This document shows positions 1 through 64,000 of a stretch of 64,000 bases of DNA, in pieces. The stretch is from Arthrobacter caoxuetaonis. Its GTDB lineage: Bacteria > Actinomycetota > Actinomycetes > Actinomycetales > Micrococcaceae. The notes beneath the pieces are model-generated. The model was not told the DNA's origin, did not search any database, and saw only the letters and a program-made list of their open reading frames with translations. The translations under genes were made by a program, and so were the position numbers. The DNA lies in assembly GCF_023921125.1 (NCBI RefSeq), contig NZ_CP099466.1:3472001-3536000 (forward strand). The letters run 5' to 3'. Within the stretch, counting starts at the first letter, position 1, and every line of letters begins with the position of its first letter.

Positions 1-305
1 GCGTCCGATCCGGCGAACTGCACGGCACCGGCCAGGAGTGCGTTGCGTCCGGCGCCCGAGCCATCCGGGGAGTACTGGACCTGGACCTTGGGATGCAGCA
101 CGCGGAAGCCGCCGATCCAGGCATCCATGGCAGGGCCCTGTGCCGTGGACCCGGAACCGGAGATGATCCCCTCCAGCTTGGAGGTGCTGTTTTCCGCGGC
201 TTTGCGCTGTTCCTCACCCAGGGGGTAGTCAGAACCGCAGGCAGAAAGCGCCAGCGCTGCGGCGGCGGCCACTGCCAGGGCACGAAGGGAACGGGAACTG
301 CGCAC
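1..305 (-). CDS. pstS: Phosphate ABC transporter substrate-binding lipoprotein PstS, N-terminal part
   Basis: Binds phosphate outside the membrane and hands it to the PstCAB importer. The visible 101 residues begin with a basic, alanine-rich signal peptide ending in the lipobox LSAC, so the mature protein should be lipid-anchored. They continue into the PstS-type segment ISGSGSTAQGPAMDAW and later GSGAGRNALLAGAVQFAGSD, which line the phosphate pocket in this family. The start is the GTG at 303-305, with AAAGGAG nine bases upstream. The gene runs off the left edge, so the C-terminal two thirds and any pstCAB genes are not visible. The 241 bases between it and the next gene are the likely promoter region; I saw no clear phosphate-regulator box there. 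Confidence 0.85.
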   Translation of the reverse strand, partial: MRSSRSLRALAVAAAAALALSACGSDYPLGEEQRKAAENSTSKLEGIISGSGSTAQGPAMDAWIGGFRVLHPKVQVQYSPDGSGAGRNALLAGAVQFAGSD

Positions 306-546
306 GGTGGGGTGCTCCTTTGGGGGAAAGCGGCATCAGGCGGCCCGGAGTTCAATGCCTTGGAATCGGCACGTCCGGTTGCAACTTCAAGGCTAGCCGC
401 CGATTAGTCCCCACCGCCAACTGGGAGCTGCCCCTGCCCTTGGCTGCCCCTGAAGGTAGTGGAAGGATGGGCTCACTCCGGACCACAGCGCGGCCACGAA
501 GGCGGAATCGCCCAGGTGCCCCCGGTCCCTGCCCCAAGGGGGTTCA

Positions 547-930
547 ATGCTGGTTGCTGCAGCGATACTGACCGTGGTTTCCGCCGCCGTGCACTTCTAT
601 TTCTTCTTCCTGGAATCCCTGCGCTGGACCGCAGCCGAGACCATGGGTGTGTACGGAATCACTTCTGAGCAGGACGCGGAAACCACCCAGCCGCTGGCCT
701 ACACGCAGGGCTTCTACAACCTGTTCCTGGGGGTGGGTGCTGTCCTGGGGGTCCTGCTCATCGGCGTCGGCAATCCCGCAGCCGGACTGACCCTGATGAG
801 CTTCTCCACCGCCTGCATGGTCCTGGCCTCGGTGGTGCTGCTGGCCGGCCGGTGGCCGCTGGGGCGGATTGCCCTCATCCGCGGGATTCCGGCGCTGCTG
901 GCGCTGCTTCTCACCCTCATTGGCGCGTAA
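547..930 (+). CDS. DUF1304 family small membrane protein
   Basis: A 127-residue integral membrane protein of unknown function with about four hydrophobic segments (roughly residues 1-22, 50-72, 78-103 and 108-127). The motif TQGFYNLFLGVGAVLG and the acidic-aromatic stretch FFLESLRW near the first helix are typical of DUF1304 proteins. An AAGGGGG Shine-Dalgarno sequence lies just before the ATG. It stands alone between pstS, which is divergent, and the alkA operon end, which is convergent. No function can be read from the context. Confidence 0.8.
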   Translation: MLVAAAILTVVSAAVHFYFFFLESLRWTAAETMGVYGITSEQDAETTQPLAYTQGFYNLFLGVGAVLGVLLIGVGNPAAGLTLMSFSTACMVLASVVLLAGRWPLGRIALIRGIPALLALLLTLIGA

Positions 931-959
931 CCCTGCCATCGCCCCGGAATAGACAGGCG

Positions 960-1868
960 CTAGGCAGGCGCGGGGACGATGTCGTACGCCGCCTCCGTCC
1001 ACAGGTGGAACAAGGCATAGGCGCGCCAGGGCCGCCAGTCTTCGGCCAGACGTGATGCCTCCTTCGCGGTGGCAACCCCCAGGGCCCGCCGAAGGACCAG
1101 GTCCCCGGGAATGAACGCGTCCCGGTCCCCCGCAGCGCGGACTTCCAGGTAGTCCGCGGTCCAGGGTCCGATGCCGGGAAGGGCCAGCAGCGCCGGACGG
1201 ACCGCCTGCCAGTCACTGTGCCGTCCCAGCTCCAGCCCGCCGGCTGCAGCTTCTGCAAGGGCATGGATGCTTCCCGCGCGGGCGCCGGTGATCCGCACTG
1301 CCGCCTGCAGGTCAGCGGGCGCGACGGCGGCCAGTTCGCCCGGCGCGGGGAAGGTCCGGAGTCCGCCGGGGCCGGCGGTTCCATAGGCAGCGACCAGGCG
1401 GGCGGCAAAGGTACGGGCCGCAGCAAGCGACACCTGCTGCCCGAGGACGGTCAGCACCGCTGTCTCAAACCCGTCCACCGAACCGGGGATTCGGAGTCCG
1501 GGATAGCGTTCGACCAGCGGGGCCAGCCGGGGGAAGCCAGCCAGCGCGGTGTCTACGGCGTGCGTATCGGCGTCGAGGTCCAGCCAGCTGCGGACCGCAC
1601 CAAGGCAGCCTGCGTCGTTCTCCTGCCGGCCGCCGTTCAGGCTCACGGAGACCCCGTCCGGTGCACCGATGCCGATCTGCGCCAGCACCGGTCCGCCGGG
1701 GGCAGGCCACAGCCGGGTAAGGACTGCGCCCGACGGCGTCACCTCCACTGTTTCCAGCCCCGGCACGGCGTGGGCGGCCAGGCTGCGGACGAGCGGCTGC
1801 CACGGAAACGGGCCGGCCGCGGCCAGCACGTACATGCGGTCCGGCTCCCCCGCCTCCGCCGGGCTCAT
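960..1868 (-). CDS. alkA: DNA-3-methyladenine glycosylase II (AlkA type)
   Basis: Excises alkylated purines such as 3-methyladenine to start base-excision repair. The 302-residue protein has an AlkA-like N-terminal domain, then the helix-hairpin-helix GPD region. LPGIGPWTADYLEVR is the hairpin, and the catalytic aspartate lies in FIPGDLVLRR at about residue 256. In many actinobacteria this domain is fused to Ada; here it is free-standing. It is the last gene of a tightly coupled operon: its start overlaps the alkB stop by four bases (ATGA at 1865-1868). The operon order is sigma factor, ogt, alkB, alkA, so it is presumably induced together with the other repair enzymes. Confidence 0.92.
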   Translation of the reverse strand: MSPAEAGEPDRMYVLAAAGPFPWQPLVRSLAAHAVPGLETVEVTPSGAVLTRLWPAPGGPVLAQIGIGAPDGVSVSLNGGRQENDAGCLGAVRSWLDLDADTHAVDTALAGFPRLAPLVERYPGLRIPGSVDGFETAVLTVLGQQVSLAAARTFAARLVAAYGTAGPGGLRTFPAPGELAAVAPADLQAAVRITGARAGSIHALAEAAAGGLELGRHSDWQAVRPALLALPGIGPWTADYLEVRAAGDRDAFIPGDLVLRRALGVATAKEASRLAEDWRPWRAYALFHLWTEAAYDIVPAPA

Positions 1869-2551
1869 TCCATTCCCGTCATCCGGAGGGTGATGTTGAT
1901 CCTGCCCTTGCTCAGTCCGTTCTCAGGATCGGCGGTCCCGGCCAGCGTTTTGGGCACCCCGTGGTACGCGAAACGGGAAGGACCGCCGAAGACGAACAGG
2001 TCACCGGAGGACAGCTCGATGTCGGTGTAGGGCCGGGTGCGCGTTTGTGTATTCCCAAAACGGAATATGCAGCTGTCGCCGATGCTGAAGGACACCACGG
2101 GGGCCGAGGACTTTTCGTCCTTGTCCTGGTGCATGCCCATATGCGCCCCTTCGGCGTAGTAGTTGATCAGGGCCGTATCCGGGGTGTAATCCTCGGGATC
2201 GATGATGTCCGGAGCGTAGCCCGGTTCCCCTTCAGTGCAGTAGGCGGCACGGATTGCCCGGCGGCCCAGCTCCACCAGCCAGCCGGGAACTTCGGCCACG
2301 CGGCCGCCGCCGGCGTCGTCGGCCGTGCGCGTGTATTTATAGGGCTGCCAGTGCCAGCCAAGGCACACCGTCTGCACCGACATTTTGTGCCCGCCCGGCA
2401 GGACCGCCGAACGCATCGGGACGGGTCCAATGGCCCAGGCCCTGCAGGCCTCGACGATGCTGCGCTGCTGCTCGGCAGTCAACCAGCCCGGCACGTGGAC
2501 CGCACCGGCGGACGGGGTGTTGCGTTCGCGCGGGAAGAGTTCGCCGCTCAT
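1865..2551 (-). CDS. alkB: Alpha-ketoglutarate-dependent dioxygenase AlkB
   Basis: Iron and 2-oxoglutarate enzyme that oxidatively removes methyl groups from 1-methyladenine and 3-methylcytosine in DNA. The 228-residue product keeps the whole facial triad: His141 and Asp143 in MHQDKDE and His197 in AYHGVPK. RINITLRMT near the C-terminus (Arg217, Arg223) carries the 2-oxoglutarate-binding arginine. Length is normal for the family. It overlaps both ogt upstream and alkA downstream by four bases (ATGA), which implies translational coupling in one mRNA dedicated to alkylation damage. Confidence 0.95.
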   Translation of the reverse strand: MSGELFPRERNTPSAGAVHVPGWLTAEQQRSIVEACRAWAIGPVPMRSAVLPGGHKMSVQTVCLGWHWQPYKYTRTADDAGGGRVAEVPGWLVELGRRAIRAAYCTEGEPGYAPDIIDPEDYTPDTALINYYAEGAHMGMHQDKDEKSSAPVVSFSIGDSCIFRFGNTQTRTRPYTDIELSSGDLFVFGGPSRFAYHGVPKTLAGTADPENGLSKGRINITLRMTGME

Positions 2552-3156
2552 GCGGCGGCTTCCATGGTGAGCAGGGTGCGCTTGGCGTCGCTGCCACCGA
2601 GGTAGTTCCCGATTTTTCCGTCCGAGCGGACCACCCGGTGGCAGGGCACAACAACGGGCAGCGGATTCCGGGCGCAGGCGGTTCCGGCGGCACGGACGGC
2701 ACCGGGGTTCCCCGCAAGCGCGGCCAGGGCAGCGTAGCTCGCGGTGGCACCGTAGCCGATGTCGGAGAGGTGTTCGATGACGGTGCGCCGGAAACCGGTG
2801 GCCAGGCGCAGGTCCAGCGCCAGGTCGAAGGTTTTCCGCGAGCCGGCGAAGTACTCCCGGAGCTGGCGGACGGGTTCAGCCAGGCGGGCGGCGTCGGCCA
2901 GGATCCGCGGACTGACGCGGACGGCGAGCTCTGCCAGCACAGCGTCATGCCCTTCCACGGCGAAGCCGACCCGGACCAGCCCGGCCGGCGTTGCGGCGAG
3001 CAGCAGTCCCCCAACGGGTGAATCCATCACCGTGTACGCAACATCGAGCAGGTCCTGTCCGGCGGCGTCGGCAGTGAGCCGGCCATGCAGCCGGGCCAGC
3101 GTCTCGCTCTCGGCCTCCGGCGCGTCCTGCGCGGCAGCTTCTGTGTCCAGGGTCAT
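2548..3156 (-). CDS. ogt: Methylated-DNA--protein-cysteine methyltransferase
   Basis: Suicide repair protein that transfers the methyl group from O6-methylguanine to its own cysteine. The active-site motif PCHRVVRSDG is present with the acceptor at about Cys172, followed by the family signature GNYLGG. The 202-residue protein has an unusually long acidic N-terminal extension of about 35 residues before the usual domain. It has no Ada-type zinc domain, so it cannot sense phosphotriesters as E. coli Ada does. It is coupled by ATGA overlaps to the sigma factor gene before it and to alkB after it. Confidence 0.93.
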   Translation of the reverse strand: MTLDTEAAAQDAPEAESETLARLHGRLTADAAGQDLLDVAYTVMDSPVGGLLLAATPAGLVRVGFAVEGHDAVLAELAVRVSPRILADAARLAEPVRQLREYFAGSRKTFDLALDLRLATGFRRTVIEHLSDIGYGATASYAALAALAGNPGAVRAAGTACARNPLPVVVPCHRVVRSDGKIGNYLGGSDAKRTLLTMEAAA

Positions 3157-3632
3157 CGGAGGTCCTCCACATCCAGTGATCGGAGCTTCTTCATTCCATC
3201 AGCAGCGGAGCGGCGGCAGGCCGCTTCAGTGCTCTCGAGCAGGAGCGCCACGTCCGCGAAGGGCAGCCCGGCCAGATGGTGGTAGGCCAGGGCTTCACGC
3301 TGGCGCTGCGGCAGCGTCCGCAGGGCGGCCCACAGCCCGTCGTGCTCTCCCGGTCCGGGGTCCGCGCCTCCCGCAGCTTCGGGGAGGTCAGGCACTGTGA
3401 CCGGGCGCCGGGCAGCGGCCCGGCGGGAATCTATGGCCTTGCGCTTGGCGATTGTCACCAGCCAGGCCTGGACGTTGGCCGCGGGATCGAGCGAGGGATA
3501 GGCGCGCAGGGCGGAGAGGAACGTTTCCGACCAGGCGTCCTCCGCGTCGTCGGGCCCCAGTACGGCACGGCAGACCCGCAGCACGACGGCGCCGTGTTCC
3601 CTGACGATCGCTTCGAACGGTTTCACTTCCAC
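3153..3632 (-). CDS. ECF-like RNA polymerase sigma factor of the alkylation repair operon
   Basis: A 159-residue sigma-70 family protein with region 2 (about residues 8-75, including DDAEDAWSETFLSAL and NVQAWLVTIAKRKAID) and region 4 (about 98-150, with LPQRQREALAYHHLAGLPFADVALLL). It should direct RNA polymerase to a small promoter set, probably including its own operon. No anti-sigma gene is adjacent. The listed start is the GTG at 3630-3632, which lacks a Shine-Dalgarno sequence. An alternative is the GTG at 3624-3626, which sits eight bases after a TACAGT -10-like hexamer (3635-3640) and would give a leaderless message. What activates it is not visible. Confidence 0.88.
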   Translation of the reverse strand: MEVKPFEAIVREHGAVVLRVCRAVLGPDDAEDAWSETFLSALRAYPSLDPAANVQAWLVTIAKRKAIDSRRAAARRPVTVPDLPEAAGGADPGPGEHDGLWAALRTLPQRQREALAYHHLAGLPFADVALLLESTEAACRRSAADGMKKLRSLDVEDLR

Positions 3633-3675
3633 ATACTGTAAACGCGCGGCAGCTCTCTTTTGTGAGCCTGCGGCC

Positions 3676-5136
3676 CTAGAGCCAGGCGATTCCCGGTGCA
3701 GGAGCTCCCCGTCCGTCGCCGGCGTCCCCGTTCGCAGTGAAGCCGGCAGTCGGATCCGCTCCGCCCAGCAGTGAGCGGGTCATGGCTTCACGCTGTCCGG
3801 AGAGATCCTCCGCGGCCGCGAGCAGATGGACATCGCCGGGATCCTCGCCGGCCTCCGCTGCCGCCAGGATTGCCCGGCGCACCAGCTCCCGCGCGAACGA
3901 CGCCGTCGCGCCGTCCGCCTGCTCCGCCACCGCAGCCAGCGCCGCCGCGGAAAACACTCCGGCCGGAGCGTAAAGCTCCATGAGCCGGACCCGGTCCCCT
4001 GCGTCCGGCAACGGAATTTCGACGGCAAGGTCCACCCGTCCGGGACGCTGGGCAAGGGCAGGCTCCAGGACGTCCACCCGGTTGGTGGTCATGACAAAGG
4101 CAATATCGGCGTCGGCATCGAGCCCGTCCAGGGCGTCAAGGACCTGGAAGAGCAGCGGCTGCGGGCCGTGGCCCATGTTCCGGTCTTCGGCCACCAGGTC
4201 AATGTCTTCGAGGACCACCAGGGACGGAGCCATGGCCCGGGCAAGGCTCGCCGCCTGGGAGATCGCCCCCAGCGAAGCGCCGGTGAGCAGGACCGCCGTC
4301 GTGCCCGGACTTTCACTGAGCAGGTGCCGTACAGTGTGCGTTTTACCCGTTCCGGGCGGACCGTAGAGCAGGACCCCGCGTTTGAGGTGCTGGCCGGCGG
4401 CCTGCAGGCGGCCGCGGTGCCCGGCGATGCCCAGGACGTGGCTGCGGACCCGCTCGAGCACACCGTCGGGCAGGATCACTTTCTCCCGCGGCAGCGAAGG
4501 ACGTGTCAGGAAGTTCACCCCGGCACCGCCCGGTCCGTAGGGATCGAAGCCGAGCGAGATGACCTGTCCGCGCAGGATGCTGTGGACCCGCAGGTGTTCC
4601 TGGACTGCTGCCAGGACGGCCGCCGCCACTGGACGTTCTGCGGCCATGACCGCCAGCTGCACGTCAGGGCTGCCCGTCTGCGGGTCACCGTTCCGCTGCA
4701 GGACGGCCACCGGCACCCCGTCGTGGCGGAACAGCCGGATTCCCAATCCGACCGCTTCCCGGCTGCTGTCTGGCCCGACGGCAATGTTGACGAAGTCCGG
4801 CTGGCCAACCGGGATATAACCGTAGCCCTCCTCCTGCACAATGTCGGAGAGACCCAGGTGCTGGCGCTGCTGTCCCCCGCCCAGGCCGATCAGCGTGTTC
4901 CCGGGGTCCTCCCCCGCGATCTGCTCCATGGCGATGTCCACGTCGGCGAAGCGGTGGAACGGGATCGCTTCCACGACGATCGGCACGTCCTGGGCCGGCA
5001 GCCCGAGGTAGGCACTGAGGGCATCCCGCAGCCGCGGCCGGGTCGAGGACGCGGCACGGTGCTGCTGGGCCAGTTCAACGGCGGCGTTGAAACTGGCCAG
5101 GAAGTCCGCGAGGTTTTTCTCCATGGCGCCAGACAC
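3676..5136 (-). CDS. AAA+ family ATPase with uncharacterised N-terminal domain
   Basis: A 486-residue cytosolic ATPase. The N-terminal 240 residues resemble nothing I recognise. The C-terminal half is a classical AAA+ module with Walker A GPPGTGKT (259-266), Walker B LVVLEDID (about 306-313), sensor 1 MTTNRVD and a RPGR arginine-finger region (QRPGRVDLAVEI). This resembles FtsH, Cdc48 or Pch2-type remodellers, but there is no protease domain and no partner gene nearby. Start choice is uncertain: GTG 5136 is taken, and ATG 5124 is possible; neither has a Shine-Dalgarno sequence. It is transcribed in the same direction as the genes around it but is separated from both operons. Confidence 0.8.
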   Translation of the reverse strand: MSGAMEKNLADFLASFNAAVELAQQHRAASSTRPRLRDALSAYLGLPAQDVPIVVEAIPFHRFADVDIAMEQIAGEDPGNTLIGLGGGQQRQHLGLSDIVQEEGYGYIPVGQPDFVNIAVGPDSSREAVGLGIRLFRHDGVPVAVLQRNGDPQTGSPDVQLAVMAAERPVAAAVLAAVQEHLRVHSILRGQVISLGFDPYGPGGAGVNFLTRPSLPREKVILPDGVLERVRSHVLGIAGHRGRLQAAGQHLKRGVLLYGPPGTGKTHTVRHLLSESPGTTAVLLTGASLGAISQAASLARAMAPSLVVLEDIDLVAEDRNMGHGPQPLLFQVLDALDGLDADADIAFVMTTNRVDVLEPALAQRPGRVDLAVEIPLPDAGDRVRLMELYAPAGVFSAAALAAVAEQADGATASFARELVRRAILAAAEAGEDPGDVHLLAAAEDLSGQREAMTRSLLGGADPTAGFTANGDAGDGRGAPAPGIAWL

Positions 5137-5172
5137 TATCAGCGCAGGCGGCCTCCGGCCTGCTGTTTGGAG

Positions 5173-6741
5173 TCAGGCTCTCAGCGCGTTCTGCCGCAGG
5201 TCCGCCTTGCGGATCTTGCCGCTGGCAGTGGTGGGCAGGGACTCGCGGAACTCCACGGATTTCGGGACCTTGTAGCGGGCCAGTTTCCCTTCGAGGTGGT
5301 CCAGGACCGCCTTCTCATCGAGTTCTGCGCCTTCCGCGCGGACGATCACCGCGTGCGGCACTTCCCCCCAGCGCTCGTCCGGGACGCCGATCACTGCAAC
5401 GGCGGAGACCTCCCGCAGCTCCATGATCAGCTGTTCCACCTGGGCCGGGTAAACGTTCTCGCCGCCGGAAATAATCATGTCCTTGATCCGGTCTGAGATG
5501 TACAGGAAGCCGTCGTCGTCGAAGTAGCCCATATCCCCTGAATTGAACCAGGCGCCGTCGGAGAAGGCCGCCGATGTGGCGTCCGGGCGGTTCCAGTACT
5601 CGCGGATCACATTGCCGCCGCGGATCTGGATTTCACCCACTTCCCCAGGGCCGGCCGGGGCTTCCCCGCTTCCGGCGATCCGGACATCGGTGAAGAAGTG
5701 CGGCAGTCCGGCAGATCCGGCCTTGGCCCGTGAATACCTGGCCGGCAGCGCAGTCGCACCGGGCGAGGTTTCGGTCATCCCGTAGCCGCCCGAGAAGGAC
5801 AGGCCCCGCTCTTCATAGGCATCGAGCACACGCGCCGGGACGGGTGAGCCGCCGCAGGTGAGCATGCGGAGGCTTGAGAGGTCCGTTGACTCCCAGCCGG
5901 GATGTTCGGCCAGCATCTGGTAGGTAGTGGGAACCCCGGAAAGTGAGGTGATCCGGTGTTCCTCGATCGCGGCGAGGGTCGCACCGGGTTCGAACCTGCT
6001 GTGAAGAACGAGTTTCCCGCCCTTGAGCAGCACCGGCAGGGCGCCCATGCCCAGGGAGGCGACGTGGAACAGCGGGGCGATCATCAGGGCAACGGTTTCA
6101 GAGCTGACGTCGTAGTCGACCAGTACGTTCACGCTGTTCCACGTCATGTTTCCATGGGTGAGCAGCGCGCCCTTGGGGTTTCCGGTGGTGCCTGACGTGT
6201 ACAGAATGATGGCGGGGTCCTCAAGACCGACCTCCACATCCCGCGGCTCAGCGTCCGCATCCTGCAGCACAGCCTCGTAGGGCTCTGCCGCAGGAGCGCC
6301 GGACACTGTTTCCGTCCCGGCCGGGGACGCCGCCGGGCCCTCCTCCGGGGCCACCATCAGCCGGTGCGTTACCGGAGAATCCGTGCAGCCAAGGACCGCA
6401 AGTGAATCAAGTTCCGCCGCATGGATCAGCACGGTGCTCCCGGAATCCTGGAGCGCGAACCGAACTTCCGGCGGGGCCAGCCGGGTGTTCAGGGGCACGA
6501 ACACCGCGCCCAGGGAGCCCGCCGCAAAGAGCGACTCAAGGAACGCCGGGTGGTTGTTGCCCAGGTAGGCGACCCGACTGCCCGGCGAAACGCCGCGGGC
6601 TGCCAGTGCGCTGGCCAGCCGTTCGATCCGCTCGGCCAGCTGGTCGTACGTCAGCTCAATTCCGGCCCCGGTCACGGCCGTGACACCGGCGGACTTCACC
6701 CGGCGGCGGTGGATCCAGGATCCCAGTCCCTCGTTTCGCAT
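5173..6741 (-). CDS. Acyl-CoA synthetase (AMP-forming), phenylpropanoid operon type
   Basis: Activates a carboxylic acid to its CoA thioester through an acyl-adenylate. The 522-residue enzyme has the phosphate-binding motif YTSGTTGNPKGALLTHGN (about 178-196), a later SGGYGMTETSPG motif, and the hinge and A8 region YISDRIKDMIISGGENVYP with the catalytic lysine in TASGKIRKADL near the end. It is the last gene of a five-gene catabolic operon. The neighbours supply dehydrogenation, hydration, 3-hydroxy oxidation and hydrolytic cleavage, so this ligase probably starts the pathway. The acid is inferred to be a hydroxycinnamate or phenylpropionate; a fatty acid cannot be excluded. Confidence 0.85.
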   Translation of the reverse strand: MRNEGLGSWIHRRRVKSAGVTAVTGAGIELTYDQLAERIERLASALAARGVSPGSRVAYLGNNHPAFLESLFAAGSLGAVFVPLNTRLAPPEVRFALQDSGSTVLIHAAELDSLAVLGCTDSPVTHRLMVAPEEGPAASPAGTETVSGAPAAEPYEAVLQDADAEPRDVEVGLEDPAIILYTSGTTGNPKGALLTHGNMTWNSVNVLVDYDVSSETVALMIAPLFHVASLGMGALPVLLKGGKLVLHSRFEPGATLAAIEEHRITSLSGVPTTYQMLAEHPGWESTDLSSLRMLTCGGSPVPARVLDAYEERGLSFSGGYGMTETSPGATALPARYSRAKAGSAGLPHFFTDVRIAGSGEAPAGPGEVGEIQIRGGNVIREYWNRPDATSAAFSDGAWFNSGDMGYFDDDGFLYISDRIKDMIISGGENVYPAQVEQLIMELREVSAVAVIGVPDERWGEVPHAVIVRAEGAELDEKAVLDHLEGKLARYKVPKSVEFRESLPTTASGKIRKADLRQNALRA

Positions 6742-6768
6742 CTGCTCGCTCCCTTTCCGGGCGTCTGG

Positions 6769-7224
6769 CTAGGCGTAGAAACGGGCCAGGAATTCAGCGA
6801 CGACGGCGGGACGCTCCTCGCCTTCGATCTCGATGGTGTTGGACGTCTTGATCTGCACGCCGCCCTTCACCTCGGTGACCTCTGCGATCACCGAGTGCAG
6901 CCGGACCTTGGAGCCCACCTTCACCGGGTTCGTGAACCGGACCCGGTCCAGGCCGTAGTTGACCTTGGTCTTCACGCCGTCCACGTCGAACAGGGCACTC
7001 CACAGCGGAATGATCAGGGACAGGGTCAGGAACCCGTGGGCGATGGGGGCTCCGAAGGGCCCGTCCTTGGCCTTTTCCGGATCGGTGTGGATCCACTGGT
7101 GGTCATCGGTCGCGTCGGCAAAGGTGTTGATCTGGTCCTGGGTGATCTCGATGTAATCGGTGTAGCCCAGGTCCTTGCCGACCAGTGAGGGAAGTTCTTC
7201 GAGGGTGACAACGGTAGCGCTCAT
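6769..7224 (-). CDS. MaoC family (R)-specific enoyl-CoA hydratase
   Basis: A 151-residue hotdog-fold hydratase that adds water to a 2-enoyl-CoA. The hydratase motif is clear: FADATDDHQWIHTDPEKA contains the catalytic Asp and His, followed by APIAHGFLTLSL. Its length is that of a single-domain MaoC protein. It lies between the acyl-CoA dehydrogenase, which would make its enoyl-CoA substrate, and the CoA ligase. The SDR at the head of the operon would oxidise its 3-hydroxyacyl-CoA product. Confidence 0.9.
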   Translation of the reverse strand: MSATVVTLEELPSLVGKDLGYTDYIEITQDQINTFADATDDHQWIHTDPEKAKDGPFGAPIAHGFLTLSLIIPLWSALFDVDGVKTKVNYGLDRVRFTNPVKVGSKVRLHSVIAEVTEVKGGVQIKTSNTIEIEGEERPAVVAEFLARFYA

Positions 7225-7259
7225 GTTCTTTTTCCTTCGGTTTGCAGGGAATGAATGGG

Positions 7260-8453
7260 TTAGCGGAAGGCGCCGGTGCCGGCGATCGAGCGCCCGACAA
7301 TCAGGGCGTTGATGTCGTGGGTGCCTTCGTAGGAATAGACAGCCTCAGCATCGGCATGGAAACGGGCGACGCCGGTGTCCAGGGTGATCCCGTTGCCTCC
7401 GACCACTTCGCGCGCCAGGGCGACGGTCTCCCGGAGCGAGGTGCAGGTGAACATCTTCGCCAGTGCGGAATCCTCGTCCCGGAAGATGCCTTCTTCCTGG
7501 CGCTGGGTCAGCCGGACGACCATGCCCAGTGACGCCGTCAGGTTGGCCAGCATGGTGGCGAGCTTCTGCTGCGTGAGCTGGAAAGAGGCCAGCGGGCGGC
7601 CGAACTGTTCCCGTTCCAAGGTGTAGCGCACGGCCGCCTCATATGCGCCCGCCTGCATGCCGGCGGCGATCCAGGCGACGTCGGAGCGCAGCCGGCGCAT
7701 CAGCGCGGCCACGTCCTTGAACGAGTTGATGTTCGCCAGCCGCGCCGAGTCCGGAACCCGGACGGAGCGCAGTTCAATGTCGGCATTCTGCATCATTCGC
7801 AGGGAGGTCTTGCGCAGGATCTTGGTCAGGGTCACACCCGGCGCTTCGCGCGGCACGAGGAAGGCCTTGACCTGTCCGTCTGCCTCGTCCCGGGCGAAGA
7901 CGGCAAGCACGTCCGCCGTAGCGGCGCCGCCGATCCAGCGCTTGGCGCCGTCGATGATCCACTCATCGCCTTCGCGCCGGGCCGAAGTTGCCAGTCCGCC
8001 GGCAATGTCCGAGCCGTGCTCCGGTTCGGTCAGCGCGAAGACGCCAGTGAGCTCGAAGGACCGGATTTTCGGGTCCAGTTCCGCGGCCTGCTCGGCGCTG
8101 CCGCCGTGCAGCACGGTGGAGCGGAACAGTCCGGACTGCGCGTTGTAGAACGTAGCCACGGAAGCATCCGTGCGGGCCAGCTCAAAGTTGCGGAAGCCGC
8201 CGTACAGGCCGGACGTGCGCCCCTGGCTGTCGGCGACGCCGTCGGGCGCCATCAGGTTCAGGTCCACGAGCGGCTGGCGAATTTGGTACGGGAACTCACC
8301 GGCTTCCCAGTAGTCCGCCAGCAGCGGGGCCACCTGGGAGTCCAGGACAGCGCGCAGCTTTCCCAGCACTTCCTGCTCGGCACCGCTGAGCAGGTCGGAG
8401 TAGCCGTACCGGTCCGCGGCGTACAGGGGTTCTGTAGTTCCTGCGGTGCTCAT
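7260..8453 (-). CDS. Acyl-CoA dehydrogenase
   Basis: FAD enzyme that introduces the 2,3 double bond into an acyl-CoA. The 397-residue protein contains FALTEPEHGSDIAGG (FAD and substrate binding), the middle-domain stretch WIIDGAKRWIGGA, and the C-terminal REVVGGNGITLD and YSYEGTHDINALIVGR. The last carries the catalytic glutamate position seen in glutaryl-CoA-dehydrogenase-like members. The reading frame stays open upstream to 8714, but the true start is the ATG at 8451-8453, which overlaps the amidohydrolase stop by four bases. In this operon it fits saturated substrates such as phenylpropionyl-CoA. Confidence 0.92.
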   Translation of the reverse strand: MSTAGTTEPLYAADRYGYSDLLSGAEQEVLGKLRAVLDSQVAPLLADYWEAGEFPYQIRQPLVDLNLMAPDGVADSQGRTSGLYGGFRNFELARTDASVATFYNAQSGLFRSTVLHGGSAEQAAELDPKIRSFELTGVFALTEPEHGSDIAGGLATSARREGDEWIIDGAKRWIGGAATADVLAVFARDEADGQVKAFLVPREAPGVTLTKILRKTSLRMMQNADIELRSVRVPDSARLANINSFKDVAALMRRLRSDVAWIAAGMQAGAYEAAVRYTLEREQFGRPLASFQLTQQKLATMLANLTASLGMVVRLTQRQEEGIFRDEDSALAKMFTCTSLRETVALAREVVGGNGITLDTGVARFHADAEAVYSYEGTHDINALIVGRSIAGTGAFR

Positions 8454-9343
8454 GAGCCCAGGCCCAGCAGCCGGACGGCGTTTTCCTTCAGGATCTTGGG
8501 CCGCACCTCGTCCTTCAACGGCAGGTCCTCGAAGGCACGCATCCACTTCTGCGGAGTGATCAGCGGGTAGTCGGTGCCGAAGAGCACCTTGTCCTGCAGG
8601 ACGGAGTTGGAGAGCTTCACCAGCGACTCCGGGAAGTACTTGGGCGACCAGCCGGACAGGTCGATGAAGACGTTCGACTTGTGGGTGGCGATCGAGTTGG
8701 CTTCGTCCTGCCACGGCACCGACGGGTGCGCCATGATGATCTGGAACCCGGGGAAATCCGCGGCGACATCATCCAGCAGCAGCGGGTTCGAGTAGCCCAG
8801 CTTGATTCCGGACCCGCCGGGGGTGCCGGCGCCCATGCCGTTCTGCCCGGTATGGAAGACCGCAGGCAGGCCGAGCTGCTCCAGGGCTTCCCACAGCGGG
8901 TAATAGCGTTCGTCCGACGGATTGAAGCCCTGCAGGCTGGGGTGGAACTTGAACCCGCGGACCCCGTAGTCCTCGGCCAGCAGTTTCGCCCGGTCGATGG
9001 CTTCCGCACCGGTGAGCGGATCCACCGATCCAAACGGGATCAGCACGTCGTTGTTCCGGGCCGCGCCCTCGGCGATGTCTTCGATGCTGTTCGGCTCGTG
9101 CTTCAACCGCGTCCGGGCGTCCACCGTGAAGACTACTGCGGCCATGTTCAGCTCGCGGTAGGTCGCCGCGATGTCATCGAGCGACGGCGTCCGTTCCTCG
9201 GTCTTGAAGTACTTGCTGGAGGCGTCCATCAGGTCCTGCGGCAGCGAGACGTGTCCGTGCCCGTCAATTTCGATATGCACATGCATGTCGATCGCGGTGA
9301 GCGAGTCAACGTCCAGGCCCAGCTCGTAGCGGGTGGGTGCCAT
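8450..9343 (-). CDS. Amidohydrolase-family protein, probable beta-ketoacyl-CoA hydrolase
   Basis: A 297-residue metal-dependent hydrolase of the amidohydrolase-2 (ACMSD-like) fold. Visible metal ligands are the N-terminal HVH pair (His21, His23), a histidine in AVFHTGQNG, IIMAHPS, and the C-terminal aspartate in FGTDYPLI. In corynebacterial phd and rhodococcal cou clusters a member of this family hydrolyses the beta-ketoacyl-CoA of phenylpropanoids in place of a thiolase. The genes around this one are the same kinds of enzyme and no thiolase is present, so I infer that role. It overlaps the acyl-CoA dehydrogenase start by four bases and follows the SDR by two. Confidence 0.8.
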   Translation of the reverse strand: MAPTRYELGLDVDSLTAIDMHVHIEIDGHGHVSLPQDLMDASSKYFKTEERTPSLDDIAATYRELNMAAVVFTVDARTRLKHEPNSIEDIAEGAARNNDVLIPFGSVDPLTGAEAIDRAKLLAEDYGVRGFKFHPSLQGFNPSDERYYPLWEALEQLGLPAVFHTGQNGMGAGTPGGSGIKLGYSNPLLLDDVAADFPGFQIIMAHPSVPWQDEANSIATHKSNVFIDLSGWSPKYFPESLVKLSNSVLQDKVLFGTDYPLITPQKWMRAFEDLPLKDEVRPKILKENAVRLLGLGS

Positions 9344-9345
9344 GG

Positions 9346-10272
9346 CTACTTCGCCGCCGCTTCGGGCTGGAGCTCGGCGGGCAGCGGCGGGAACTTCTCC
9401 CCCACACTCTGCTGCTGCCCGGCGAACGGGAACGCCGACGCGAGATCCGCATAGGACCAGCCGCCGTCACGGTACTCAGTGGCCACAGCCTCAGGATGGG
9501 ACCACAGCTGCAAACGGTCCCCGCCCACACCAATCGCCTGACCCGTGATCCCGGCAGCTTCCTCCGACGCCAGGAACGCCACCAGCCCGGCAACATCCTC
9601 CGCCGTACCAAAACCCAGGTCCTTGCGGAAGAAATCAGGCATCGCCTCACCGCGCTCGTCCGCTTCCACGGCGGCAGCGAAATACGGGACCGTCTTCGTC
9701 ATCGCCGTCGCAGCCACCGGAATCACCGCATTGGCAGTCACACCGGCCTTCTTCATCTCCATCGCCCAGGTCCGCACCATGCCCACGATCCCGGCCTTCG
9801 CCGCAGCGTAGTTGGTCTGTCCGAAGTTTCCGCGCTGCCCGGTCGGGGAACCGATCGTGATGATCCGGCCGGCCACGTTGTGTTCCTTGAAGTAGGCATA
9901 GGCCTCCCGCACACAGGTGAACGTCCCGCGCAGGTGCACGTTGATCACCAGGTCAAAGTCCTCATCGGTCATCTTCAGCAGCGACTTATCGCGCAGTACC
10001 CCGGCATTGGTCACCAGGATGTCCAGGCCGCCGAAGTTCTCCACCGCAGCATCCACCAGGGCCTTCGCCGTCTCGGTGGACCCCACCGGGGCAACAACAG
10101 CCACGGCACGCCCGCCGTCGGCCGTGATCACCGCGACTGCCTCCTCAGCCACAGAAGCATCGACGTCGTTCACCACCACAGCCGCACCCTGCCGGGCCAG
10201 CTCCCGGGCGTAAGCGAGGCCCAGCCCCCGCCCGCTGCCGGTAACAATCGCGACTTTGCCGTCCAGGGACAT
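9346..10272 (-). CDS. SDR family 3-hydroxyacyl-CoA dehydrogenase
   Basis: First gene of the CoA-pathway operon; a 308-residue short-chain dehydrogenase. The cofactor motif TGSGRGLG (11-18), NAG (89-91) and the catalytic Ser142, Tyr155 and Lys159 (NYAAAK) are all present. The C-terminal 60 residues, with a WSHPEAVATEYRDGGW-like stretch, match the longer SDRs related to the dehydrogenase part of multifunctional beta-oxidation enzymes. It would oxidise the 3-hydroxyacyl-CoA formed by the MaoC hydratase to the 3-keto form. A promoter with an overlapping palindrome lies just upstream at 10327-10362. Confidence 0.88.
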   Translation of the reverse strand: MSLDGKVAIVTGSGRGLGLAYARELARQGAAVVVNDVDASVAEEAVAVITADGGRAVAVVAPVGSTETAKALVDAAVENFGGLDILVTNAGVLRDKSLLKMTDEDFDLVINVHLRGTFTCVREAYAYFKEHNVAGRIITIGSPTGQRGNFGQTNYAAAKAGIVGMVRTWAMEMKKAGVTANAVIPVAATAMTKTVPYFAAAVEADERGEAMPDFFRKDLGFGTAEDVAGLVAFLASEEAAGITGQAIGVGGDRLQLWSHPEAVATEYRDGGWSYADLASAFPFAGQQQSVGEKFPPLPAELQPEAAAK

Positions 10273-10326
10273 GATGACTCCTTCTTCCCGGCAGCACCGG
10301 GCTCCGTTGACCTGCTCTTTTGTTCC

Positions 10327-10362
10327 ATCCTGACGGGAATGATTGAGAAAGTCAACGGTTGA
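10327..10362 (-). promoter_or_regulatory. Promoter and putative repressor operator of the CoA-degradation operon
   Basis: On the minus strand, TTGACT (10350-10355) and CAGGAT (10327-10332) are separated by 17 bases, a good sigma-70-type promoter placed 55 bases before the SDR start. The odd-length palindrome TCAACGGTTGA (10352-10362) covers the -35 element, a usual position for a repressor that blocks RNA polymerase. No regulator gene is adjacent to the operon. The sites are seen; the function is inferred. Confidence 0.5.
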
Positions 10363-10432
10363 TTAAGGCACTCATTATGTCGCCGGCGCAGCGGGCTGGC
10401 TGCTGCCTTCGGGTGGGCTGGCTAAGCCAGAA

Positions 10433-11953
10433 TTACGGCAGTTCGCCCGAAAGCCGGTCCTGCATGGAGAGCGAGGAGTCGTTCAGCCCGATGATCCGGA
10501 CAGCTTTGCCCCGGCTGCGGTACTTCTCGGTGATCGCATCCAGCGCGGCGACAGTGGAGGCATCCCAGACGTGCGAAGCGCCCAGGTCGATCACAACGTC
10601 AGCCGGATCAAGGGCGTACTCGAACTGGGTGTAGAGGTCGTTGGAGGAGGCGAAGAACAGCTCACCGTGAACCACGTAAGTGACCTTGGCGCCGTCGCCG
10701 TCCACCATGCGCTGCACGGTGACGAAGTGCGCCACGCGGCGGGCGAAAAGCACCATCGCAGCCAACACGCCTGCTCCGACGCCGATGGCGAGGTTATGCG
10801 TGAGCACCGTGGCCAGGACGGTGATGAGCATGACGGCGGTCTCCGACTTGGGCATCCGGCGCAGGGTGGACGGGCGGATGCTGTGCCAGTCGAAGGCCGC
10901 ATAAGCGACGAAGATCATCACGGCGACGAGCGCAGCCATCGGAATCAGGGCCACGATGTCGCCGAGGACCACCACCAGGATAAGCAGGAAAACGCCGGCC
11001 AGGAACGTCGAGATCCGGGTGCGGGCGCCCGAGGCCTTGACGTTCATCATGGTCTGGCCGACGACGGCGCAGCCGCCCATGCCGCCGAAGAATCCGGTAA
11101 CGATGTTGGCGATGCCCTGCCCGGCGGCCTCCCGCGGCTTAGAGGACCGGGTGTCTGTGATGTCATCCACCAGCTTGGCGGTCAGCAGGGATTCGAGCAG
11201 TCCCACAAAGGCCATGGCCACGGCATAGGGAAGAATCCGTTCGAGGGTTTCCAGGCTCAGCGGAACGTCCGGGAACAGCAGCGCGGGCAGCGAATCGGGA
11301 AGTTCACCCTTGTCCCCCACAGTCGGGATGTTCCAGCCGGCTGCCACCGCAGCAATTGTGAGGACCACAATCGCGACCAGCGGCGCGGGCACCGCCGTCG
11401 TCAGCCGCGGCAGGCCAAAGACGATCACCAGTCCGGCGGCGACAACCGGGTAGACCAGCCACGGCACCCCGGTCAGCTCCGGCAGCTGGGAGGAAAACAC
11501 CAGGATGGCGAGGGCGTTGACGAATCCCACCATGACGGAGCGCGGGATGAAGCGCATCAGCTTCGCAACGCCTGCGAGGGCCAGCAGGATCTGCAGGACA
11601 CCGGCCAGGATTACCGTGGGCACGAGGTACTCGACGCCGTAGTTGGCCACCACGGGCGCGATCACGAGGGCGACGGCCCCGGTGGCAGCGGAGATCATCG
11701 CCGGCCTGCCGCCTACGAACGCAATGGTTACGGCCATGGTGAAGGAAGCGAACAGGCCCATGCGCGGGTCGACGCCAGCGATCACCGAGAACGCAATGGC
11801 TTCCGGAATGAGCGCCAGTGCGACGACGAGTCCGGCCAGCACTTCGGTCTTCAGCAGGCGCGGCGAGCGCAGCGTGGTGAGGACCGTCTGCCGGGGTGCG
11901 GGAGCAGGCATTGGGGCTGGTGCCGGCGTTGGTATCGGAGCAGGAAAAGACAA
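10433..11953 (-). CDS. SulP family inorganic anion transporter with STAS domain
   Basis: A 506-residue membrane protein with 10-12 transmembrane segments and a C-terminal STAS domain (about residues 425-495, with DVVIDLGASHVWDASTVAALD). The family carries sulfate, bicarbonate or dicarboxylates in exchange or with sodium; the substrate cannot be read here. The core motif FFGGMGGCAVVGQTMMNVKASGARTR is typical. The assigned start is TTG at 11951-11953, preceded only by a weak GGAA. The first 20 residues are a Pro-Ala repeat, and an in-frame ATG at 11909-11911 would remove most of it. It is divergent from the GNAT gene. Confidence 0.88.
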   Translation of the reverse strand: MSFPAPIPTPAPAPMPAPAPRQTVLTTLRSPRLLKTEVLAGLVVALALIPEAIAFSVIAGVDPRMGLFASFTMAVTIAFVGGRPAMISAATGAVALVIAPVVANYGVEYLVPTVILAGVLQILLALAGVAKLMRFIPRSVMVGFVNALAILVFSSQLPELTGVPWLVYPVVAAGLVIVFGLPRLTTAVPAPLVAIVVLTIAAVAAGWNIPTVGDKGELPDSLPALLFPDVPLSLETLERILPYAVAMAFVGLLESLLTAKLVDDITDTRSSKPREAAGQGIANIVTGFFGGMGGCAVVGQTMMNVKASGARTRISTFLAGVFLLILVVVLGDIVALIPMAALVAVMIFVAYAAFDWHSIRPSTLRRMPKSETAVMLITVLATVLTHNLAIGVGAGVLAAMVLFARRVAHFVTVQRMVDGDGAKVTYVVHGELFFASSNDLYTQFEYALDPADVVIDLGASHVWDASTVAALDAITEKYRSRGKAVRIIGLNDSSLSMQDRLSGELP

Positions 11954-12094
11954 GGCGGTTCCGTTCAGGTGCGGGGAAGTCCGGCGGCCGGGGCGGATTG
12001 CCGGGGCCGTACATCGGATCCGGTTCCAGATTACCGCCGCGTGTTCTGAGTCCCTCTTCAGGCCCCGGCGGGCGGTCCGGCCAATAATGGGTCC

Positions 12095-12673
12095 ATGCCC
12101 GATCCACTGCCGCCCTGGCCTCCCACCACCCCCGCCTTCGGCCGTGTTTTACTGCGCCAGGTGACTGGCGCAGATGCCGGCATGGCCCGGGCGCTGGCTT
12201 CGGATCCCTATGTGACCGCCACCGGCACTCTTCCGCTGCACGCCAGTGAGCAGGAAGCGCTGGCCTGGGTAAAGCGCCAGCGGGGACGTCACCGCGAAGG
12301 CAGAGGGTTCTCCTTCACCATTGAAGAGCAGGCATCCGGCCTTCCGGTTGGACATTGCGGCCTGTGGCTGCAGCATCTCACGGACGGATACGCGAGCGCG
12401 GGCTACGCCGTCGCCCCTGAATTCCGTGGCAGAGGTTTCGCCGCCGAGGCCCTGGCCGCGCTGACTGCCTTCGGCTGGTCCCTGGCCGGTCTCGAGCGGA
12501 TCGAGCTGTTTATTGAGCCCTGGAATACCGCGTCGGTCCGAACCGCCGAGCGTGCCGGGTATGCCCCGGCGGGTGTGCGCCGGAATTATCCGCTGACCGG
12601 CGGCGAGCGGCGGGACATGCGGGTTTATGCCGCGCTGCGCCCTATGGGTCCAGCCGCCGATAAGGCACGGTAA
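12095..12673 (+). CDS. GNAT family N-acetyltransferase (RimJ/RimL type)
   Basis: A 192-residue acetyltransferase. The acetyl-CoA-binding signature is visible as ASAGYAVAPEFRGRGFAAEAL, followed by the RimJ/L-like LERIELFIEPWNTASVRTAERAGY. Such enzymes acetylate ribosomal protein N-termini, amino sugars or small molecules; nothing nearby narrows the substrate. The start is the ATG at 12095, with a weak upstream purine stretch. It is divergent from the SulP gene and stands 146 bases before the DapA-like gene. Confidence 0.85.
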   Translation: MPDPLPPWPPTTPAFGRVLLRQVTGADAGMARALASDPYVTATGTLPLHASEQEALAWVKRQRGRHREGRGFSFTIEEQASGLPVGHCGLWLQHLTDGYASAGYAVAPEFRGRGFAAEALAALTAFGWSLAGLERIELFIEPWNTASVRTAERAGYAPAGVRRNYPLTGGERRDMRVYAALRPMGPAADKAR

Positions 12674-12819
12674 GACCGTCAAAAGGCCCTGGCCACCCAG
12701 GTGCGGCCGCGTCACAAAGATTGCGGTCCACGACCGGAACGCCAAGGTCTGGGAACATAGCCGAATACTCATGCGCAGCGGAAAAGCGTGTTCCCTGCGG
12801 GCACCGGAAGGAACGTGGT

Positions 12820-13710
12820 TTGTTTACCGGACTCAGTGCTTTTCCCCTGACACCGATGCAGGACGACGCCGTGGACGAGGCAGCGTTTGCCTGCCTGGTG
12901 GAACGGCTGGCTGCCTCGGACGTGGATTCGATCGCGGTGCTGGGCAGCACCGGATCCTACGCCTATCTGAGCCCCGGTGAACGCCGGCGCGTTGTGCAGC
13001 TGGCCGCTGCGAACACCGGCTCGAAGCCGCTGATCGTGGGTGTCGGCGCCCTCCGCACCTCCGAGGTGCTGGCAAATGTGCGGGCCGCCGAAGATTCCGG
13101 GGCCGCAGGGATCCTGCTTGCCCCGGTGAGTTACCAGGCCCTTACGGACGGCGACGTTTATGGCCTGTTCCGCGACGTCACCGACGCCACGGACCTGCCG
13201 GTCATCATTTACGACAACCCCGGCACGACGCATTTCACCTTCAGCACTGAGCTGTACGGACAGATCGCGGCACTGCCCGGCATCGCCTCGATCAAGATCC
13301 CCCCGGTTACCGCCGCGGCCGCAGCAGGGCGGGTCAGCGCCGTCCGTGCGGTTATCCCGGACCACGTCACCATCGGAATCTCAGGCGATGCGGCTGCTGC
13401 GGATGGGCTGAACGCCGGCTGCGACGCCTGGTACTCCGCCGTGGCCGGCACCCTCCCCGAACCGGCGCTGGCGATCCTGCGCGCCGCCCGCGAGGGCAGG
13501 CCGCACGACGCCGCCGCTGAGTCTGCCCGGCTGGCGCCGCTTTGGGAGCTCTTTGCCGAACACGGCAGCCTGCGGGTCATCGCCGCCGTAGCTGAGCATC
13601 TGGGCTTCGCCCCGCGGAACTGCCTGCCCCGCCCGCTGCGCGGACTGGACGCTGAGGACCGCAGGCGGGTGGCCGGCGTCGTCGATGCCCTGGGCTTCAC
13701 CGCCGGGTAG
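12820..13710 (+). CDS. Dihydrodipicolinate synthase (DapA) family aldolase/lyase
   Basis: A 296-residue TIM-barrel enzyme of the DapA/NanA group, which condenses or cleaves pyruvate or a related 2-oxo acid through a Schiff base on lysine. The family pattern is clear: LSAFPLTP at the N-terminus, VLGSTGSYAYL, the YDNPGTT tyrosine motif, and the Schiff-base lysine in ASIKIPP. I choose the TTG at 12820-12822 because GGAAGGAA ends six bases before it and the protein then begins with the conserved strand. The longer frame from 12721 adds a tail without homology. With no lysine-pathway genes nearby, it is probably a catabolic lyase, not the housekeeping DapA. Confidence 0.85.
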   Translation: MFTGLSAFPLTPMQDDAVDEAAFACLVERLAASDVDSIAVLGSTGSYAYLSPGERRRVVQLAAANTGSKPLIVGVGALRTSEVLANVRAAEDSGAAGILLAPVSYQALTDGDVYGLFRDVTDATDLPVIIYDNPGTTHFTFSTELYGQIAALPGIASIKIPPVTAAAAAGRVSAVRAVIPDHVTIGISGDAAAADGLNAGCDAWYSAVAGTLPEPALAILRAAREGRPHDAAAESARLAPLWELFAEHGSLRVIAAVAEHLGFAPRNCLPRPLRGLDAEDRRRVAGVVDALGFTAG

Positions 13711-13879
13711 GCAGGGTAGGCAGGGCCAACGGTGGACTGCAGCGGGCACAGCCGATGCGGCACGGGAACGAATTAGTCAGCTGCGGGGCGAAGAGGCGCA
13801 TCAGAGGGCTGCAAGACGCTTTCGGTGGACCGAACTGTAACCCTTACGGGCCCTGCCCCGTGCCCACCCGGGTGGCCGG

Positions 13880-14359
13880 TTATGCCCGGCGTGCCAGGTC
13901 GTACAGCTGCCGCAGGGCCGCAGCCTCGGTCTGCTCCAACACCTTGGCCGGATCGCCCTCGAAGGAATGCCGGGCATGGCCGGTTTCTCCCCGGAGGCTC
14001 CAGCCAATGTAGACGGTTCCCGCCGGCTGGCCCTCGAGCGGACCGGGACCGCCCGCACCGGTGGTGGAAATGGTCAGGTCGGCATCGAAGAGCTTTGCTG
14101 CACCAGCTGCCATCTCTTCGGCGCACCGGGCGCTCACGACCGGACCAGCACTGACGCCAAGCACTGCGTGTTTAATTTCCGTCATGTAGGCGACGATCCC
14201 CCCGCTCAACCACGAACCCGTGTCCCCGCCTTTTCCAAGCACGCCAGTGAGGTTTCCGCAGGTCAGGGACTCTGCGAGCGCGACCGTCAAACCTGCGCGG
14301 GTGACCTCTTCTGCGACGAGGTCCGGGAGTTGATTCAGAGGCTCAGTTCCGGCATCCAT
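13880..14359 (-). CDS. pncC: Nicotinamide-nucleotide amidohydrolase (stand-alone CinA domain)
   Basis: A 159-residue CinA C-terminal-type protein that converts nicotinamide mononucleotide to nicotinate mononucleotide in pyridine salvage. Characteristic segments are VALAESLTCGNLTGVLG, VAYMTEIKHAVLGV and TTGAGGPGPLEGQPAGTVYIG. The size equals a free CinA domain without the ADP-ribose pyrophosphatase half. It is divergent from the glycosyltransferase cluster. The shared 122-base gap is AT-rich (TATGCT, TTGATT and TACTAT elements around 14390-14420) and probably holds promoters for both directions. Confidence 0.9.
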   Translation of the reverse strand: MDAGTEPLNQLPDLVAEEVTRAGLTVALAESLTCGNLTGVLGKGGDTGSWLSGGIVAYMTEIKHAVLGVSAGPVVSARCAEEMAAGAAKLFDADLTISTTGAGGPGPLEGQPAGTVYIGWSLRGETGHARHSFEGDPAKVLEQTEAAALRQLYDLARRA

Positions 14360-14481
14360 AAAGGCCTTTTGCCACCTTTCTGCGTTCTTATGCTATTGAT
14401 TACTAACGGTACTTACTATTTCATCACGCGCGGCTCCGGTGCTTTGACGGCCCGCCGCCACAACACGAACGGGGGTCCGAT

Positions 14482-15594
14482 GTGAGGGCGCGAGAATCCA
14501 TCCGGGTCGCCAGTGTTCCTTCCGGTCACGTGTATATCCGCCACCTGGCTCCGCTTCCCGGTGCGGCCGGGGAACTTCCCGCCGTCGTCCGCCTCCCGGA
14601 CCCGGACCCCGACTCTCCGGACCGCGCAGCCACGGAGAAGTGGTGGCCGCCGGTGATGCTCCATGCCGGCTGGATCGAGGAAAATGCCTCATCGTTCGAC
14701 GTTTTCCACATCCACTTTGGGTTCGACGCCCAGGATCCGCGGGACCTCCAGGAAGCGGTCAGCGCCCTGAAGCGCCACGGCAAGCCGCTGGTGTACACGG
14801 TGCATGACCTGCGCAATCCCCACCACGAGTCGCCCGCAGCCCATGATGCCCACCTTGATGTCCTGATCCCTGCCGCTGACGAGCTCATCACCCTCACCGC
14901 GGGCGCAGCCGCGGAAATCGAACGCCGCTGGGGCCGGTTGGCCCGGGTTCTCCCGCATCCGCACGTCGTCGAACTTGAGACCATGGCCGGTTTTGCCCGT
15001 CCCCACAAAGCCAACGGGCCTTTCCGGGTAGGTGTACACGTTAAGAGCCTGCGGGCGAGTATGGAACCGCTGCCGGTCATCCGTGCCCTGCTGGAAGCCG
15101 CACGCGAGGACGGCTCCATGGTGGTGCAGGTCAACGGGCACTGCGATGTGCTGCAGCCCGACGGCGCCCGGTACAACGCCGAGCTGGCGCAGTTCCTGCG
15201 GGACCATTCGGGATCCGGCGAGCTGGAGGTGAAGATCCACGACTTCCTGCCCGACGACGAGCTGTGGGAATATCTCGCCGGCCTGGACCTGTCAGTACTG
15301 CCGTACCGCTTCGGCACGCACTCCGGCTGGCTTGAAGCCTGCCGGGACCTGGGCACAGCCGTTGCCGCTCCGGACTGCGGTTTCTACGCGGACCAGGGGC
15401 CGGTCTTCAGCTATTCCCACAATGAGGCCGGGCTGGACGCTGCGTCTCTGAAGGCCGCCGTCCTGGCAGCCCGCGGCGCCGGGCCTCCGAACCCGCTTAC
15501 CGCAGCTGACCGCGCCCGGCAGCGGGACACAATCGCGCGGGCCCACGCAGAGCTGTACGCGTCACTGCTGGACCGCATCGGGGTGCTGCAGTGA
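14482..15594 (+). CDS. Glycosyltransferase, GT4-like (first of four)
   Basis: A 370-residue GT-B fold protein. VFHIHFGFDAQDPRDLQEAV and HGKPLVYTVHDLRNPHHES mark the N-terminal acceptor domain of GT4 relatives, and LTLTAGAAAEIERRWG resembles the linker. The C-terminal donor domain is short and lacks an obvious EX7E motif, so it may be a divergent member. Start is GTG 14482 after GGGGG. Its stop overlaps the next start (GTGA at 15591-15594), which opens a chain of four coupled glycosyltransferase genes. No polymerase, flippase or lipid-carrier gene is adjacent. Confidence 0.78.
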   Translation: MRARESIRVASVPSGHVYIRHLAPLPGAAGELPAVVRLPDPDPDSPDRAATEKWWPPVMLHAGWIEENASSFDVFHIHFGFDAQDPRDLQEAVSALKRHGKPLVYTVHDLRNPHHESPAAHDAHLDVLIPAADELITLTAGAAAEIERRWGRLARVLPHPHVVELETMAGFARPHKANGPFRVGVHVKSLRASMEPLPVIRALLEAAREDGSMVVQVNGHCDVLQPDGARYNAELAQFLRDHSGSGELEVKIHDFLPDDELWEYLAGLDLSVLPYRFGTHSGWLEACRDLGTAVAAPDCGFYADQGPVFSYSHNEAGLDAASLKAAVLAARGAGPPNPLTAADRARQRDTIARAHAELYASLLDRIGVLQ

Positions 15595-16658
15595 GACTGT
15601 GCATCGTCGGGCCGTCCCGCTTTCCGATCAGTGAACCGTTTGCCGGCGGTCTCGAGGCACACACCCATGCGCTGGTCTCGGCGCTGCGCTCCCGGGGGCA
15701 CGACATCACGCTCTTTGCGGCCGCCGGATCTGACCCGGACCTGCAGGTGGAGTTCCTTGAGGTGCCCGCGTTCGAAATGAGTGCAGCCGCCCGGAACGAC
15801 GTCGGAGCACTGCCGGAACAGTGGATGGCAGAGCACCACGCCTACCTCTCGCTCATGCTCGACCTCGCCGAGCACGGACACCACAGGTACGACGCCGTCC
15901 TGAACACGAGCATCCATCACCTGCCCGTTGCGATGTCACGGATGCTGCACGTTCCGCTGGTGACTATCCTGCACACCCCTCCCGTGGGCTGGATCGAGTC
16001 GGCCATCCGGGTGCGCGGTGACCTGACCCGTTTCATCGCTGTCAGCAACCACACCCGCAACGCGTGGGCGCCGCTGGTCGAATCCACGGCCATCCTCAAT
16101 GGCGTGGATACCCGCAAGTGGGAGCAGGGGCCAGGCGGCGGAGCGCCGATCTGGTTTGGACGCATCGTTCCCGAAAAGGGCACGGCCCTTGCCATACGCG
16201 CCGCGAAACTGGCGGGGATGCCGCTGGATCTCGCCGGACCGGTCTTCGACCGCGCCTACTTTGAATCCGAGATAGAGCCGCACCTGGACGGCAGCATCCG
16301 GTATCTGGGCCACCTCGACCACGTCCAGCTCCGCCGCGCCGTCCGGAACGCCTGCGCAGCACTGGTGACACCGCGCTGGGATGAGCCCTACGGATTGGTG
16401 GCCGCAGAAGCGCTGGCCGCCGGCACGCCGGTTGCCGCTTTCGAACGCGGAGCACTCCCGGAGATCCTGACGGAGGACTGCGGGCGCCTGGCCCCGCCGG
16501 ACGACGTCGACGCCCTGGCTTCCGGCCTCCGCGAGGCAGCCGGACTGGACCGCGGGGCTGCCCGCCGCCGGGCCGAGGCGTTCTGCTCCCACGACCGGAT
16601 GGTGGATGAATACGAGTCCCTGCTCCTGGCCGCGGGGAGCCAAACGGTGGCCGCATGA
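15591..16658 (+). CDS. Glycosyltransferase family 4
   Basis: A 355-residue retaining GT4 enzyme. The N-terminus has the classical glycine-rich opening FAGGLEAHTHALVSALRSRGHDITLFA. The donor domain has FGRIVPEKGTALAI and the nucleotide-sugar pocket DEPYGLVAAEALAAGTPVAAFERGALPEI with an EX7E-like pair. Acceptor and sugar are unknown. It starts at GTG 15591 overlapping the previous stop and ends by overlapping the next gene by four bases (ATGA at 16655-16658). Confidence 0.88.
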   Translation: MRLCIVGPSRFPISEPFAGGLEAHTHALVSALRSRGHDITLFAAAGSDPDLQVEFLEVPAFEMSAAARNDVGALPEQWMAEHHAYLSLMLDLAEHGHHRYDAVLNTSIHHLPVAMSRMLHVPLVTILHTPPVGWIESAIRVRGDLTRFIAVSNHTRNAWAPLVESTAILNGVDTRKWEQGPGGGAPIWFGRIVPEKGTALAIRAAKLAGMPLDLAGPVFDRAYFESEIEPHLDGSIRYLGHLDHVQLRRAVRNACAALVTPRWDEPYGLVAAEALAAGTPVAAFERGALPEILTEDCGRLAPPDDVDALASGLREAAGLDRGAARRRAEAFCSHDRMVDEYESLLLAAGSQTVAA

Positions 16659-17689
16659 TCGGGTATTACATCCACCACCAGGGCATGGGCCACCTGCGCA
16701 GGGCGCAGGCAATCGCTGCCGAACTTCCACCCGGGAGTGTCACCGGACTGTCCTCGCTGCCGTGCCCCGCGGACTGGGACGGACCCTGGATCCGGCTGGA
16801 GCGCGATGACCTCAGTCCCGGCCCGCAGGCGGTTGATGCGAACGGCCAGCTGCACTGGGTCCCGGTCCACGACGCCGGCCTTCGGGAGCGCATGGGCCAG
16901 CTCTCTGCCTGGATCCGCCGTGCAGAGCCGTCCGTGCTGGTTGCGGACGTCTCCGTGGAAGTGGCCGTGCTCGCCCGCCTGCACGGCGTGCCCGTTGTCT
17001 CCGTTGCACTGCCCGGAGTCCGCGAAGACCCCGCGCATACGCTCGGCTTCGGTGTCTCCGACGCCCTGATCGCCGCCTGGCCGCGCCAGGCCACGGGCAT
17101 GCTGTACACCGGGGATCCCGAACTGGCTGCCCGGGTAACACCGGTCGGCGCGATTTCCGGCCACCCCGTGACGGAGGGCCGTCCGCCCGGACCGGTCACC
17201 CGTGTGGTTGTGCTCGGCGGCGCCGGCGGCGGAGGAATGAGCGACGCCGACATCCAGTCCGCGCGGGCGCAGACACCCGGCGTGGAATGGGACGCGGTAG
17301 GAACCAACCCCGGCAACCGGACCGCCGATCCCCTGCCCCGGCTTCGCGCCGCTTCCCTGGTGGTAACGCACGCCGGCCAGGGCGCCGTCGCCGATGTGGC
17401 GGCCGCAGGCATTCCTGCCGTGATTGTTCCGCAGGAACGGCCGCACGAGGAACAATTCACCACCGCGCGGGTCCTTGGCTCAATGGCGGGAATTCCGGCC
17501 ATCGTGACCTCTGCCTTCGCCCGGCAGGACTGGGCAAAAGTGCTCGCAGAAGCCGCTGCCTTGGATGGCCGGAACTGGTTCCTGTGGAATGACGGACGCG
17601 GCGCAGCACGGGCTGCTGCCATCATCTCCGCCGTCGCGGAAGGCATGGAGGCGGACCATGTGACCCTGCCGGCAGGGACCCGCACGTGA
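16655..17689 (+). CDS. MurG/GT28-like glycosyltransferase
   Basis: A 344-residue GT-B protein related to MurG and other UDP-sugar transferases. The N-terminus YYIHHQGMGHLRRAQAIA is the GxGH-type opening. The C-terminal half has VVVLGGAGGGGMS and the UDP-binding stretch LVVTHAGQGAVADVAAAGIPAVIVPQERPHEEQ. It is clearly not the cell-wall MurG, which belongs in the dcw cluster. It is coupled by ATGA and GTGA overlaps to the genes on both sides, so the four transferases are probably made in fixed ratio for one glycan. Confidence 0.83.
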   Translation: MIGYYIHHQGMGHLRRAQAIAAELPPGSVTGLSSLPCPADWDGPWIRLERDDLSPGPQAVDANGQLHWVPVHDAGLRERMGQLSAWIRRAEPSVLVADVSVEVAVLARLHGVPVVSVALPGVREDPAHTLGFGVSDALIAAWPRQATGMLYTGDPELAARVTPVGAISGHPVTEGRPPGPVTRVVVLGGAGGGGMSDADIQSARAQTPGVEWDAVGTNPGNRTADPLPRLRAASLVVTHAGQGAVADVAAAGIPAVIVPQERPHEEQFTTARVLGSMAGIPAIVTSAFARQDWAKVLAEAAALDGRNWFLWNDGRGAARAAAIISAVAEGMEADHVTLPAGTRT

Positions 17690-18534
17690 AAACCAGCGTC
17701 ATCACCCTGGCCCACGGACGGCATGCCCACCTGGCTGCCCAGCAGCAGGCACTGCTCAGGTCCACCCGGCTCCCAGACGACTACATCGTTGTGGCGATGG
17801 CGGACCCGGAGATTCCCGGCCGCTTCCCCGATCCGCTGCTCTCGGGAACGGTCATCGAGGTCCCCGCTTCCGGCTCTGCCCTTCCGCTCGCAGCTGCCCG
17901 GAACGCAGGAGCCCGGGCGGCTTTGGACCGGGGCGCCGGGCTCCTGGTCTTTTTGGACGTGGACTGCCTGCCCGCCCCGGAACTTCTTGCAGGCTACGCA
18001 TCGGCTGCGAGGGACGAAGCCGCAGCCGGCCGGCTGCTCTGCGGACCGGTGACCTACCTGGATCCGCCGGGGCAGGCCGGCTACGACCTGGACGTGCTTG
18101 GCACTCTGGACGCGCCCCATCCGGCCCGGCCGGCACCAGGTCCCGGGGAGATCGTTCCCGACGAGAACCCGGACTTGTTCTGGTCGCTCTCTTTTGCGCT
18201 CACAGCCGCTGATTGGCACCGGATCGGCGGATTCTGCGAGGACTACACCGGCTACGGCGGAGAAGACACCGACTTTGCCCGGGTGGCACAGCGCCGAGGC
18301 ATCGGGCTGGCCTGGATCGGGGCGGCGCGGGCCTATCACCAGTGGCATCCAACCCAGGATCCCCCCGTGCAGCATCTGGCCGACATTTTGCGAAACGCAA
18401 ACCTCTTCCATGACCGCTGGGGCACCTGGCCCATGGGTGGCTGGCTGGAGGGATTCCGCAAGCTGGGCCTGATGCGGGGTGGGACGGACGAGGTTCCCTG
18501 CACGCTCACGCAGCCGGCGCCGCACCCAGCCTGA
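17686..18534 (+). CDS. Glycosyltransferase family 2 (galactosyltransferase-like C-terminus)
   Basis: A 282-residue GT-A enzyme. VITLAHGRHAHLAAQQQALL and LLVFLDVDCLPAP (the DxD metal site) form the GT2 core. GGFCEDYTGYGGEDTDFARVAQRRG is the C-terminal galactosyltransferase-like motif with the probable catalytic base. Start GTG 17686 overlaps the preceding stop. Its 3-prime end runs 29 bases into the convergent glycosyltransferase gene at 18506, so both stop codons lie inside the opposite coding sequence. Confidence 0.86.
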   Translation: MKTSVITLAHGRHAHLAAQQQALLRSTRLPDDYIVVAMADPEIPGRFPDPLLSGTVIEVPASGSALPLAAARNAGARAALDRGAGLLVFLDVDCLPAPELLAGYASAARDEAAAGRLLCGPVTYLDPPGQAGYDLDVLGTLDAPHPARPAPGPGEIVPDENPDLFWSLSFALTAADWHRIGGFCEDYTGYGGEDTDFARVAQRRGIGLAWIGAARAYHQWHPTQDPPVQHLADILRNANLFHDRWGTWPMGGWLEGFRKLGLMRGGTDEVPCTLTQPAPHPA

Positions 18535-19570
18535 CCGGGGCAGCGGGGTCCCCAGCGCCAGTACGGCCGGACCGGACAGCCTGCCGGCCGGCAAACCGTC
18601 GCCGCAGGACACGCCTGCTGTGTGCCGCCGTCGTAATCCGTGCCCCTGCATAGGGGATACCTCCGGCGAGCCGGAAGACCAGCGCCGCCCAGATGCTCAC
18701 CGACCTCTCCAGCAGCCAGGCCGGAGCCCAGAGGGCGGACGACGGCGGGAACACCCGGGTGCCGCCGGCACGCCTCCTGCCCGCCTCGGCAATTCCGGCA
18801 GCCGTGGCTGCCGCGGCCAGCGGCAGCAACGGCCAGCGCCGGCGTCCGAGCAGCACTCCCGGCAGCAGGGATAGCTCCAGGGCCAGGCGTGCGGGCTGGG
18901 CGAAGTCGTCGTAAGCCTGGCGGACCCGCTGCCGAAGGAAGTGCCCGGCCGCGCAGGGTTTGCGGGGAATGAACAGCGACCGCGCCACGACTTCCCGGCC
19001 CCCCGCGGAGCGGACGGTCCGGATCAGCTCCAGATTCTCGAACAGGACGTCGCCGTCGTAGCCGTGCGTGGCCAGCAGCGCCGAACGCCGCACCCCCAGC
19101 GTTCCAGGATAGTCTGCGCCCAGCGCCCGGTTCAGCAGGCTTCGCGCGGTATCCCAGCGGGCGTGCCAGGGCAGGTCGGAGAAGTAGTTTTGCGGCCGCA
19201 CCACGTCTGCGGACTGCAGGAGGTCCGCGACCCGGCGGAAGGAATCCGCGGTGTACCGCACGTCGTCGTCGGCAATCACCAGAGTCTTGGTGCGGGCGTG
19301 CCGAATTCCGGTCAGCACTCCGGAAACCTTGCCGTTCAGGCAGGCGTATTCCGGGCGCAGGTGCACAACGCCGGCGGGAAGGAGCCGCGAATGTTCTGCG
19401 AACACCTCCGGCGGCGACCCGTCAACTACCAGCACGGCGGACCAGGACAGCACCCGCTGAAGATACCCGGGCAGGTCGCCAAGTCCTCCGGCACGGCCAC
19501 GTTTCAGCGGCAGGATGTATGTCGCTGACGGAGTTTCTGCGCTCCGTTCCAGACCCAGCTGCTCAGTCAT
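18506..19570 (-). CDS. Glycosyltransferase family 2, membrane-associated
   Basis: A 354-residue protein with a GT2 domain (LVVDGSPPEVFAEH, KTLVIADDDVRYTADSF with a DDD metal motif, and ALGADYPGTLGVRRSALLATHGYDGDVLFENLEL). Hydrophobic helices follow at about residues 230-262 and 280-305, suggesting membrane attachment. The C-terminal 40 residues are basic and low in complexity. It faces the four-gene plus-strand cluster and overlaps its last gene by 29 bases. Probably part of the same glycan locus; the sugar is unknown. Confidence 0.83.
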   Translation of the reverse strand: MTEQLGLERSAETPSATYILPLKRGRAGGLGDLPGYLQRVLSWSAVLVVDGSPPEVFAEHSRLLPAGVVHLRPEYACLNGKVSGVLTGIRHARTKTLVIADDDVRYTADSFRRVADLLQSADVVRPQNYFSDLPWHARWDTARSLLNRALGADYPGTLGVRRSALLATHGYDGDVLFENLELIRTVRSAGGREVVARSLFIPRKPCAAGHFLRQRVRQAYDDFAQPARLALELSLLPGVLLGRRRWPLLPLAAAATAAGIAEAGRRRAGGTRVFPPSSALWAPAWLLERSVSIWAALVFRLAGGIPYAGARITTAAHSRRVLRRRFAGRQAVRSGRTGAGDPAAPVRLGAAPAA

Positions 19571-19730
19571 GCAGGGATTATAAACATGAATAAATAAGCC
19601 TGCTTAGCACTTCACATCCCGGCTCAAACTGGTTAGGTTCTTGGGCATGGGTCCGTCGCTGCCGGTCCGAACCGAGCGGCCGGAGCGCCAATGGCGGTGG
19701 ATCTTCCCCCAGTGTTTGGAGAGTGGAACC

Positions 19731-20612
19731 GTGTTTTTTCACAAACAGGAACTGCAGTTCAAAGCAACCCCGGACAACCCCGACGCCGTCTATGCCAGGA
19801 AGCTGCAGGAAGTGCTGGGCGGGCAGTACGGTGAGATCACAGTGGCCCTGCAGTACAGCTTCCAGGCGTGGAACACCCACATTCCGGGAAAGTACCGGGA
19901 CCTGCTCTTTGGCATCGGCGCGGAAGAGTTCGGCCACGTCGAGATGCTCGCCACCATGATCGCCCAGCTCCTGGAAAAGGCCCCGCTGGGAATCACCGAT
20001 GATGCCGTGCAGTCCGATCCGGCCATCGCCGCCGTCATCGGCGGCACCGACATGCAGCAGGCAATCGTTGCGGGTGCCGGAGCACGGCCTGTGGACAGCA
20101 ACGGCAACCCCTGGCAGGGCAGCTACGTAACCGCCAGCGGCAACCTGCTCGCCGATTTCACGGCGAACGCCAACGCTGAAATGCAGGGACGCGTCCAGGT
20201 CGCCCGGCTCTACCATATGACCGATGACTCCGGTGTCCGTGACTTGCTTTCCTTCCTGCTGGCAAGGGACACCATGCACCAGAACCAGTGGCTCGCCGCT
20301 GCGCGCGAACTGCAGGAGGAGGGCGCGGAGTCACTGCCGGTGCCAAGCAACTTCCCGATCAACAAGGAAGAGCGCTCGGTCTCCTACCAGTACCTGAACT
20401 TCTCCGACGGGGCTGCCGCAGCAGAGGGCTCCTGGGCTTCCGGGCCGACGCCGGACGGCAAGGGAGAGTTCACCTACCACGACGGTCCCACCACCTCGGC
20501 ACCGATGCCGCCGCCCACCCACCCGGATTCGCGGTTCTACGGCACCACGGAACTGCCGAACACGGTGGAAAAGGTTGCCGGTGCCGTCCAGGACAAGCTG
20601 CGCCGCGAGTAG
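19731..20612 (+). CDS. Manganese catalase
   Basis: Di-manganese enzyme that dismutates hydrogen peroxide. The 293-residue protein begins FFHKQELQF as in the family. The metal ligands fall at the expected positions: Glu35, Glu66 and His69 (GAEEFGHVEML), with Glu150 (ANANAEMQGR) and His183 (RDTMHQNQW) completing the site. The start is the GTG at 19731; the reading frame is open back to 19641 but that tail has no family match. It stands alone after a 160-base gap from the GT2 gene. That gap is AT-rich and contains a small palindrome (19595-19606, TAAGC-CT-GCTTA). Confidence 0.93.
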   Translation: MFFHKQELQFKATPDNPDAVYARKLQEVLGGQYGEITVALQYSFQAWNTHIPGKYRDLLFGIGAEEFGHVEMLATMIAQLLEKAPLGITDDAVQSDPAIAAVIGGTDMQQAIVAGAGARPVDSNGNPWQGSYVTASGNLLADFTANANAEMQGRVQVARLYHMTDDSGVRDLLSFLLARDTMHQNQWLAAARELQEEGAESLPVPSNFPINKEERSVSYQYLNFSDGAAAAEGSWASGPTPDGKGEFTYHDGPTTSAPMPPPTHPDSRFYGTTELPNTVEKVAGAVQDKLRRE

Positions 20613-20629
20613 GCACCTGAAAGAGATAA

Positions 20630-20663
20630 AGGGCGGGTGCCGGCCGAAGCCGGCACCCGCCCT
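20630..20663. terminator. Strong hairpin between convergent genes
   Basis: A perfect 15-base-pair inverted repeat (20630-20644 and 20649-20663) with a four-base CGAA loop, built on GGGCGGGTGCCGGC. It lies 18 bases after the manganese catalase stop and before the 3-prime end of the TetR gene. There is no T-run on either side, so it is a GC-rich actinobacterial-type terminator, probably bidirectional. Confidence 0.7.
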
Positions 20664-20825
20664 CCCCTACTGCAAAAGCCGGCAGACGATCCTGCCGTGA
20701 TTTTGCAGCGCATCAGCGCAGCAACGTCAGCGTTGCAGGATGCGGACTACCGGCTTCCTCACAGTACCCCCCACAGCCCAGAGCTTAAGGGGTGGAACGG
20801 TTTAAAACAAGGCGGATGACCGGTT

Positions 20826-21464
20826 TTATCCGCCGGTGGTTTTTCGGATCAGCTCACCGGAAGTGTCCCGCGCATCATCGGAGAGGACACCGGGCAGGAC
20901 CATGGCCCACATCTCGTCCACCCGGCGCGAGAGGTCAGCCCGTTCCGTGAGAACGGCCGAGACGATGTGCACCCCGGTGAGGGAGGATACGACGAACCGC
21001 GCAAGGGAGTCCGGATCCAGGTCGCCGCGAAGCTCTCCGCGCTGCTGGGCCTCGCGGGCCAGCCGGCCCATGAGGGCAATCCAGTCCTCGTAGGGCTGGC
21101 GGACGTCCTCGTCAAAGGAGGATGCCTCCAGCGTCAGGCGCGATCCAGCACGGACCATGGGCTCGGTGAGGAGGTTCGCTGCGAAACGCCGGCACATCAG
21201 GATCATCGATTCCAGCGGCGGAAATCCCTGCTTGAGCAACTCTTCATTTTGCGCGGAGACGAATGAATGCTGTTCGGTTATGACCGCCCTGGCAAGGTCT
21301 TCCTTGGACGGGAAATGGAAGTAGAGGGCACCTTTGGTGACTTTGGCCCGGTCGGCCACCTGGCTCAAGGAGGCGCGGCCGTAGCCGTACTCCTCAAAAA
21401 CCGATGCTGCCCCCGCGAGAATGGCATCGCGCGTGGCCTTGGCCCTGTCCTGCAGATCTCTGAT
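20826..21464 (-). CDS. TetR regulator resembling gamma-butyrolactone receptors (ScbR/ArpA type)
   Basis: A DNA-binding repressor. The helix-turn-helix is RASLSQVADRAKVTKGALYFHFPSKEDLARAV. EPMVRAGSRLTLE in the ligand domain is characteristic of gamma-butyrolactone autoregulator receptors. The first usual start codon in frame is TTG at 21368, which would cut helix 1 in half. The homologous frame continues upstream through RDLQDRAKATRDAILAGA to an ATC at 21462-21464 that has a perfectly spaced AAGGA (21471-21475). No ATG, GTG or TTG is available there; a CTG at 21453-21455 is a weaker option. I give the ATC-initiated 212-residue form. It is divergent from an acyl-CoA ligase gene, its likely target. 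Confidence 0.75.
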   Translation of the reverse strand: MRDLQDRAKATRDAILAGAASVFEEYGYGRASLSQVADRAKVTKGALYFHFPSKEDLARAVITEQHSFVSAQNEELLKQGFPPLESMILMCRRFAANLLTEPMVRAGSRLTLEASSFDEDVRQPYEDWIALMGRLAREAQQRGELRGDLDPDSLARFVVSSLTGVHIVSAVLTERADLSRRVDEMWAMVLPGVLSDDARDTSGELIRKTTGG

Positions 21465-21652
21465 GGCGGTTCCTTCGCTATGGACTTCCCCCCAGGTTCC
21501 AAGGTAGATGCAAAGTGATAGATATCGAAAAGGGTTACGGCAGAACGAAGGCTGGGAACAGGAATTCCGTGATCTTCCATTCCGGAGACCGGCGCCGGTT
21601 GGTAGCCTCGGGGCACTGTGGCCGCATTGCGCCCGATCAAAGGAGATCGTCC

Positions 21653-23203
21653 ATGCCCAACCTCGCCGGCATTCTTCCCGACACCGCCGCCCGGCTTCCG
21701 GACCACACGGCCCTGAAGATCAACGACACGGTGATCAGCTACTCCATGCTGAACGCCATGAGTTCCAAGGTCGCCGGGCTCCTGCGGGCCCGCGGCGTGC
21801 AGCGCGGGGACAGGGTGGCGCTGATGATGCCCAACATTCCTCCGATGGCTTCGGTCTACTACGGCGTCCTGCGCTACGGTGCCGTCGTCGTCCCCATGAA
21901 TCCCCTGCTCAAGGGACGGGAGGTCGCCTACACTCTCCGGGACTCGGGCGCGGGGCTGCTCTTCGCCTTCGAACTGATGCTGCCTGAGGCCAATGCCGGA
22001 GCCGAAGAAGCCGGCGGAGTGGACGTCATTCCAGTCAACACCGGCAGTTTCCGGCAGCTGCTGGCCGACTCGGAATCGGATGAGGCAGTAGCCGACGTCG
22101 ACGGCAGTGACACCGCCGTCATCCTCTACACCTCCGGAACCACCGGACGGCCGAAAGGGGCAGCGCTGAGCCATGACAACCTCCTGAGCAACGCGGAAGT
22201 GGCCTCCAATCTCCTGGACACGGGAGAAAACGATGTAATCTTCGGCGGGCTGCCCTTCTTCCACGTCTTCGGCCAGACGTCAGCCCTGAATGCCGGGGTA
22301 ATGACCGGAGCCAGCATCAGCCTGCTGCCCCGGTTCGACGCCGGTGCCGCACTGGAGATCATCGAACGGGACAAGGTCACCATCTTCCAGGGTGTACCGG
22401 CCATGTATATCGGCATGCTGCGGCACCCGAACGTTGCCACCACGGACAAGTCCTCAGTCCGCGGAGCCATCACCGGCGGATCAGCCATGCCGCTGGAAGT
22501 CCTGCGGGAGTTCGAGGAAGTATTCGGCACGGATCTGCTGGAGGGGTACGGCCTCTCAGAGACCTCACCGATCGTTTCCTTCAACCTGCCGGGGGACAAC
22601 CGGAGGCCCGGCTCGATCGGCAAACCGGTCTACGGCATGGAGGTACGGGTGCTCGACGGCGAAGGCCACGACGTACCCATCGGCGGGATCGGGGAAATTG
22701 CCGTGCGCGGCCTCGGCGTCATGAAGGGGTATTGGAACAATCCCGAAGCCACCGCGGAAGCGATTCCGGACGACTGGTTCCGCACCGGGGACCTCGGCCG
22801 GTTCGACGACGACGGAAACATCTACATCGTGGACCGCAAAAAGGACATGATCCTGCGGGGCGGCTACAACGTGTACCCGCGCGAGGTGGAAGAAGTCCTC
22901 TACGAACACCCGGCGGTGGCGGAAGCTGCCGTCGTCGGCATGCCGGACGAGCTCAACGGTGAAGAGGTGGCAGCGGTGATCGGCCTCAAGGCGGAAGCCG
23001 TGCCGGCCACCGATGAAGCCCGCCAGGCCCTGGCCGACGAGATCCAGGCCTTCGCCAAGGACCGGCTGGCCGCTTATAAGTATCCGCGGCGGGTGGTGTT
23101 CACCGATGAACTCCCGAAGGGTCCCACCGGCAAAATCCTCAAGCGTGAAATCCGCGTGGAACCAGCCGGCTCAACGATGCCGGCGGAAAGCCTCGAAACC
23201 TAG
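21653..23203 (+). CDS. Long-chain fatty-acid--CoA ligase (AMP-binding)
   Basis: A 516-residue acyl-CoA synthetase. The phosphate-binding motif is ILYTSGTTGRPKGAALSHDN, then GYGLSETSPIVSFN, the hinge region IVDRKKDMILRGGYNVYPREVEE, and the catalytic lysine in GPTGKILKREI. Start is the ATG at 21653 with AAAGGAG seven bases upstream; the longer open frame from 21515 is not coding. The divergent gap to the TetR gene holds two short palindromes, GGAATTCC (21561-21568) and ACCGGCGCCGGT (21588-21599), that may be operators. The regulator suggests that the ligase is controlled by an acyl-like or lactone signal. Confidence 0.9.
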   Translation: MPNLAGILPDTAARLPDHTALKINDTVISYSMLNAMSSKVAGLLRARGVQRGDRVALMMPNIPPMASVYYGVLRYGAVVVPMNPLLKGREVAYTLRDSGAGLLFAFELMLPEANAGAEEAGGVDVIPVNTGSFRQLLADSESDEAVADVDGSDTAVILYTSGTTGRPKGAALSHDNLLSNAEVASNLLDTGENDVIFGGLPFFHVFGQTSALNAGVMTGASISLLPRFDAGAALEIIERDKVTIFQGVPAMYIGMLRHPNVATTDKSSVRGAITGGSAMPLEVLREFEEVFGTDLLEGYGLSETSPIVSFNLPGDNRRPGSIGKPVYGMEVRVLDGEGHDVPIGGIGEIAVRGLGVMKGYWNNPEATAEAIPDDWFRTGDLGRFDDDGNIYIVDRKKDMILRGGYNVYPREVEEVLYEHPAVAEAAVVGMPDELNGEEVAAVIGLKAEAVPATDEARQALADEIQAFAKDRLAAYKYPRRVVFTDELPKGPTGKILKREIRVEPAGSTMPAESLET

Positions 23204-23230
23204 GCCGGACCGTCCGGAACGGGAATGGAT

Positions 23231-23265
23231 CCGCGCTTACCGGCCGACTTTGCCGGTAAGCGCGG
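23231..23265. terminator. Hairpin spanning the 3-prime end of the cytochrome b gene
   Basis: A perfect 14-base-pair inverted repeat, CCGCGCTTACCGGC (23231-23244) and its complement (23252-23265), with a seven-base loop. It lies 27 bases after the ligase stop, and its right half lies within the last codons of the convergent cytochrome b gene. It probably terminates the plus-strand transcript and may also serve the minus strand. Confidence 0.6.
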
Positions 23266-24163
23266 CCACCGGCCGCAGGAAGATCGGCCGTGCCGCAACC
23301 CAGGCCGCCACCATGATGACCACTGAAGCAGCGAAGAACCAGAAGCCGGTCCATCCGGTGCCGTCGGACGCCGCGTACATATGGTTCAGGTTCCTCAGGG
23401 CGCCCGTCGCCAGCACCAGCGTGACGTGCACGATGATGAAGAGCACGAAGTAGATCATGACGGGGAAGTGCAGCGCCCGGGCCGCTTGGATCGGGAAAGC
23501 CCGGTTCAGCCGCGGTGCCTTGGCGGGCCACGACGGCGACATCCGCAGGCCAGTGAGGATGGCCAGCGGCGCGGCGATGAAGACAATGGAGAAGTAGGAG
23601 AGCAGCTGGAGGGCGTTGTAGCTGACCCAGCCGCTCTCGGTCGGCCAGTCCAGCGAGGCGTACTGCAGGGCTGTTGACGCTGCATTCGGGAAGATGTCCC
23701 AGCTGGTGGGGACCAGGCGCATCCACTGTCCGGTCGCGAACAGCAGGACATAGAAAACCAGGCCGTTCAGCACCCAGAGGACGTCAAGGCTGAGGTGGAA
23801 CCACAGGTCAAGGCTCATGCGCTTGGGCTGGTTCTTCGTGCGGATCAGGCCTTTGTTGTTCCTGGTCCAGGATCCGATGGACCGCTGCCGCGTCCGGATC
23901 ATCCATCCGGACCGTATGATCAGCAGGAGCAGCAGGGAGTTTAGGAAGTGCTGCCAGCCCACCCAGGCCGGGATTCCAACGGGCGCACCATCGGGCAGCG
24001 CCGAGTGGCCCGGATAGGCCGCCAGGAAATCCTGGGCTCCGGGCGTTTCCCTCAGCCAGCGTGCAGCGAGCACCACGGCTGCCAGCAGCAGCAGGGCCGC
24101 GGGGATCATCCAGGCCAGCTTGAGCCAGCGGGAACGGGCCGCCGTGGCAGCGGTGCGGCTCAT
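23237..24163 (-). CDS. Cytochrome b/b561-like membrane protein
   Basis: A 308-residue integral membrane protein with about five or six transmembrane helices (about 14-33, 70-85, 120-140, 185-212, 235-262 and 272-295). Histidines sit in or next to the helices (WQHFLNS, LWFHLSLDVLW, ARALHFPVMIYF, IIVHVTLV), consistent with two b-type hemes as in the b561/thiosulfate-reductase cytochrome b group. Start is the ATG at 24161-24163. Related genes often sit beside a molybdopterin oxidoreductase; none is present, so the redox partner is unknown. Confidence 0.75.
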   Translation of the reverse strand: MSRTAATAARSRWLKLAWMIPAALLLLAAVVLAARWLRETPGAQDFLAAYPGHSALPDGAPVGIPAWVGWQHFLNSLLLLLIIRSGWMIRTRQRSIGSWTRNNKGLIRTKNQPKRMSLDLWFHLSLDVLWVLNGLVFYVLLFATGQWMRLVPTSWDIFPNAASTALQYASLDWPTESGWVSYNALQLLSYFSIVFIAAPLAILTGLRMSPSWPAKAPRLNRAFPIQAARALHFPVMIYFVLFIIVHVTLVLATGALRNLNHMYAASDGTGWTGFWFFAASVVIMVAAWVAARPIFLRPVAALTGKVGR

Positions 24164-24318
24164 GCGGCACCCGCCGCGCCAGTCCGGCCACGTGATCCTG
24201 CTCCGGGGCACAGCGCCGTGCCCACCGGAGTGGATAGGTAAATCTTCACGGTTCCCCCGTATTGTCGTGCCGCTTTTTCTGTTTTGTCCTGCCGGGCGAG
24301 CCTACCCGAAATGGTGCC

Positions 24319-25335
24319 CTACAGGCGCCGGCTTCCACCCGTTTGAGGTGGTGCTTCCAGGGGAACTGCCTCGCCGCCAAGCGCCGGAACATCCGTGTGC
24401 TTGTCAGTCCTGACCAGGATCAGGCCCGTCACGATCAAAGCTCCTCCGACCATCTGGACAGCTCCCGGCAGTTCGGACAGCAGGAGCCAGGCCCACAGCA
24501 CGGCAAAGAGCACTTCTGTCAGCGACACGAAGGAAGCAACCCTGGGCCCGAGGGCGCGGGCGGCGATGATCCCCGTGACGTAGGCGAGCACGGTGGAGAG
24601 CAGCACCAGACCGGCCAGCGGGACCCACCAGCGGGTCACCCAACCGGCCAGTTCCACGTCCTGGGTGGTGAATCCGGTGGGCAGCACCCCTGTGAGTCCC
24701 AGGAGCACCATGGACGCCGCCCCGACCAGCAGGCCGCCGGCAGTGAGCACCAGCGGCGGAAGGGTCTCGTTCTGCTTCGCCGTGATGAAAAAGTACATCG
24801 CCAGGCACACGGCAGCTGCCAGCCCCCAGATGACCCCAATGGGGTCGACCCGAACATCTCCGGCCAGGTCCAGTACCAGGACCAGGCCGACGACGGCGGC
24901 CGCCGCTCCCAGCATCGTCGCCGTCCCGGGACGGCGGCGGGTTCGGAACCACATCCACAGCACGATCAGCACCGGTGCAAGGAACTCCAGCAGCAGCGCC
25001 ACGCCCACTGAGAGCCGTTCGACGGCATTGAAATAGAAGAACTGGCAGCCGGCGACGCCCACCAGGCCGAACAGGACGATGGTCTTCCAGTTCTGCCTGA
25101 CCTGGTACCAGCGGCCGTGGAGGGCAATCAGGGCCGGAACCAGAAGCACGGCGGCGGCCCCGCCCATCCGGAAAGCGACGGCCGTGGCCGGGGTCCACCC
25201 CGCTTCCATCAGGGATTTCGCAAAGGAGCCCGAAAGACCGAAAACCGCGGAAGAAAGGAGGGCGATGAGGATGCCGGAAGCTCCGGCAGCGGCAGCCGGT
25301 GGCATTGCTCCCGGACCGGATGTGGACTGAGCCAT
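24319..25335 (-). CDS. EamA/DMT family transporter
   Basis: A 338-residue drug/metabolite transporter with ten transmembrane helices in two EamA repeats (about residues 15-150 and 165-300). Typical segments are VFGLSGSFAKSLMEAGW, FYFNAVERLSVGVALLLEFLAPVLIVL and ARALGPRVASFVSLTEVLFAVLWAWLLL. It likely exports amino acids or small metabolites. Start is the ATG at 25333-25335 after AAAGG. It is divergent from the CGNR regulator at 25438, and a long inverted repeat lies between them, so control by that regulator is likely. Confidence 0.9.
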   Translation of the reverse strand: MAQSTSGPGAMPPAAAAGASGILIALLSSAVFGLSGSFAKSLMEAGWTPATAVAFRMGGAAAVLLVPALIALHGRWYQVRQNWKTIVLFGLVGVAGCQFFYFNAVERLSVGVALLLEFLAPVLIVLWMWFRTRRRPGTATMLGAAAAVVGLVLVLDLAGDVRVDPIGVIWGLAAAVCLAMYFFITAKQNETLPPLVLTAGGLLVGAASMVLLGLTGVLPTGFTTQDVELAGWVTRWWVPLAGLVLLSTVLAYVTGIIAARALGPRVASFVSLTEVLFAVLWAWLLLSELPGAVQMVGGALIVTGLILVRTDKHTDVPALGGEAVPLEAPPQTGGSRRL

Positions 25336-25377
25336 GGTGGACCTTTCGAGGTGGCAGGCCCGCTCCCCCATGGATCA

Positions 25378-25410
25378 TGTCACGAGCTAAAAGGGCCTAT
25401 GCTTGTGACA
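25378..25410. promoter_or_regulatory. Inverted repeat operator between EamA transporter and CGNR regulator
   Basis: TGTCACGAGC (25378-25387) and GCTTGTGACA (25401-25410) form an inverted repeat matching at nine of ten positions, with 13 bases between. The repeat centre is about 60 bases before the EamA start and 45 before the CGNR start. A TATGCT hexamer lies in the spacer on the plus strand. I infer that this is the binding site of the CGNR protein. Confidence 0.55.
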
Positions 25411-25437
25411 CTAAGGCGGGCAATGTCAGGAGTCAAG

Positions 25438-26013
25438 ATGGTTTTCGCTTATGACACAGAGGTAGCGCTGGCGAGCGCCGCCGCACTGGTGAACACCGCC
25501 TTCCTCGACCCCGATCCGCTGGCCGACGACCCCGGCCTCACCCTGTTCCTGGAACAGGAGCGTTTCTCGGGATCGCGGACGCATACCGCAGCCGAACGGC
25601 AGGCGGTGCAACGGCTGCGCACCGACCTGCTGCAGTTGTGGGACAGCAGCGAGGAAACGCTTGCCCAGGGGATCAACCGCCTGCTGGCCAGCTCCCAGGC
25701 ACTTCCCCAGCTGGTCCGGCACGACGGCTGGGGCTGGCACCTGCACTGCACGCCCCCCGATGCGGACCTGGCTGACCGGATGGCGACGGAGGCCGCCATG
25801 GCACTTGCCGACGTCGTCCGGGCCGGTGAACTGGAACGCCTCCGGATCTGCGCCGCACCGGACTGCAGCGGCGTCCTGATCGACCTGTCCCGCAACCGGT
25901 CCCGCCGCTACTGCGGGACGGGCAACTGCGGCAACCGCGAAAATGTGCGCGCCTACCGGCGTCGGCTGGCGTCGAACCTGCTGGAAAACCAGCAGCCCTA
26001 CGGGTTGCCGTAG
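25438..26013 (+). CDS. CGNR zinc-finger protein, putative transcriptional regulator
   Basis: A 191-residue protein with an ABATE-type N-terminal domain (LVNTAFLDPD..., residues 1-125) and a C-terminal CGNR zinc finger. Cys138, Cys143, Cys159 and Cys164 bind the metal, with the name-giving CGNR at 164-167, followed by a basic tail RAYRRR. Members are stress-responsive DNA-binding proteins. Start ATG 25438 is chosen for the AGGAG six bases upstream; an ATG at 25423 would add five residues. Its position opposite the EamA exporter gene is common for local regulators. Confidence 0.87.
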   Translation: MVFAYDTEVALASAAALVNTAFLDPDPLADDPGLTLFLEQERFSGSRTHTAAERQAVQRLRTDLLQLWDSSEETLAQGINRLLASSQALPQLVRHDGWGWHLHCTPPDADLADRMATEAAMALADVVRAGELERLRICAAPDCSGVLIDLSRNRSRRYCGTGNCGNRENVRAYRRRLASNLLENQQPYGLP

Positions 26014-26195
26014 CAAGCTTCGCCCGCCACTCTGACGGTCCGGTTAGCGGCGGTGCAGGTCGCGGCGGCCGGCACCGCAAGCGGAAGGCAGCCGCCGAAA
26101 GCACCAGCCTGCCTATGATCCGGCACCGGCGGCGTCCTAGACTTGTCGGGTCGAGCAGTACGGCGCCTGTTCACACCTGCCTCCAGGAGCGCCTC

Positions 26196-26627
26196 ATGGA
26201 GCACAAACTGCGGTCTGCCGTTCCTCCCCGTACCGCCTGGATCCTGATCGGAGCGAGTGTCCTTTTTTGGGTCCTGTCTGCGCTGGGGCTGCTGCAAATG
26301 CCCGCCTCAGTGCCGCCGATGCTGATGTTTTTGTGGCTGTACCTGAATGCCTTCGCAATGCTGGCCAGCACTGTTGCCGTTGCCGCAGCCGTGGCAGCAC
26401 TGGTATTGCACCGCCGCAGCGCCGGGCCGGCAGATGCCAGGGAAGCTCCGGCCGTGACGTCCCTCGATGCAGCCGAAGAAACCGGCCTGGATCAGCTGCT
26501 GGGAGACACCCCGCCGGCTGTGCAGCCCGCCGTCGCTCCTGCAGGAAAAGGCGGACGCCGGCAAACCGGACGTCCATCGCGCCGCAAACGGAAGAAGCGC
26601 CAGGGCTCCGGACCTAAGCCGGACTAA
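26196..26627 (+). CDS. Small two-helix membrane protein, unknown function
   Basis: A 143-residue protein with two transmembrane helices (about 18-38 and 45-72), followed by a Pro/Ala-rich tail ending in a strongly basic segment SRRKRKKRQG. The start at 26196 is set by AGGAG seven bases upstream. It meets the next gene tail-to-tail with a four-base overlap. I do not recognise the family. Confidence 0.65.
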   Translation: MEHKLRSAVPPRTAWILIGASVLFWVLSALGLLQMPASVPPMLMFLWLYLNAFAMLASTVAVAAAVAALVLHRRSAGPADAREAPAVTSLDAAEETGLDQLLGDTPPAVQPAVAPAGKGGRRQTGRPSRRKRKKRQGSGPKPD

Positions 26628-27010
26628 GCGTCGGTGCCCGGTTTCCCGGGAACATCGGCGGCGTCAGGATCCCCCGGCGTTTCGCCGGCCGGGTTCTTCT
26701 TTTCCGGGGCACCAACACTTCCGGCACCGCCCGGAATCTTTGCCGAGGCACGGTGGACACCGGAGCCTTCACTCAGGTGTTCCGGGTTCGGCTTTTCCGT
26801 CATCAGCAGAAGGGAGGAAATCAGCAAAGAGGCGATGAAGGCGATCCCGGCGGCCGTCAGGCCGAGGTCCACCCGAAGCTCCTTGGTGGCGCCGCCGGTG
26901 GCAAAGATCATGGTGGTGATACCGGCGATCACGGCCAGGACTGCGGAGAAAACCAGCGGGGCCTTCACGGAATTCCGTTTCTGGGTCCCACCGGGCTGGC
27001 TCTTGGCCAC
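26624..27010 (-). CDS. Small two-helix membrane protein, unknown function
   Basis: A 128-residue protein with a basic N-terminus (SQPGGTQKRNSVK), two hydrophobic helices (about 18-38 and 48-70) and a 55-residue Gly/Pro/Asp-rich tail probably on the outside or in the cytosol. The composition looks coding, and the GC pattern matches its neighbours. No domain is recognised. It is co-oriented with the membrane protein at 27073, but a 62-base gap separates them. Confidence 0.6.
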   Translation of the reverse strand: MAKSQPGGTQKRNSVKAPLVFSAVLAVIAGITTMIFATGGATKELRVDLGLTAAGIAFIASLLISSLLLMTEKPNPEHLSEGSGVHRASAKIPGGAGSVGAPEKKNPAGETPGDPDAADVPGKPGTDA

Positions 27011-27072
27011 TATTTGTCCTCCTGCGTTGTCGACTGGCGGTCTTCTACCCCAAGTAGAAGCCGCGGATAGTC

Positions 27073-27663
27073 CTAGTTTACGGCCTGTGAGTGTTCCGTT
27101 GATTCCGGCGTCAGGCTTGCGTCATGACGCAGCCCCAGACCCGAAATCGCCAGGACCACGGCAATGATCACGGCGGAACCGCCGCTGACGCCCAGGAGTG
27201 CCCGGACGTGGGTGCCCTCAGCCAATGCCAGGAAGAGCGGCATCAGCACGGCGGCACCGACCGCTGCGGCACCGGTAATGAGCCAGTCACGGGCCGGTGT
27301 GAACGTCTTGCGGACGCGGAACCAGAACACGAGTTCAATGAGGCCGCCCATCAGCAGGGCAGCACCGGCCACGTAGGCGAACACAGTGGTGGACTGCACT
27401 GCGGCCACCACGATGCCTGCCGCCGCGTAGACGACAGCTGACACCAGCAGAGCCCCCGGGACCCGCGCGATGTCGCAGGAGCGGGCCAGGGAAGACATGC
27501 GCCAGAGGCTGACACCGGTCAGCAGGAGGTAGGCGGCACCTGCGGCGGCCAAGACAGCCAAAGTGGGGTCCTGCCAGAAGATCGTGATCCCGCCGTACAC
27601 AGCAGCAATGGCGGAACGGAGAAGGATCGGGCCCCAAGGTGCCTTGGAGTGGGGTGCGCCCAC
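27073..27663 (-). CDS. HdeD/DUF308-like membrane protein
   Basis: A 196-residue protein with six predicted transmembrane helices arranged as three pairs, as in the HdeD/DUF308 group. The repeated pattern (GITIFWQDPTLAVLAAAGAAYLLLTG, AAGIVVAAVQSTTVFAYVAGAALLMGGL) supports this. Members are acid- or stress-associated inner-membrane proteins of unclear mechanism. The assignment is by pattern only. It lies 52 bases from the MATE gene on the same strand, which could share its transcript. Confidence 0.6.
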   Translation of the reverse strand: MGAPHSKAPWGPILLRSAIAAVYGGITIFWQDPTLAVLAAAGAAYLLLTGVSLWRMSSLARSCDIARVPGALLVSAVVYAAAGIVVAAVQSTTVFAYVAGAALLMGGLIELVFWFRVRKTFTPARDWLITGAAAVGAAVLMPLFLALAEGTHVRALLGVSGGSAVIIAVVLAISGLGLRHDASLTPESTEHSQAVN

Positions 27664-27715
27664 GGTAAGCCTCCGCTTTCAGGTTGGTGGTCGGCCGGTC
27701 CGGCCGATCATTAGC

Positions 27716-29074
27716 TTAGTCCTTTGTCCTGGCCGGTGCCGCACCGGTAACCATCCAGGCTTCGCCCCGGGCGCGCAGGGTGAGGGTCACCGCCCGCGCG
27801 GCCATATAGCCAAGTCCGAAAGCAGCCCACAGCCACGCAATGCCGGAGCCGCCCTCCAGGCCGGACGAGTGGACCCACCACAGCAGGGGCAGATAGGCGA
27901 GCAGGTTTACCACGCCCGTGAGTGCCAGGTACTTCGCGTCACCCGCACCAATGAGGACGCCGTCCAGGACGAACACCAGCCCGCAGATGGGCTGGGCCGC
28001 AGCCAAGACCCACAGCCCTGCGGTAAGTGCCTGCTGCACGCCGGTATCCGGGGTGAAGATCCAGCCCACGAACGGGGCGGACACCGCGAGAAGCAGCCCG
28101 GTGAGTACGCCAAACCCGATCCCCCACACCGACATTTTGCGGGTCAGGGCACGGGTCAGCTCTCGGTTCCCGGCACCAAGCTCCTTGCCGATCATTGCCT
28201 GGGCCGCAATGGCCAGCGCATCCAGCGCGAAGGCCAGGAACGTGAAGAAAGTCATAACCAGCTGGTGGGCTGCCAGGGACACCGGCCCCTGCGCCGTGGC
28301 GACCAGGACGGCCGCCAGGACAGCGATCCGCAGGCTGAGCGTGCGCAGCATCAGCCAGGAGCCGACGTGCATGCTCGCAGCGATTCCGGCACGGGACGGC
28401 CACAGCGGCACGGATTCCCGTTTCGCCATGCGTCCCACCATCACCAGATAGACCGCGGCCATTCCGCACTGGCTGATGCTCGTGCCCATCGCAGCGCCCG
28501 CGACGGAAAGATCGAGCCCGTACACCAGCAGGAAGTTCAGTGCGATATTCACGCTGAAGCCCGCAACCGCTACGACCAGGGGAGTCCTGGTGTCCTGCAG
28601 TCCGCGCAGCACCCCGGTAGCTGCCAGCACCACCAGCATCGCCGTCAGTCCCGGCATGGACCAGCGGAGGTACTCCACCGCATAGCGGTGCACCTCGCCG
28701 TCAGCGCCCATAGCTCCGGCCAGCCAGGGAGCAAGGAGGATCCCGGCCAGCGAAAGCACTGCGCCAAGGATGACCGCCAGCGCAATTCCGTCACGGCCTG
28801 CGGCTACAGCTTCACGCTGCCGGTTTCCGCCGAGGTACCGGGCCACCGTACCGGTGGTCGAATAGGCAAGGAAAACCATCAGGCCGACGGCGGTCTGCAG
28901 CACCGTGGAGGCCAGGCCAACACCGGCGAGCTGGTTCACTCCCAGGTGCCCGACGATCGCCGCATCGGTCAGCAGGAACAGCGGCTCCGCGATCAGTGCG
29001 CCAAGCGCCGGAAGCGCCAGGGCCAGGATTCGCCGGCCGAGTCCGCTGGTGGTTGCCGGGGTCCGCGTTGTCAC
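27716..29074 (-). CDS. MATE family efflux transporter (DinF-like)
   Basis: A 452-residue cation-coupled multidrug exporter with twelve transmembrane helices in two halves. Landmarks are ALIAEPLFLLTDAAIVGHLG in helix 1, VNIALNFLLVYGLDLSVAGAAMG in the first half and IAAQAMIGKELGAGN in the second. The start is the GTG at 29072-29074, which overlaps the stop of the upstream MFS gene by four bases, so the two exporters are translated as a pair. Confidence 0.92.
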   Translation of the reverse strand: MTTRTPATTSGLGRRILALALPALGALIAEPLFLLTDAAIVGHLGVNQLAGVGLASTVLQTAVGLMVFLAYSTTGTVARYLGGNRQREAVAAGRDGIALAVILGAVLSLAGILLAPWLAGAMGADGEVHRYAVEYLRWSMPGLTAMLVVLAATGVLRGLQDTRTPLVVAVAGFSVNIALNFLLVYGLDLSVAGAAMGTSISQCGMAAVYLVMVGRMAKRESVPLWPSRAGIAASMHVGSWLMLRTLSLRIAVLAAVLVATAQGPVSLAAHQLVMTFFTFLAFALDALAIAAQAMIGKELGAGNRELTRALTRKMSVWGIGFGVLTGLLLAVSAPFVGWIFTPDTGVQQALTAGLWVLAAAQPICGLVFVLDGVLIGAGDAKYLALTGVVNLLAYLPLLWWVHSSGLEGGSGIAWLWAAFGLGYMAARAVTLTLRARGEAWMVTGAAPARTKD

Positions 29075-30324
29075 GTTTCCAGCCTACGGCTGGCCGGCTT
29101 AGGCCGCAGTTCGTGCTCCCGCTTGCCGGGGAGGGTCGCTGCCAGGACGGCTGCGAGGAGCATCAGGAGCCCTACGAACCCAGCCAGGGCGGGCCAGCCC
29201 GCTGATTGGAAGAACAGTCCGCCGGCCCATCCGATCAGGCTGGAGCCGCCGTAATACGCCAGGTTGTACAGCGATGAGGCCTGGGCTTTTCCTTCGGAAG
29301 CGAGCACCGGTACCCAGCCGGAGGCAATGGCGTGCGCTCCGAAGAAGCCGGCGGTAAAAATAATGAGCCCCGTGATGACGGCAGCCAGGGACTCGAACAA
29401 CGTGACCGCCAGGCCCGCTGCCATGACCGCCGTACTGGCAAGGAGGACGTTTCGGCGCCCGCCGGCCAGCATTCCCGCAGCCTTCCCTGCTGCCCGTGAG
29501 GACCACGTCCCGGCCAAGTACGCCAGGAACAGGGAGCTGGCCAGGGCCTGCGGGAGGTTGAACGGCGGAAGGCCCAGCCGGAAACCGAGATAGTTGTACA
29601 CAGCCACGAAGCCGCCCATTAAAAGGAACGCCTGCGCGTAGAGCACCAGTTGCCGGCGTGATCGCAGGTTTACCCCAAGGCGGGCCGCGAGTCCGGGGCC
29701 GCCTTTCTGCTTGGGGCTCGGGCTCCAGCCGCGTTGCCGGGGCGCAGAGAGCATAAAAACAACGGCGGAGACCGCTGCCAGCAGGCTCACCGCCGCAACA
29801 CCGATACGCCAGTTGGAATATTCACTCACCGGAGCTGCCACGATGCGGCCTGCGAGACCGCCGATGGTCGTTCCGGACACATACGTCCCCGCGGCGACGG
29901 CGGCGTGAACCGGGCTGACTTCCTCACTGAGGTAAGCCAGCGCGACGGCGGGGATTCCGCCGAGCGCCGCGCCCTCGACAAAGCGCAGCAGCAGCAGGAC
30001 GGAGAAGTCTGTGGCGAGAGGTACCAACAGTCCCAGGACCACAGCGGCAATGATCGCGGTCCGCATGACGGGCAGCCGTCCGAATCGGTCTGCGGCAGCG
30101 GACCAGGGGATGACGGCGGCAGCCAAACCCAAGGTTGCCGCCGAGACGCTCAGGGCCGCGGTGGCTGCGCTGATCCCAAAGTCCTCGGACAATTGCGGCA
30201 GCAGCCCCTGAACGGAGTAGAGCTGGGCGAAAGTGGCCAGTCCAGCGGCAGCCAGGCCGACCAGGACGCCGCGGTAACCAGCACTGCCCTTCGGATGTCC
30301 GGTGAAGCCTGACGGATTAGCCAC
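29071..30324 (-). CDS. MFS transporter
   Basis: A 417-residue major facilitator with twelve helices. The loop 2-3 motif appears as SAAADRFGRLPVMRT. YSVQGLLPQLSEDFGISAATAALSVSAATLGLA opens the protein as in the YnfM/YdhP-type drug exporters. The open frame extends to 30921, but the part before 30333 is a shadow of the HD gene. GTG 30324 is chosen and GTG 30333 is possible. The start lies inside the end of the DUF4031-HD gene, giving an operon HD, MFS, MATE. Confidence 0.88.
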   Translation of the reverse strand: MANPSGFTGHPKGSAGYRGVLVGLAAAGLATFAQLYSVQGLLPQLSEDFGISAATAALSVSAATLGLAAAVIPWSAAADRFGRLPVMRTAIIAAVVLGLLVPLATDFSVLLLLRFVEGAALGGIPAVALAYLSEEVSPVHAAVAAGTYVSGTTIGGLAGRIVAAPVSEYSNWRIGVAAVSLLAAVSAVVFMLSAPRQRGWSPSPKQKGGPGLAARLGVNLRSRRQLVLYAQAFLLMGGFVAVYNYLGFRLGLPPFNLPQALASSLFLAYLAGTWSSRAAGKAAGMLAGGRRNVLLASTAVMAAGLAVTLFESLAAVITGLIIFTAGFFGAHAIASGWVPVLASEGKAQASSLYNLAYYGGSSLIGWAGGLFFQSAGWPALAGFVGLLMLLAAVLAATLPGKREHELRPKPASRRLET

Positions 30325-31246
30325 GCGAGGCACTTCCGCCCTCGGTGCTGCTCTCCGGTACGGACAGGCCTGCGGCGGCGGGAGCCAGGACGGCCAGTTC
30401 GCGCGCCAGGTTGGATCGCGCTGCCTCTCCCCAGAGTGCCTCGGCACGGCCGGTACGGAACACGGTGCCATTTCCGAGGAGCGCCTGGAGCACGGTGCGG
30501 CGACCGGCACGGAATGCATCCTCCTCGACGTGTCCGTATTCCCGCCGGATGTCGGCGGCATAGCGGTCATACGCTTCGGCGGTTTGTCCCAGCACGGACA
30601 GGTCCGCGTCACAAAGAAGCGCCCCGTGCCGATCGTCCGGTTCCGGATCGTGGCCGGCTGTGAGCCGGACGAGTCGGGCTGCTTCCTCCACCTCGCCAGC
30701 GCTGATGCCCGCTTCGGGCAGCAGCGTCTCGGCCAGTACGGCCGAGGACTCCTCGTCCCTTCCGGGAACGCCGTCGTACACAGCGTCGTGGAACCAGGCC
30801 GCCAGCAGCACCGGACGGTCGGTTGCCCCCAGGGTGTGCAGTGCTTCGAGGACCTGGAGCAGGTGCCGGCGGTCGTGGTAGCGGCGGTGCGGCTCTCCCC
30901 ACCGGTTGAGCAGCTCCGCACCCACCTCTTCGGCTCCGGGAACCAGCGAGTCCCAGCGCCGGCGCAGCGGATGTACCAGGGAGGCGGCCCGTTCCCGTGC
31001 GGGGATGCGGAGCCCTCCGGCGATCAGCGCACGGACCAGTGTCCGCCCGTCGACCGCCCGCGCTCCGGCTCGGACCAACTCGTCGTAGCGGTGCTCCGGA
31101 ACGTCGTAGTGGTCCTGGTCAAAGGCACGGCGCGGGATACGGGCCGCTGCGGCAAACTCGTGCAGCTCTTCCAGCGAGGTGTCTGAGACCAGGTGGGAAA
31201 AGCACGTGTTGTGAGCAGGCCAGAGCGGCGGATCGATGTAGATCAA
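30317..31246 (-). CDS. DUF4031 domain fused to HD-type metal phosphohydrolase
   Basis: A 309-residue two-domain protein. Residues 1-85 are a DUF4031 domain (IYIDPPLWPAHNTCFSHLVSDTSLEELHEFA, then FDQDHYDVPEHRYDEL). Residues 95-285 are a COG4339-type HD domain (RRYHDRRHLLQVLEAL, LAAWFHDAVYD with the HD pair, and LLCDADLSVLG). The HD part probably hydrolyses a phosphate ester; the role of DUF4031 is unknown. It heads an operon with two exporters. The 148-base divergent gap to the BNR gene probably holds both promoters. Confidence 0.83.
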   Translation of the reverse strand: MIYIDPPLWPAHNTCFSHLVSDTSLEELHEFAAAARIPRRAFDQDHYDVPEHRYDELVRAGARAVDGRTLVRALIAGGLRIPARERAASLVHPLRRRWDSLVPGAEEVGAELLNRWGEPHRRYHDRRHLLQVLEALHTLGATDRPVLLAAWFHDAVYDGVPGRDEESSAVLAETLLPEAGISAGEVEEAARLVRLTAGHDPEPDDRHGALLCDADLSVLGQTAEAYDRYAADIRREYGHVEEDAFRAGRRTVLQALLGNGTVFRTGRAEALWGEAARSNLARELAVLAPAAAGLSVPESSTEGGSASRG

Positions 31247-31394
31247 GCCGGTTCACTCAGGTGGATAACAGGGACCATTCCTCCATGCTTAGTCCACAGC
31301 GTGCGTATTTTCCATCTGGGAAGGTTCCCGCGTCAGATAATCCGCATTTGGCATCCCCTTGTCCGGCCGCCGGCTGGATGGTCCAATATCAGCC

Positions 31395-32492
31395 ATGAGC
31401 CCAAGCCAAGACACGGTGGCCATCGGCACCCGCAAGGGGCTGTGGCTTGCCCGGAGCGCAGACCGGAACACGTGGGCGCTCAGCGGCCCGCACTTTCTAA
31501 TGCAAGAGGTGGCCAGTGTGGGAATCGACACGCGCACTTCACCTCCGCGCATCCTGGCGGGCCTGTTGTCGCCGCACTGGGGTCCCACGGTGGTGATCTC
31601 CGATGACCTGGGTGAAACGTGGTCAGAGCCCGAGGCGGGCGCCATCACGTTTCCCGAAGGGACCGGCGAGTCGCTGGGACGCATCTGGCAGCTTCAGCCC
31701 GATTCAGAGTCGCGGCCGGGCGTCGTGTGGGCGGGCTGCGAACCCATCTCTGTATGGAAATCCACCGACGGCGGCAACAGCTTTGAACTCAACCGTCCGT
31801 TGTGGGACCACCCGCATCGGCCGGACTGGGGCGAGGGTTACGGCGGAGCCGCAGCCCACACTGTGCTGCCCAGTCCGGCAGATGACACAGTGCACGTGGC
31901 GATCAGTTCGGGCGGGGTGTACCGCTCGAATGACTCCGGTGGAAGCTGGCAGGCCCGCAACCAGGGAATCTCTGCGTATTTCCTTCCCGACCCGGATCCG
32001 GAGTTCGGCCAGTGCGTACATAAGATAGCGCGGGATGCCGAGGACCCCTCACGGCTCTATGCGCAGAACCACCACGGCGTGTACCGGTCCGATGACTCCG
32101 GGGACACCTGGGTATCCATCGCCGACGGGTTGCCGGCTGACTTCGGATTTGTCATGCTGGCCCATCCGCGGCGGGGAGGGACCATCTGGACCGTCCCGCT
32201 GGTGGCCGACGGTGAACGCATACCGCCGCAGGGACAGCTGGCGGTCTACCGCAGTACTGACGCCGGCACGTCCTGGACCCGGCTGGACTCAGGGCTGCCT
32301 GCGGCGGAATACAACGCCATTCTTCGCGACGCCGCCGGGCTGGACAGTGCGGAACCGGTCGGAGTGTATTTCGGCACCAGGGCAGGAGACGTGTACGCCA
32401 GCTCCGATGAAGGAGAGACCTTCACCCTGGTGGCCACCAATCTGCCGGACGTGCTGTGCGTCCGCGCAGCACCCACGGGAATGGCTGGCTGA
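31395..32492 (+). CDS. BNR/Asp-box beta-propeller protein
   Basis: A 365-residue protein with six Asp-box repeats (SDDLGETW, STDGGNSF, SNDSGGSW, SDDSGDTW, STDAGTSW, SSDEGETF), which form a sialidase-like beta-propeller. There is no signal peptide, and none of the arginine triad of true sialidases is obvious, so an enzymatic role is doubtful and the protein should be cytosolic. Start is ATG 31395. Its stop shares one base with the start of a MoaD/ThiS-like gene (TGATG), so the two are translated together. Confidence 0.82.
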   Translation: MSPSQDTVAIGTRKGLWLARSADRNTWALSGPHFLMQEVASVGIDTRTSPPRILAGLLSPHWGPTVVISDDLGETWSEPEAGAITFPEGTGESLGRIWQLQPDSESRPGVVWAGCEPISVWKSTDGGNSFELNRPLWDHPHRPDWGEGYGGAAAHTVLPSPADDTVHVAISSGGVYRSNDSGGSWQARNQGISAYFLPDPDPEFGQCVHKIARDAEDPSRLYAQNHHGVYRSDDSGDTWVSIADGLPADFGFVMLAHPRRGGTIWTVPLVADGERIPPQGQLAVYRSTDAGTSWTRLDSGLPAAEYNAILRDAAGLDSAEPVGVYFGTRAGDVYASSDEGETFTLVATNLPDVLCVRAAPTGMAG

Positions 32493-32785
32493 TGCCATCA
32501 GGGGAGATCCGGGTCCTGCTTCCTGCCGTGCTCGCTCCGAGCGCCGGAGGCAAGTCCGAACTGAGTGTGCCCGCCGGCGACGGGCTGACTGTCGGGACGC
32601 TGCTTGACGGACTTGGAGACCGCTTTCCCGTTCTGGGACGGCGGATCCGCGACGAAACCGGATTGGTCCGGAAGTTCGTGAATATATACGTCAACGGCGA
32701 GGACATCCGCTCGCTTGACCGGCTGCACAGTCCCGTGGCCCCGGGCTCTGAAGTGCTGGTCCTTCAGTCCATCGCGGGCGGCTGA
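32492..32785 (+). CDS. MoaD/ThiS-like ubiquitin-fold sulfur carrier
   Basis: A 97-residue beta-grasp protein ending in the diglycine QSIAGG needed for thiocarboxylate formation by an E1-like enzyme. The segments IRVLLPAVL, LTVGTLLDGLGDRFP, FVNIYVNGEDIRSLDRL and PGSEVLVLQSIAGG follow the MoaD/CysO pattern. No moaE, moeB or thiF gene is in the window, so the activating enzyme and acceptor are elsewhere. It is coupled to the beta-propeller gene, and a hairpin follows it directly. Confidence 0.85.
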   Translation: MPSGEIRVLLPAVLAPSAGGKSELSVPAGDGLTVGTLLDGLGDRFPVLGRRIRDETGLVRKFVNIYVNGEDIRSLDRLHSPVAPGSEVLVLQSIAGG

Positions 32786-32809
32786 TCCGCAGCTGGGCAC
32801 TTAACGGCA

Positions 32810-32843
32810 GAAGGGCAGGACACCCGCAGGTGTCCTGCCCTTC
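32810..32843. terminator. Bidirectional hairpin between MoaD-like and rpf genes
   Basis: A perfect 15-base-pair inverted repeat, GAAGGGCAGGACACC (32810-32824) and its complement (32829-32843), with a CGCA loop. It sits 24 bases after the MoaD-like stop and 13 bases from the rpf stop. There is no long T-run, and the position between convergent genes suggests termination in both directions. Confidence 0.75.
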
Positions 32844-32856
32844 CAGAGCTGCTCTA

Positions 32857-33990
<1,134 letters not shown>

Positions 33991-35982
33991 GTGCTCACAT
34001 TCTTCAATGCGCTGAAGCGCATTCTGGTGGGGCGTCCGTACGGCAATGAACAGCTCTCGCACACTCTCCTGCGCAAGCGGGTGGCATTGCCGGTCTATGC
34101 GTCGGACGCACTCTCGTCCGCGGCCTACGCGCCCGATGAAATCCTCCTGACCCTCGCGCTGGCGGGGGTCGCCGCGGTGACATTGTCCCCGTGGGTGGGC
34201 CTGGCCGTCATCATCGTGCTGCTCACCGTAGTGGCCTCCTACCGGCAGAACGTCCATGCGTACCCCTCCGGCGGCGGCGATTATGAGATCGCCAGCGAGA
34301 ACCTCGGGCGGCGGGCCGGTCTCACCGTGGGATCCGCACTCCTGGTGGACTACGTGCTGACCGTTGCCGTTTCCATGTCCTCAGCCGCGCAGTACCTGGT
34401 AACGGCTGTTCCTGTGCTGCACGGCCGGCAGGGCCTGCTGGCCGCAGCGGGGGTACTCATCCTCATGCTGGTGAACCTGCGCGGAATCCGGGAAGCCGGA
34501 AAGGTCTTCGCGTTACCCACCTACCTCTTCCTGGCCTCCGTGCTGGGAATGTGCGCCGTGGGTCTCATCCAATCCGCCACCGGGTCGCTGGCCCAGGCCC
34601 CGTCTGCCGAATTCGAACTCCTTCCGGAAGCCGGCATGGACGCCGGACTGACGGGATTGGCCGGCGCCTTCCTGCTCCTGCGCGCCTTCTCCTCCGGAGC
34701 CGCCGCACTGACCGGCGTCGAAGCGATCAGCAACGGCGTTCCCACCTTCCGCAAGCCCAAAAGCACCAACGCCGCCACCACGCTGCTCCTGCTGGGCGGT
34801 CTGGCAGCGCTCATGCTGGCTGGAATCCTGGCCCTGGCCAGCCTGGCCAAGGTCCACTTCGTGCAGGACCCGGCCACCCAGCTCCTGCTGAACGGGGAGC
34901 CGGTGCAGGGGTACATCCAGCACCCGGTGATCAGCCAGCTGGCAGAAACGGTTTTTGGTGACGGGTCCCTCCTGTTCTACATAGTGATTGGCGCCACCGG
35001 GCTGATCCTCGTCTTTGCCTCCAACACGGCCTTCAACGGCTTCCCCATCCTCGCCTCCGTCCTCGCGAAGGACGGGTACCTCCCGCGGCAGATGCGCACC
35101 CGCGGCGACCGCCTGGCCTTCAGCAACGGCATCATCGTCCTTGGGCTGGCGGCCCTGCTGCTGGTCCTGGTGTTCAACGCGGACGTGACGCGGATGATCC
35201 AGCTCTACATCGTCGGGGTATTTGTCTCCTTCACCGCCAGCCAGCTGGGAATGATCAGGCACTGGACCGCCAAGCTGCGCACGGAGCGGACAAAGGAAGT
35301 ACGGGCGCGGATGAAGCGCTCACGCGTCATCAACGCCTGCGGGTTCGGCATGACGGCGCTGGTCCTGGTCATCGTGATCGTCACGAAGTTCGAACACGGT
35401 GCCTGGATTGCGCTGCTGGCAATGGCTTTCCTGTACGTGGTCATGAACGGCATCCGCACTCACTACCAGTCCGTTGCCGAGGAACTTCGTGTGGAGGAAG
35501 ACCCCGAACTCCTGGCCCTGCCCAGCCGGGTCAACGCCGTGATCCTGGTATCCAAGGTGCACAAACCCGTGCTGCGGGCCCTCGCGTACGCCCGGGCCTC
35601 CCGGCCCTCCAGCCTGAACGCGATCATCGTGGACCTGGATCCGGAGGAAACGCAAAAGGTGATCGATGACTGGGAGCGGCTGAGGATCCCCGTGCCGCTG
35701 ACGGTACTCTCATCTCCGTACCGTGAAACTGTGTCCCCGGTCCTGGCCTACCTGCGTGAGGCACGCCGCAGTTCGCCGCGCGAACTCTTCGTCGTCTACA
35801 TCCCTGAGTACGTCGTCGGCCGCTGGTGGGAGCAGCTTGTCCACAACCAGACTGCCCTGCGAATCAAGGCGCGCCTGCACTTTGAGCCCGGCATCATGGT
35901 TGCCAGCGTCCCGTGGCAGCTGGCCTCCAGCCGGGATGCCGCTGCCAACCCTGCTGCAGGCGGCGGAGAGCCCCGTCTCTAG
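33991..35982 (+). CDS. APC superfamily permease, KimA-like (potassium or amino acid uptake)
   Basis: A 663-residue membrane protein: an APC core of twelve helices (about 30-450) and a 200-residue cytosolic C-terminal domain resembling a UspA-like module (VILVSKVHKPVLRALAYARASRP). LPVYASDALSSAAYAPDEIL and RQNVHAYPSGGGDYEIASENLG are typical of the KimA/YdaO potassium importers. The start GTG 33991 matches where relatives begin (FNALKRILVGRP). The frame is open to 33868 but without homology. Its 3-prime end overlaps the convergent hypothetical gene by four bases. Potassium as substrate is inferred from similarity. Confidence 0.82.
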   Translation: MLTFFNALKRILVGRPYGNEQLSHTLLRKRVALPVYASDALSSAAYAPDEILLTLALAGVAAVTLSPWVGLAVIIVLLTVVASYRQNVHAYPSGGGDYEIASENLGRRAGLTVGSALLVDYVLTVAVSMSSAAQYLVTAVPVLHGRQGLLAAAGVLILMLVNLRGIREAGKVFALPTYLFLASVLGMCAVGLIQSATGSLAQAPSAEFELLPEAGMDAGLTGLAGAFLLLRAFSSGAAALTGVEAISNGVPTFRKPKSTNAATTLLLLGGLAALMLAGILALASLAKVHFVQDPATQLLLNGEPVQGYIQHPVISQLAETVFGDGSLLFYIVIGATGLILVFASNTAFNGFPILASVLAKDGYLPRQMRTRGDRLAFSNGIIVLGLAALLLVLVFNADVTRMIQLYIVGVFVSFTASQLGMIRHWTAKLRTERTKEVRARMKRSRVINACGFGMTALVLVIVIVTKFEHGAWIALLAMAFLYVVMNGIRTHYQSVAEELRVEEDPELLALPSRVNAVILVSKVHKPVLRALAYARASRPSSLNAIIVDLDPEETQKVIDDWERLRIPVPLTVLSSPYRETVSPVLAYLREARRSSPRELFVVYIPEYVVGRWWEQLVHNQTALRIKARLHFEPGIMVASVPWQLASSRDAAANPAAGGGEPRL

Positions 35983-36599
35983 GCCCGCGGCAGCCCGCGC
36001 CCCGCGAGGACAGACTGGTAGGCGTATTCGGTAAGGCGCCCATCCTGCGCTGCCTGGACGACGGCGTCGAAGGACCCATCGCCCTCCTCGCTGTAAGGGA
36101 AGTGGATCAGCTCTGCGATGAGTTCCCATTCTTCGGCGATGCTGTCAATCAGCTCGCCGGGGGTCTCCTCCGGGCCGGGGCCTCCCCCAAGAACGGTCCA
36201 CGCCTGCTTGGGTACGCGGTAGGACTCAAGCCGGCCCAGGTCCGCTTCCAGCTCGTCCAGGGACGCGTACCTTGTCTCCGCCCCGGGAGGCACCGAGCCG
36301 TCCGGGGTGGCGAGCTGGCTGACGAATCCCGAGCTGACCGGATACACCGACGTCGGGACCGGCTCGCCTTCCTCCAGGTATGCCGGGAGCTGCGAGGGCA
36401 TCCAGTACCAGCAGTCACCCTGGTCCAGTCCTCCGGGCTGGTTACGCTCACTGATCCAGCCGCGGGCGGTCAGCAGGGCGTCACCTTCGTCGCTCACGAA
36501 GGACTCGGCGTCACCGAAAATCCGGTTCGATTCATGCTGGCTCCGGCGCGCCTGGCTCTTTTTGGCGGCGGCCTTCTTGCGGGGTTTGGACTTTGGCAC
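35979..36599 (-). CDS. Hypothetical protein with basic N-terminus
   Basis: A 206-residue soluble protein of unknown function. The first 25 residues are lysine/arginine-rich (SKPRKKAAAKKSQARRS). The rest is acidic and aromatic, with WYWMPSQLPAYLEEGEPVPTSVYP and a helical C-terminal part. The start ATG is 36599, 42 bases before the dnaB stop. No helix-turn-helix or catalytic motif is visible. The basic tail suggests nucleic acid or ribosome contact, but this is speculation. Confidence 0.6.
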   Translation of the reverse strand: MPKSKPRKKAAAKKSQARRSQHESNRIFGDAESFVSDEGDALLTARGWISERNQPGGLDQGDCWYWMPSQLPAYLEEGEPVPTSVYPVSSGFVSQLATPDGSVPPGAETRYASLDELEADLGRLESYRVPKQAWTVLGGGPGPEETPGELIDSIAEEWELIAELIHFPYSEEGDGSFDAVVQAAQDGRLTEYAYQSVLAGRGLPRA

Positions 36600-36640
36600 G
36601 GTATTGCTCCTGTGGGGCTTCGGCTGGACGCGCGGTCCGG

Positions 36641-38023
36641 CTAGAAGCCGGAGCCGCCTTCGACGGCCATGTTGGAGAAGCGTGAATAGTGGCCCTGGAA
36701 GCCCACGACGATCGTCTTGGTCGGACCGTTACGGTGCTTGGCCACGATCACGTCTGCTTCACCGGCGCGCGGGGATTCCTTGTCGTAAATGTCTTCACGG
36801 TGCAGCAGGATCACCATGTCGGCGTCCTGCTCGATCGATCCCGATTCACGGAGGTCGGAGACCATCGGCTTCTTGTCGGTGCGCTGTTCGGAACCACGGT
36901 TCAGCTGGGACAGCGCGATCACGGGGACGTCGAGCTCCTTGGCGAGCAGCTTGAGGGCACGCGAGAACTCGGAGACTTCCTGCTGGCGGGACTCCACCTT
37001 CTTGCCGGACGACATCAGCTGCAGGTAGTCCAGGACCACCAGTTTGAGGTCGTGCCGCTGCTTCAGCCGGCGGCATTTTGCCCGGATCTCCATCAGGGAC
37101 ATGTTCGGGCTGTCATCAATGAACAGCGGGGCGTCGTTCATCCGGCCCATGGTGGTGGCAATCTTGCCCCACTGCTCATCCTTGATGGTGCCCTTGCGCA
37201 GGTCCTGCAGGCCGATTGTTGCCTCGGCAGAGAGCAGGCGCATGGCGATCTCATTGCGGCCCATTTCCAGGGAGAAGAACACGGTGGTCATGTTGTTCTT
37301 GATCGCCGCGGAGCGGGCAAAGTCGAGTGCGAAGGTCGACTTACCCACGGCCGGTCGGGCCGCGATAACGATCATCTGGCCGCCGTGCAGGCCCTGGGTG
37401 AGTTCATCGAGCTCGTAGAACCCGGTGGGGACGCCGATCATGCCTTCGCCGCGGTGGCCGGCGGACTCGATCTCATCGACGGTGCCTTCGATGATGTCCT
37501 TCAGCGGAACATAGTCTTCGGCTGTCCGGCGTTCTGCCACGGCATAGACCTCGGCCTGCGCCGCGTTGACGATGTCGTCAACCTCCATGCCGTCGCTGGA
37601 GTAGCCCAGCTGGACGATCTTGGTTCCCGCGTCCACCAGCCGGCGCAGGACTGCGCGTTCCCGGACGATCTCCGCGTAGAAACCGGCATTTGCGGCGGTC
37701 GGCACGGACTGGATCAGCGTGTGCAGATAAGCGGGACCGCCAATCCGGCCGATTTCACCGCGTTTGGTCAGCTCATCCGAGATTGTCACCGCATCCGCTG
37801 GTTCGCCGCGGCCGTAGAGGTCGATGATGGCCTCGTAGATGGACTCATGGGCGGGGCGGTAGAAGTCCACCCCCCGCAGCACCTCGACGCAGTCGGCGAT
37901 CGCGTCCTTGGAGAGCATCATGCCGCCGAGGACAGACTGCTCGGCTACCAGGTCCTGCGGCGGAGTGCGGCCAAAATCGGAGTTGCGGGTCGATTCAGCG
38001 GCATCCGCCTGTGCAAGCGACAC
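36641..38023 (-). CDS. dnaB: Replicative DNA helicase DnaB
   Basis: Hexameric helicase that unwinds DNA ahead of the replication fork. The N-terminal domain opens with RTPPQDLVAEQSVLGGMML. The RecA-like domain has Walker A RPAVGKST (223-230), Walker B KLVVLDYLQLM and RESGSIEQDADMVILLHR. At 460 residues there is no intein. I take the GTG at 38021-38023, with AAAGG about nine bases upstream; the open frame to 38188 is not family-like. It is separated from rplI by 552 bases that hold a DnaA-box cluster, so it probably has its own promoter. Confidence 0.95.
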   Translation of the reverse strand: MSLAQADAAESTRNSDFGRTPPQDLVAEQSVLGGMMLSKDAIADCVEVLRGVDFYRPAHESIYEAIIDLYGRGEPADAVTISDELTKRGEIGRIGGPAYLHTLIQSVPTAANAGFYAEIVRERAVLRRLVDAGTKIVQLGYSSDGMEVDDIVNAAQAEVYAVAERRTAEDYVPLKDIIEGTVDEIESAGHRGEGMIGVPTGFYELDELTQGLHGGQMIVIAARPAVGKSTFALDFARSAAIKNNMTTVFFSLEMGRNEIAMRLLSAEATIGLQDLRKGTIKDEQWGKIATTMGRMNDAPLFIDDSPNMSLMEIRAKCRRLKQRHDLKLVVLDYLQLMSSGKKVESRQQEVSEFSRALKLLAKELDVPVIALSQLNRGSEQRTDKKPMVSDLRESGSIEQDADMVILLHREDIYDKESPRAGEADVIVAKHRNGPTKTIVVGFQGHYSRFSNMAVEGGSGF

Positions 38024-38221
38024 TATGGCCACCCTTTCCAAAAACGTTAGATCCATGGACCCGTCCGGCGGGCGCCCGTGTTGGCAGGACTGACTCAGTC
38101 CTAGCAGGCGGCACTGACAGCACCTCGCGCGCGGCACCGCCCTCGCCGCAACCATTTCCGGGTGCACCAATGAGGGAGTCCACCGCAACCGTAGCCCCGT
38201 ATGGCTGCCTCAACAAACGAG

Positions 38222-38470
38222 TTGTCCACAGGCCGTGTGGATACCGTGTGCATAACTGGGCGTGTCTTGTGCACAGGATGGGTATAAGGCTGTGGATAAC
38301 AAAATAGTTTTGCCCAAAACAAGGCTGTGACTAGGCGTTATGTTCGTCCACACCTGTGTATGACCACCTTTTTTGGTCAACATTCACCCTCAACCTTCAG
38401 GTTGACACCGGCAGGAAACGGGCATATGGGGCCCTTTATCCACAGTCGATATCCACATACTTGTGGAATT
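38222..38470. promoter_or_regulatory. DnaA-box cluster (origin-like) between dnaB and rplI
   Basis: Within 250 bases I count about nine DnaA-type boxes. Matching TTRTNCACA: TTGTCCACA 38222-38230 (+), TTATGCACA 38247-38255 (-), TTGTGCACA 38267-38275 (+), TTATCCACA 38291-38299 (-), TTATCCACA 38436-38444 (+). One mismatch: 38236-38244 (-), 38344-38352 (+), 38355-38363 (-), 38449-38457 (+). A two-mismatch copy lies at 38462-38470. Between the groups are AT-rich stretches (38295-38320, 38364-38380) and an inverted repeat TCAACC-TTCA-GGTTGA (38390-38405). No dnaA or dnaN is in the window. The rest of the 552-base gap (38024-38575) holds no gene. Confidence 0.8.
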
Positions 38471-38519
38471 ACTGGCGCTACTTAGGAAAGGAAGCCTGCG
38501 AAGCATTCCCCAAGCACGC

Positions 38520-38554
38520 AAAAACGCCCCCCGCCACAGGCGGAGGGCGTTTTT
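38520..38554 (-). terminator. Intrinsic terminator after rplI
   Basis: A GC-rich stem flanked by A5 and T5 tracts: AAAAACGCCCCCCGCC on one side and GGCGGAGGGCGTTTTT on the other, with a short ACA loop. On the minus strand it lies 22 bases after the rplI stop and ends in a run of T, a textbook Rho-independent terminator for the rpsF-ssb-rpsR-rplI transcript. Its symmetry would also block read-through from the other side. Confidence 0.9.
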
Positions 38555-38575
38555 CATCACGCTGTGCGCAACGTA

Positions 38576-39025
38576 CTAGCTGGCAACGACCTCGAGGTCG
38601 ATGACGGCTGCGACGTCGTCGTGCAGGCGGACGTTGGCCTGGAAGGAACCAACCGACTTGATGTGCGTCGGCAGTTCAACCTTGCGCTTGTCGATGCTGC
38701 CGAGGCCGGCGGCCTCAACAGCAGCGGCAACGTCAGCGGGCTTGACCGTACCGAAGAGGCGTCCGGACTCGCCGGCCTTGACGGTCAGCTTGACCGGCTT
38801 GGCGGAGAGAGCAGCGGCCTGCTTCTGGGCATCTTCCAGCGAAGCGTGCTCGCGCGCGGCGCGGGCAGCCTTGATGGACTCAACCTGCTTTTCGCCGCCC
38901 TTGGTCCAGGTCAGGGCGAAACCGCGGGGCACCAGGTAGTTACGTGCGTAACCATCCTTTACCTCGACGACGTCACCTGCAGCACCGAGACCGGTTACTT
39001 CGTGGGTCAGAATGAGCTTTGCCAT
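38576..39025 (-). CDS. rplI: 50S ribosomal protein L9
   Basis: Large-subunit protein bL9, which binds 23S rRNA near the L1 stalk and helps maintain the reading frame. The 149-residue product has the signature [22 protein letters not shown] at the N-terminus, the long connecting helix, and a C-terminal domain ending [15 protein letters not shown]. It is the last gene of the rpsF-ssb-rpsR-rplI operon, 18 bases after rpsR, with a terminator just downstream. Confidence 0.97.
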
Positions 39026-39043
39026 GAGTTAGGTTCCTTTCCT

Positions 39044-39283
39044 TTAGCCGCGGCCAGCGCCGGAGTAAGGCAGGAGTGCAACTTCACGGGCGTTCTTGAT
39101 TGCCTGTGCGATCTTGCGCTGTTCCTGCACGGATACGCCAGTTACGCGACGAGCGCGGATCTTTCCGCGGTCGGAAATGAACTTGCGCAGCAATGCTACG
39201 TCCTTGTAGTCGATGACAGTGATGTCAGCGGCCTTCAAGGGATTGGACTTTGGTTTGGGCTTGCGAAGTTCAGCCTTAGCCAT
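39044..39283 (-). CDS. rpsR: 30S ribosomal protein S18
   Basis: Small-subunit protein bS18, partner of S6 on the platform. The 79-residue protein shows [49 protein letters not shown], the full family core. The start ATG at 39281-39283 has AAGGAG eight bases upstream; the longer open frame to 39322 is not used. None of the zinc-binding cysteines of some paralogues is present, so this is the zinc-independent form. Confidence 0.97.
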
Positions 39284-39386
39284 CGTGGAGCTCCTTATGT
39301 CTAGTGGAGCCCGTGGATTCATTCCACGGGATGGGCTCGACGGCGGTTGCCGTCAGAGGTTGGCGCCTTGCGGCACCAGGTACTGC

Positions 39387-39944
39387 TTAGAAGGGCGGAT
39401 CGTTGGAATCCGGGCCGGCTCCCCAGCCGCCTGAGTTGCCGCCCGCAGGGGCGCCCCAGGGATCGTCCGCAGGTGCGGACTGCTGCTGCTGCTGGCCGCC
39501 CCAACCGGAGTTGGAGTTGCCGCCGAAGCCGCCGGAATTTCCAGCATTTCCACCGAAGCCACCGCTACCGCCGCCGGAGCGCTGGGTGCGGGTGACCTTT
39601 GCAGAGGCGTACCGGAGCGAGGGGCCGATTTCATCGACCTCGAGCTCCATGACGGTGCGCTTCTCGCCTTCTTTGGTCTCGTATGAACGGGACTTCAGGC
39701 GGCCCTGGCAGACGACGCGGGTTCCCTTGGTCAGGGATTCGGCGACGTTTTCCGCAGCTTCACGCCAGACCGACGCGCGGAGGAACAGCGTTTCGCCGTC
39801 CTTCCATTCGTTGGACTGCCGATCGAAGGTGCGCGGCGTCGAGGCAATGGTGAAGTTCGCCACTGCCGAACCGGACGGGGTGAACCGGAGTTCCGGATCA
39901 TTCGTCAGGTTTCCGACCACGGTGATCGTTGTCTCGCCTGCCAT
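39387..39944 (-). CDS. ssb: Single-stranded DNA-binding protein
   Basis: Coats single-stranded DNA in replication and repair. The 185-residue protein has the OB fold at 1-115 ([30 protein letters not shown], then [30 protein letters not shown]). A Gly/Asn/Gln-rich linker with a QQQQQ run follows, and the acidic tip is DSNDPPF, which recruits partner proteins. It is in the usual place between rpsF and rpsR. A 103-base gap separates it from rpsR. Confidence 0.97.
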
Positions 39945-40011
39945 GTATGCCTCCTGGTGTCTCGGCCCGGGTGAGCGGGCCTTTCATTGACGAATAAAGG
40001 GTGGGCCGAAA

Positions 40012-40317
40012 CTACTCGGCGACAACCTTCTGGTCTTCGGGGCGGATGATCTTGGTGCGCAGGATGGTCTCGTTGAGGCCAAGCTGGCGGTCAAGTTCAG
40101 CAGCTGCTGCAGGGCTGGCGGTGAAGTTAACCACCGCGTAGATGCCTTCAGCCTTCTTCTTGATTTCGTAGGCCAGGCGGCGACGGCCCCAGATGTCGAC
40201 CTTGTCGACGGTTCCACCGTCGTTGCGGACAACATTGAGGAACTTGTCGAGCGAAGGCTCCACGGTACGCTCTTCGACCTCGGGGTCGATGATTACCATC
40301 AGTTCATAAGCACGCAT
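40012..40317 (-). CDS. rpsF: 30S ribosomal protein S6
   Basis: Small-subunit protein bS6, which binds S18. The 101-residue protein begins [16 protein letters not shown] and contains the conserved [18 protein letters not shown]. The start ATG is at 40315-40317. A strong AAAGGAGGTG Shine-Dalgarno lies upstream, and a leader structure appears able to hide it. It is the first gene of the operon with ssb, rpsR and rplI. Confidence 0.97.
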
Positions 40318-40327
40318 TTGTGAACCC

Positions 40328-40372
40328 ACCTCCTTTGGGCTATACGGTCACGGTATTTCCGTAACAGGAGGT
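40328..40372 (-). promoter_or_regulatory. rpsF: rpsF leader element sequestering the Shine-Dalgarno sequence
   Basis: In the minus-strand RNA, ACCUCC (40367-40372) can pair with GGAGGU (40328-40333), which is the core of the rpsF ribosome-binding site. Between them is a small hairpin of ACGG and CCGU (40350-40353 with 40359-40362), followed by the unpaired sequence GACCGUAUAG. S6:S18 is known to bind leader RNAs through a CCG-containing bulge in many bacteria, so this is a plausible autoregulatory site. The pairing is seen by eye; binding is inferred. Confidence 0.55.
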
Positions 40373-40530
40373 TCTTTAGCGTTGTCTTTGCTCCCTGCGC
40401 CGGCGGATTACCCGCAGCACGCACAGAACCTGCCAGCCATAGCCGACAGCACAGACTCCCCTATCCTATCGGATTTTCACCGGGGCAAAGTTCACCTGTG
40501 GACGGGTATCCGCCCCCTGCGCTCCTCCGG

Positions 40531-41808
40531 CTAGCGGGTGAAGAATAGCTCCCCGGCCTGGGAAAGCCGGTACGGATCGCTGACACCGGCCATCTCGCGG
40601 GCCGAATGCATCGAGAGCAGGGGAATCCCGACGTCGATGGTCCGGATCCCCAGCCGTGTCGCCGTCAGCGGCCCGATGGTGGAGCCGCAGGGAATCGAGT
40701 TGTTCGAGACGAACTCCTGGTAGGGCACCCCGGCTTCCCGGCACAGCCCGGCCCAGTACGCAGCGCCCGGTGCGTCGGTGGTGTACCGCTGGTTGGCATT
40801 GATCTTCAGCAGCGGGCCGCCGTTCAGGACCGGCCGGTTGGCGGGGTCATGGCGTTCGGCGTAGTTGGGGTGCACGGCGTGGCCTGCGTCGGCGGAGATG
40901 CAGAACGACGCCGCGAACGCGCGCTGCGCTTCGACGGCACCGGCGCCCAGCCCGGAGCTGATCCGCGCCAGGACGTCCTCGAGGAACGGTCCCGCAGCGC
41001 CTGACCGGCTGCCGGAGCCGACTTCCTCATGGTCGAAGGCGGCCAGGACGGCAATCGACCCGCCGGCCTTGGCGGCGGCAGCTGCCTCCAGCGCCTGCAG
41101 GCCGGCATGCACCGAAGAGAGATTGTCCAGCCGGCCGGAGGCGAAGAACTCCGCATTGGCGCCAAAGACCTGGGCCGGCTGGGTGTCGGCGGCAACGACG
41201 TCGTACCCGCCGATCTCCTCCCGGTCCAGGCCGGCCTTGGCTGCAAGGAGTCCCAGCAGGTCCGCTGACGAAGGATCGCCCAGGCCCCAGACAGGATTCA
41301 TGTGCTGCTGCTTATCCAGCAGCAGGCCCTCATTCACTGCGCGGTCCAGGTGGATGGCAAGCTGCGGGAAGCGCAGCAGCGGACCGGTCGCAACCAGGTG
41401 CTCGACGCCGTCGAGCGTCACCAGCCGTCCGGCCAGCTCCAGCTCCCGGTCCAGCCAGGAGTTCAGCAGCGGCCCGCCGTAGACCTCCACGCCCGCCTGC
41501 AGCCAGCCGAGCTTTCCGGTGGTGGAGGAAGGCTTGAGCTTGAACGTGGGCGAGTCGGTGTGGGTGCCGAAGATGTTAAAGCCGGTGGTCGGCGTGGCGT
41601 CCTCCGGAACGATCCAGGCAATGAAGGCGCCGTCGCGCACCACTGCATAACGGCCGGGTGCGGCCGGCCAGTTCGAGTCTTCGCGCAGCTCCGTGAAACC
41701 GACGGCCGCGAGCCGGTCCGCTGCGGTCCGCGCGGCGTGGAAGCTCGACGGCGAGGCGGCGACGTATTCGGCCAGGTCGGTGACGTGTTCGTGCGGCGTT
41801 GGATTCAT
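40531..41808 (-). CDS. apeB: M18 family aminopeptidase
   Basis: A 425-residue cytosolic zinc aminopeptidase that removes N-terminal residues, often acidic ones, from peptides. M18 landmarks with metal ligands are present: FGTHTDSPTFKLKP, AAFDHEEVGSGSRSGA, HPNYAERHDP and the C-terminal IDVGIPLLSMHSAREM. The start ATG is 41806-41808; the open frame to 41901 is not family-like. It lies alone between the ABC cluster and the rpsF leader; its 3-prime end is about 210 bases upstream of rpsF. Confidence 0.94.
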   Translation of the reverse strand: MNPTPHEHVTDLAEYVAASPSSFHAARTAADRLAAVGFTELREDSNWPAAPGRYAVVRDGAFIAWIVPEDATPTTGFNIFGTHTDSPTFKLKPSSTTGKLGWLQAGVEVYGGPLLNSWLDRELELAGRLVTLDGVEHLVATGPLLRFPQLAIHLDRAVNEGLLLDKQQHMNPVWGLGDPSSADLLGLLAAKAGLDREEIGGYDVVAADTQPAQVFGANAEFFASGRLDNLSSVHAGLQALEAAAAAKAGGSIAVLAAFDHEEVGSGSRSGAAGPFLEDVLARISSGLGAGAVEAQRAFAASFCISADAGHAVHPNYAERHDPANRPVLNGGPLLKINANQRYTTDAPGAAYWAGLCREAGVPYQEFVSNNSIPCGSTIGPLTATRLGIRTIDVGIPLLSMHSAREMAGVSDPYRLSQAGELFFTR

Positions 41809-41861
41809 AGTCCGATTCAACCAGAAACCGGGACCGGGAACGGGAAGCGGCGGACATAACA

Positions 41862-41901
41862 GTGGAGGGGAGCGCGGCCGTTCATCCGCGTTCCCCTCCA
41901 C
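41862..41901 (-). terminator. Hairpin terminator after the first ABC exporter cassette
   Basis: A 16-base inverted repeat, left arm 41862-41877 (GTGGAGGGGAGCGCGG) and right arm 41886-41901, with one G-T wobble and an eight-base loop. It lies downstream of the ABC permease stop (41950) on the minus strand and before the apeB start. A second, weaker stem (41914-41920 with 41929-41935) precedes it. No T-run follows. Confidence 0.65.
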
Positions 41902-41949
41902 CGGGTTTATGCAGCCCGGCCTTTGGCAGCCGGGCGGGCCCGTCAGGTC

Positions 41950-42825
41950 CTAGACGTCCCGGACCTTGTTCACAACCAGCGATGCGATCAGCAGCAGGAG
42001 GGCCCATCCACCCAGGACGAGCCCGCCCTCGAGCTGGTTCAGGGCACCGTCGGAAATGCTGGTGGCTACCAGCTGGGTTCCGGCACTGCTGGGAAGGAAG
42101 CGGGCGGCGTCGGGAATCCAGTCCGCCAGCCCGGAGATCAGCTGAACGATCACCGGCAGGACGAAGAGCACGCCGATGATGGTGACGACGCCGCCGGCCG
42201 TGCTGCGCAGCAGGGACCCGGTAGCAACACCCATCACCGCGATTGCGGCCAGGAGCGTTCCGGTGTTGATGATGCTGGGCAGTACCCAAGGGGCGTCCAG
42301 GCCGAAGTCAAGGTTCTCCGGTGCCAGCAGGGGCTGGCTGATCAGGAAGCTGGCAAAAGCCCCAACGACCCCGATGACGAAGGCAATAACCGCAGTGATA
42401 ATTGCCTTCGCGAGCAGCGCCGGCGTGCGGGTGGGAACTGCCACCATCGTGGAGCGGATCATTCCGGTGCTGTACTCGGAGGCAACAAGGACCACAGCGA
42501 GGGCCGCAATCAGGAGCTGGCCGAACAGCACGCCCGAGGCTGGTGTGTCATAGACCATGGCCTGCAGGTCCATGCCGGATCCAACGCCCATGGCCGGACC
42601 CATCGCGGGATCGTCCGAGAGCATCTGGGCGGTCGTCGCCCAGCTCCAGGCAACAAGTGCCGCGATCCCCACCATGACCACCAGCGTGGTGGCCAGCAGG
42701 ATCACAGTGGAAGGGACCGTGGTCACCTTGATCCACTCAGAGCGCAGGATCCGGGCGAAGTTCACGCCGCTGCCGTCGGGACGGGCTGCTCTGCGCGTGG
42801 GCGCGGGCGCGGTTGCGGTGCTCAT
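41950..42825 (-). CDS. ABC-2 type transporter permease (cassette 1)
   Basis: A 291-residue membrane protein with six helices. ILRSEWIKVTTVPSTVILLATTLVVM opens the ABC-2-type permease, and EYSTGMIRSTMVAVPTRTPALLAKA is the conserved cytosolic loop. It pairs with the ATPase gene that overlaps it by four bases. It is clearly paralogous to the permease at 43940 (same loop, same ends), so cassettes 1 and 2 come from a tandem duplication. Substrate unknown; relatives include bacitracin- and lantibiotic-type exporters. Confidence 0.87.
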   Translation of the reverse strand: MSTATAPAPTRRAARPDGSGVNFARILRSEWIKVTTVPSTVILLATTLVVMVGIAALVAWSWATTAQMLSDDPAMGPAMGVGSGMDLQAMVYDTPASGVLFGQLLIAALAVVLVASEYSTGMIRSTMVAVPTRTPALLAKAIITAVIAFVIGVVGAFASFLISQPLLAPENLDFGLDAPWVLPSIINTGTLLAAIAVMGVATGSLLRSTAGGVVTIIGVLFVLPVIVQLISGLADWIPDAARFLPSSAGTQLVATSISDGALNQLEGGLVLGGWALLLLIASLVVNKVRDV

Positions 42826-43781
42826 GCTCGGGTTCCTTCCACAACAGGCTCGGCTGCTGCAGCCGGTTCCTGGCTAAATCCGTGGGACTTGTATTCAACG
42901 TCGTCCCGGGTGAGTTCCATGTAGGCGTCTTCGAGCGAGACCTGGATCGGAGTCAGTTCCGTGAGCAGGATCCGGCGGTCCAGCGCAATTTCCGCGATGG
43001 AGCGTGAATCGGCGCCGCTGATTTCGAAGAGCCCGTCCTCAATGCGTTTGATCTCCGCGCCCTGCCCTTCAAGGACCGGCAAGAGATCGGCAGCGTTGTC
43101 GGTGCGTACCCGGGTGCGCTGGCGGCCGCCGCCGTCAATGATTTCCTGGATCGGGGCGTCGGCGATGATCCGGCCGCGGCCAATGACGATCAGGTGGTCC
43201 GCCGTGACGGCCATTTCGCTCATCAGGTGGGAGGAGAGGAAGACCGTGCGGCCCTCGGCTGCCAGGCCGCGGGCCAGGTTGCGGACCCAGAGCACGCCTT
43301 CAGGATCGAGACCGTTGACGGGTTCGTCCAGGATCAGGGTGCTGGGATCCCCCAGCATTGCGACGGCGATGCCGAGCCGCTGGCCCATGCCCAGGGAGAA
43401 GCCGCCAACCCGCCGCTTCGCCACGGACCCCAGCCCGGTCAGCTCAATGACCTCGTTGACGCGCTTGTTGGAGATGCCGTGGGTCGCGGCCATGGCGCGC
43501 AGGTGGTTGTATGCCGAGCGGCGGGTGTGGACTGCCTTGGCGTCCAGCAGCGCACCCACTTCATGCAGCGGTGCCTTGTGCCGGGCGTACGGTGCACCGT
43601 TGACGGTGACCGTGCCGGCGCTGGGCCGGTCCAGTCCCACGATCATGCGCATCGTGGTGGACTTGCCGGCACCGTTCGGGCCCAGGAAGCCGGTGACTTT
43701 GCCCGGCTGGACAGTGAAAGAAACGTTGTCGACTGCCGTTTTGGCGCCGTAGCGTTTCGAGAGGCCGTGTGCCTCGATCAT
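42822..43781 (-). CDS. ABC transporter ATP-binding protein (cassette 1)
   Basis: A 319-residue BcrA-type ATPase. Walker A GPNGAGKST, signature FSLGMGQRLGIA, Walker B LILDEPVNGLDPEG and the switch LSSHLMSEM are all intact, followed by an 85-residue C-terminal domain. I choose the ATG at 43779-43781 because GAGGA lies six bases upstream; the ATG four codons earlier has no ribosome site. It drives the permease encoded just after it. Its closest relative here is the ATPase at 44791, sharing most of its N-terminal 200 residues. Confidence 0.9.
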   Translation of the reverse strand: MIEAHGLSKRYGAKTAVDNVSFTVQPGKVTGFLGPNGAGKSTTMRMIVGLDRPSAGTVTVNGAPYARHKAPLHEVGALLDAKAVHTRRSAYNHLRAMAATHGISNKRVNEVIELTGLGSVAKRRVGGFSLGMGQRLGIAVAMLGDPSTLILDEPVNGLDPEGVLWVRNLARGLAAEGRTVFLSSHLMSEMAVTADHLIVIGRGRIIADAPIQEIIDGGGRQRTRVRTDNAADLLPVLEGQGAEIKRIEDGLFEISGADSRSIAEIALDRRILLTELTPIQVSLEDAYMELTRDDVEYKSHGFSQEPAAAAEPVVEGTRA

Positions 43782-43911
43782 TGGAATCCTCATGTTGGAA
43801 CGGACAGGTTCGTGGGGGCTGCCCCCAGCCTATGCGAGTGCAGCGGCCACCGGACCGTTCCAAGGGATGATTCAGGACTTTTCAGGGCTCACCCTTAGGG
43901 ATGACTGCGGG

Positions 43912-43937
43912 TCCGCCCTGAGTCCGGTCAGGGCGGA
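43912..43937 (-). terminator. Hairpin after the second ABC exporter cassette
   Basis: A perfect 10-base-pair inverted repeat, TCCGCCCTGA (43912-43921) and its complement (43928-43937), with a GTCCGG loop, three bases past the permease stop at 43940 on the minus strand. It would separate cassette 2 from the promoter of cassette 1 in the 158-base gap. Confidence 0.6.
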
Positions 43938-43939
43938 GC

Positions 43940-44794
43940 CTAAACGTCCCGCTTCTTCAGGACGACGGCGGCGGCGGCCAGCAGGATCACGGCCCAGCCG
44001 GCGAGGATCAGGCCGCCCTCCGCCTGGTTGAACTGACCCGGCTGGATGTTCGTAGCCACAAGCTGGGCCGCAGCGCTGCTGGGCAGGAACCGGGCCGCGT
44101 CTTCGACCCAGTCCGCCAGCCCGGTCAGGAGGCCGGCAATAATCGGCAGTACGAACAGGGCGCCAACCAGGGTCACCACTCCCCCGGCGGTGTTGCGCAG
44201 GAGGGCGCCGATCCCCACACCCATGATGGCTATAAGGGCCAGGACCGTACCGGTGTTGATGATGGAAGGCAGCACCCAAGGGGCGTCCAGTCCAAAGTCC
44301 AGGTCTGAGCCGGCGAGTATCGGCTGGGCCAGCAGATAGGTCGTGAAGGCGGCCACGACGCCGAGCACAAAGGAAATGACGGCGATCACCAGGGTCTTGG
44401 CCAGCAGGGCGGGGGTGCGGGTGGGCACCGCCACCATGGTGCTGCGGATCATGCCGGTGGTGTATTCGGAGCCGATCACCACCACCGCCAGGGCGGCGAT
44501 CAGGAGCTGGCCGAACGGCAGGCCTGCGGCCGGAACATCGTACGCGGCACTCTGAAGCGACTGCCCAATCCCCTGCGGCGGGCCGGACTCCGGATCGCTG
44601 GCGAGCTGGACAATGCCCCATGCGACCAGGGTTCCAAGTCCAACCATGACCGCGAAGCTCACCGCCAGCAGAATGACCGTTGACGGCACGGTATTCGTCT
44701 TGATCCACTCCGAGCGGAGCACCCGCCCAAACGTCACCGGTCCGCCGGACCAGGCGCGGGGCGTCCGGGATGCGGGAGCTGCGGCCGTGCTCAT
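43940..44794 (-). CDS. ABC-2 type transporter permease (cassette 2)
   Basis: A 284-residue, six-helix permease with LRSEWIKTNTVPSTVILLAVSFAVM, EYTTGMIRSTMVAVPTRTPALLAKT and GAAFTTYLLAQPIL-like segments nearly matching cassette 1. Both proteins also share a conserved APWVLPSIINTGT loop. It overlaps its ATPase gene by four bases. The strong similarity over the whole length shows recent duplication followed by divergence mainly in helices 1-2 and the C-terminal quarter. Confidence 0.87.
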   Translation of the reverse strand: MSTAAAPASRTPRAWSGGPVTFGRVLRSEWIKTNTVPSTVILLAVSFAVMVGLGTLVAWGIVQLASDPESGPPQGIGQSLQSAAYDVPAAGLPFGQLLIAALAVVVIGSEYTTGMIRSTMVAVPTRTPALLAKTLVIAVISFVLGVVAAFTTYLLAQPILAGSDLDFGLDAPWVLPSIINTGTVLALIAIMGVGIGALLRNTAGGVVTLVGALFVLPIIAGLLTGLADWVEDAARFLPSSAAAQLVATNIQPGQFNQAEGGLILAGWAVILLAAAAVVLKKRDV

Positions 44795-45738
44795 TTGCCC
44801 TGCCCTTCGGCTGCCGGGAGCGCCTGCTCGCTGACCGGCCCGGAACGGTACTCGACCTCGCCGCCGGTCAACTCCATATAGGCATCTTCAAGGGTTTCCT
44901 GCTGTGGGATCAGTCCGGTGATGAGGATTCCCCGGGTGAAGGCGGTTTCGGCGATGCTGCGGGCCGGCAGGCCCAGGATCTCCAGCTCGTCCGCCGCCGT
45001 CCTGCGTACCTCCACGCCCGGCGACCCTACGGCGGCTGCCAGGGCATCGGCGTCGTCCGCGCGCACCAGGACCCGCTCCTTTTGGCCGCTGGTGAGGACT
45101 TCGTCGATCGGAGCGTCGGCCAGGATCCTTCCGCGGCCGATCACGATGAGGTGGTCTGCGGTGACAGCCATCTCGCTCATCAGATGGGAGGAGATGAAAA
45201 CCGTGCGGCCTTCCGCGGCGAGGCCCTTGACCAGGAAGCGGACCCACTTCACGCCTTCGGGATCCAGGCCGTTCACCGGTTCATCCAGGATCAGCGTCTG
45301 CGGGTCCCCCAGCAGGGCGGCGGCGATACCCAGGCGCTGGCCCATGCCCAGCGAGAACCCGCCGACCCGTTTCCTGGCTGCCGGCCCCAGCCCGGTGAGC
45401 TCAATGACCTCCTTGACCCGCGAAGCCGGGATGCCTTCGGTCGCGGCCATGGCCCGCAGGTGGTTGTAAGCGCTGCGCTTGGGATGAGCGGCCTTGGCCT
45501 CGAGCAGCGCGCCCACCTCGTGCAGCGGCATCCGGTGCCGGTCATAGGGCTTGCCGTTGACGATCACCTTCCCGGCGGTGGGATGGTCCAGTCCGACGAT
45601 CAGCCTCATGGTGGTCGATTTCCCGGCTCCGTTGGGGCCAAGGAACCCGGTCACCTTTCCGGGCTGGACGGAGAAAGTGATGCTGTCGACGGCGGTCTTG
45701 CTGCCAAAGCGCTTGGTGAGTCCTGCTGCCTCGATCAT
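44791..45738 (-). CDS. ABC transporter ATP-binding protein (cassette 2)
   Basis: A 315-residue ATPase with Walker A GPNGAGKST, signature FSLGMGQRLGIA, Walker B LILDEPVNGLDPEG and SSHLMSEM. The first 210 residues are nearly the same as in the cassette 1 ATPase. The C-terminal domain, which often contacts the permease, has diverged more. It starts at ATG 45738 and is coupled to its permease. A 30-base gap separates it from the DrrAB-like cassette upstream, so the transcripts may be linked. Confidence 0.9.
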   Translation of the reverse strand: MIEAAGLTKRFGSKTAVDSITFSVQPGKVTGFLGPNGAGKSTTMRLIVGLDHPTAGKVIVNGKPYDRHRMPLHEVGALLEAKAAHPKRSAYNHLRAMAATEGIPASRVKEVIELTGLGPAARKRVGGFSLGMGQRLGIAAALLGDPQTLILDEPVNGLDPEGVKWVRFLVKGLAAEGRTVFISSHLMSEMAVTADHLIVIGRGRILADAPIDEVLTSGQKERVLVRADDADALAAAVGSPGVEVRRTAADELEILGLPARSIAETAFTRGILITGLIPQQETLEDAYMELTGGEVEYRSGPVSEQALPAAEGQGK

Positions 45739-45768
45739 GGGGGTGTCCTTCCGTTCGCGGGTCGGGTC

Positions 45769-46611
45769 CTAGCGGGAACTCACCGCCTCGAACTTGCGTA
45801 CTGCTAGGGGTACAAAAACCACCAGCATGAGCGCGGAGCCGACCAGCACCGTGGTGATCGGGTTCTGCATGGGCCAGGTGTCCGGAACCGGCGTCGAACC
45901 CAGGTTGCCGAAGAGCTGGCGGACGGCCTGGACCAGGGCGGAGACCGGATTCCAGTCGGCGATGGTCCGCAGCGGTTCCGGCAGCGTGGAACTCTGCACA
46001 AAAGCATTGGAGATGAAGGTGATCGGGAACAGGATGATGAAGGAGGCATTGTTGATCGCCTCCGGGGAACGCACCGACATGCCCAGCAGCGCCATGACCC
46101 AGCTGAAGGCGTAGGAGAAGAGCAGCAGCAGGCCCACCCCGCCCAGGAATTCCCAGAAGGACGTATTGACCCGCCACCCCACCAGCAGCCCGGTGCACAT
46201 CATGATGATCACCGAGATTCCGTTCAGCACCAGGTCCGAGTTTGTCCGTCCGATCAGCACCGCCGAAGGGCTCATGGGCAGGGTACGGAAGCGGTCAATG
46301 ATCCCTTCCTTCAGGTCCTGGGCCATGGCTGATCCGGAGAACGTGGAGCCGAACACCACCGTCTGCGCGAAGATGCCTGCCATCAGGTACTGCGTGTAAT
46401 TGGTGCCGGCCACCTGAATGGATCCGCCGTAGACCTGGCTGAACAGCAGCACGAACATGATCGGCTGCAGTACCGCGAACACGACCATGTCCGGCGTGCG
46501 GCGGATCTTGATCAGGTTCCGCTTGGTGACGGTCCACCCGTCGGATACCCAGCTGCCGGCCGTGGTTCCGGAACCGTCCTGGAACCGGGCAGTGGCTGTT
46601 GCGGCGCTCAT
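45769..46611 (-). CDS. ABC-2 permease, DrrB-like (cassette 3)
   Basis: A 280-residue six-helix permease of the daunorubicin-resistance type. RRTPDMVVFAVLQPIMFVLLFSQVYGGSI, FGSTFSGSAMAQDLKEGIIDRFRTLPMSPSAVLIGRT and FIILFPITFISNAFVQSSTLPEPLRTIADWNPVSALV are the ABC-2 landmarks. It overlaps the ATPase gene before it by four bases. It is not related in detail to cassettes 1 and 2. Confidence 0.92.
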   Translation of the reverse strand: MSAATATARFQDGSGTTAGSWVSDGWTVTKRNLIKIRRTPDMVVFAVLQPIMFVLLFSQVYGGSIQVAGTNYTQYLMAGIFAQTVVFGSTFSGSAMAQDLKEGIIDRFRTLPMSPSAVLIGRTNSDLVLNGISVIIMMCTGLLVGWRVNTSFWEFLGGVGLLLLFSYAFSWVMALLGMSVRSPEAINNASFIILFPITFISNAFVQSSTLPEPLRTIADWNPVSALVQAVRQLFGNLGSTPVPDTWPMQNPITTVLVGSALMLVVFVPLAVRKFEAVSSR

Positions 46612-47654
46612 CGTGCTGCCCTCGCTTTTTTGGCATCTTCCTTTTCTTCCTCGGTGGTGTGTCCGGTGAGCTTCAGGAACACGTCATCGAGGGTCGGGCG
46701 CCGGATACCGGCGTCGTGCAGTTCGATTCCTTCAGCGGCCAGGTCCCGCAGCACCTGCTCCAGTGCCGGCGGGCCTTCGGTGACCGCGACTTCGAGGGCC
46801 CGGCCGTCGGTTGCGGTGTGGACTTCCCCGCTGCCGTAGCGCGCCAGGATGTTCCGGGCCGTATCGGAGTCGAATCCCTCCACCAGTGCAACGGCTACCC
46901 GGTGCCCGCCGATCCGCGCCTTGAGCTGGTCCGAGGTGCCTTCGGCAATCACCTTGCCGCCGTCGATCACGGCAACAGTGTCCGCCAGCTGGTCCGCCTC
47001 CTCCAGGTACTGGGTAGTCAGCAGCAGGGTGGTTCCGGCAGCTACCAGGGATTTGATGACATCCCAGAGCGCCAGCCGGCTTCGCGGGTCCAGGCCGGTC
47101 GTGGGTTCATCCAGGAACAGGACCCGGGGATTGTTGACCAGCGAACCGGCCAGGTCGAGCCGGCGTCTCATACCGCCGGAATAGCCCTTAACCGGCCGGT
47201 TGCCGGCCTCGGCCAGGTCGAACTGCTCGATCAATTCACCGGCACGCTGCCGGGCCTGCGCCGTGGGCAGGTGGTAGAGCTTGCCGACCATCCGGAGGTT
47301 CTCGATGCCGGTCAGGTTCTCATCCACCGCAGAGTACTGTCCGGAGACCCCGATGATCCGGCGGACATCCTTCGGCCGTGCCGCGACGTCGATTCCGTCG
47401 ATGGAGGCGGTTCCGGCATTGGGCTTGATCAGGGTAGTGAGCACCTTGACCGCCGTCGTTTTCCCGGCACCGTTCGGTCCCAGCAGTGCCGTTACCGTGC
47501 CCTGCGGAACACCAATATCAAGGCCGTCAAGGGCAAATACCGGCCCGGATTTGGACTTATAGACCTTAGTCAGGCCGCGTGCCTGAATCAGTGGATCTCG
47601 CCGGCCTTCCGAGACCGGGCGCACCTGGTTGTTGGGGTTGAAGGGAAGGGACAT
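46608..47654 (-). CDS. ABC transporter ATP-binding protein, DrrA-like (cassette 3)
   Basis: A 348-residue ATPase. Walker A GPNGAGKTT, GQYSAVDENLTGIENL, signature YSGGMRRRLDLA, Walker B VLFLDEPTTGLDPRSR and the H-loop TTQYLEEAD are typical of the DrrA family. The C-terminal part ends in RRPTLDDVFLKLTGH, again DrrA-like, followed by a charged tail. With its coupled permease it should export a hydrophobic drug or lipid-like compound; no biosynthetic genes are near, so self-resistance is not implied. Confidence 0.94.
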   Translation of the reverse strand: MSLPFNPNNQVRPVSEGRRDPLIQARGLTKVYKSKSGPVFALDGLDIGVPQGTVTALLGPNGAGKTTAVKVLTTLIKPNAGTASIDGIDVAARPKDVRRIIGVSGQYSAVDENLTGIENLRMVGKLYHLPTAQARQRAGELIEQFDLAEAGNRPVKGYSGGMRRRLDLAGSLVNNPRVLFLDEPTTGLDPRSRLALWDVIKSLVAAGTTLLLTTQYLEEADQLADTVAVIDGGKVIAEGTSDQLKARIGGHRVAVALVEGFDSDTARNILARYGSGEVHTATDGRALEVAVTEGPPALEQVLRDLAAEGIELHDAGIRRPTLDDVFLKLTGHTTEEEKEDAKKARAAR

Positions 47655-47753
47655 GCGAACAGGTTAGGACTGCCCGCACCCGCTGGATAGTGCTTATCCG
47701 GACAGTTTCAGTCCGGAAGGCGACAGCGCGGGAACTTTGGCTGGAAATACACC

Positions 47754-48959
47754 CTAGGAGGCAGGATTTCCTGCATGCAGCTCCTCGGGTTCACGCTCGG
47801 CAGCAACCGGGGCAAACACGATGGACATCAGCATTGCTGCGCCGACGACGAGCAGTGCGTTGCGCAGCCCCCAAAGCTCGCCGAGGAAGCCCAGCAGCGG
47901 CGGTCCCACGAAGAATGCCGTGTAGCCGAGGGTCGAGACCACCGAGACGCGTCCTGCGGCGTGCACGGGATCGTCACCGGCAGCGGACATTCCCATGGGA
48001 AAGCCCAGTGCGGCTCCGATGCCCCACAGGATGACGCCGATGCCGGCGAGCCAGAGGCTGGGAGCGAAGACGAAAAGGATCAGTCCCGCAAGGGAGGCAC
48101 CCATGCACAGCCGCAGCGCCCGGACCCGGCCCATGCGGTCGATCAGGCGGGCACCAAACCAGCGGGTGGCGGTCATGGCCGCAACGAACAAGCCGAACAT
48201 CACGGCACCTGCTGTTTCTGAGGCATCCAGCCCGTCCACGGTTGCCTTGGCCACCCAGTCGTTGGCAGCGCCTTCGGTAAGTGCCGCACCCAGGACGACG
48301 ACGCCGATCAGCAGAGTACGGCCCTCTTTCCAGGCGCCGAAGCTGGAAGGCCTGGCGGTTGCCTCCTCCTGGGGATCATGGATTTCGGGGGAATCCGGCA
48401 GGAAGGCCCTGGGCACCAGGATCACCAGTACAACTGCCACCGCCACGATTCCGATCAGGTGCACAGGGAGACTGACGTTCAGGGCAGACAGGCCGGCACC
48501 GATCATCGCGCCCAGGAACGCACCGCCGCTGAAGGCCCCGTGGAACTTGGGCATCAGGGTCCTGCGCAGTCCCCGCTCTACCTCCGTGCCTTCCAGGTTC
48601 ATGGCCACATCCCAGAGACCAATGCCGGAGCCGAAGATCAGCAGTCCGGCGGCAGTCAGGGGGATCGATCCGGCAGAGAGTCCCGCCGCGATGACCAGTG
48701 CGGCTGCGGATGCGAGCAGCCCGCCGGTCCGCACTGCGTTGGCGGTCCCCACCCGCTGGGCCAGCGCTCCGGCCAGCGGCAGGGCTCCCACGGAGCCCAC
48801 TGCGGAGAAGAGCAGCAGCAGTCCCACCCCGGCAGAACCGATGTCCAGGGCCTGGGCCGCGGCGGGAATCCGCGCCGCCCAGCTGGCGAAAATCAGACCG
48901 TTGAGGGCGAAAACTGCGAAGACAGCCAGAAGGGCCCGGTCCAGGGTTTTGGTGTTCAC
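47754..48959 (-). CDS. MFS transporter
   Basis: A 401-residue major facilitator with twelve helices. FALNGLIFASWAARIPAAAQALDIGSAGVGLLLLF opens it as in the small YbjJ/YfkF-type exporters, and DVAMNLEGTEVERGLRRTLMPKFHGAFSGGAFLGA follows in the first half. The substrate is unknown. The start is the GTG at 48957-48959; the ribosome site is weak. It is co-oriented with the ABC-F gene 54 bases upstream. Confidence 0.87.
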   Translation of the reverse strand: MNTKTLDRALLAVFAVFALNGLIFASWAARIPAAAQALDIGSAGVGLLLLFSAVGSVGALPLAGALAQRVGTANAVRTGGLLASAAALVIAAGLSAGSIPLTAAGLLIFGSGIGLWDVAMNLEGTEVERGLRRTLMPKFHGAFSGGAFLGAMIGAGLSALNVSLPVHLIGIVAVAVVLVILVPRAFLPDSPEIHDPQEEATARPSSFGAWKEGRTLLIGVVVLGAALTEGAANDWVAKATVDGLDASETAGAVMFGLFVAAMTATRWFGARLIDRMGRVRALRLCMGASLAGLILFVFAPSLWLAGIGVILWGIGAALGFPMGMSAAGDDPVHAAGRVSVVSTLGYTAFFVGPPLLGFLGELWGLRNALLVVGAAMLMSIVFAPVAAEREPEELHAGNPAS

Positions 48960-49013
48960 ACCATCATTCTGGAGTCCAGGGGCCTCCGGAGGGAAATGTG
49001 CAGGTGAGCTCCG

Positions 49014-50696
49014 TTAGCGGACCCGTTCGACCCTTTTCTCGTCCCACACCGGTTCCTCGGACTCATACACGCGGCCGTCGGAACCGAAGACCAGGAACCG
49101 GTCGAAGCTGCGCGCGAACCAGCGGTCGTGGGTGACGGCCAGGACGGTACCTTCAAAGGCGTCGATGGCCTTTTCCAGCGCCTCGGCTGAGTGCAGGTCC
49201 AGGTTGTCCGTGGGTTCGTCGAGCAGCAGCAGCGTGGCTCCGGAGAGTTCCAGCAGCAGAATCTGCAGCCGCGCCTGCTGGCCGCCGGAGAGGGACTCGT
49301 ATTTCTGCTCACCTTGCGAGGCAAGGCCGTAACGGTCCAGTGCACCGGCCGCCGCTTCCCGGCCCAGCCCGGACCGGTGCTCGTCGCCGCGGTGCAGGAT
49401 GTCCAGAAGGGTTTTGCCCAGCAGGTCCTGGCGCAGCATGGTCTGGGCAAAGAACCCGGGCCGGATCCGGGCGCCGAGCTTCACGGAACCTTCGTGCGGA
49501 ACCGGGGCGATTTCAACCTCCGAGACCGGTTCGTGTTCCTTGTCCGGGTCACTTCCTCCGGCTGCCAGCAGACGCAGGAAGTGGGACTTGCCGGAGCCGT
49601 TGGATCCAAGGACCCCCACCCGGTCACCGAACCAGATTTCGGTGCTGAACGGCTTCATCAGTCCGGTGAGCTCCAGTTTTTCCGCGACCACGGCCCGTTT
49701 GGCGGTCCGGCCGCCGCGCAGGCGCATCTGGACGTTCTGTTCGATCGGCAGCGCCTCAGGCGGGCCGGCCTCCAGGAACTTGGCCAGCCGGGTCTGGGCT
49801 GCGTGGTACCGGTTAGCCATGTCGGAGCGGAACGCAGCTTTGTTCTTGTACATGTTGACGAGTTCCTTGAGCTTCACATGCTCCTCATCCCAGCGCCGCC
49901 GCAGCTCCTCGAAGCGGGCGTTCCGATCCTCACGGGCTTGGACGTAGCTCTCGAAGGCACCTCCGTGAATCCAGGCGGAGGCTCCGTTGATGCCCGGTTC
50001 CAGCGTGACAATCCGGGTGGCGGCGTTGGCCAGCAGCTCCCGGTCGTGGCTGACGAACAGCACCGACTTCTTCGACTCGGCGAGCTTCGCTTCGAGCCAG
50101 CGCTTGCCCGGCACGTCCAGGTAGTTGTCCGGTTCGTCCAGCAGGAGCAGCTGATCGGGCCCGGTGAACAGCGCTTCCAGGACGAGGCGTTTCTGTTCCC
50201 CTCCGGAAAGGGTGCTGGCCTTGCGGTACTGGGCCGAATCGAACGGCATCCCCAGGGCGGCCATGGTGACTTCGTCCCAGACGGTCTCCTGCTCGTACCC
50301 GCCGGCGTCTCCCCAGTCCGCGATGGCCTGGGCATAGCGCATCTGGGTGGGTTCGTCGTCGTTCTCCATCATGGCCAGCTCAGCCTCATCCACTGCGCGG
50401 GCGGCAGCGGCGATGGCCGGGGGCGCGGCGGAAACGAGGAGATCCCGCACGGTGCTGCCGTCCCGGACCTGACCCACGAACTGGCGCATGATGCCCATGT
50501 TCCCAGAGCGGGACACCGTGCCCTCGTCGGGTTTGATTTCCTCCGCAATAATGCGCAGCAGCGTGGTCTTGCCGGTGCCGTTCGGTCCGATCAGGGCCGT
50601 TTTGTGGCCGTCGCCGACCTTGAAGCTGACCCCGCTGAGCAGCTGCCTGCCGTCGGAGAGGAAGTAGTCAATGTTGGATACGTCGAGATGAGCCAC
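49014..50696 (-). CDS. ABC-F family ATPase
   Basis: A 560-residue soluble protein with two ABC domains and no membrane part. Domain 1 has GPNGTGKTT, LSGGEQKRLVLEALF and LLLLDEPDNYLDVPG; domain 2 has GSNGSGKSH, LSGGQQARLQILLLEL and LLLLDEPTDNLDLHS. A charged linker (about 250-320, with YVQAREDRNARFEELRRRWDEEH) joins them, as in ribosome-acting ABC-F factors. Such proteins rescue or regulate translating ribosomes or give antibiotic protection; which one applies cannot be told by sequence. Confidence 0.92.
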   Translation of the reverse strand: MAHLDVSNIDYFLSDGRQLLSGVSFKVGDGHKTALIGPNGTGKTTLLRIIAEEIKPDEGTVSRSGNMGIMRQFVGQVRDGSTVRDLLVSAAPPAIAAAARAVDEAELAMMENDDEPTQMRYAQAIADWGDAGGYEQETVWDEVTMAALGMPFDSAQYRKASTLSGGEQKRLVLEALFTGPDQLLLLDEPDNYLDVPGKRWLEAKLAESKKSVLFVSHDRELLANAATRIVTLEPGINGASAWIHGGAFESYVQAREDRNARFEELRRRWDEEHVKLKELVNMYKNKAAFRSDMANRYHAAQTRLAKFLEAGPPEALPIEQNVQMRLRGGRTAKRAVVAEKLELTGLMKPFSTEIWFGDRVGVLGSNGSGKSHFLRLLAAGGSDPDKEHEPVSEVEIAPVPHEGSVKLGARIRPGFFAQTMLRQDLLGKTLLDILHRGDEHRSGLGREAAAGALDRYGLASQGEQKYESLSGGQQARLQILLLELSGATLLLLDEPTDNLDLHSAEALEKAIDAFEGTVLAVTHDRWFARSFDRFLVFGSDGRVYESEEPVWDEKRVERVR

Positions 50697-50799
50697 GCTT
50701 CCATCCTCCCACTGCGCCGGGAGGCGGAAGCCCGCATGAGTTCCCGGCGGGGCGGGGCATAGGATTGATGTCCCGCCCCCCTACCGAAAGCAGGAGAAG

Positions 50800-51120
50800 A
50801 TGATCTTCATCGTCGTCAAGTTCAAGGTCAAGCCCGAGTGGACCGAACGGTGGCCTGAACTGACCGCCGGCTTCACCGCCGCCACCCGTTCCGAGCCGGG
50901 GAACCTCTGGTTCGACTGGTCGCGGAGCCTGGAGGATCCCAACGAGTACGTGCTCGTTGAAGCCTTCAAGGACGACGCGGCTGGTGCCCACGTGAACAGC
51001 GACCACTTCCAGCAGGCCATGAAGGACATGCTTCCGGCGCTGGTGGAGACGCCGCAGATCATCAACACCCTGATCGACGGCCAGGAGTGGTCACGGATGG
51101 GCGAACTCACCGTCGAGTAG
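50800..51120 (+). CDS. Antibiotic biosynthesis monooxygenase (ABM) domain protein
   Basis: A 106-residue ferredoxin-like dimer-forming protein. FIVVKFKVKPEWTERWPELTAGFTAATRSEPGNLWFDWSRS and the closing HVNSDHFQQAMKDMLPALVE follow the YgiN/ABM pattern, as in putative quinol monooxygenases. The start ATG 50800 is preceded by GCAGGAGAAG. It is divergent from the ABC-F gene across about 100 bases. The substrate is unknown. Confidence 0.88.
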   Translation: MIFIVVKFKVKPEWTERWPELTAGFTAATRSEPGNLWFDWSRSLEDPNEYVLVEAFKDDAAGAHVNSDHFQQAMKDMLPALVETPQIINTLIDGQEWSRMGELTVE

Positions 51121-51137
51121 CAGTGCTCAGGCGCCCG

Positions 51138-51413
51138 TTACTCCTGCAGGGAGTAGCCGGCGCGCTCCAGCATCTGTCTCAGGTCCACCACAGTCTGTTC
51201 GTCGATATCCTTGCCGTGCGGGGGCGTCAGGTAGTCAGTGTGCCCGGCCAGGGTTACCTCGTACTTCCCGTTGTGCTCCCGCGTGGTGTCCGCCACCTCC
51301 TCGAGCAGGGAACGCACCCGTTTCCACTCGATGTTGTGTGAGACCGGGTGGCGCAGGATCTGGTTCAGCGTGTCACGGTGATGGTTGTTCAGGTGTTCGG
51401 GTGTGTCCGTCAT
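51138..51413 (-). CDS. HicA-like small protein without HicB partner
   Basis: A 91-residue protein. The core W-VRSLLEEVADTTREHNGKYEVTLAGHTDYLTPPHGKDIDEQTVVDLRQMLERAGY follows the beta-alpha-beta pattern and the end (LRQMLERAGY) of HicA mRNA interferases, but the usual G-H-catalytic SHHIF strand is replaced by GKYEVTLAGHTDYL. I infer an HicA-like fold with uncertain nuclease activity. ATG 51413 follows an AGGAGG site; the larger open frame to 52076 is a shadow. No antitoxin-like gene is adjacent. Confidence 0.6.
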   Translation of the reverse strand: MTDTPEHLNNHHRDTLNQILRHPVSHNIEWKRVRSLLEEVADTTREHNGKYEVTLAGHTDYLTPPHGKDIDEQTVVDLRQMLERAGYSLQE

Positions 51414-51481
51414 GGGAACCTCCTGTTTCCAGTTCGCCACGGCACCGGCCGCAGTGCAAGGGCTTTCCCCGCGCTGGGCCG

Positions 51482-52603
51482 CTACGGCCTGAAGTCGAGC
51501 TCCAGGATGTCCCCCGCGACCGACAGTTCGGAGCCAAAGGCAATGCCGACGTCGTCGGTGCGTGTTTGCCAGCGTCCGCCGCTTTCTTCCTGGTAGGTGG
51601 CTCGCGCCTTGCCTCCCGCCGCGTAGACGGCGAGTCCGGTTTCCGGGGTGCCGGTAACTCGGTAGACGGGTTCCTTGGTCAGGGTCCACTCGATTCCCCG
51701 GTACCGCGCCGGATCCGCACCGGCGTACGCCGCGTTGGGGCAGGCCTCCGGGGCCGTTTCCTGCCTGCTGAGGCAGTCCAGCAGGTATGCCTGTCCCTGC
51801 GCCTGGACGTCTTGGGCGAGCGTGGCCGTGGCCGAGGCGTAAAGGCGCACGGGCACGGGAGCCCCGGCCATCCCCGGCTCCACCGCGATGGTGCGGGCAG
51901 GTCCGTAGCTGATGTAGCGGCTCTCGGGCCCCTCGAGGAAGTACTCGCCGGGAAGCAGGCGCAGTGTCCGGGCCTGTCCGGAAAGGGGTACGGATACTCC
52001 GTTGAGGCGGATGGCGGCCGTCCCGGACGGAACGGTAACCTCCACCTCGCGGGCGGCAGTATGGTCCAGCTGCCACCCCGCGAAAATAGCGGCTTCCCGG
52101 CCCGCCCTGGACAGCGCGAAGTCCACCGTTTTCGACTCGCCCCGCTGCTGGAGGACAGTGCGTACCACTGCCTCCCCGCCGCGCATCTCCTGGCCCAGGA
52201 CCTCATATCCTGTGATCCGGTTCGAAGCAGCGGCGTAGATTTGCGCGTCTTGAACTGCTGCGGCTCCGGTTGGCGGGAGTAGCTCCGCTGCGGCCGCATG
52301 ATCACCGGAGACGAGCGCTGCCAGGTAGGTTTCCACCTGCGCCGCTGGACCGAGGACATTGTGGCTGACATGGCGGTAACCGAGGATTCCGGCCGCTGCC
52401 AGCAAGAGGGCGCCCAGCCCTGCCAGGACGACGGCGGTCCGGGACCACGGGCGCGGAGGCCGGTGCCGGCCGCGGAGGCTGCCGCTGCCGGCGGCCGTAT
52501 CCGGGGACGCCTGCATAATCCGGGTTGGCCGGGAGCGTACAGCTGGCTGGGGAGGGATCCGCAGCTTGGGGCTGCGTTCACGCTCGCGCGCTGGCACTGT
52601 CAT
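51482..52603 (-). CDS. Single-pass membrane protein with large extracellular domain
   Basis: A 373-residue protein with a basic cytosolic N-terminus (about 1-52), one transmembrane helix (about 56-78, AVVLAGLGALLLAAAGILGY) and a long extracellular part. The segment VETYLAALVSGDHAAAAELL looks like an NTF2-like or DUF4878-type start, and a PEGA-like strand pattern follows (VTVPSGTAAIRLNGVSVPL). The arrangement is reminiscent of TcaA-type envelope proteins but has no zinc ribbon. Function unknown. Confidence 0.65.
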   Translation of the reverse strand: MTVPARERERSPKLRIPPQPAVRSRPTRIMQASPDTAAGSGSLRGRHRPPRPWSRTAVVLAGLGALLLAAAGILGYRHVSHNVLGPAAQVETYLAALVSGDHAAAAELLPPTGAAAVQDAQIYAAASNRITGYEVLGQEMRGGEAVVRTVLQQRGESKTVDFALSRAGREAAIFAGWQLDHTAAREVEVTVPSGTAAIRLNGVSVPLSGQARTLRLLPGEYFLEGPESRYISYGPARTIAVEPGMAGAPVPVRLYASATATLAQDVQAQGQAYLLDCLSRQETAPEACPNAAYAGADPARYRGIEWTLTKEPVYRVTGTPETGLAVYAAGGKARATYQEESGGRWQTRTDDVGIAFGSELSVAGDILELDFRP

Positions 52604-52718
52604 GGTTTTCCCCCGGCTGAGCTTACCTGCGGCCCGCCCGCCTGCACCTACAAGATACCGCTTGGGAGGCTGCGTTTACGCCCGGGACGCCCCGGGACGC
52701 GCCGGAGCAAGCGGGCTG

Positions 52719-54170
52719 TCAGGCCGGACCGCCCGGGCCCAGCGCGGGAACCGGGAGGCCGAAGGTCCGCCGCAGTGCCAGCGCGGCTGCATGGTAGCCG
52801 CCCATCCCGTGCACGCCCGGACCCGGCGGCGTGGAGGCGGAGCAGAGGTACACCCCGGGCAGTGGGGTGGCCCACGGATTCGGCGACAGCACCGGGCGGC
52901 GGAGCATCTGGCCCACGGTTAGCGCACCTGCCCCAAAGTCTCCGCCGACATAGTTTTCGTTGTACGCAGCCAGGCCCTGCGCCGTCGTCGCAGTGGAGTC
53001 CTGTATGAGGTCCCGGAAACCGGGGGCGAAGCGCTCGATTTGTGCGGTGACCTCTTCGGTCATGTCTTTGCCGGATCCGGCCGGAACGTGGCAGTACGCC
53101 CACAGGACGTGCTGCCCGTCCGGAGTGCGGGACGGGTCGAAGCTGCTCGGCTGGGAGAGCAGGACGTAGGGCCGTTCCGGGTGGCGTCCGGCCGCGACCT
53201 CCGCTTCTGCCGCGGCAGTTTCCTCCCGTGTCCCTCCGACGTGGACGGTTCCCGCGGCTGCCACGTCGGTGTTGGCCCAGGGGACCGGGCCAGAAAGGAT
53301 GTAATCAACCTTGCAGGCAGCGTTGCCGTAGCGGAAGTTCTCTAGGCGCTGCGCGTACCGGGCGGGCAGCCGGTCCCCCGCAAGCCTCAGCAGCCCGGCC
53401 GGCGCGGTGTCCAGGAGAACGGCGCGGGACCCGGAGAGCTCCGACAGTGAATCCACGGTATGCCCGGTTTCAAGTTCCCCTCCGTGCCGGACCAGATCGT
53501 CCACCAGCGCATCCGCAATGGCCTGTGATCCGCCAATCGGAACAGGCCAGCCCACGGTGTGGGCCAGCATTGCCAGGAGCAGGCCGCCCCCGGCCGAGGG
53601 CAGCGAGGGCAAGCGGCCCACAGGGTGGGCCATGACGCCGGTGAGCAGCGCTGGAGCGGCGTCGCCGGCAAACCGGCGGTTCCAGGCTCCGCTTCCCTGC
53701 TCCAGCACCGCCACGGCGAACCGCAGCGCGGCCAGCGGTTCGCGGGGAAGCCGCAGCAGGGGGTTCATCAGCATGCGGGTGATGGCTTCGCTGTGTTCGA
53801 CCAGCGGGCGCAGCAGTGCGCCGAAAGCCTGTCCGTCCACGCCAAGCCCCTGGACCGTGCGTTCCAGGTCGCGGTACGCGACGGCAGCGCGCCCCTGATC
53901 GAGGGGCTGGGCGTAGGAGGCAACGGGCACGGCGAACGGGATCCGCTCCGCCAGCCCAAAGTCACGGAAGAACGGTGCCGCCAGCGCCATGGGATGGACA
54001 GCGGAGCAGATGTCGTGCCGGTATCCGGGCTGCATCAGCTCCCGGGTGCGGGATCCCCCGCCCGCGGTGGGCGCCGCCTCCAGGACCCGGACCGAGAGTC
54101 CGGCACGGGCCATGGTGACGGCTGCGGCCAGGCCGTTGGGCCCGGCTCCCACCACGGTCACATCAGTCAC
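52719..54170 (-). CDS. FAD-dependent oxidoreductase, phytoene-desaturase-like
   Basis: A 483-residue flavoprotein. The dinucleotide fold VTVVGAGPNGLAAAVTMARAGLSVRVLEAAPTAGGGSRT is at the N-terminus, and the C-terminal FAD contact is LPGVYLCSASTPPGPGVHGMGGYHAA. This matches the PYROXD2/phytoene dehydrogenase-like group, not true CrtI, and no carotenoid genes are near. It overlaps the FemX-like gene by eight bases and forms an operon with it and the GT87-like gene. Confidence 0.85.
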   Translation of the reverse strand: MTDVTVVGAGPNGLAAAVTMARAGLSVRVLEAAPTAGGGSRTRELMQPGYRHDICSAVHPMALAAPFFRDFGLAERIPFAVPVASYAQPLDQGRAAVAYRDLERTVQGLGVDGQAFGALLRPLVEHSEAITRMLMNPLLRLPREPLAALRFAVAVLEQGSGAWNRRFAGDAAPALLTGVMAHPVGRLPSLPSAGGGLLLAMLAHTVGWPVPIGGSQAIADALVDDLVRHGGELETGHTVDSLSELSGSRAVLLDTAPAGLLRLAGDRLPARYAQRLENFRYGNAACKVDYILSGPVPWANTDVAAAGTVHVGGTREETAAAEAEVAAGRHPERPYVLLSQPSSFDPSRTPDGQHVLWAYCHVPAGSGKDMTEEVTAQIERFAPGFRDLIQDSTATTAQGLAAYNENYVGGDFGAGALTVGQMLRRPVLSPNPWATPLPGVYLCSASTPPGPGVHGMGGYHAAALALRRTFGLPVPALGPGGPA

Positions 54171-55242
54171 GGCGTGCCTTCGCTGACGTCGGGAGGTTCT
54201 TTACTCGGCCGGCTATCGCCCGGAGCTTCGCCGGGGCCTCACGGCGGAGCCGCAGGACGGCGGCCAGGGCCTTGTAGCGGGCCGGGGCCAGCGGAATGTC
54301 ATACGTGGTCGGAACCGTGACGACCGTCTTGGAGAAGTTCCGCTTGAACGTGGTGACGTTGGCAAGCGAAGGGTAGTTCTCGCTTTCGATGCCGGTCAGC
54401 CCGCAGGCGGTGTTTCCCGCGTCCTTGAGTACCTTGAACGCTTCCCAGAGCAGCAGGTAGGGAGCGTTGGTCTTCCGTGCGTCCCGGGAGCTGGCGGCGA
54501 AGTAGTAGACCGAGTAGCCGCGGTACTCGGTGGTGATGAGCCAGGAGACGGGCTTGTCCTCCACATACGCGACCATCAGGCGCAGATGGTCGCCCAGTTC
54601 CTCCAGGAGGGTCTCGTAGAAGGAGGAGTCGAAGCTGGAAAAGCCGTCGCGGGCGGCGGTCTCCTGCATGATCGGGAAGAGCTCCGTGCGGAACACCTTG
54701 GCCCAGGCGTCCCGTTCCACGGTGCGGACCTGGACGCCAAGCTTCTCCGCCTTGCGGATCAGGTTCCGTGCGTTGGACCGGAAGGAGGCGAAGATCTTTT
54801 CGGTGTCAGGCGTCAGGTCGACGACGATTTCGCGTTCGTACCAGCCGTGTTCCAGCGGGCCGGTGACCGGGTCCCGGCGGTGCTCCACCTGCATGCGCAC
54901 GTAGAGCGGCTTCACCCCCGGGTCGGCACGGAACTGTGCCTGGACGGTCTGCACCAGCCTGGCTTCAGCGTCAGGGGTCCGCTCTGCGAACCAGGTCGGT
55001 CCGTTGACGGCGACCAGGGACGGCCGGAACCGGCGCCGGGAGCGGAGGAAACTTGCCGTGGCAACGAGCTTGTCGCCGTCGTAATAGGCCCAGATGCCGT
55101 AGGGGTCCCGGCCCAGCCGCGTTTCGAAATCCGCCCAGTACGGGGTCTGTTCGAGCGGGATAACGACGTCGGCATGGCGGTCTGCCAGCGCCTCGAAGTC
55201 CTCGCGGGACAGCTGCTGGAATCGGTAGGGAGCGGGAGTCAC
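54163..55242 (-). CDS. FemX/FemAB-like peptidyltransferase (GNAT fold)
   Basis: A 359-residue protein of the family that adds amino acids from tRNA to the peptidoglycan side chain. LEQTPYWADFETRLGRDPYGIWAYYDGDKLVATASFLR and the second domain YFAASSRDARKTNAPYLLLWEAFKVLKDAGN are typical, with FKRNFSKTVV near the end. The GTG at 55240-55242 overlaps the GT87-like stop by four bases. The amino acid added is unknown. Confidence 0.9.
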   Translation of the reverse strand: MTPAPYRFQQLSREDFEALADRHADVVIPLEQTPYWADFETRLGRDPYGIWAYYDGDKLVATASFLRSRRRFRPSLVAVNGPTWFAERTPDAEARLVQTVQAQFRADPGVKPLYVRMQVEHRRDPVTGPLEHGWYEREIVVDLTPDTEKIFASFRSNARNLIRKAEKLGVQVRTVERDAWAKVFRTELFPIMQETAARDGFSSFDSSFYETLLEELGDHLRLMVAYVEDKPVSWLITTEYRGYSVYYFAASSRDARKTNAPYLLLWEAFKVLKDAGNTACGLTGIESENYPSLANVTTFKRNFSKTVVTVPTTYDIPLAPARYKALAAVLRLRREAPAKLRAIAGRVKNLPTSAKARRD

Positions 55243-56681
55243 AATGCTTCTTTCGCCGGGGCTGCGTCCGTTTCCAAGGGTACCTGCTGGCGGCGGAGCC
55301 TCAGCCGCCACCGGTCAGGGGCGTGGTCGAAGGGCCCGCCCTGCGGATCGTCAATGGACATCCGGCGCACCGGATCCGTGCGGGGATCCAGGATGTCCAT
55401 GACCACACGCCCCATCAGGTACATCGTGGCCAGCATGTGCCCCAGGACGGACAGCACGAACCATCCTCCGTCAAGGTTGTTCTCCGCGGGCCCGCCGCCG
55501 ATCACGGCTGCCAGGTAGAGCCAGATGGCCCACCAGTGCATGACCTCGAAGAACTGCCAGACCAGGAAGTCCCGCCAGCGCGGCCGTGCCAGCGCCAGCA
55601 GCGGTACCAGCCACAGGACGAACTGCGGGGAGTACACCTTGTTGGTGAGGATGAAGGCCGCGACGATCAGGAAGGCCAGCTGGGCCAGCCGCGGCCGCCG
55701 CGGGGCGGCAAGGCCCAGGACGGCGATTCCGGCACAGGCCGCAGCAAAGAGGAACAGCGCCCAGAAACTGATGAATTCAGCGTCTACAGCCTGCTCCGGG
55801 AACGTGATGTCCCAGGCCTGCCAGACACTGGAGTTGCCGGACCCGCGCTCGGCGGAGAAGTCGTAGAAGTACTTCCAGCCCGCGTAGTCGCGGACCATGA
55901 ACGGAATGTTCACCACCAGCCAGGTTCCGGCCGTGGCGCCGAAGGTCAGCAGCGCGGGCCGCAGCTTCAAGGTCCGCAGCGCGAGCACGAGGATGGCTCC
56001 GAGGATGAGGACGGGATAGAGCTTCAGCGCAGTTCCCAGGCCAAAGAAGATCCCGGCGGCCACGGGACGGTTCCGGGCGAAGGCGAGCATGCCCAGCGCC
56101 GCCAGCATCACCGCCCACATATCCCAGTTGATGTAGACGGACAGGATCAGCGCAGGTGCCACGGCCACCATGGCCGCGTCCCAGGGCCGGCGGTTGGCCA
56201 TGCGCATGGTTGCCACGACCGTAACGATCCAGGCTGCCGTAGCGAGTACCGCATTGAGGTCGAAGTAGACCAGGCCGCGGGACTCGGCCCCCGCGGGCAC
56301 CAGCCAGGCTACGAACCCTGCCAGCAGCCCCAGCAGCACCGGGTATTCGAACTCCGAACCGGAGCTGATGAACGGGTAGATGCCGTCGCCAAGTCCGCGG
56401 GCACTGAACAGCGCGGGCCAGTCCGAATAGCAGGCCTGGTAGAACTGGTCGGACCAGCCGTTGAGCCGGCAGGGGGTCTTGGCCAGCAAGGCCAGGAGAG
56501 CCGCCCCCGTGGTCATGAAGATGAGCACGCGCTCCACGGTGAAGAATCCCGGGGAGACGATCCCGGGGGCGGTGAAGCGGCCCAGGGGTCCGCCGATGAC
56601 TTCCGTGAAACGCCTCAGCAACCGGTCGTTGCGGCTGGGGACCACAATGCGCATCGGCCGGCGGCGGGGCGAAGAATCCAT
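55239..56681 (-). CDS. GT87-like (DUF2029) polyprenyl-sugar transferase, multi-pass
   Basis: A 480-residue membrane protein with about ten to twelve helices. An extracytoplasmic loop after helix 1 carries the acidic stretch WSDQFYQACYSDWPALFSARGLGDGIYPFISSG, where related mannosyl- and arabinosyltransferases place the catalytic aspartate. Later segments GIFFGLGTALKLYPVLILGAIL and NKVYSPQFVLWLVPLLAL are family-typical. It probably uses a polyprenyl-phosphate sugar to decorate a cell-envelope glycan. ATG 56681 is chosen; ATG 56654 is possible. Confidence 0.82.
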   Translation of the reverse strand: MDSSPRRRPMRIVVPSRNDRLLRRFTEVIGGPLGRFTAPGIVSPGFFTVERVLIFMTTGAALLALLAKTPCRLNGWSDQFYQACYSDWPALFSARGLGDGIYPFISSGSEFEYPVLLGLLAGFVAWLVPAGAESRGLVYFDLNAVLATAAWIVTVVATMRMANRRPWDAAMVAVAPALILSVYINWDMWAVMLAALGMLAFARNRPVAAGIFFGLGTALKLYPVLILGAILVLALRTLKLRPALLTFGATAGTWLVVNIPFMVRDYAGWKYFYDFSAERGSGNSSVWQAWDITFPEQAVDAEFISFWALFLFAAACAGIAVLGLAAPRRPRLAQLAFLIVAAFILTNKVYSPQFVLWLVPLLALARPRWRDFLVWQFFEVMHWWAIWLYLAAVIGGGPAENNLDGGWFVLSVLGHMLATMYLMGRVVMDILDPRTDPVRRMSIDDPQGGPFDHAPDRWRLRLRRQQVPLETDAAPAKEAL

Positions 56682-56785
56682 GCCTTCCAGTATGCAGGCG
56701 CTCCCGCGTGGACTTGGTGTCCTCTGCGACGAACTCCATGGCCTCATAGATCCGCTGTTCGCCTGAGACTGCCCGCTCGGGAGCC

Positions 56786-58084
56786 TCACGAGGGCTGGAG
56801 GGTGCCGCCTCCGGACAGCTGATAGTCCTGGCCGCCCAGGTACGAGTTGCCCTCTGCAGCCGGGTCGTACGTGAGCGTGTGGCCATTGCCCGTGATGTTG
56901 GTGATCTCGCTGCCCGTTACCAGGGCGCCCTGGACCGACGTGGCGGAGGAGTCCGCCGTGAGTTCCACCGTGCTGGTGTTATCCAGTTCCAGCCCAACGT
57001 TGCCCAGCGTCCCGGTGACCCGGCTGTTGGCAGCCAGGGACACCGACAGCGCGCTCCCGGCGTCGGCGGTCAGCTGTCCTTCCAGCACCGTTTCCTGCAG
57101 CGACGCCGAAGCACTGCCGTTGTTGGAAACGCTGATCAGTGCGCCGGCTCCCGGGTCCAGTTTGGCTGCATTGCTGAGGTTGACGGCGGCACTGACGCCG
57201 TCAACGAAAACGGCGTTGCCGTCCTTGGCCGTCAGTGTTCCGCCGGACATGCTGAAGGTTCCTCCGCCGGTGTTTCCCGGCGTGCTTGAGTACAGATAGG
57301 CGCCGTGGGTGCCGCCGGTCAGGTCGGAACTTGTTGCGCTCACCGAGTTGGCGCCCTCGACGACGGCGGCCTCGGCCAGTGCCGATGATCCGGTCAGTCC
57401 GCATACGGCAATGGTCCCGGTGGAATAAATGACGGCGGACAGTTCGCCGCCGGCAGTCGCGTTCCCGCCGCTGACTTGGACCTCTCCCCCGCCGCGGTCC
57501 GTGGCGATAACGCTGGAATGGTCACTGGCGGTGGAGAGCTGCGGGCTGACGGCAGTGATGCTGCCGCCCTCGGTGACCTCCAGGGCATGGGAAAAGCTGC
57601 CCTCGGTCTTCACGCTCACATCCTGCAGTGACGCCGAGGATCCGGTGCCGGTGGCAAACACCCCGTTGGCCCCGGCTCCCGTGGTTTCCACCGTGGTCCC
57701 GTTCATGGCCAGGGAGCCGCCTCCGGATACCAGCACGGCAGCGTTCAGTCCGGTAAAGCTGGAGGAATGAGTGCTGGAGCTGTCTCCCGACTTGCTGATG
57801 GTGGAGCTGCCAACGGCTTTCTGCGCACCACTGCCCACTTCCAGCGCGGAACTGTCCGCATCCGTTGCGGAGAAGTCGCTGTTCTCCGGGCTGGGGGTGG
57901 CGGAAGGTTCCGGCAGCTCACACTCGTCGGCCAGCTGCGGGGATGTGGAGGACTCCGCCGTCGGGCTCTGCGGGGATTCGTCGCTGCTCGTGGTGCAGGC
58001 GGTGAGCCCGCCTCCGGCCAGAAGTCCGGCGGCTGCCAGTACGACGGCGGCGCGGGCACGGAAGGCAGCTGGCATGTGACTCAT
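56786..58084 (-). CDS. Secreted lipoprotein with repetitive beta-helix-like body
   Basis: A 432-residue lipoprotein. The signal peptide ends in the lipobox LTACTT (Cys30), followed by a Ser/Pro/Thr-rich spacer to about residue 75. The remaining 350 residues consist of short Gly/Ser/Thr-rich strands (GGSLAMNGTTVETTGAGANGV, GGTFSMSGGTLTAKDGNAV, NSRVTGTLGNVGLEL), the pattern of a right-handed beta-helix as in autotransporter-type or pectin-lyase-fold surface proteins. It is anchored outside the cell. Function unknown; adhesion or polysaccharide contact is a guess. Confidence 0.75.
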   Translation of the reverse strand: MSHMPAAFRARAAVVLAAAGLLAGGGLTACTTSSDESPQSPTAESSTSPQLADECELPEPSATPSPENSDFSATDADSSALEVGSGAQKAVGSSTISKSGDSSSTHSSSFTGLNAAVLVSGGGSLAMNGTTVETTGAGANGVFATGTGSSASLQDVSVKTEGSFSHALEVTEGGSITAVSPQLSTASDHSSVIATDRGGGEVQVSGGNATAGGELSAVIYSTGTIAVCGLTGSSALAEAAVVEGANSVSATSSDLTGGTHGAYLYSSTPGNTGGGTFSMSGGTLTAKDGNAVFVDGVSAAVNLSNAAKLDPGAGALISVSNNGSASASLQETVLEGQLTADAGSALSVSLAANSRVTGTLGNVGLELDNTSTVELTADSSATSVQGALVTGSEITNITGNGHTLTYDPAAEGNSYLGGQDYQLSGGGTLQPS

Positions 58085-58423
58085 GGTTCACTCCTAGTGG
58101 AGGGCTCCGGCGCTGTTCATCCAGCGTAGGCGACCCGGTTGGCCCTGCCACCGGCCGTTGTCCAAAAGCGGTCAGCGGAGGGCGAGCCGGGTCTGGGTCT
58201 GCAGGGCGCCGGATTCAGTTTTGAGCCGGTGAAGCAGCCCGCCCAGGGCAGACATGCCCGGCACCGGGTGAGGTGCTGATGCCCGGCGAAACGGCCCGGA
58301 TTGGCGGCCCCGGGGAGTCACTGCCGGACGAAGTAGACTATGTCAGTTGCCTGCGCCGCCTGCTGCGGCAGATCCGCGCGTCAGCGGCGGGCGGCGGCAC
58401 AGGAAAGCCTTCAAAGGAGAACA
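58085..58423. other. ino1: Gene-free region upstream of ino1
   Basis: 339 bases without a credible gene, between the divergent lipoprotein gene and ino1. A TAGACT -10-like hexamer lies at 58334-58339 with a plausible start of transcription about 80 bases before the ino1 GTG, but no -35 is clear. Small GC-rich inverted repeats occur around 58250-58310 (CCGGC and GCCCGG runs). I see no known riboswitch. Confidence 0.4.
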
Positions 58424-59509
58424 GTGGCAAATAACCCGATCCGGGTAGCAATCGTTGGTGTTGGAAACTGTGCTGCATCGCTGGTGCAGGGCGTCCATTA
58501 CTACCGTGATGCCGACCCGACAGCAACCGTCCCCGGCCTGATGCACGTCCAGTTTGGCGACTACCACGTCAGCGACGTTCAGTTCGCCGCAGCTTTCGAC
58601 GTCGATGCCAAGAAGGTCGGACTCGACCTGGCCCAGGCCATTGGTGCCAGTGAGAACAACACCATCAAGATCGCCGACGTCCCCGAGACCGGCGTCAAGG
58701 TCCAGCGCGGCCATACGCTCGACGGACTGGGCAAGTACTACCGCGAGACCATCTCCGAATCCGACGAGGATCCGGTAGACATCGTCGCCGAGCTCAAGGC
58801 CGCAAACGTTGATGTCATGGTCTGCTACCTGCCGGTCGGCTCCGAGCAGGCGGCGAAGTTCTACGCCCAGTGCGCCATCGACGCCGGCGTGGCATTCGTC
58901 AACGCCCTGCCCGTCTTCATTGCCGGCACTAAGGAATGGGCGGATAAGTTCACCGCCGCCGGCGTGCCGATCGTCGGCGACGATATCAAGAGCCAGATCG
59001 GCGCCACCATCACTCACCGCGTCATGGCAAAGCTGTTCGAAGACCGCGGCGTCACGCTGGACCGCACCTACCAGCTGAACGTGGGCGGCAACATGGACTT
59101 CAAGAACATGCTCGAGCGTGAGCGCCTGGAGTCCAAGAAGATCTCCAAGACGCAGGCCGTCACCTCCAATGTCGCCGCCGAACTGGCTGCCAAGGATGTC
59201 CACATCGGCCCGTCCGACTTCGTTGCGTGGCTGGATGACCGCAAGTGGGCCTTCGTCCGCCTGGAAGGACGGAACTTCGGCGACGCTCCGGTGTCCTTGG
59301 AGTACAAGCTGGAAGTGTGGGACTCCCCCAACTCCGCGGGCGTCATCATCGACGCCGTCCGTGCGGCGAAGATCGCGCTGGACCGCGGTGTCGGCGGACC
59401 CATCCTCTCGGCGTCGAGCTACTTCATGAAGTCCCCGCCCGAGCAGTACAACGATGACCTGGCCCGCGAAAAGGTCGAGCAGTTCATCCGGGGCGAAGTG
59501 GAGCGCTAA
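58424..59509 (+). CDS. ino1: Inositol-3-phosphate synthase
   Basis: NAD-dependent enzyme that converts glucose 6-phosphate to 1L-myo-inositol 1-phosphate (also called 3-phosphate), the entry point for mycothiol and inositol lipids. The 361-residue protein shows [18 protein letters not shown] (NAD binding), [18 protein letters not shown], the [14 protein letters not shown] region and [13 protein letters not shown], all typical of the actinobacterial short form. GTG 58424 has AAAGGAG six bases upstream. It supplies mshA, encoded two genes away. Confidence 0.96.
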
Positions 59510-59531
59510 GCTCCCCTCCCCCCAAAAAATT

Positions 59532-59587
59532 CGAGATAGAAGAAAGTGCACGTCCCGGCGCCGGGACGTGCACTTTCTGCTATCTCG
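59532..59587. terminator. 56-base near-perfect palindrome between ino1 and fhs
   Basis: Two 28-base arms (59532-59559 and 59560-59587) meet without a loop and match at all but one position (59540/59579). The core is GTGCACGTCCCGGC and its complement. It ends both converging transcripts: on the minus strand (fhs) it is followed by AATTTTTT, a good intrinsic terminator, while the ino1 side has no T-run. A loopless stem of this length could also form a cruciform in DNA. Confidence 0.85.
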
Positions 59588-59602
59588 ATGATGAGGAGGG
59601 CG

Positions 59603-61270
59603 TTAGAAGAGACCGGACGGCGTTCCGTCCGGCGCCACGCCCATCCGGAGGGCAGCCGGGGATTTGGGCAGCCCGGGCATGGTCATCACGGCCCCGGTCA
59701 GGGCGACGATGAACCCCGCTCCGGTCTTGGGCACCAGATCCCGCACGTGCACCGTGAAACCAATCGGGGCACCCAGCTTCGTGGCATCGTCCGAGAACGA
59801 GTACTGTGTCTTGGCCATGCACACCGGGAAGTGCTCCCAGCCATTGGCCTTGATTTCCTCCAGCCGGCGGAGCGCAGGGACGGAAAACTCGACGTCGTCC
59901 GCTCCGTAAATGTCCTGCACGACCGTGCGGATTTTCTCTTCGATGCTCATCTGCAGGGGGTACAGCGGCGCGAACGCAGAAGGCTTGCGGAGGGCCTCCA
60001 GCACCTTTGCTGCGAGGTCGTCACCGCCGGGTCCGCCGCCGCCCTCTGCCCAGACATCAGCCACCGCAGCCTCGACGCCCTCTTCCGAGCACCAGCTAAG
60101 GAGCCAGTCCAGTTCTTCCGGCGTGTCCGTGGTGAAGCGGTTAACTGCCACCACGGGCGTCAGGCCGAACCGGGCAATGTTCCGCACGTGCCTGCGCAGG
60201 TTCGCCGTCCCGGCTTCCAGGCCGGCAGGGTTTGGTTCGTCCAGACGGTCCCTGGGGACTCCGCCGTGCATCTTCAACGCCCGGACGGTGGCCACCACCA
60301 CAACGGCGTCCGGGGCCACATCTGCCACCCGGGAGGTGATATCCATGTACTTCTCGGCACCCAGGTCGGCACCAAATCCGGCCTCGGTCACGACGACGTC
60401 GGCCAGTTCGCGGGCCAGTCCCGTCGCAATCACCGAGTTGCATCCGTGGGCGATGTTGGCGAACGGTCCGCCGTGGACCAGCGCGGGCGTACCGGCGATC
60501 GTCTGCACGAGATTGGGTTTGAGGGCATCCTTGAGCAGCAGCGCCAGGGCACCCTGGACCCCGAGGTCCGCCACCGTCACGGGTTTGCGGTCATAGGTAT
60601 AACCCACCGTGATCTGGGCCAGGCGGGAGGTGAGGTCTTCGATGCCGGTCGCCAGGCAGAAGATTGCCATGACCTCGCTCGCAACGGTGATGTCAAAGCC
60701 GTCCTCCCGCGGCGTTCCCTGGGTGGGCCCGCCGAGGCCGATGACGATGTTGCGCAGCGCGCGGTCATTCATGTCCAGGACCCGCTTGAAAGTGATCCGC
60801 CGCGGGTCGATGTGCAATGCGTTGCCCTGGAAAATGTGGTTGTCCACCAGGGCAGCGAGGGCGTTGTTGGCGCTGGTGATGGCATGGAAGTCCCCGGTGA
60901 AGTGGAGGTTGATTTCCTCCATCGGCACTACCTGGGAATAGCCGCCTCCCGTCGCACCGCCTTTCATGCCCAGGACCGGGCCCAGGGAAGGCTCGCGCAG
61001 GGCAATCACTGTTTTCCGGCCGGCGCGCGCCAGTGCGTCCCCGAGCCCGACGGTCACGGTGGACTTCCCCTCCCCTGCCGGAGTGGGGCTCATGGCCGTC
61101 ACGAGGACGACTTTGCCCAGCTCCTCACGGGACGGGACAAGCGCCGGGTCCACTTTCGCCTTGTAGCGGCCGTAGAGTTCCAAGGCGTTGTCCGGGATTC
61201 CGGCGGCTTGGGCGACGGCGGCGATGGGCTGCATCTTTGCGGCACGGGAGATGTCGAGATCGTTGGGCAT
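59603..61270 (-). CDS. fhs: Formate--tetrahydrofolate ligase
   Basis: ATP-dependent synthesis of 10-formyltetrahydrofolate from formate for one-carbon metabolism. The 555-residue protein has the ATP site [24 protein letters not shown] and the conserved stretches [19 protein letters not shown] and [15 protein letters not shown]. It reads full length, ends GTPSGLF, and begins at ATG 61270. It is co-oriented with mshA but separated by 62 bases. Confidence 0.96.
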
Positions 61271-61332
61271 GGTTCCACGCTCGCATCAGCCCCGGCCACC
61301 GTCAATGGGTCCGTTCCGGCAGGGCAGCGCGG

Positions 61333-62586
61333 CTAGTTGTGCACGGCGTGGGCGGAGAACTCGTCCGCGGCCTGCGCGTATCCCTGCACTGTCAGCATTG
61401 CTGTGCGCTGCCAGCCGAAGGAACGCGCGTGGACTGCGGCGGAGCGCCCCAGGTCGGATCGCCAGGAGGCGTGGTCGTACAGCGCCTCGAGTTCGGCAGC
61501 CCAGCGGGCCGGATCGTGTCCCTGGACCAGCACGCCCGTACGGCCCGAGCTGACCGCCTTCGGCAATCCGCCGACGTCGGCCGCAATGACCGGCGTTCCG
61601 CAGGCTTGGGCTTCCAAGGCCACCAGCCCGAAGGACTCGCTGTAGGAGGGCACCGCCACGAGGTCGGCGGAGCGGAACCAGCCGGCCAGCCCGCCGGCGG
61701 CTACGGGGGGATGAAGGTGGACAATTCCCTGCAGGCCGGCAGAACGCACCGCTTCCTCCAGGTCCAGGACTTCGGAACCGCTTGGCGCGCCCAGGATGCT
61801 GACGCGCAGCGGAATATCCGGCCGCGAGGCCCGCAGCCGGGCGGCGGCCTCGACCAGGACCTGGGGTCCCTTCATCCGCTGGATACGGCCGGCAAAGACA
61901 ACATGGAACTCGTCGCGGCGGACACCGTGCAGCGGCTTAGCCAGGGCACGTCCCGCGGGGGAGAAAACGTCCAGGTCGACACCGGGTGCCACGACGTCGA
62001 TGGCGGACTGGCGTGCGCCGTACCAGCTCACCAGCTCCAGTGCTTCGGTGGTGGTATTGGCTATCAGCCGTGCAGCGGAGTCGACTATGTCCTGTTCGCC
62101 CTGGATCCGCACGTCCGGTTCGGGCCGGTCCCCCGGCTGGAGCTGGAGGTTCTTGACCCGTGCCATGGTGTGCATGGTGTGGACCAGCGGTGTCTCGAGC
62201 TCCCGGGAAAGGGTGAGTCCCGCAACGCCCGAAACCCAGTAGTGCGAGTGCAGGACGTCGTACCTGCCGCGGTGCGGCAGCCTGCGGGCCGCATCCCTGA
62301 TGCCTTCACTGAGTTCCTCGATGAAGCCGGGAAGCAGTTCCTTGGCCACCTGCCGGCGTGGTCCGGCGGGGATGTGCCGGACGACGGCTCCGGGGGTGAT
62401 CTCCACGGCTGGAGGCTGGTCCGGCGAGCTGGCTCGCGTGAAGATATCTACTTCAACGCCCATTTTCGCCATTTGAAGGGCAACCGAACGAACGTAGACG
62501 TTCATGCCGCCGGCGTCGCCGGAGCCAGGCTGTTCGAGTGGCGAGGTATGCAGCGAGAGCATGGCCACCCGGTTGACCTGGGGCAC
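61333..62586 (-). CDS. mshA: D-inositol-3-phosphate glycosyltransferase MshA (mycothiol synthesis)
   Basis: Transfers N-acetylglucosamine to 1L-myo-inositol 1-phosphate, the first step in mycothiol synthesis. The 417-residue GT4 enzyme opens with LSLHTSPLEQPGSGDAGGMNVYVRSVA, the MshA signature, and has VHTMHTMARVKNL, FAGRIQRMKGPQVL and PSYSESFGLVALEAQACGTPVIAADVGGLPKAV with the EX7E pair. Its substrate comes from ino1 nearby. The start is ATG 62586. The hypothetical gene upstream is 130 bases away with a hairpin between. Confidence 0.95.
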   Translation of the reverse strand: MPQVNRVAMLSLHTSPLEQPGSGDAGGMNVYVRSVALQMAKMGVEVDIFTRASSPDQPPAVEITPGAVVRHIPAGPRRQVAKELLPGFIEELSEGIRDAARRLPHRGRYDVLHSHYWVSGVAGLTLSRELETPLVHTMHTMARVKNLQLQPGDRPEPDVRIQGEQDIVDSAARLIANTTTEALELVSWYGARQSAIDVVAPGVDLDVFSPAGRALAKPLHGVRRDEFHVVFAGRIQRMKGPQVLVEAAARLRASRPDIPLRVSILGAPSGSEVLDLEEAVRSAGLQGIVHLHPPVAAGGLAGWFRSADLVAVPSYSESFGLVALEAQACGTPVIAADVGGLPKAVSSGRTGVLVQGHDPARWAAELEALYDHASWRSDLGRSAAVHARSFGWQRTAMLTVQGYAQAADEFSAHAVHN

Positions 62587-62664
62587 AGCACTCCCTTCGT
62601 CACTGGCCTGTGTTTCCTACCTATCGACCATACAACGCCGGGAGGTCCCGCTTTGATTCCTTAC

Positions 62665-62700
62665 CCCCGGGATCCCCGCGCAACCACGCGGATCCCGGGG
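62665..62700 (-). terminator. Hairpin between the 62718 hypothetical gene and mshA
   Basis: CCCCGGGATCCCCGCG (62665-62680) pairs with CGCGGATCCCGGGG (62687-62700) apart from a two-base bulge, with a six-base loop. On the minus strand it follows the stop at 62718 and precedes the mshA start, so it separates the two genes. No T-run. Confidence 0.55.
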
Positions 62701-62717
62701 CAAGGGTGTGCAGGCTC

Positions 62718-63020
62718 TCACGGGCCCGGCCGCCCCCTGGTGCGGCTTGAGGACGTGTACAGGTTCAGCAGGTCAAGCTGCCGCTCCTCAGCCGCCTCAA
62801 GTGCGCGTGTACTCCGGACGAGGCTGCCGCGAAGGGCGCGGACCAGCCGCCCCAGCCCCGGCAGCCTGAACATGCGGGACCGGCTTCTCCGCGGATGACT
62901 GGAGGATCCTGCGCCGGCCGCAGTGCCCTCAAGGCGGCGGGGTTTCGCGGGTAATGGACGTAAAGATTGAGGGTATTCATCCTCGTGCAGCCCTAAAAAG
63001 GGCAGGTTTGAATTAGGCAT
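62718..63020 (-). CDS. Small basic hypothetical protein
   Basis: A 100-residue protein rich in arginine, leucine and serine, with an acidic N-terminal patch (HEDEYPQS), a basic middle (HPRRSRSRMFRLPGLGRLVRALRGSL) and a short helix ALEAAEERQLDLLNLY. The ATG at 63018-63020 has GGAGA eight bases upstream, and the region before it is AT-rich, which supports expression. No family is recognised. Confidence 0.5.
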   Translation of the reverse strand: MPNSNLPFLGLHEDEYPQSLRPLPAKPRRLEGTAAGAGSSSHPRRSRSRMFRLPGLGRLVRALRGSLVRSTRALEAAEERQLDLLNLYTSSSRTRGRPGP

Positions 63021-63268
63021 GGTAATTTCTCCGAAAAAAGGCGCATTGAAGGCGCAGAAATTAAACGCTAAAGAAGCGTGATTAAGGATCCGGAGTCATT
63101 GATGTATTCCTGTCGGAAATATTCCGCGTGCTGATGTATGGCCGCATCGGGTGCGGACAGGCAGCGGAGATGCCGGGAGCCAGGAGTTGTGCGAATGACG
63201 CCGATAGGGCCGGGCGGGGAACCGGTGTGCCGTGCGGACCGGACTGCCGGTCCGAGCGCGTGGCAGGG

Positions 63269-63415
63269 TTACGGAGTAGTCCGCGTCCCGTACAGCCGGC
63301 CGGGCTCAAAGCCCGCCGTCGGTGCGGCTCCACACCGCCCAGTACGGATGCTCAGGCCCGGGGTGCCCGTGGCGAACAGTGTCCGCCAGGCAATGCCTGC
63401 GAAGTCGTTATCCAT
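63269..63415 (-). CDS. Candidate 48-residue small protein
   Basis: A short open frame (DNDFAGIAWRTLFATGTPGL at its start) with AAGGGG seven bases before the ATG at 63413-63415. Upstream are CATTAT, a -10-like hexamer (63449-63454 read on the minus strand), and four 11-bp direct repeats. The C-terminal half is Gly/Arg/Thr-rich. A different frame after codon 17 gives a more protein-like stretch (HPGPEHPYWAVWSRTDGG), so this may be a frameshifted remnant of a longer gene. Other frames in 63021-63611 (63082-63333, 63128-63559, 63138-63452) have no ribosome site or plausible composition. Confidence 0.35.
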   Translation of the reverse strand: MDNDFAGIAWRTLFATGTPGLSIRTGRCGAAPTAGFEPGRLYGTRTTP

Positions 63416-63488
63416 AGTCCACCCCTTTTTCCGTGCCTGTCCGTGCAGATAATGTCTGCCCGGAAACCGATCCGTTCATTCGCCCAGC

Positions 63489-63532
63489 GTGACATCAAAG
63501 TGACATCAAAGCGAGATCAGTGTGTGATCAGT
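63489..63532. promoter_or_regulatory. Array of four 11-bp direct repeats (response-regulator-type site)
   Basis: Consecutive 11-base units GTGACATCAAA (63489-63499), GTGACATCAAA (63500-63510), GCGAGATCAGT (63511-63521) and GTGTGATCAGT (63522-63532). A period of 11, one helical turn, is the binding pattern of OmpR/PhoB-type regulators such as MtrA or PhoP. On the minus strand the array lies about 35 bases upstream of a -10-like hexamer and so in an activating position. The regulator is not identified. Confidence 0.6.
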
Positions 63533-63592
63533 CTCGACGGGGCGCTGGAAAAAATATAACCCGCTGCCGGCACGCTGCCAAGTCCTAAATGC

Positions 63593-63612
63593 AAAAAGTT
63601 TTAAAACTTTTT
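63593..63612 (-). terminator. AT-only palindrome at the end of the histidine phosphatase gene
   Basis: AAAAAGTTTTAAAACTTTTT is a perfect 20-base palindrome touching the TGA stop of the phosphatase gene. It lies in an AT-rich island unlike the GC-rich neighbours. It may work as a weak terminator or as an AT-rich protein-binding site. Confidence 0.4.
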
Positions 63613-64000
63613 CAGATATTCCATCTGAGGATCGCCGGGGTGTGCTTATCCCAGCCCAGCACGCAGACCGCCGCAGTGGCCAGGGCGAGATGCCTGCCCT
63701 TGTCCGGAGGCAGGCCCAGCCAGCGTGCGGCCAGCACGCGCAGGAAGTGCCCGTGGGCCACCAGCAGCGCCTGTTCAATCGGAACTGCCCCCGGGTCCCT
63801 GTCCATCTCGGTGCCGCAGCCGGCCTGCACCGCGGAAATGATGCGGTCTGCCCTGGCAGCAACGTCCTCGAGGGTTTCACCGCCGGGAACGCCGTCGTTC
63901 CAGATGATGTAGCCGGGATTCTCTGCCCTCACCTGGGTGCTGCGGCGGCCCTCGTTTTCTCCGTAGTCCCACTCATGGGCATGCGGGAGCACTTCGGCGT
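63612..64000 (-). CDS. Histidine phosphatase family protein, partial
   Basis: The C-terminal 129 residues of a phosphoglycerate-mutase-like phosphatase. EWDYGENEGRRSTQVRAENPGY is the conserved acid-base region, GGETLEDVAARADRII follows, and LLVAHGHFLRVLAARWLGL contains the second catalytic histidine. The N-terminal RHG motif lies beyond the right edge. The substrate (a sugar phosphate, for example) cannot be told. The frame is open through position 64000. Confidence 0.88.
   Translation of the reverse strand, partial: AEVLPHAHEWDYGENEGRRSTQVRAENPGYIIWNDGVPGGETLEDVAARADRIISAVQAGCGTEMDRDPGAVPIEQALLVAHGHFLRVLAARWLGLPPDKGRHLALATAAVCVLGWDKHTPAILRWNI

Follow-up and report, generated by a model that had tools for sequence, protein, structure and literature searches.

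A conserved cluster of DnaA boxes upstream of the helicase gene dnaB in Arthrobacter caoxuetaonis and other Actinomycetes is a predicted control region of the dnaB promoter

The stretch of DNA analysed here (the window; 64,000 nucleotides of Arthrobacter caoxuetaonis) corresponds to positions 3472001-3536000 of the 3,555,050-base contig C1. It contains an intergenic array of DnaA boxes that an earlier note, made from the letters of the window, placed between dnaB and rplI. Pfam confirms both flanking genes, and both lie on the minus strand. The features of the region are listed below, with boxes scored against TTRTNCACA and offsets given from the -35-like motif.

36641..38023, minus strand: dnaB, replicative DNA helicase (Pfam DnaB N- and C-terminal domains)
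38023, minus strand: probable GTG start of dnaB, chosen from GGAAAGG upstream; the mechanical ORF extends to 38188
38188..38193, minus strand: -10-like TACGGT (TANNNT), 164 nt upstream of the probable dnaB start
38211..38216, minus strand: -35-like TTGTTG, 17 bp from the -10
38222..38230, plus strand: promoter-proximal DnaA box TTGTCCACA, exact, 5 bp from the -35
38236..38244, minus strand: DnaA box GTATCCACA, one mismatch, start 28 bp upstream of the -35
38247..38255, minus strand: DnaA box TTATGCACA, exact (motif scan)
38267..38276: DnaA box TTGTGCACA (exact, plus strand) overlapping CTGTGCACA (other strand), offsets 59 and 60
38279..38287, minus strand: near-match TTATACCCA, one mismatch (motif scan)
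38291..38299, minus strand: DnaA box TTATCCACA, exact, offset 83 from the -35
38323..38335, minus strand: CCTAGTCACAGCC, weakly aligned with the non-box element GCAGGTCAGAG of many relatives
38344..38363: near-matches TCGTCCACA (38344, plus strand) and TCATACACA (38355, minus strand), one mismatch each
38367..38378, minus strand: A-tract GACCAAAAAAGG, with A/T tracts at the equivalent place in several relatives, by eye
38436..38457, plus strand: distal boxes TTATCCACA (38436, exact) and ATATCCACA (38449, one mismatch)
38523..38551, minus strand: terminator-like hairpin 3' of rplI (fold and pattern scan)
38576..39025, minus strand: rplI, ribosomal protein L9 (Pfam Ribosomal_L9_N and _C)

The box nearest the promoter-like motif (38222..38230) and the next one (38236..38244) form an inverted pair separated by 5 bp. 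At the rplI end of the gap, the fold of positions 38515-38562 has an energy of -31.8 kcal/mol (z -5.64), while the pattern scan for a hairpin followed by a T-run recovers 38523-38551 at a rate no better than in shuffled sequence (1 versus 0.8). A structured RNA in the gap was considered and rejected, both of the two Rfam matches falling under the gathering score (E 0.04 and 0.38).

Five exact matches to TTRTNCACA fall within 223 bp of the rplI-dnaB gap, the number given in the earlier note, and they occupy both strands as it had described (plus: 38222, 38267 and 38436; minus: 38247 and 38291). Its figure of about nine boxes in 250 bases is a fair one, the count at up to one mismatch being 11 distinct starts (38222-38449) in 250 bp. 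The window as a whole holds eight exact boxes, five of them in this gap, and the 3.93-Mb genome holds 88, against 42 for the motif read backwards. From the genome-wide number about 0.005 exact boxes are expected per 223 bp; the Poisson probability that a given 223-bp stretch holds at least five is about 3e-14, a value uncorrected for the number of places. When one mismatch is allowed, the maximum per 250 bp is 11 in the gap, 2 in the remaining window, 3 in ten sampled 20-kb genome stretches, 10 in the dnaA-dnaN gap and 13 in a cluster near C1:16 kb. At least three exact boxes within 500 bp are found at only three places in the genome, namely the dnaA-dnaN gap (C1:1804-1979, three exact boxes), C1:16162-16614 (seven) and the rplI-dnaB gap (C1:3510222-3510444, five), and these counts contradict an equal density at random sites. 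The AT-rich stretches mentioned in the earlier note are also present: positions 38201-38480 have a GC content of 49%, and a 40-bp minimum as low as theirs (0.325) is reached in 0.6% of the 280-bp blocks sampled from the genome (710 blocks, presumably coding for the most part).

The gene dnaA, which the earlier note had reported absent from the window, lies with dnaN and recF at the start of C1 (C1:228-5727; dnaN and recF by Pfam) and has a box cluster of its own. The opposite end of C1 carries rpmH, parA and parB (Pfam), along with yidC, rnpA and others recognized by eye, and because dnaA/dnaN/recF lie at one end and rpmH/parA/parB at the other, C1 is probably circular. The rplI-dnaB cluster is 44.6 kb from the end of C1 and, if C1 is circular, about 46.5 kb from the dnaA-dnaN gap. 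It is thus a multi-box cluster near oriC but outside the dnaA-dnaN neighbourhood, and the possibility raised in the earlier note that it is simply the known oriC does not apply, since the oriC-type genes and their cluster lie at that distance. GC skew, sampled in 12 stretches of C1 and 8 bins of the window, is weak and irregular, with several sign changes that include one at approximately 32-40 kb of the window; being weak and changing sign at several places, it neither supports nor excludes a second origin.

The relationship of the boxes to the two flanking genes was examined in other genomes. A query with RplI returned 80 loci, mostly from Micrococcaceae (81 including the window). In 45 of the 81 dnaB lies within 4 kb of rplI, and the other 36 were excluded from the gap counts. 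The comparison of this gap across Micrococcaceae, which the earlier note had proposed, places the boxes next to dnaB: 151 exact boxes lie within 750 nt of dnaB (32,090 bp) versus 3 in the other 75,935 bp of the rplI-dnaB gaps. Where extra DNA parts the two genes the boxes accompany dnaB and not rplI, and a cluster tied to rplI is therefore unsupported by these 45 loci. The 36 excluded loci contain 38 boxes downstream of rplI, distributed over 14 loci (143,825 bp over all 36). In 10 of these 14, a box group or single box falls in the final 0.75 kb of the retrieved sequence, as would be expected if dnaB lay just past its end; loci L063, L080, L087 and L089 depart from this arrangement, as do single boxes in L048 and L052. 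On the other side of rplI, five loci (L019, L020, L062, L075 and L078) carry an exact box, or two, some 1.5 kb upstream of the gene (near 2445-2492), which by position is at or close to the beginning of the rpsF-ssb operon. A similar array upstream of dnaB is also seen in L054 (JABBNV010000030.1, labelled as an Acidobacteria MAG), whose RplI is 85% identical to that of the window and which is perhaps a mis-binned Micrococcaceae contig.

The association extends across the class. Among the 246 genomes searched, 244 have dnaB, and 80 from 31 families were sampled among those listed with coordinates, the genome of A. caoxuetaonis being left out. In total, 132 exact boxes lie in the first 1 kb upstream of the DnaB domain (80 kb), whereas the adjoining upstream 158 kb contain 2; the corresponding counts for the motif read backwards are 6 and 2. 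At one mismatch the densities are 3.62 versus 0.23 boxes per kb for the dnaB-upstream 1 kb and the next stretch. Of the 80 genomes, 63 have one or more exact boxes in this 1 kb, 41 two or more and 18 three or more, and 22 of the 31 sampled families are represented. The 17 genomes with no exact box in this 1 kb include 4 of the 7 from family f10, which we take to be mycobacterial-like, as family f22 appears to be Streptomyces-like; additional genomes from f4 (five) and f10 (four) all have exact boxes upstream of dnaB. Outside the class but within the phylum, an exact box upstream of dnaB is present in 6 of 40 genomes (8 boxes in 39.6 kb versus 1 in 74.6 kb of control sequence; backwards motif, 2 and 3). 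The box cluster is thus real and conserved in the class Actinomycetes, and the rplI-dnaB gap described here likewise has several DnaA boxes directly upstream of dnaB.

The boxes also keep their register to a promoter-like motif. Of the 45 loci, 34 have TTGNNN-17-TANNNT within the 420 nt that precede dnaB, compared to a mean of 2.1 and a maximum of 6 in 200 shuffles, while a generic sigma-70 scan calls no promoter at the dnaB motif of the window. Relative to the -35, box starts (at most one mismatch) fall at offset 14 in 12 of the 34 loci, at 28 in 27, at 59 in 29 and at 83 in 21, and at least two of these four offsets are filled in 30 of the 34, a result reached by no locus in 100 shuffles. 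Because one set of loci served both to choose the offsets and to score them, and the loci are related, this represents a conserved register and not a set of independent events. In the f22 loci the two nearest positions are retained (offset 14 in 14/14, offset 28 in 12/14) and the two distal ones are not (0/14 for both 59 and 83), so that boxes stand in a conserved register to the promoter, recognized here as a sequence motif, across related loci, and in f22 for the two nearest boxes only. The strict form, defined as a box (at most two mismatches) followed by 5 bp and then TTGNNN-17-TANNNT, is found in 14 of the 45 rplI-anchored loci (the window and 13 of the other 44) and in all 14 f22 loci; none of the 125 loci shows it in any of 20 shuffled sets. 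In every case the box belongs to an inverted pair, its two boxes 5 bp apart, of which it is the inner member, and the partner has 0-2 mismatches. In the 80 sampled genomes the strict form is absent from the 30 families other than f22, and near variants (gap of 4-5, spacer of 18) occur in f21 (3/3 loci) and f23 (4/4 loci). Inside the array, a non-box element GCAGGTCAGAG and an A/T tract recur in Micrococcaceae and f22 loci at a position equivalent to 38323-38378 of the window; at up to two mismatches the element is present in 25 of the 45 rplI-anchored loci and 14 of 14 f22 loci, with a high control rate of 26 matches in 158 kb.

These observations suggest that the cluster is probably a DnaA-binding control region of the dnaB promoter. 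In the predicted arrangement the rplI operon would end at the apparent hairpin (38523-38551), followed by the box array, the promoter-like motif (-35 at 38211-38216, -10 at 38188-38193), a leader of about 160 nt and dnaB. In A. caoxuetaonis DnaA would occupy the array, including the inverted pair, whose inner end lies 5 bp from the -35 of a presumably active promoter. A protein bound at this distance (box end 5 bp from the -35, centre near -45) can contact RNA polymerase. Transcription of dnaB would then shift with the level or nucleotide state of DnaA, and activation is likelier than repression. The mycobacterial data and the listing of dnaB in the Caulobacter DnaA regulon, both described below, make DnaA activation of dnaB the likeliest mechanism. 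The array has several boxes and is about 46 kb from oriC, so it would also hold some DnaA and might be a sink of modest size. Of the four roles put forward in the earlier note, predicted control of dnaB by DnaA is the best supported, by conserved placement, promoter geometry and published mycobacterial data; titration is possible given the nearness of oriC, and a second initiation site is unsupported.

Two further settings bear on this reading. In the A. caoxuetaonis genome, the cluster at C1:16162-16633 has 7 exact boxes and up to 13 near-matches in 250 bp. It occupies the convergent gap that separates a rhomboid protease gene from crgA and so is 3' of both genes (Pfam), a position that makes a promoter unlikely there. 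Among the best 30 of 245 genomes, 41 exact boxes are found in 30 kb 3' of crgA, with 1 for the backwards motif, and a cluster upstream of crgA was discarded as lying on the wrong side (2 boxes in 35 kb). The other setting is genome G197, the only one found with dnaB more than 139 kb from dnaA (268 kb), in which, with one mismatch allowed, there is still no box in the 1.5 kb that precede the DnaB domain. Pairs of boxes are seen in G197 next to a rhomboid gene (453 kb), at 532 kb, and next to a thioredoxin-reductase-like gene (642 kb). The first of these pairs has been kept 178 kb from dnaA, which argues that the rhomboid-side cluster follows the gene and not oriC.

A principal alternative is that the cluster mainly titrates or inactivates DnaA near oriC, as do the B. 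subtilis or S. coelicolor clusters or E. coli datA, with dnaB as a mere neighbour, which we regard as rather unlikely. The distance from dnaB to dnaA is 22-139 kb (median 36 kb) in the 67 listed genomes with both genes on one contig; in 16 more, dnaA begins the contig and dnaB is close to its other end, and these were excluded from the median. The A. caoxuetaonis cluster is about 46.5 kb from oriC. The larger seven-box cluster, some 14 kb away on the opposite side of oriC, occupies a convergent gap where no promoter is expected, and 24 of 30 genomes (the best 30 of 245, our own included) have exact boxes in the 1 kb 3' of crgA. Reviews report clusters near oriC that hold back initiation in B. 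subtilis and S. coelicolor, and the boxless distant dnaB of G197 is as expected for a sink; this one genome also speaks against dnaB needing the cluster. However, a sink has no need of the fixed spacing between boxes and promoter-like motif, four f10 genomes keep the boxes with dnaB 67-139 kb from dnaA, and the G197 pair stays beside the rhomboid gene far from dnaA. With dnaB and dnaA 22-139 kb apart, linkage to dnaB and nearness to oriC are hardly separable. Titration of DnaA by the cluster is possible, and dnaB regulation and a sink may both be present; several boxes of the window lie 60-240 bp upstream of the -35, beyond the need of a simple activator.

The remaining alternatives carry far less weight. 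A site that reactivates DnaA would resemble the E. coli DARS sites, which are likewise DnaA-box clusters, but nothing specific supports it here and we consider it very unlikely. A second or alternative replication origin is still less credible. Its density of boxes on both strands is origin-like, and the 40 bp at 38283-38322 are approximately as AT-rich as the minimum of the dnaA-dnaN gap (0.325 versus 0.300 GC), yet dnaA, dnaN and recF sit elsewhere with their own cluster of 10 near-matches, so this role was set aside; rpmH, parA and parB at the other end of C1, and the placement of the array at the dnaB promoter-like motif in relatives, argue in the same direction. Chance accumulation of boxes, or the plain AT-richness of a promoter region, has a negligible probability: intergenic DNA is AT-rich and the motif is likewise AT-rich relative to its own genome, but the backwards motif of the same composition yields 6 matches against 132 in the same 80 kb, and the box register is kept between species.

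Returning to DnaA control of dnaB, a broader version can be put forward tentatively, as a possibility we hold well below even confidence: an ancient switch of the class Actinomycetes in which DnaA beside the dnaB -35 would turn on the helicase, initiator activity thereby setting the supply of helicase, and the array would serve as a sink, doubled shortly after initiation. The array and the crgA/rhomboid cluster would jointly constitute a two-sided, oriC-flanking DnaA control common to Micrococcaceae, Streptomyces-like and mycobacterial-like families. If control of dnaB is correct, the way in which an initiator could set the supply of helicase would become directly testable. The DnaA site beside crgA would gain a wider distribution, and its convergent-gap position here suggests a role other than transcription.

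A DnaA-bound region upstream of dnaB is of a known kind. In the literature searched, outside which lie most subscription papers (the 2006 Streptomyces study included), we found no publication on the Arthrobacter locus and no description of this promoter geometry for Micrococcaceae and the Streptomyces-like family, and for DnaA boxes upstream of dnaB or the 'dnaB promoter' we found Hicks et al. 2020 alone. The E. coli datA and DARS loci are likewise non-coding box clusters that act on DnaA; datA and DARS2 function together with IHF, and DARS2 also with Fis (PMC5742627). For Caulobacter crescentus, of a distant phylum, a review lists dnaB in the DnaA regulon, with predicted boxes upstream and a response to DnaA (PMC8203912).

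Closer parallels come from systems in which box clusters lie near oriC. The actinobacterium S. coelicolor shares this placement with the locus described here. Smulczyk-Krawczyszyn et al. reportedly described DnaA-box clusters near oriC of S. coelicolor in 2006, and Okumura et al. are said to have described such clusters in B. subtilis in 2012. The helicase gene of B. subtilis is dnaC. As in our genome, B. subtilis has clusters outside oriC, some in DnaA-regulated promoters, but the strong sites named in the main text are at other genes and dnaC is unmentioned there (PMC4447404). The Streptomyces-like genome G015 has exact boxes both upstream of dnaB and 3' of crgA. In that genome four exact TTRTCCACA boxes lie in about 310 bp at C1:4406103-4406414, 96 kb from dnaA, and 18 of its 60 exact matches fall within 4.406-4.559 Mb, around dnaA at 4.502 Mb. 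Among the mycobacterial-like genomes, the seven f10 loci have few exact boxes and are without the strict form of box, 5 bp and promoter motif. If Rv0011c is crgA, four of the five published M. tuberculosis DnaA sites are matched here (oriC, rpmH-dnaA, the dnaB gap and Rv0010c-Rv0011c), the exact boxes at C1:109 and C1:244 being the rpmH-dnaA counterpart. In M. tuberculosis, one of the five DnaA sites most enriched by IDAP-seq lies upstream of dnaB, DnaA regions of M. smegmatis were examined by ChIP-seq, and weaker DnaA binding upstream of dnaB was linked to lower dnaB expression in mycobacteria, according to Hicks et al. 2020 (PMC7738170). The dnaB-upstream context is the same in M. tuberculosis and M. 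smegmatis as in A. caoxuetaonis, with binding experiments there and sequence alone here. If DnaA control of dnaB is correct, the mycobacterial observation would apply to a large part of the class, and harmless, tractable relatives would offer a defined promoter geometry.
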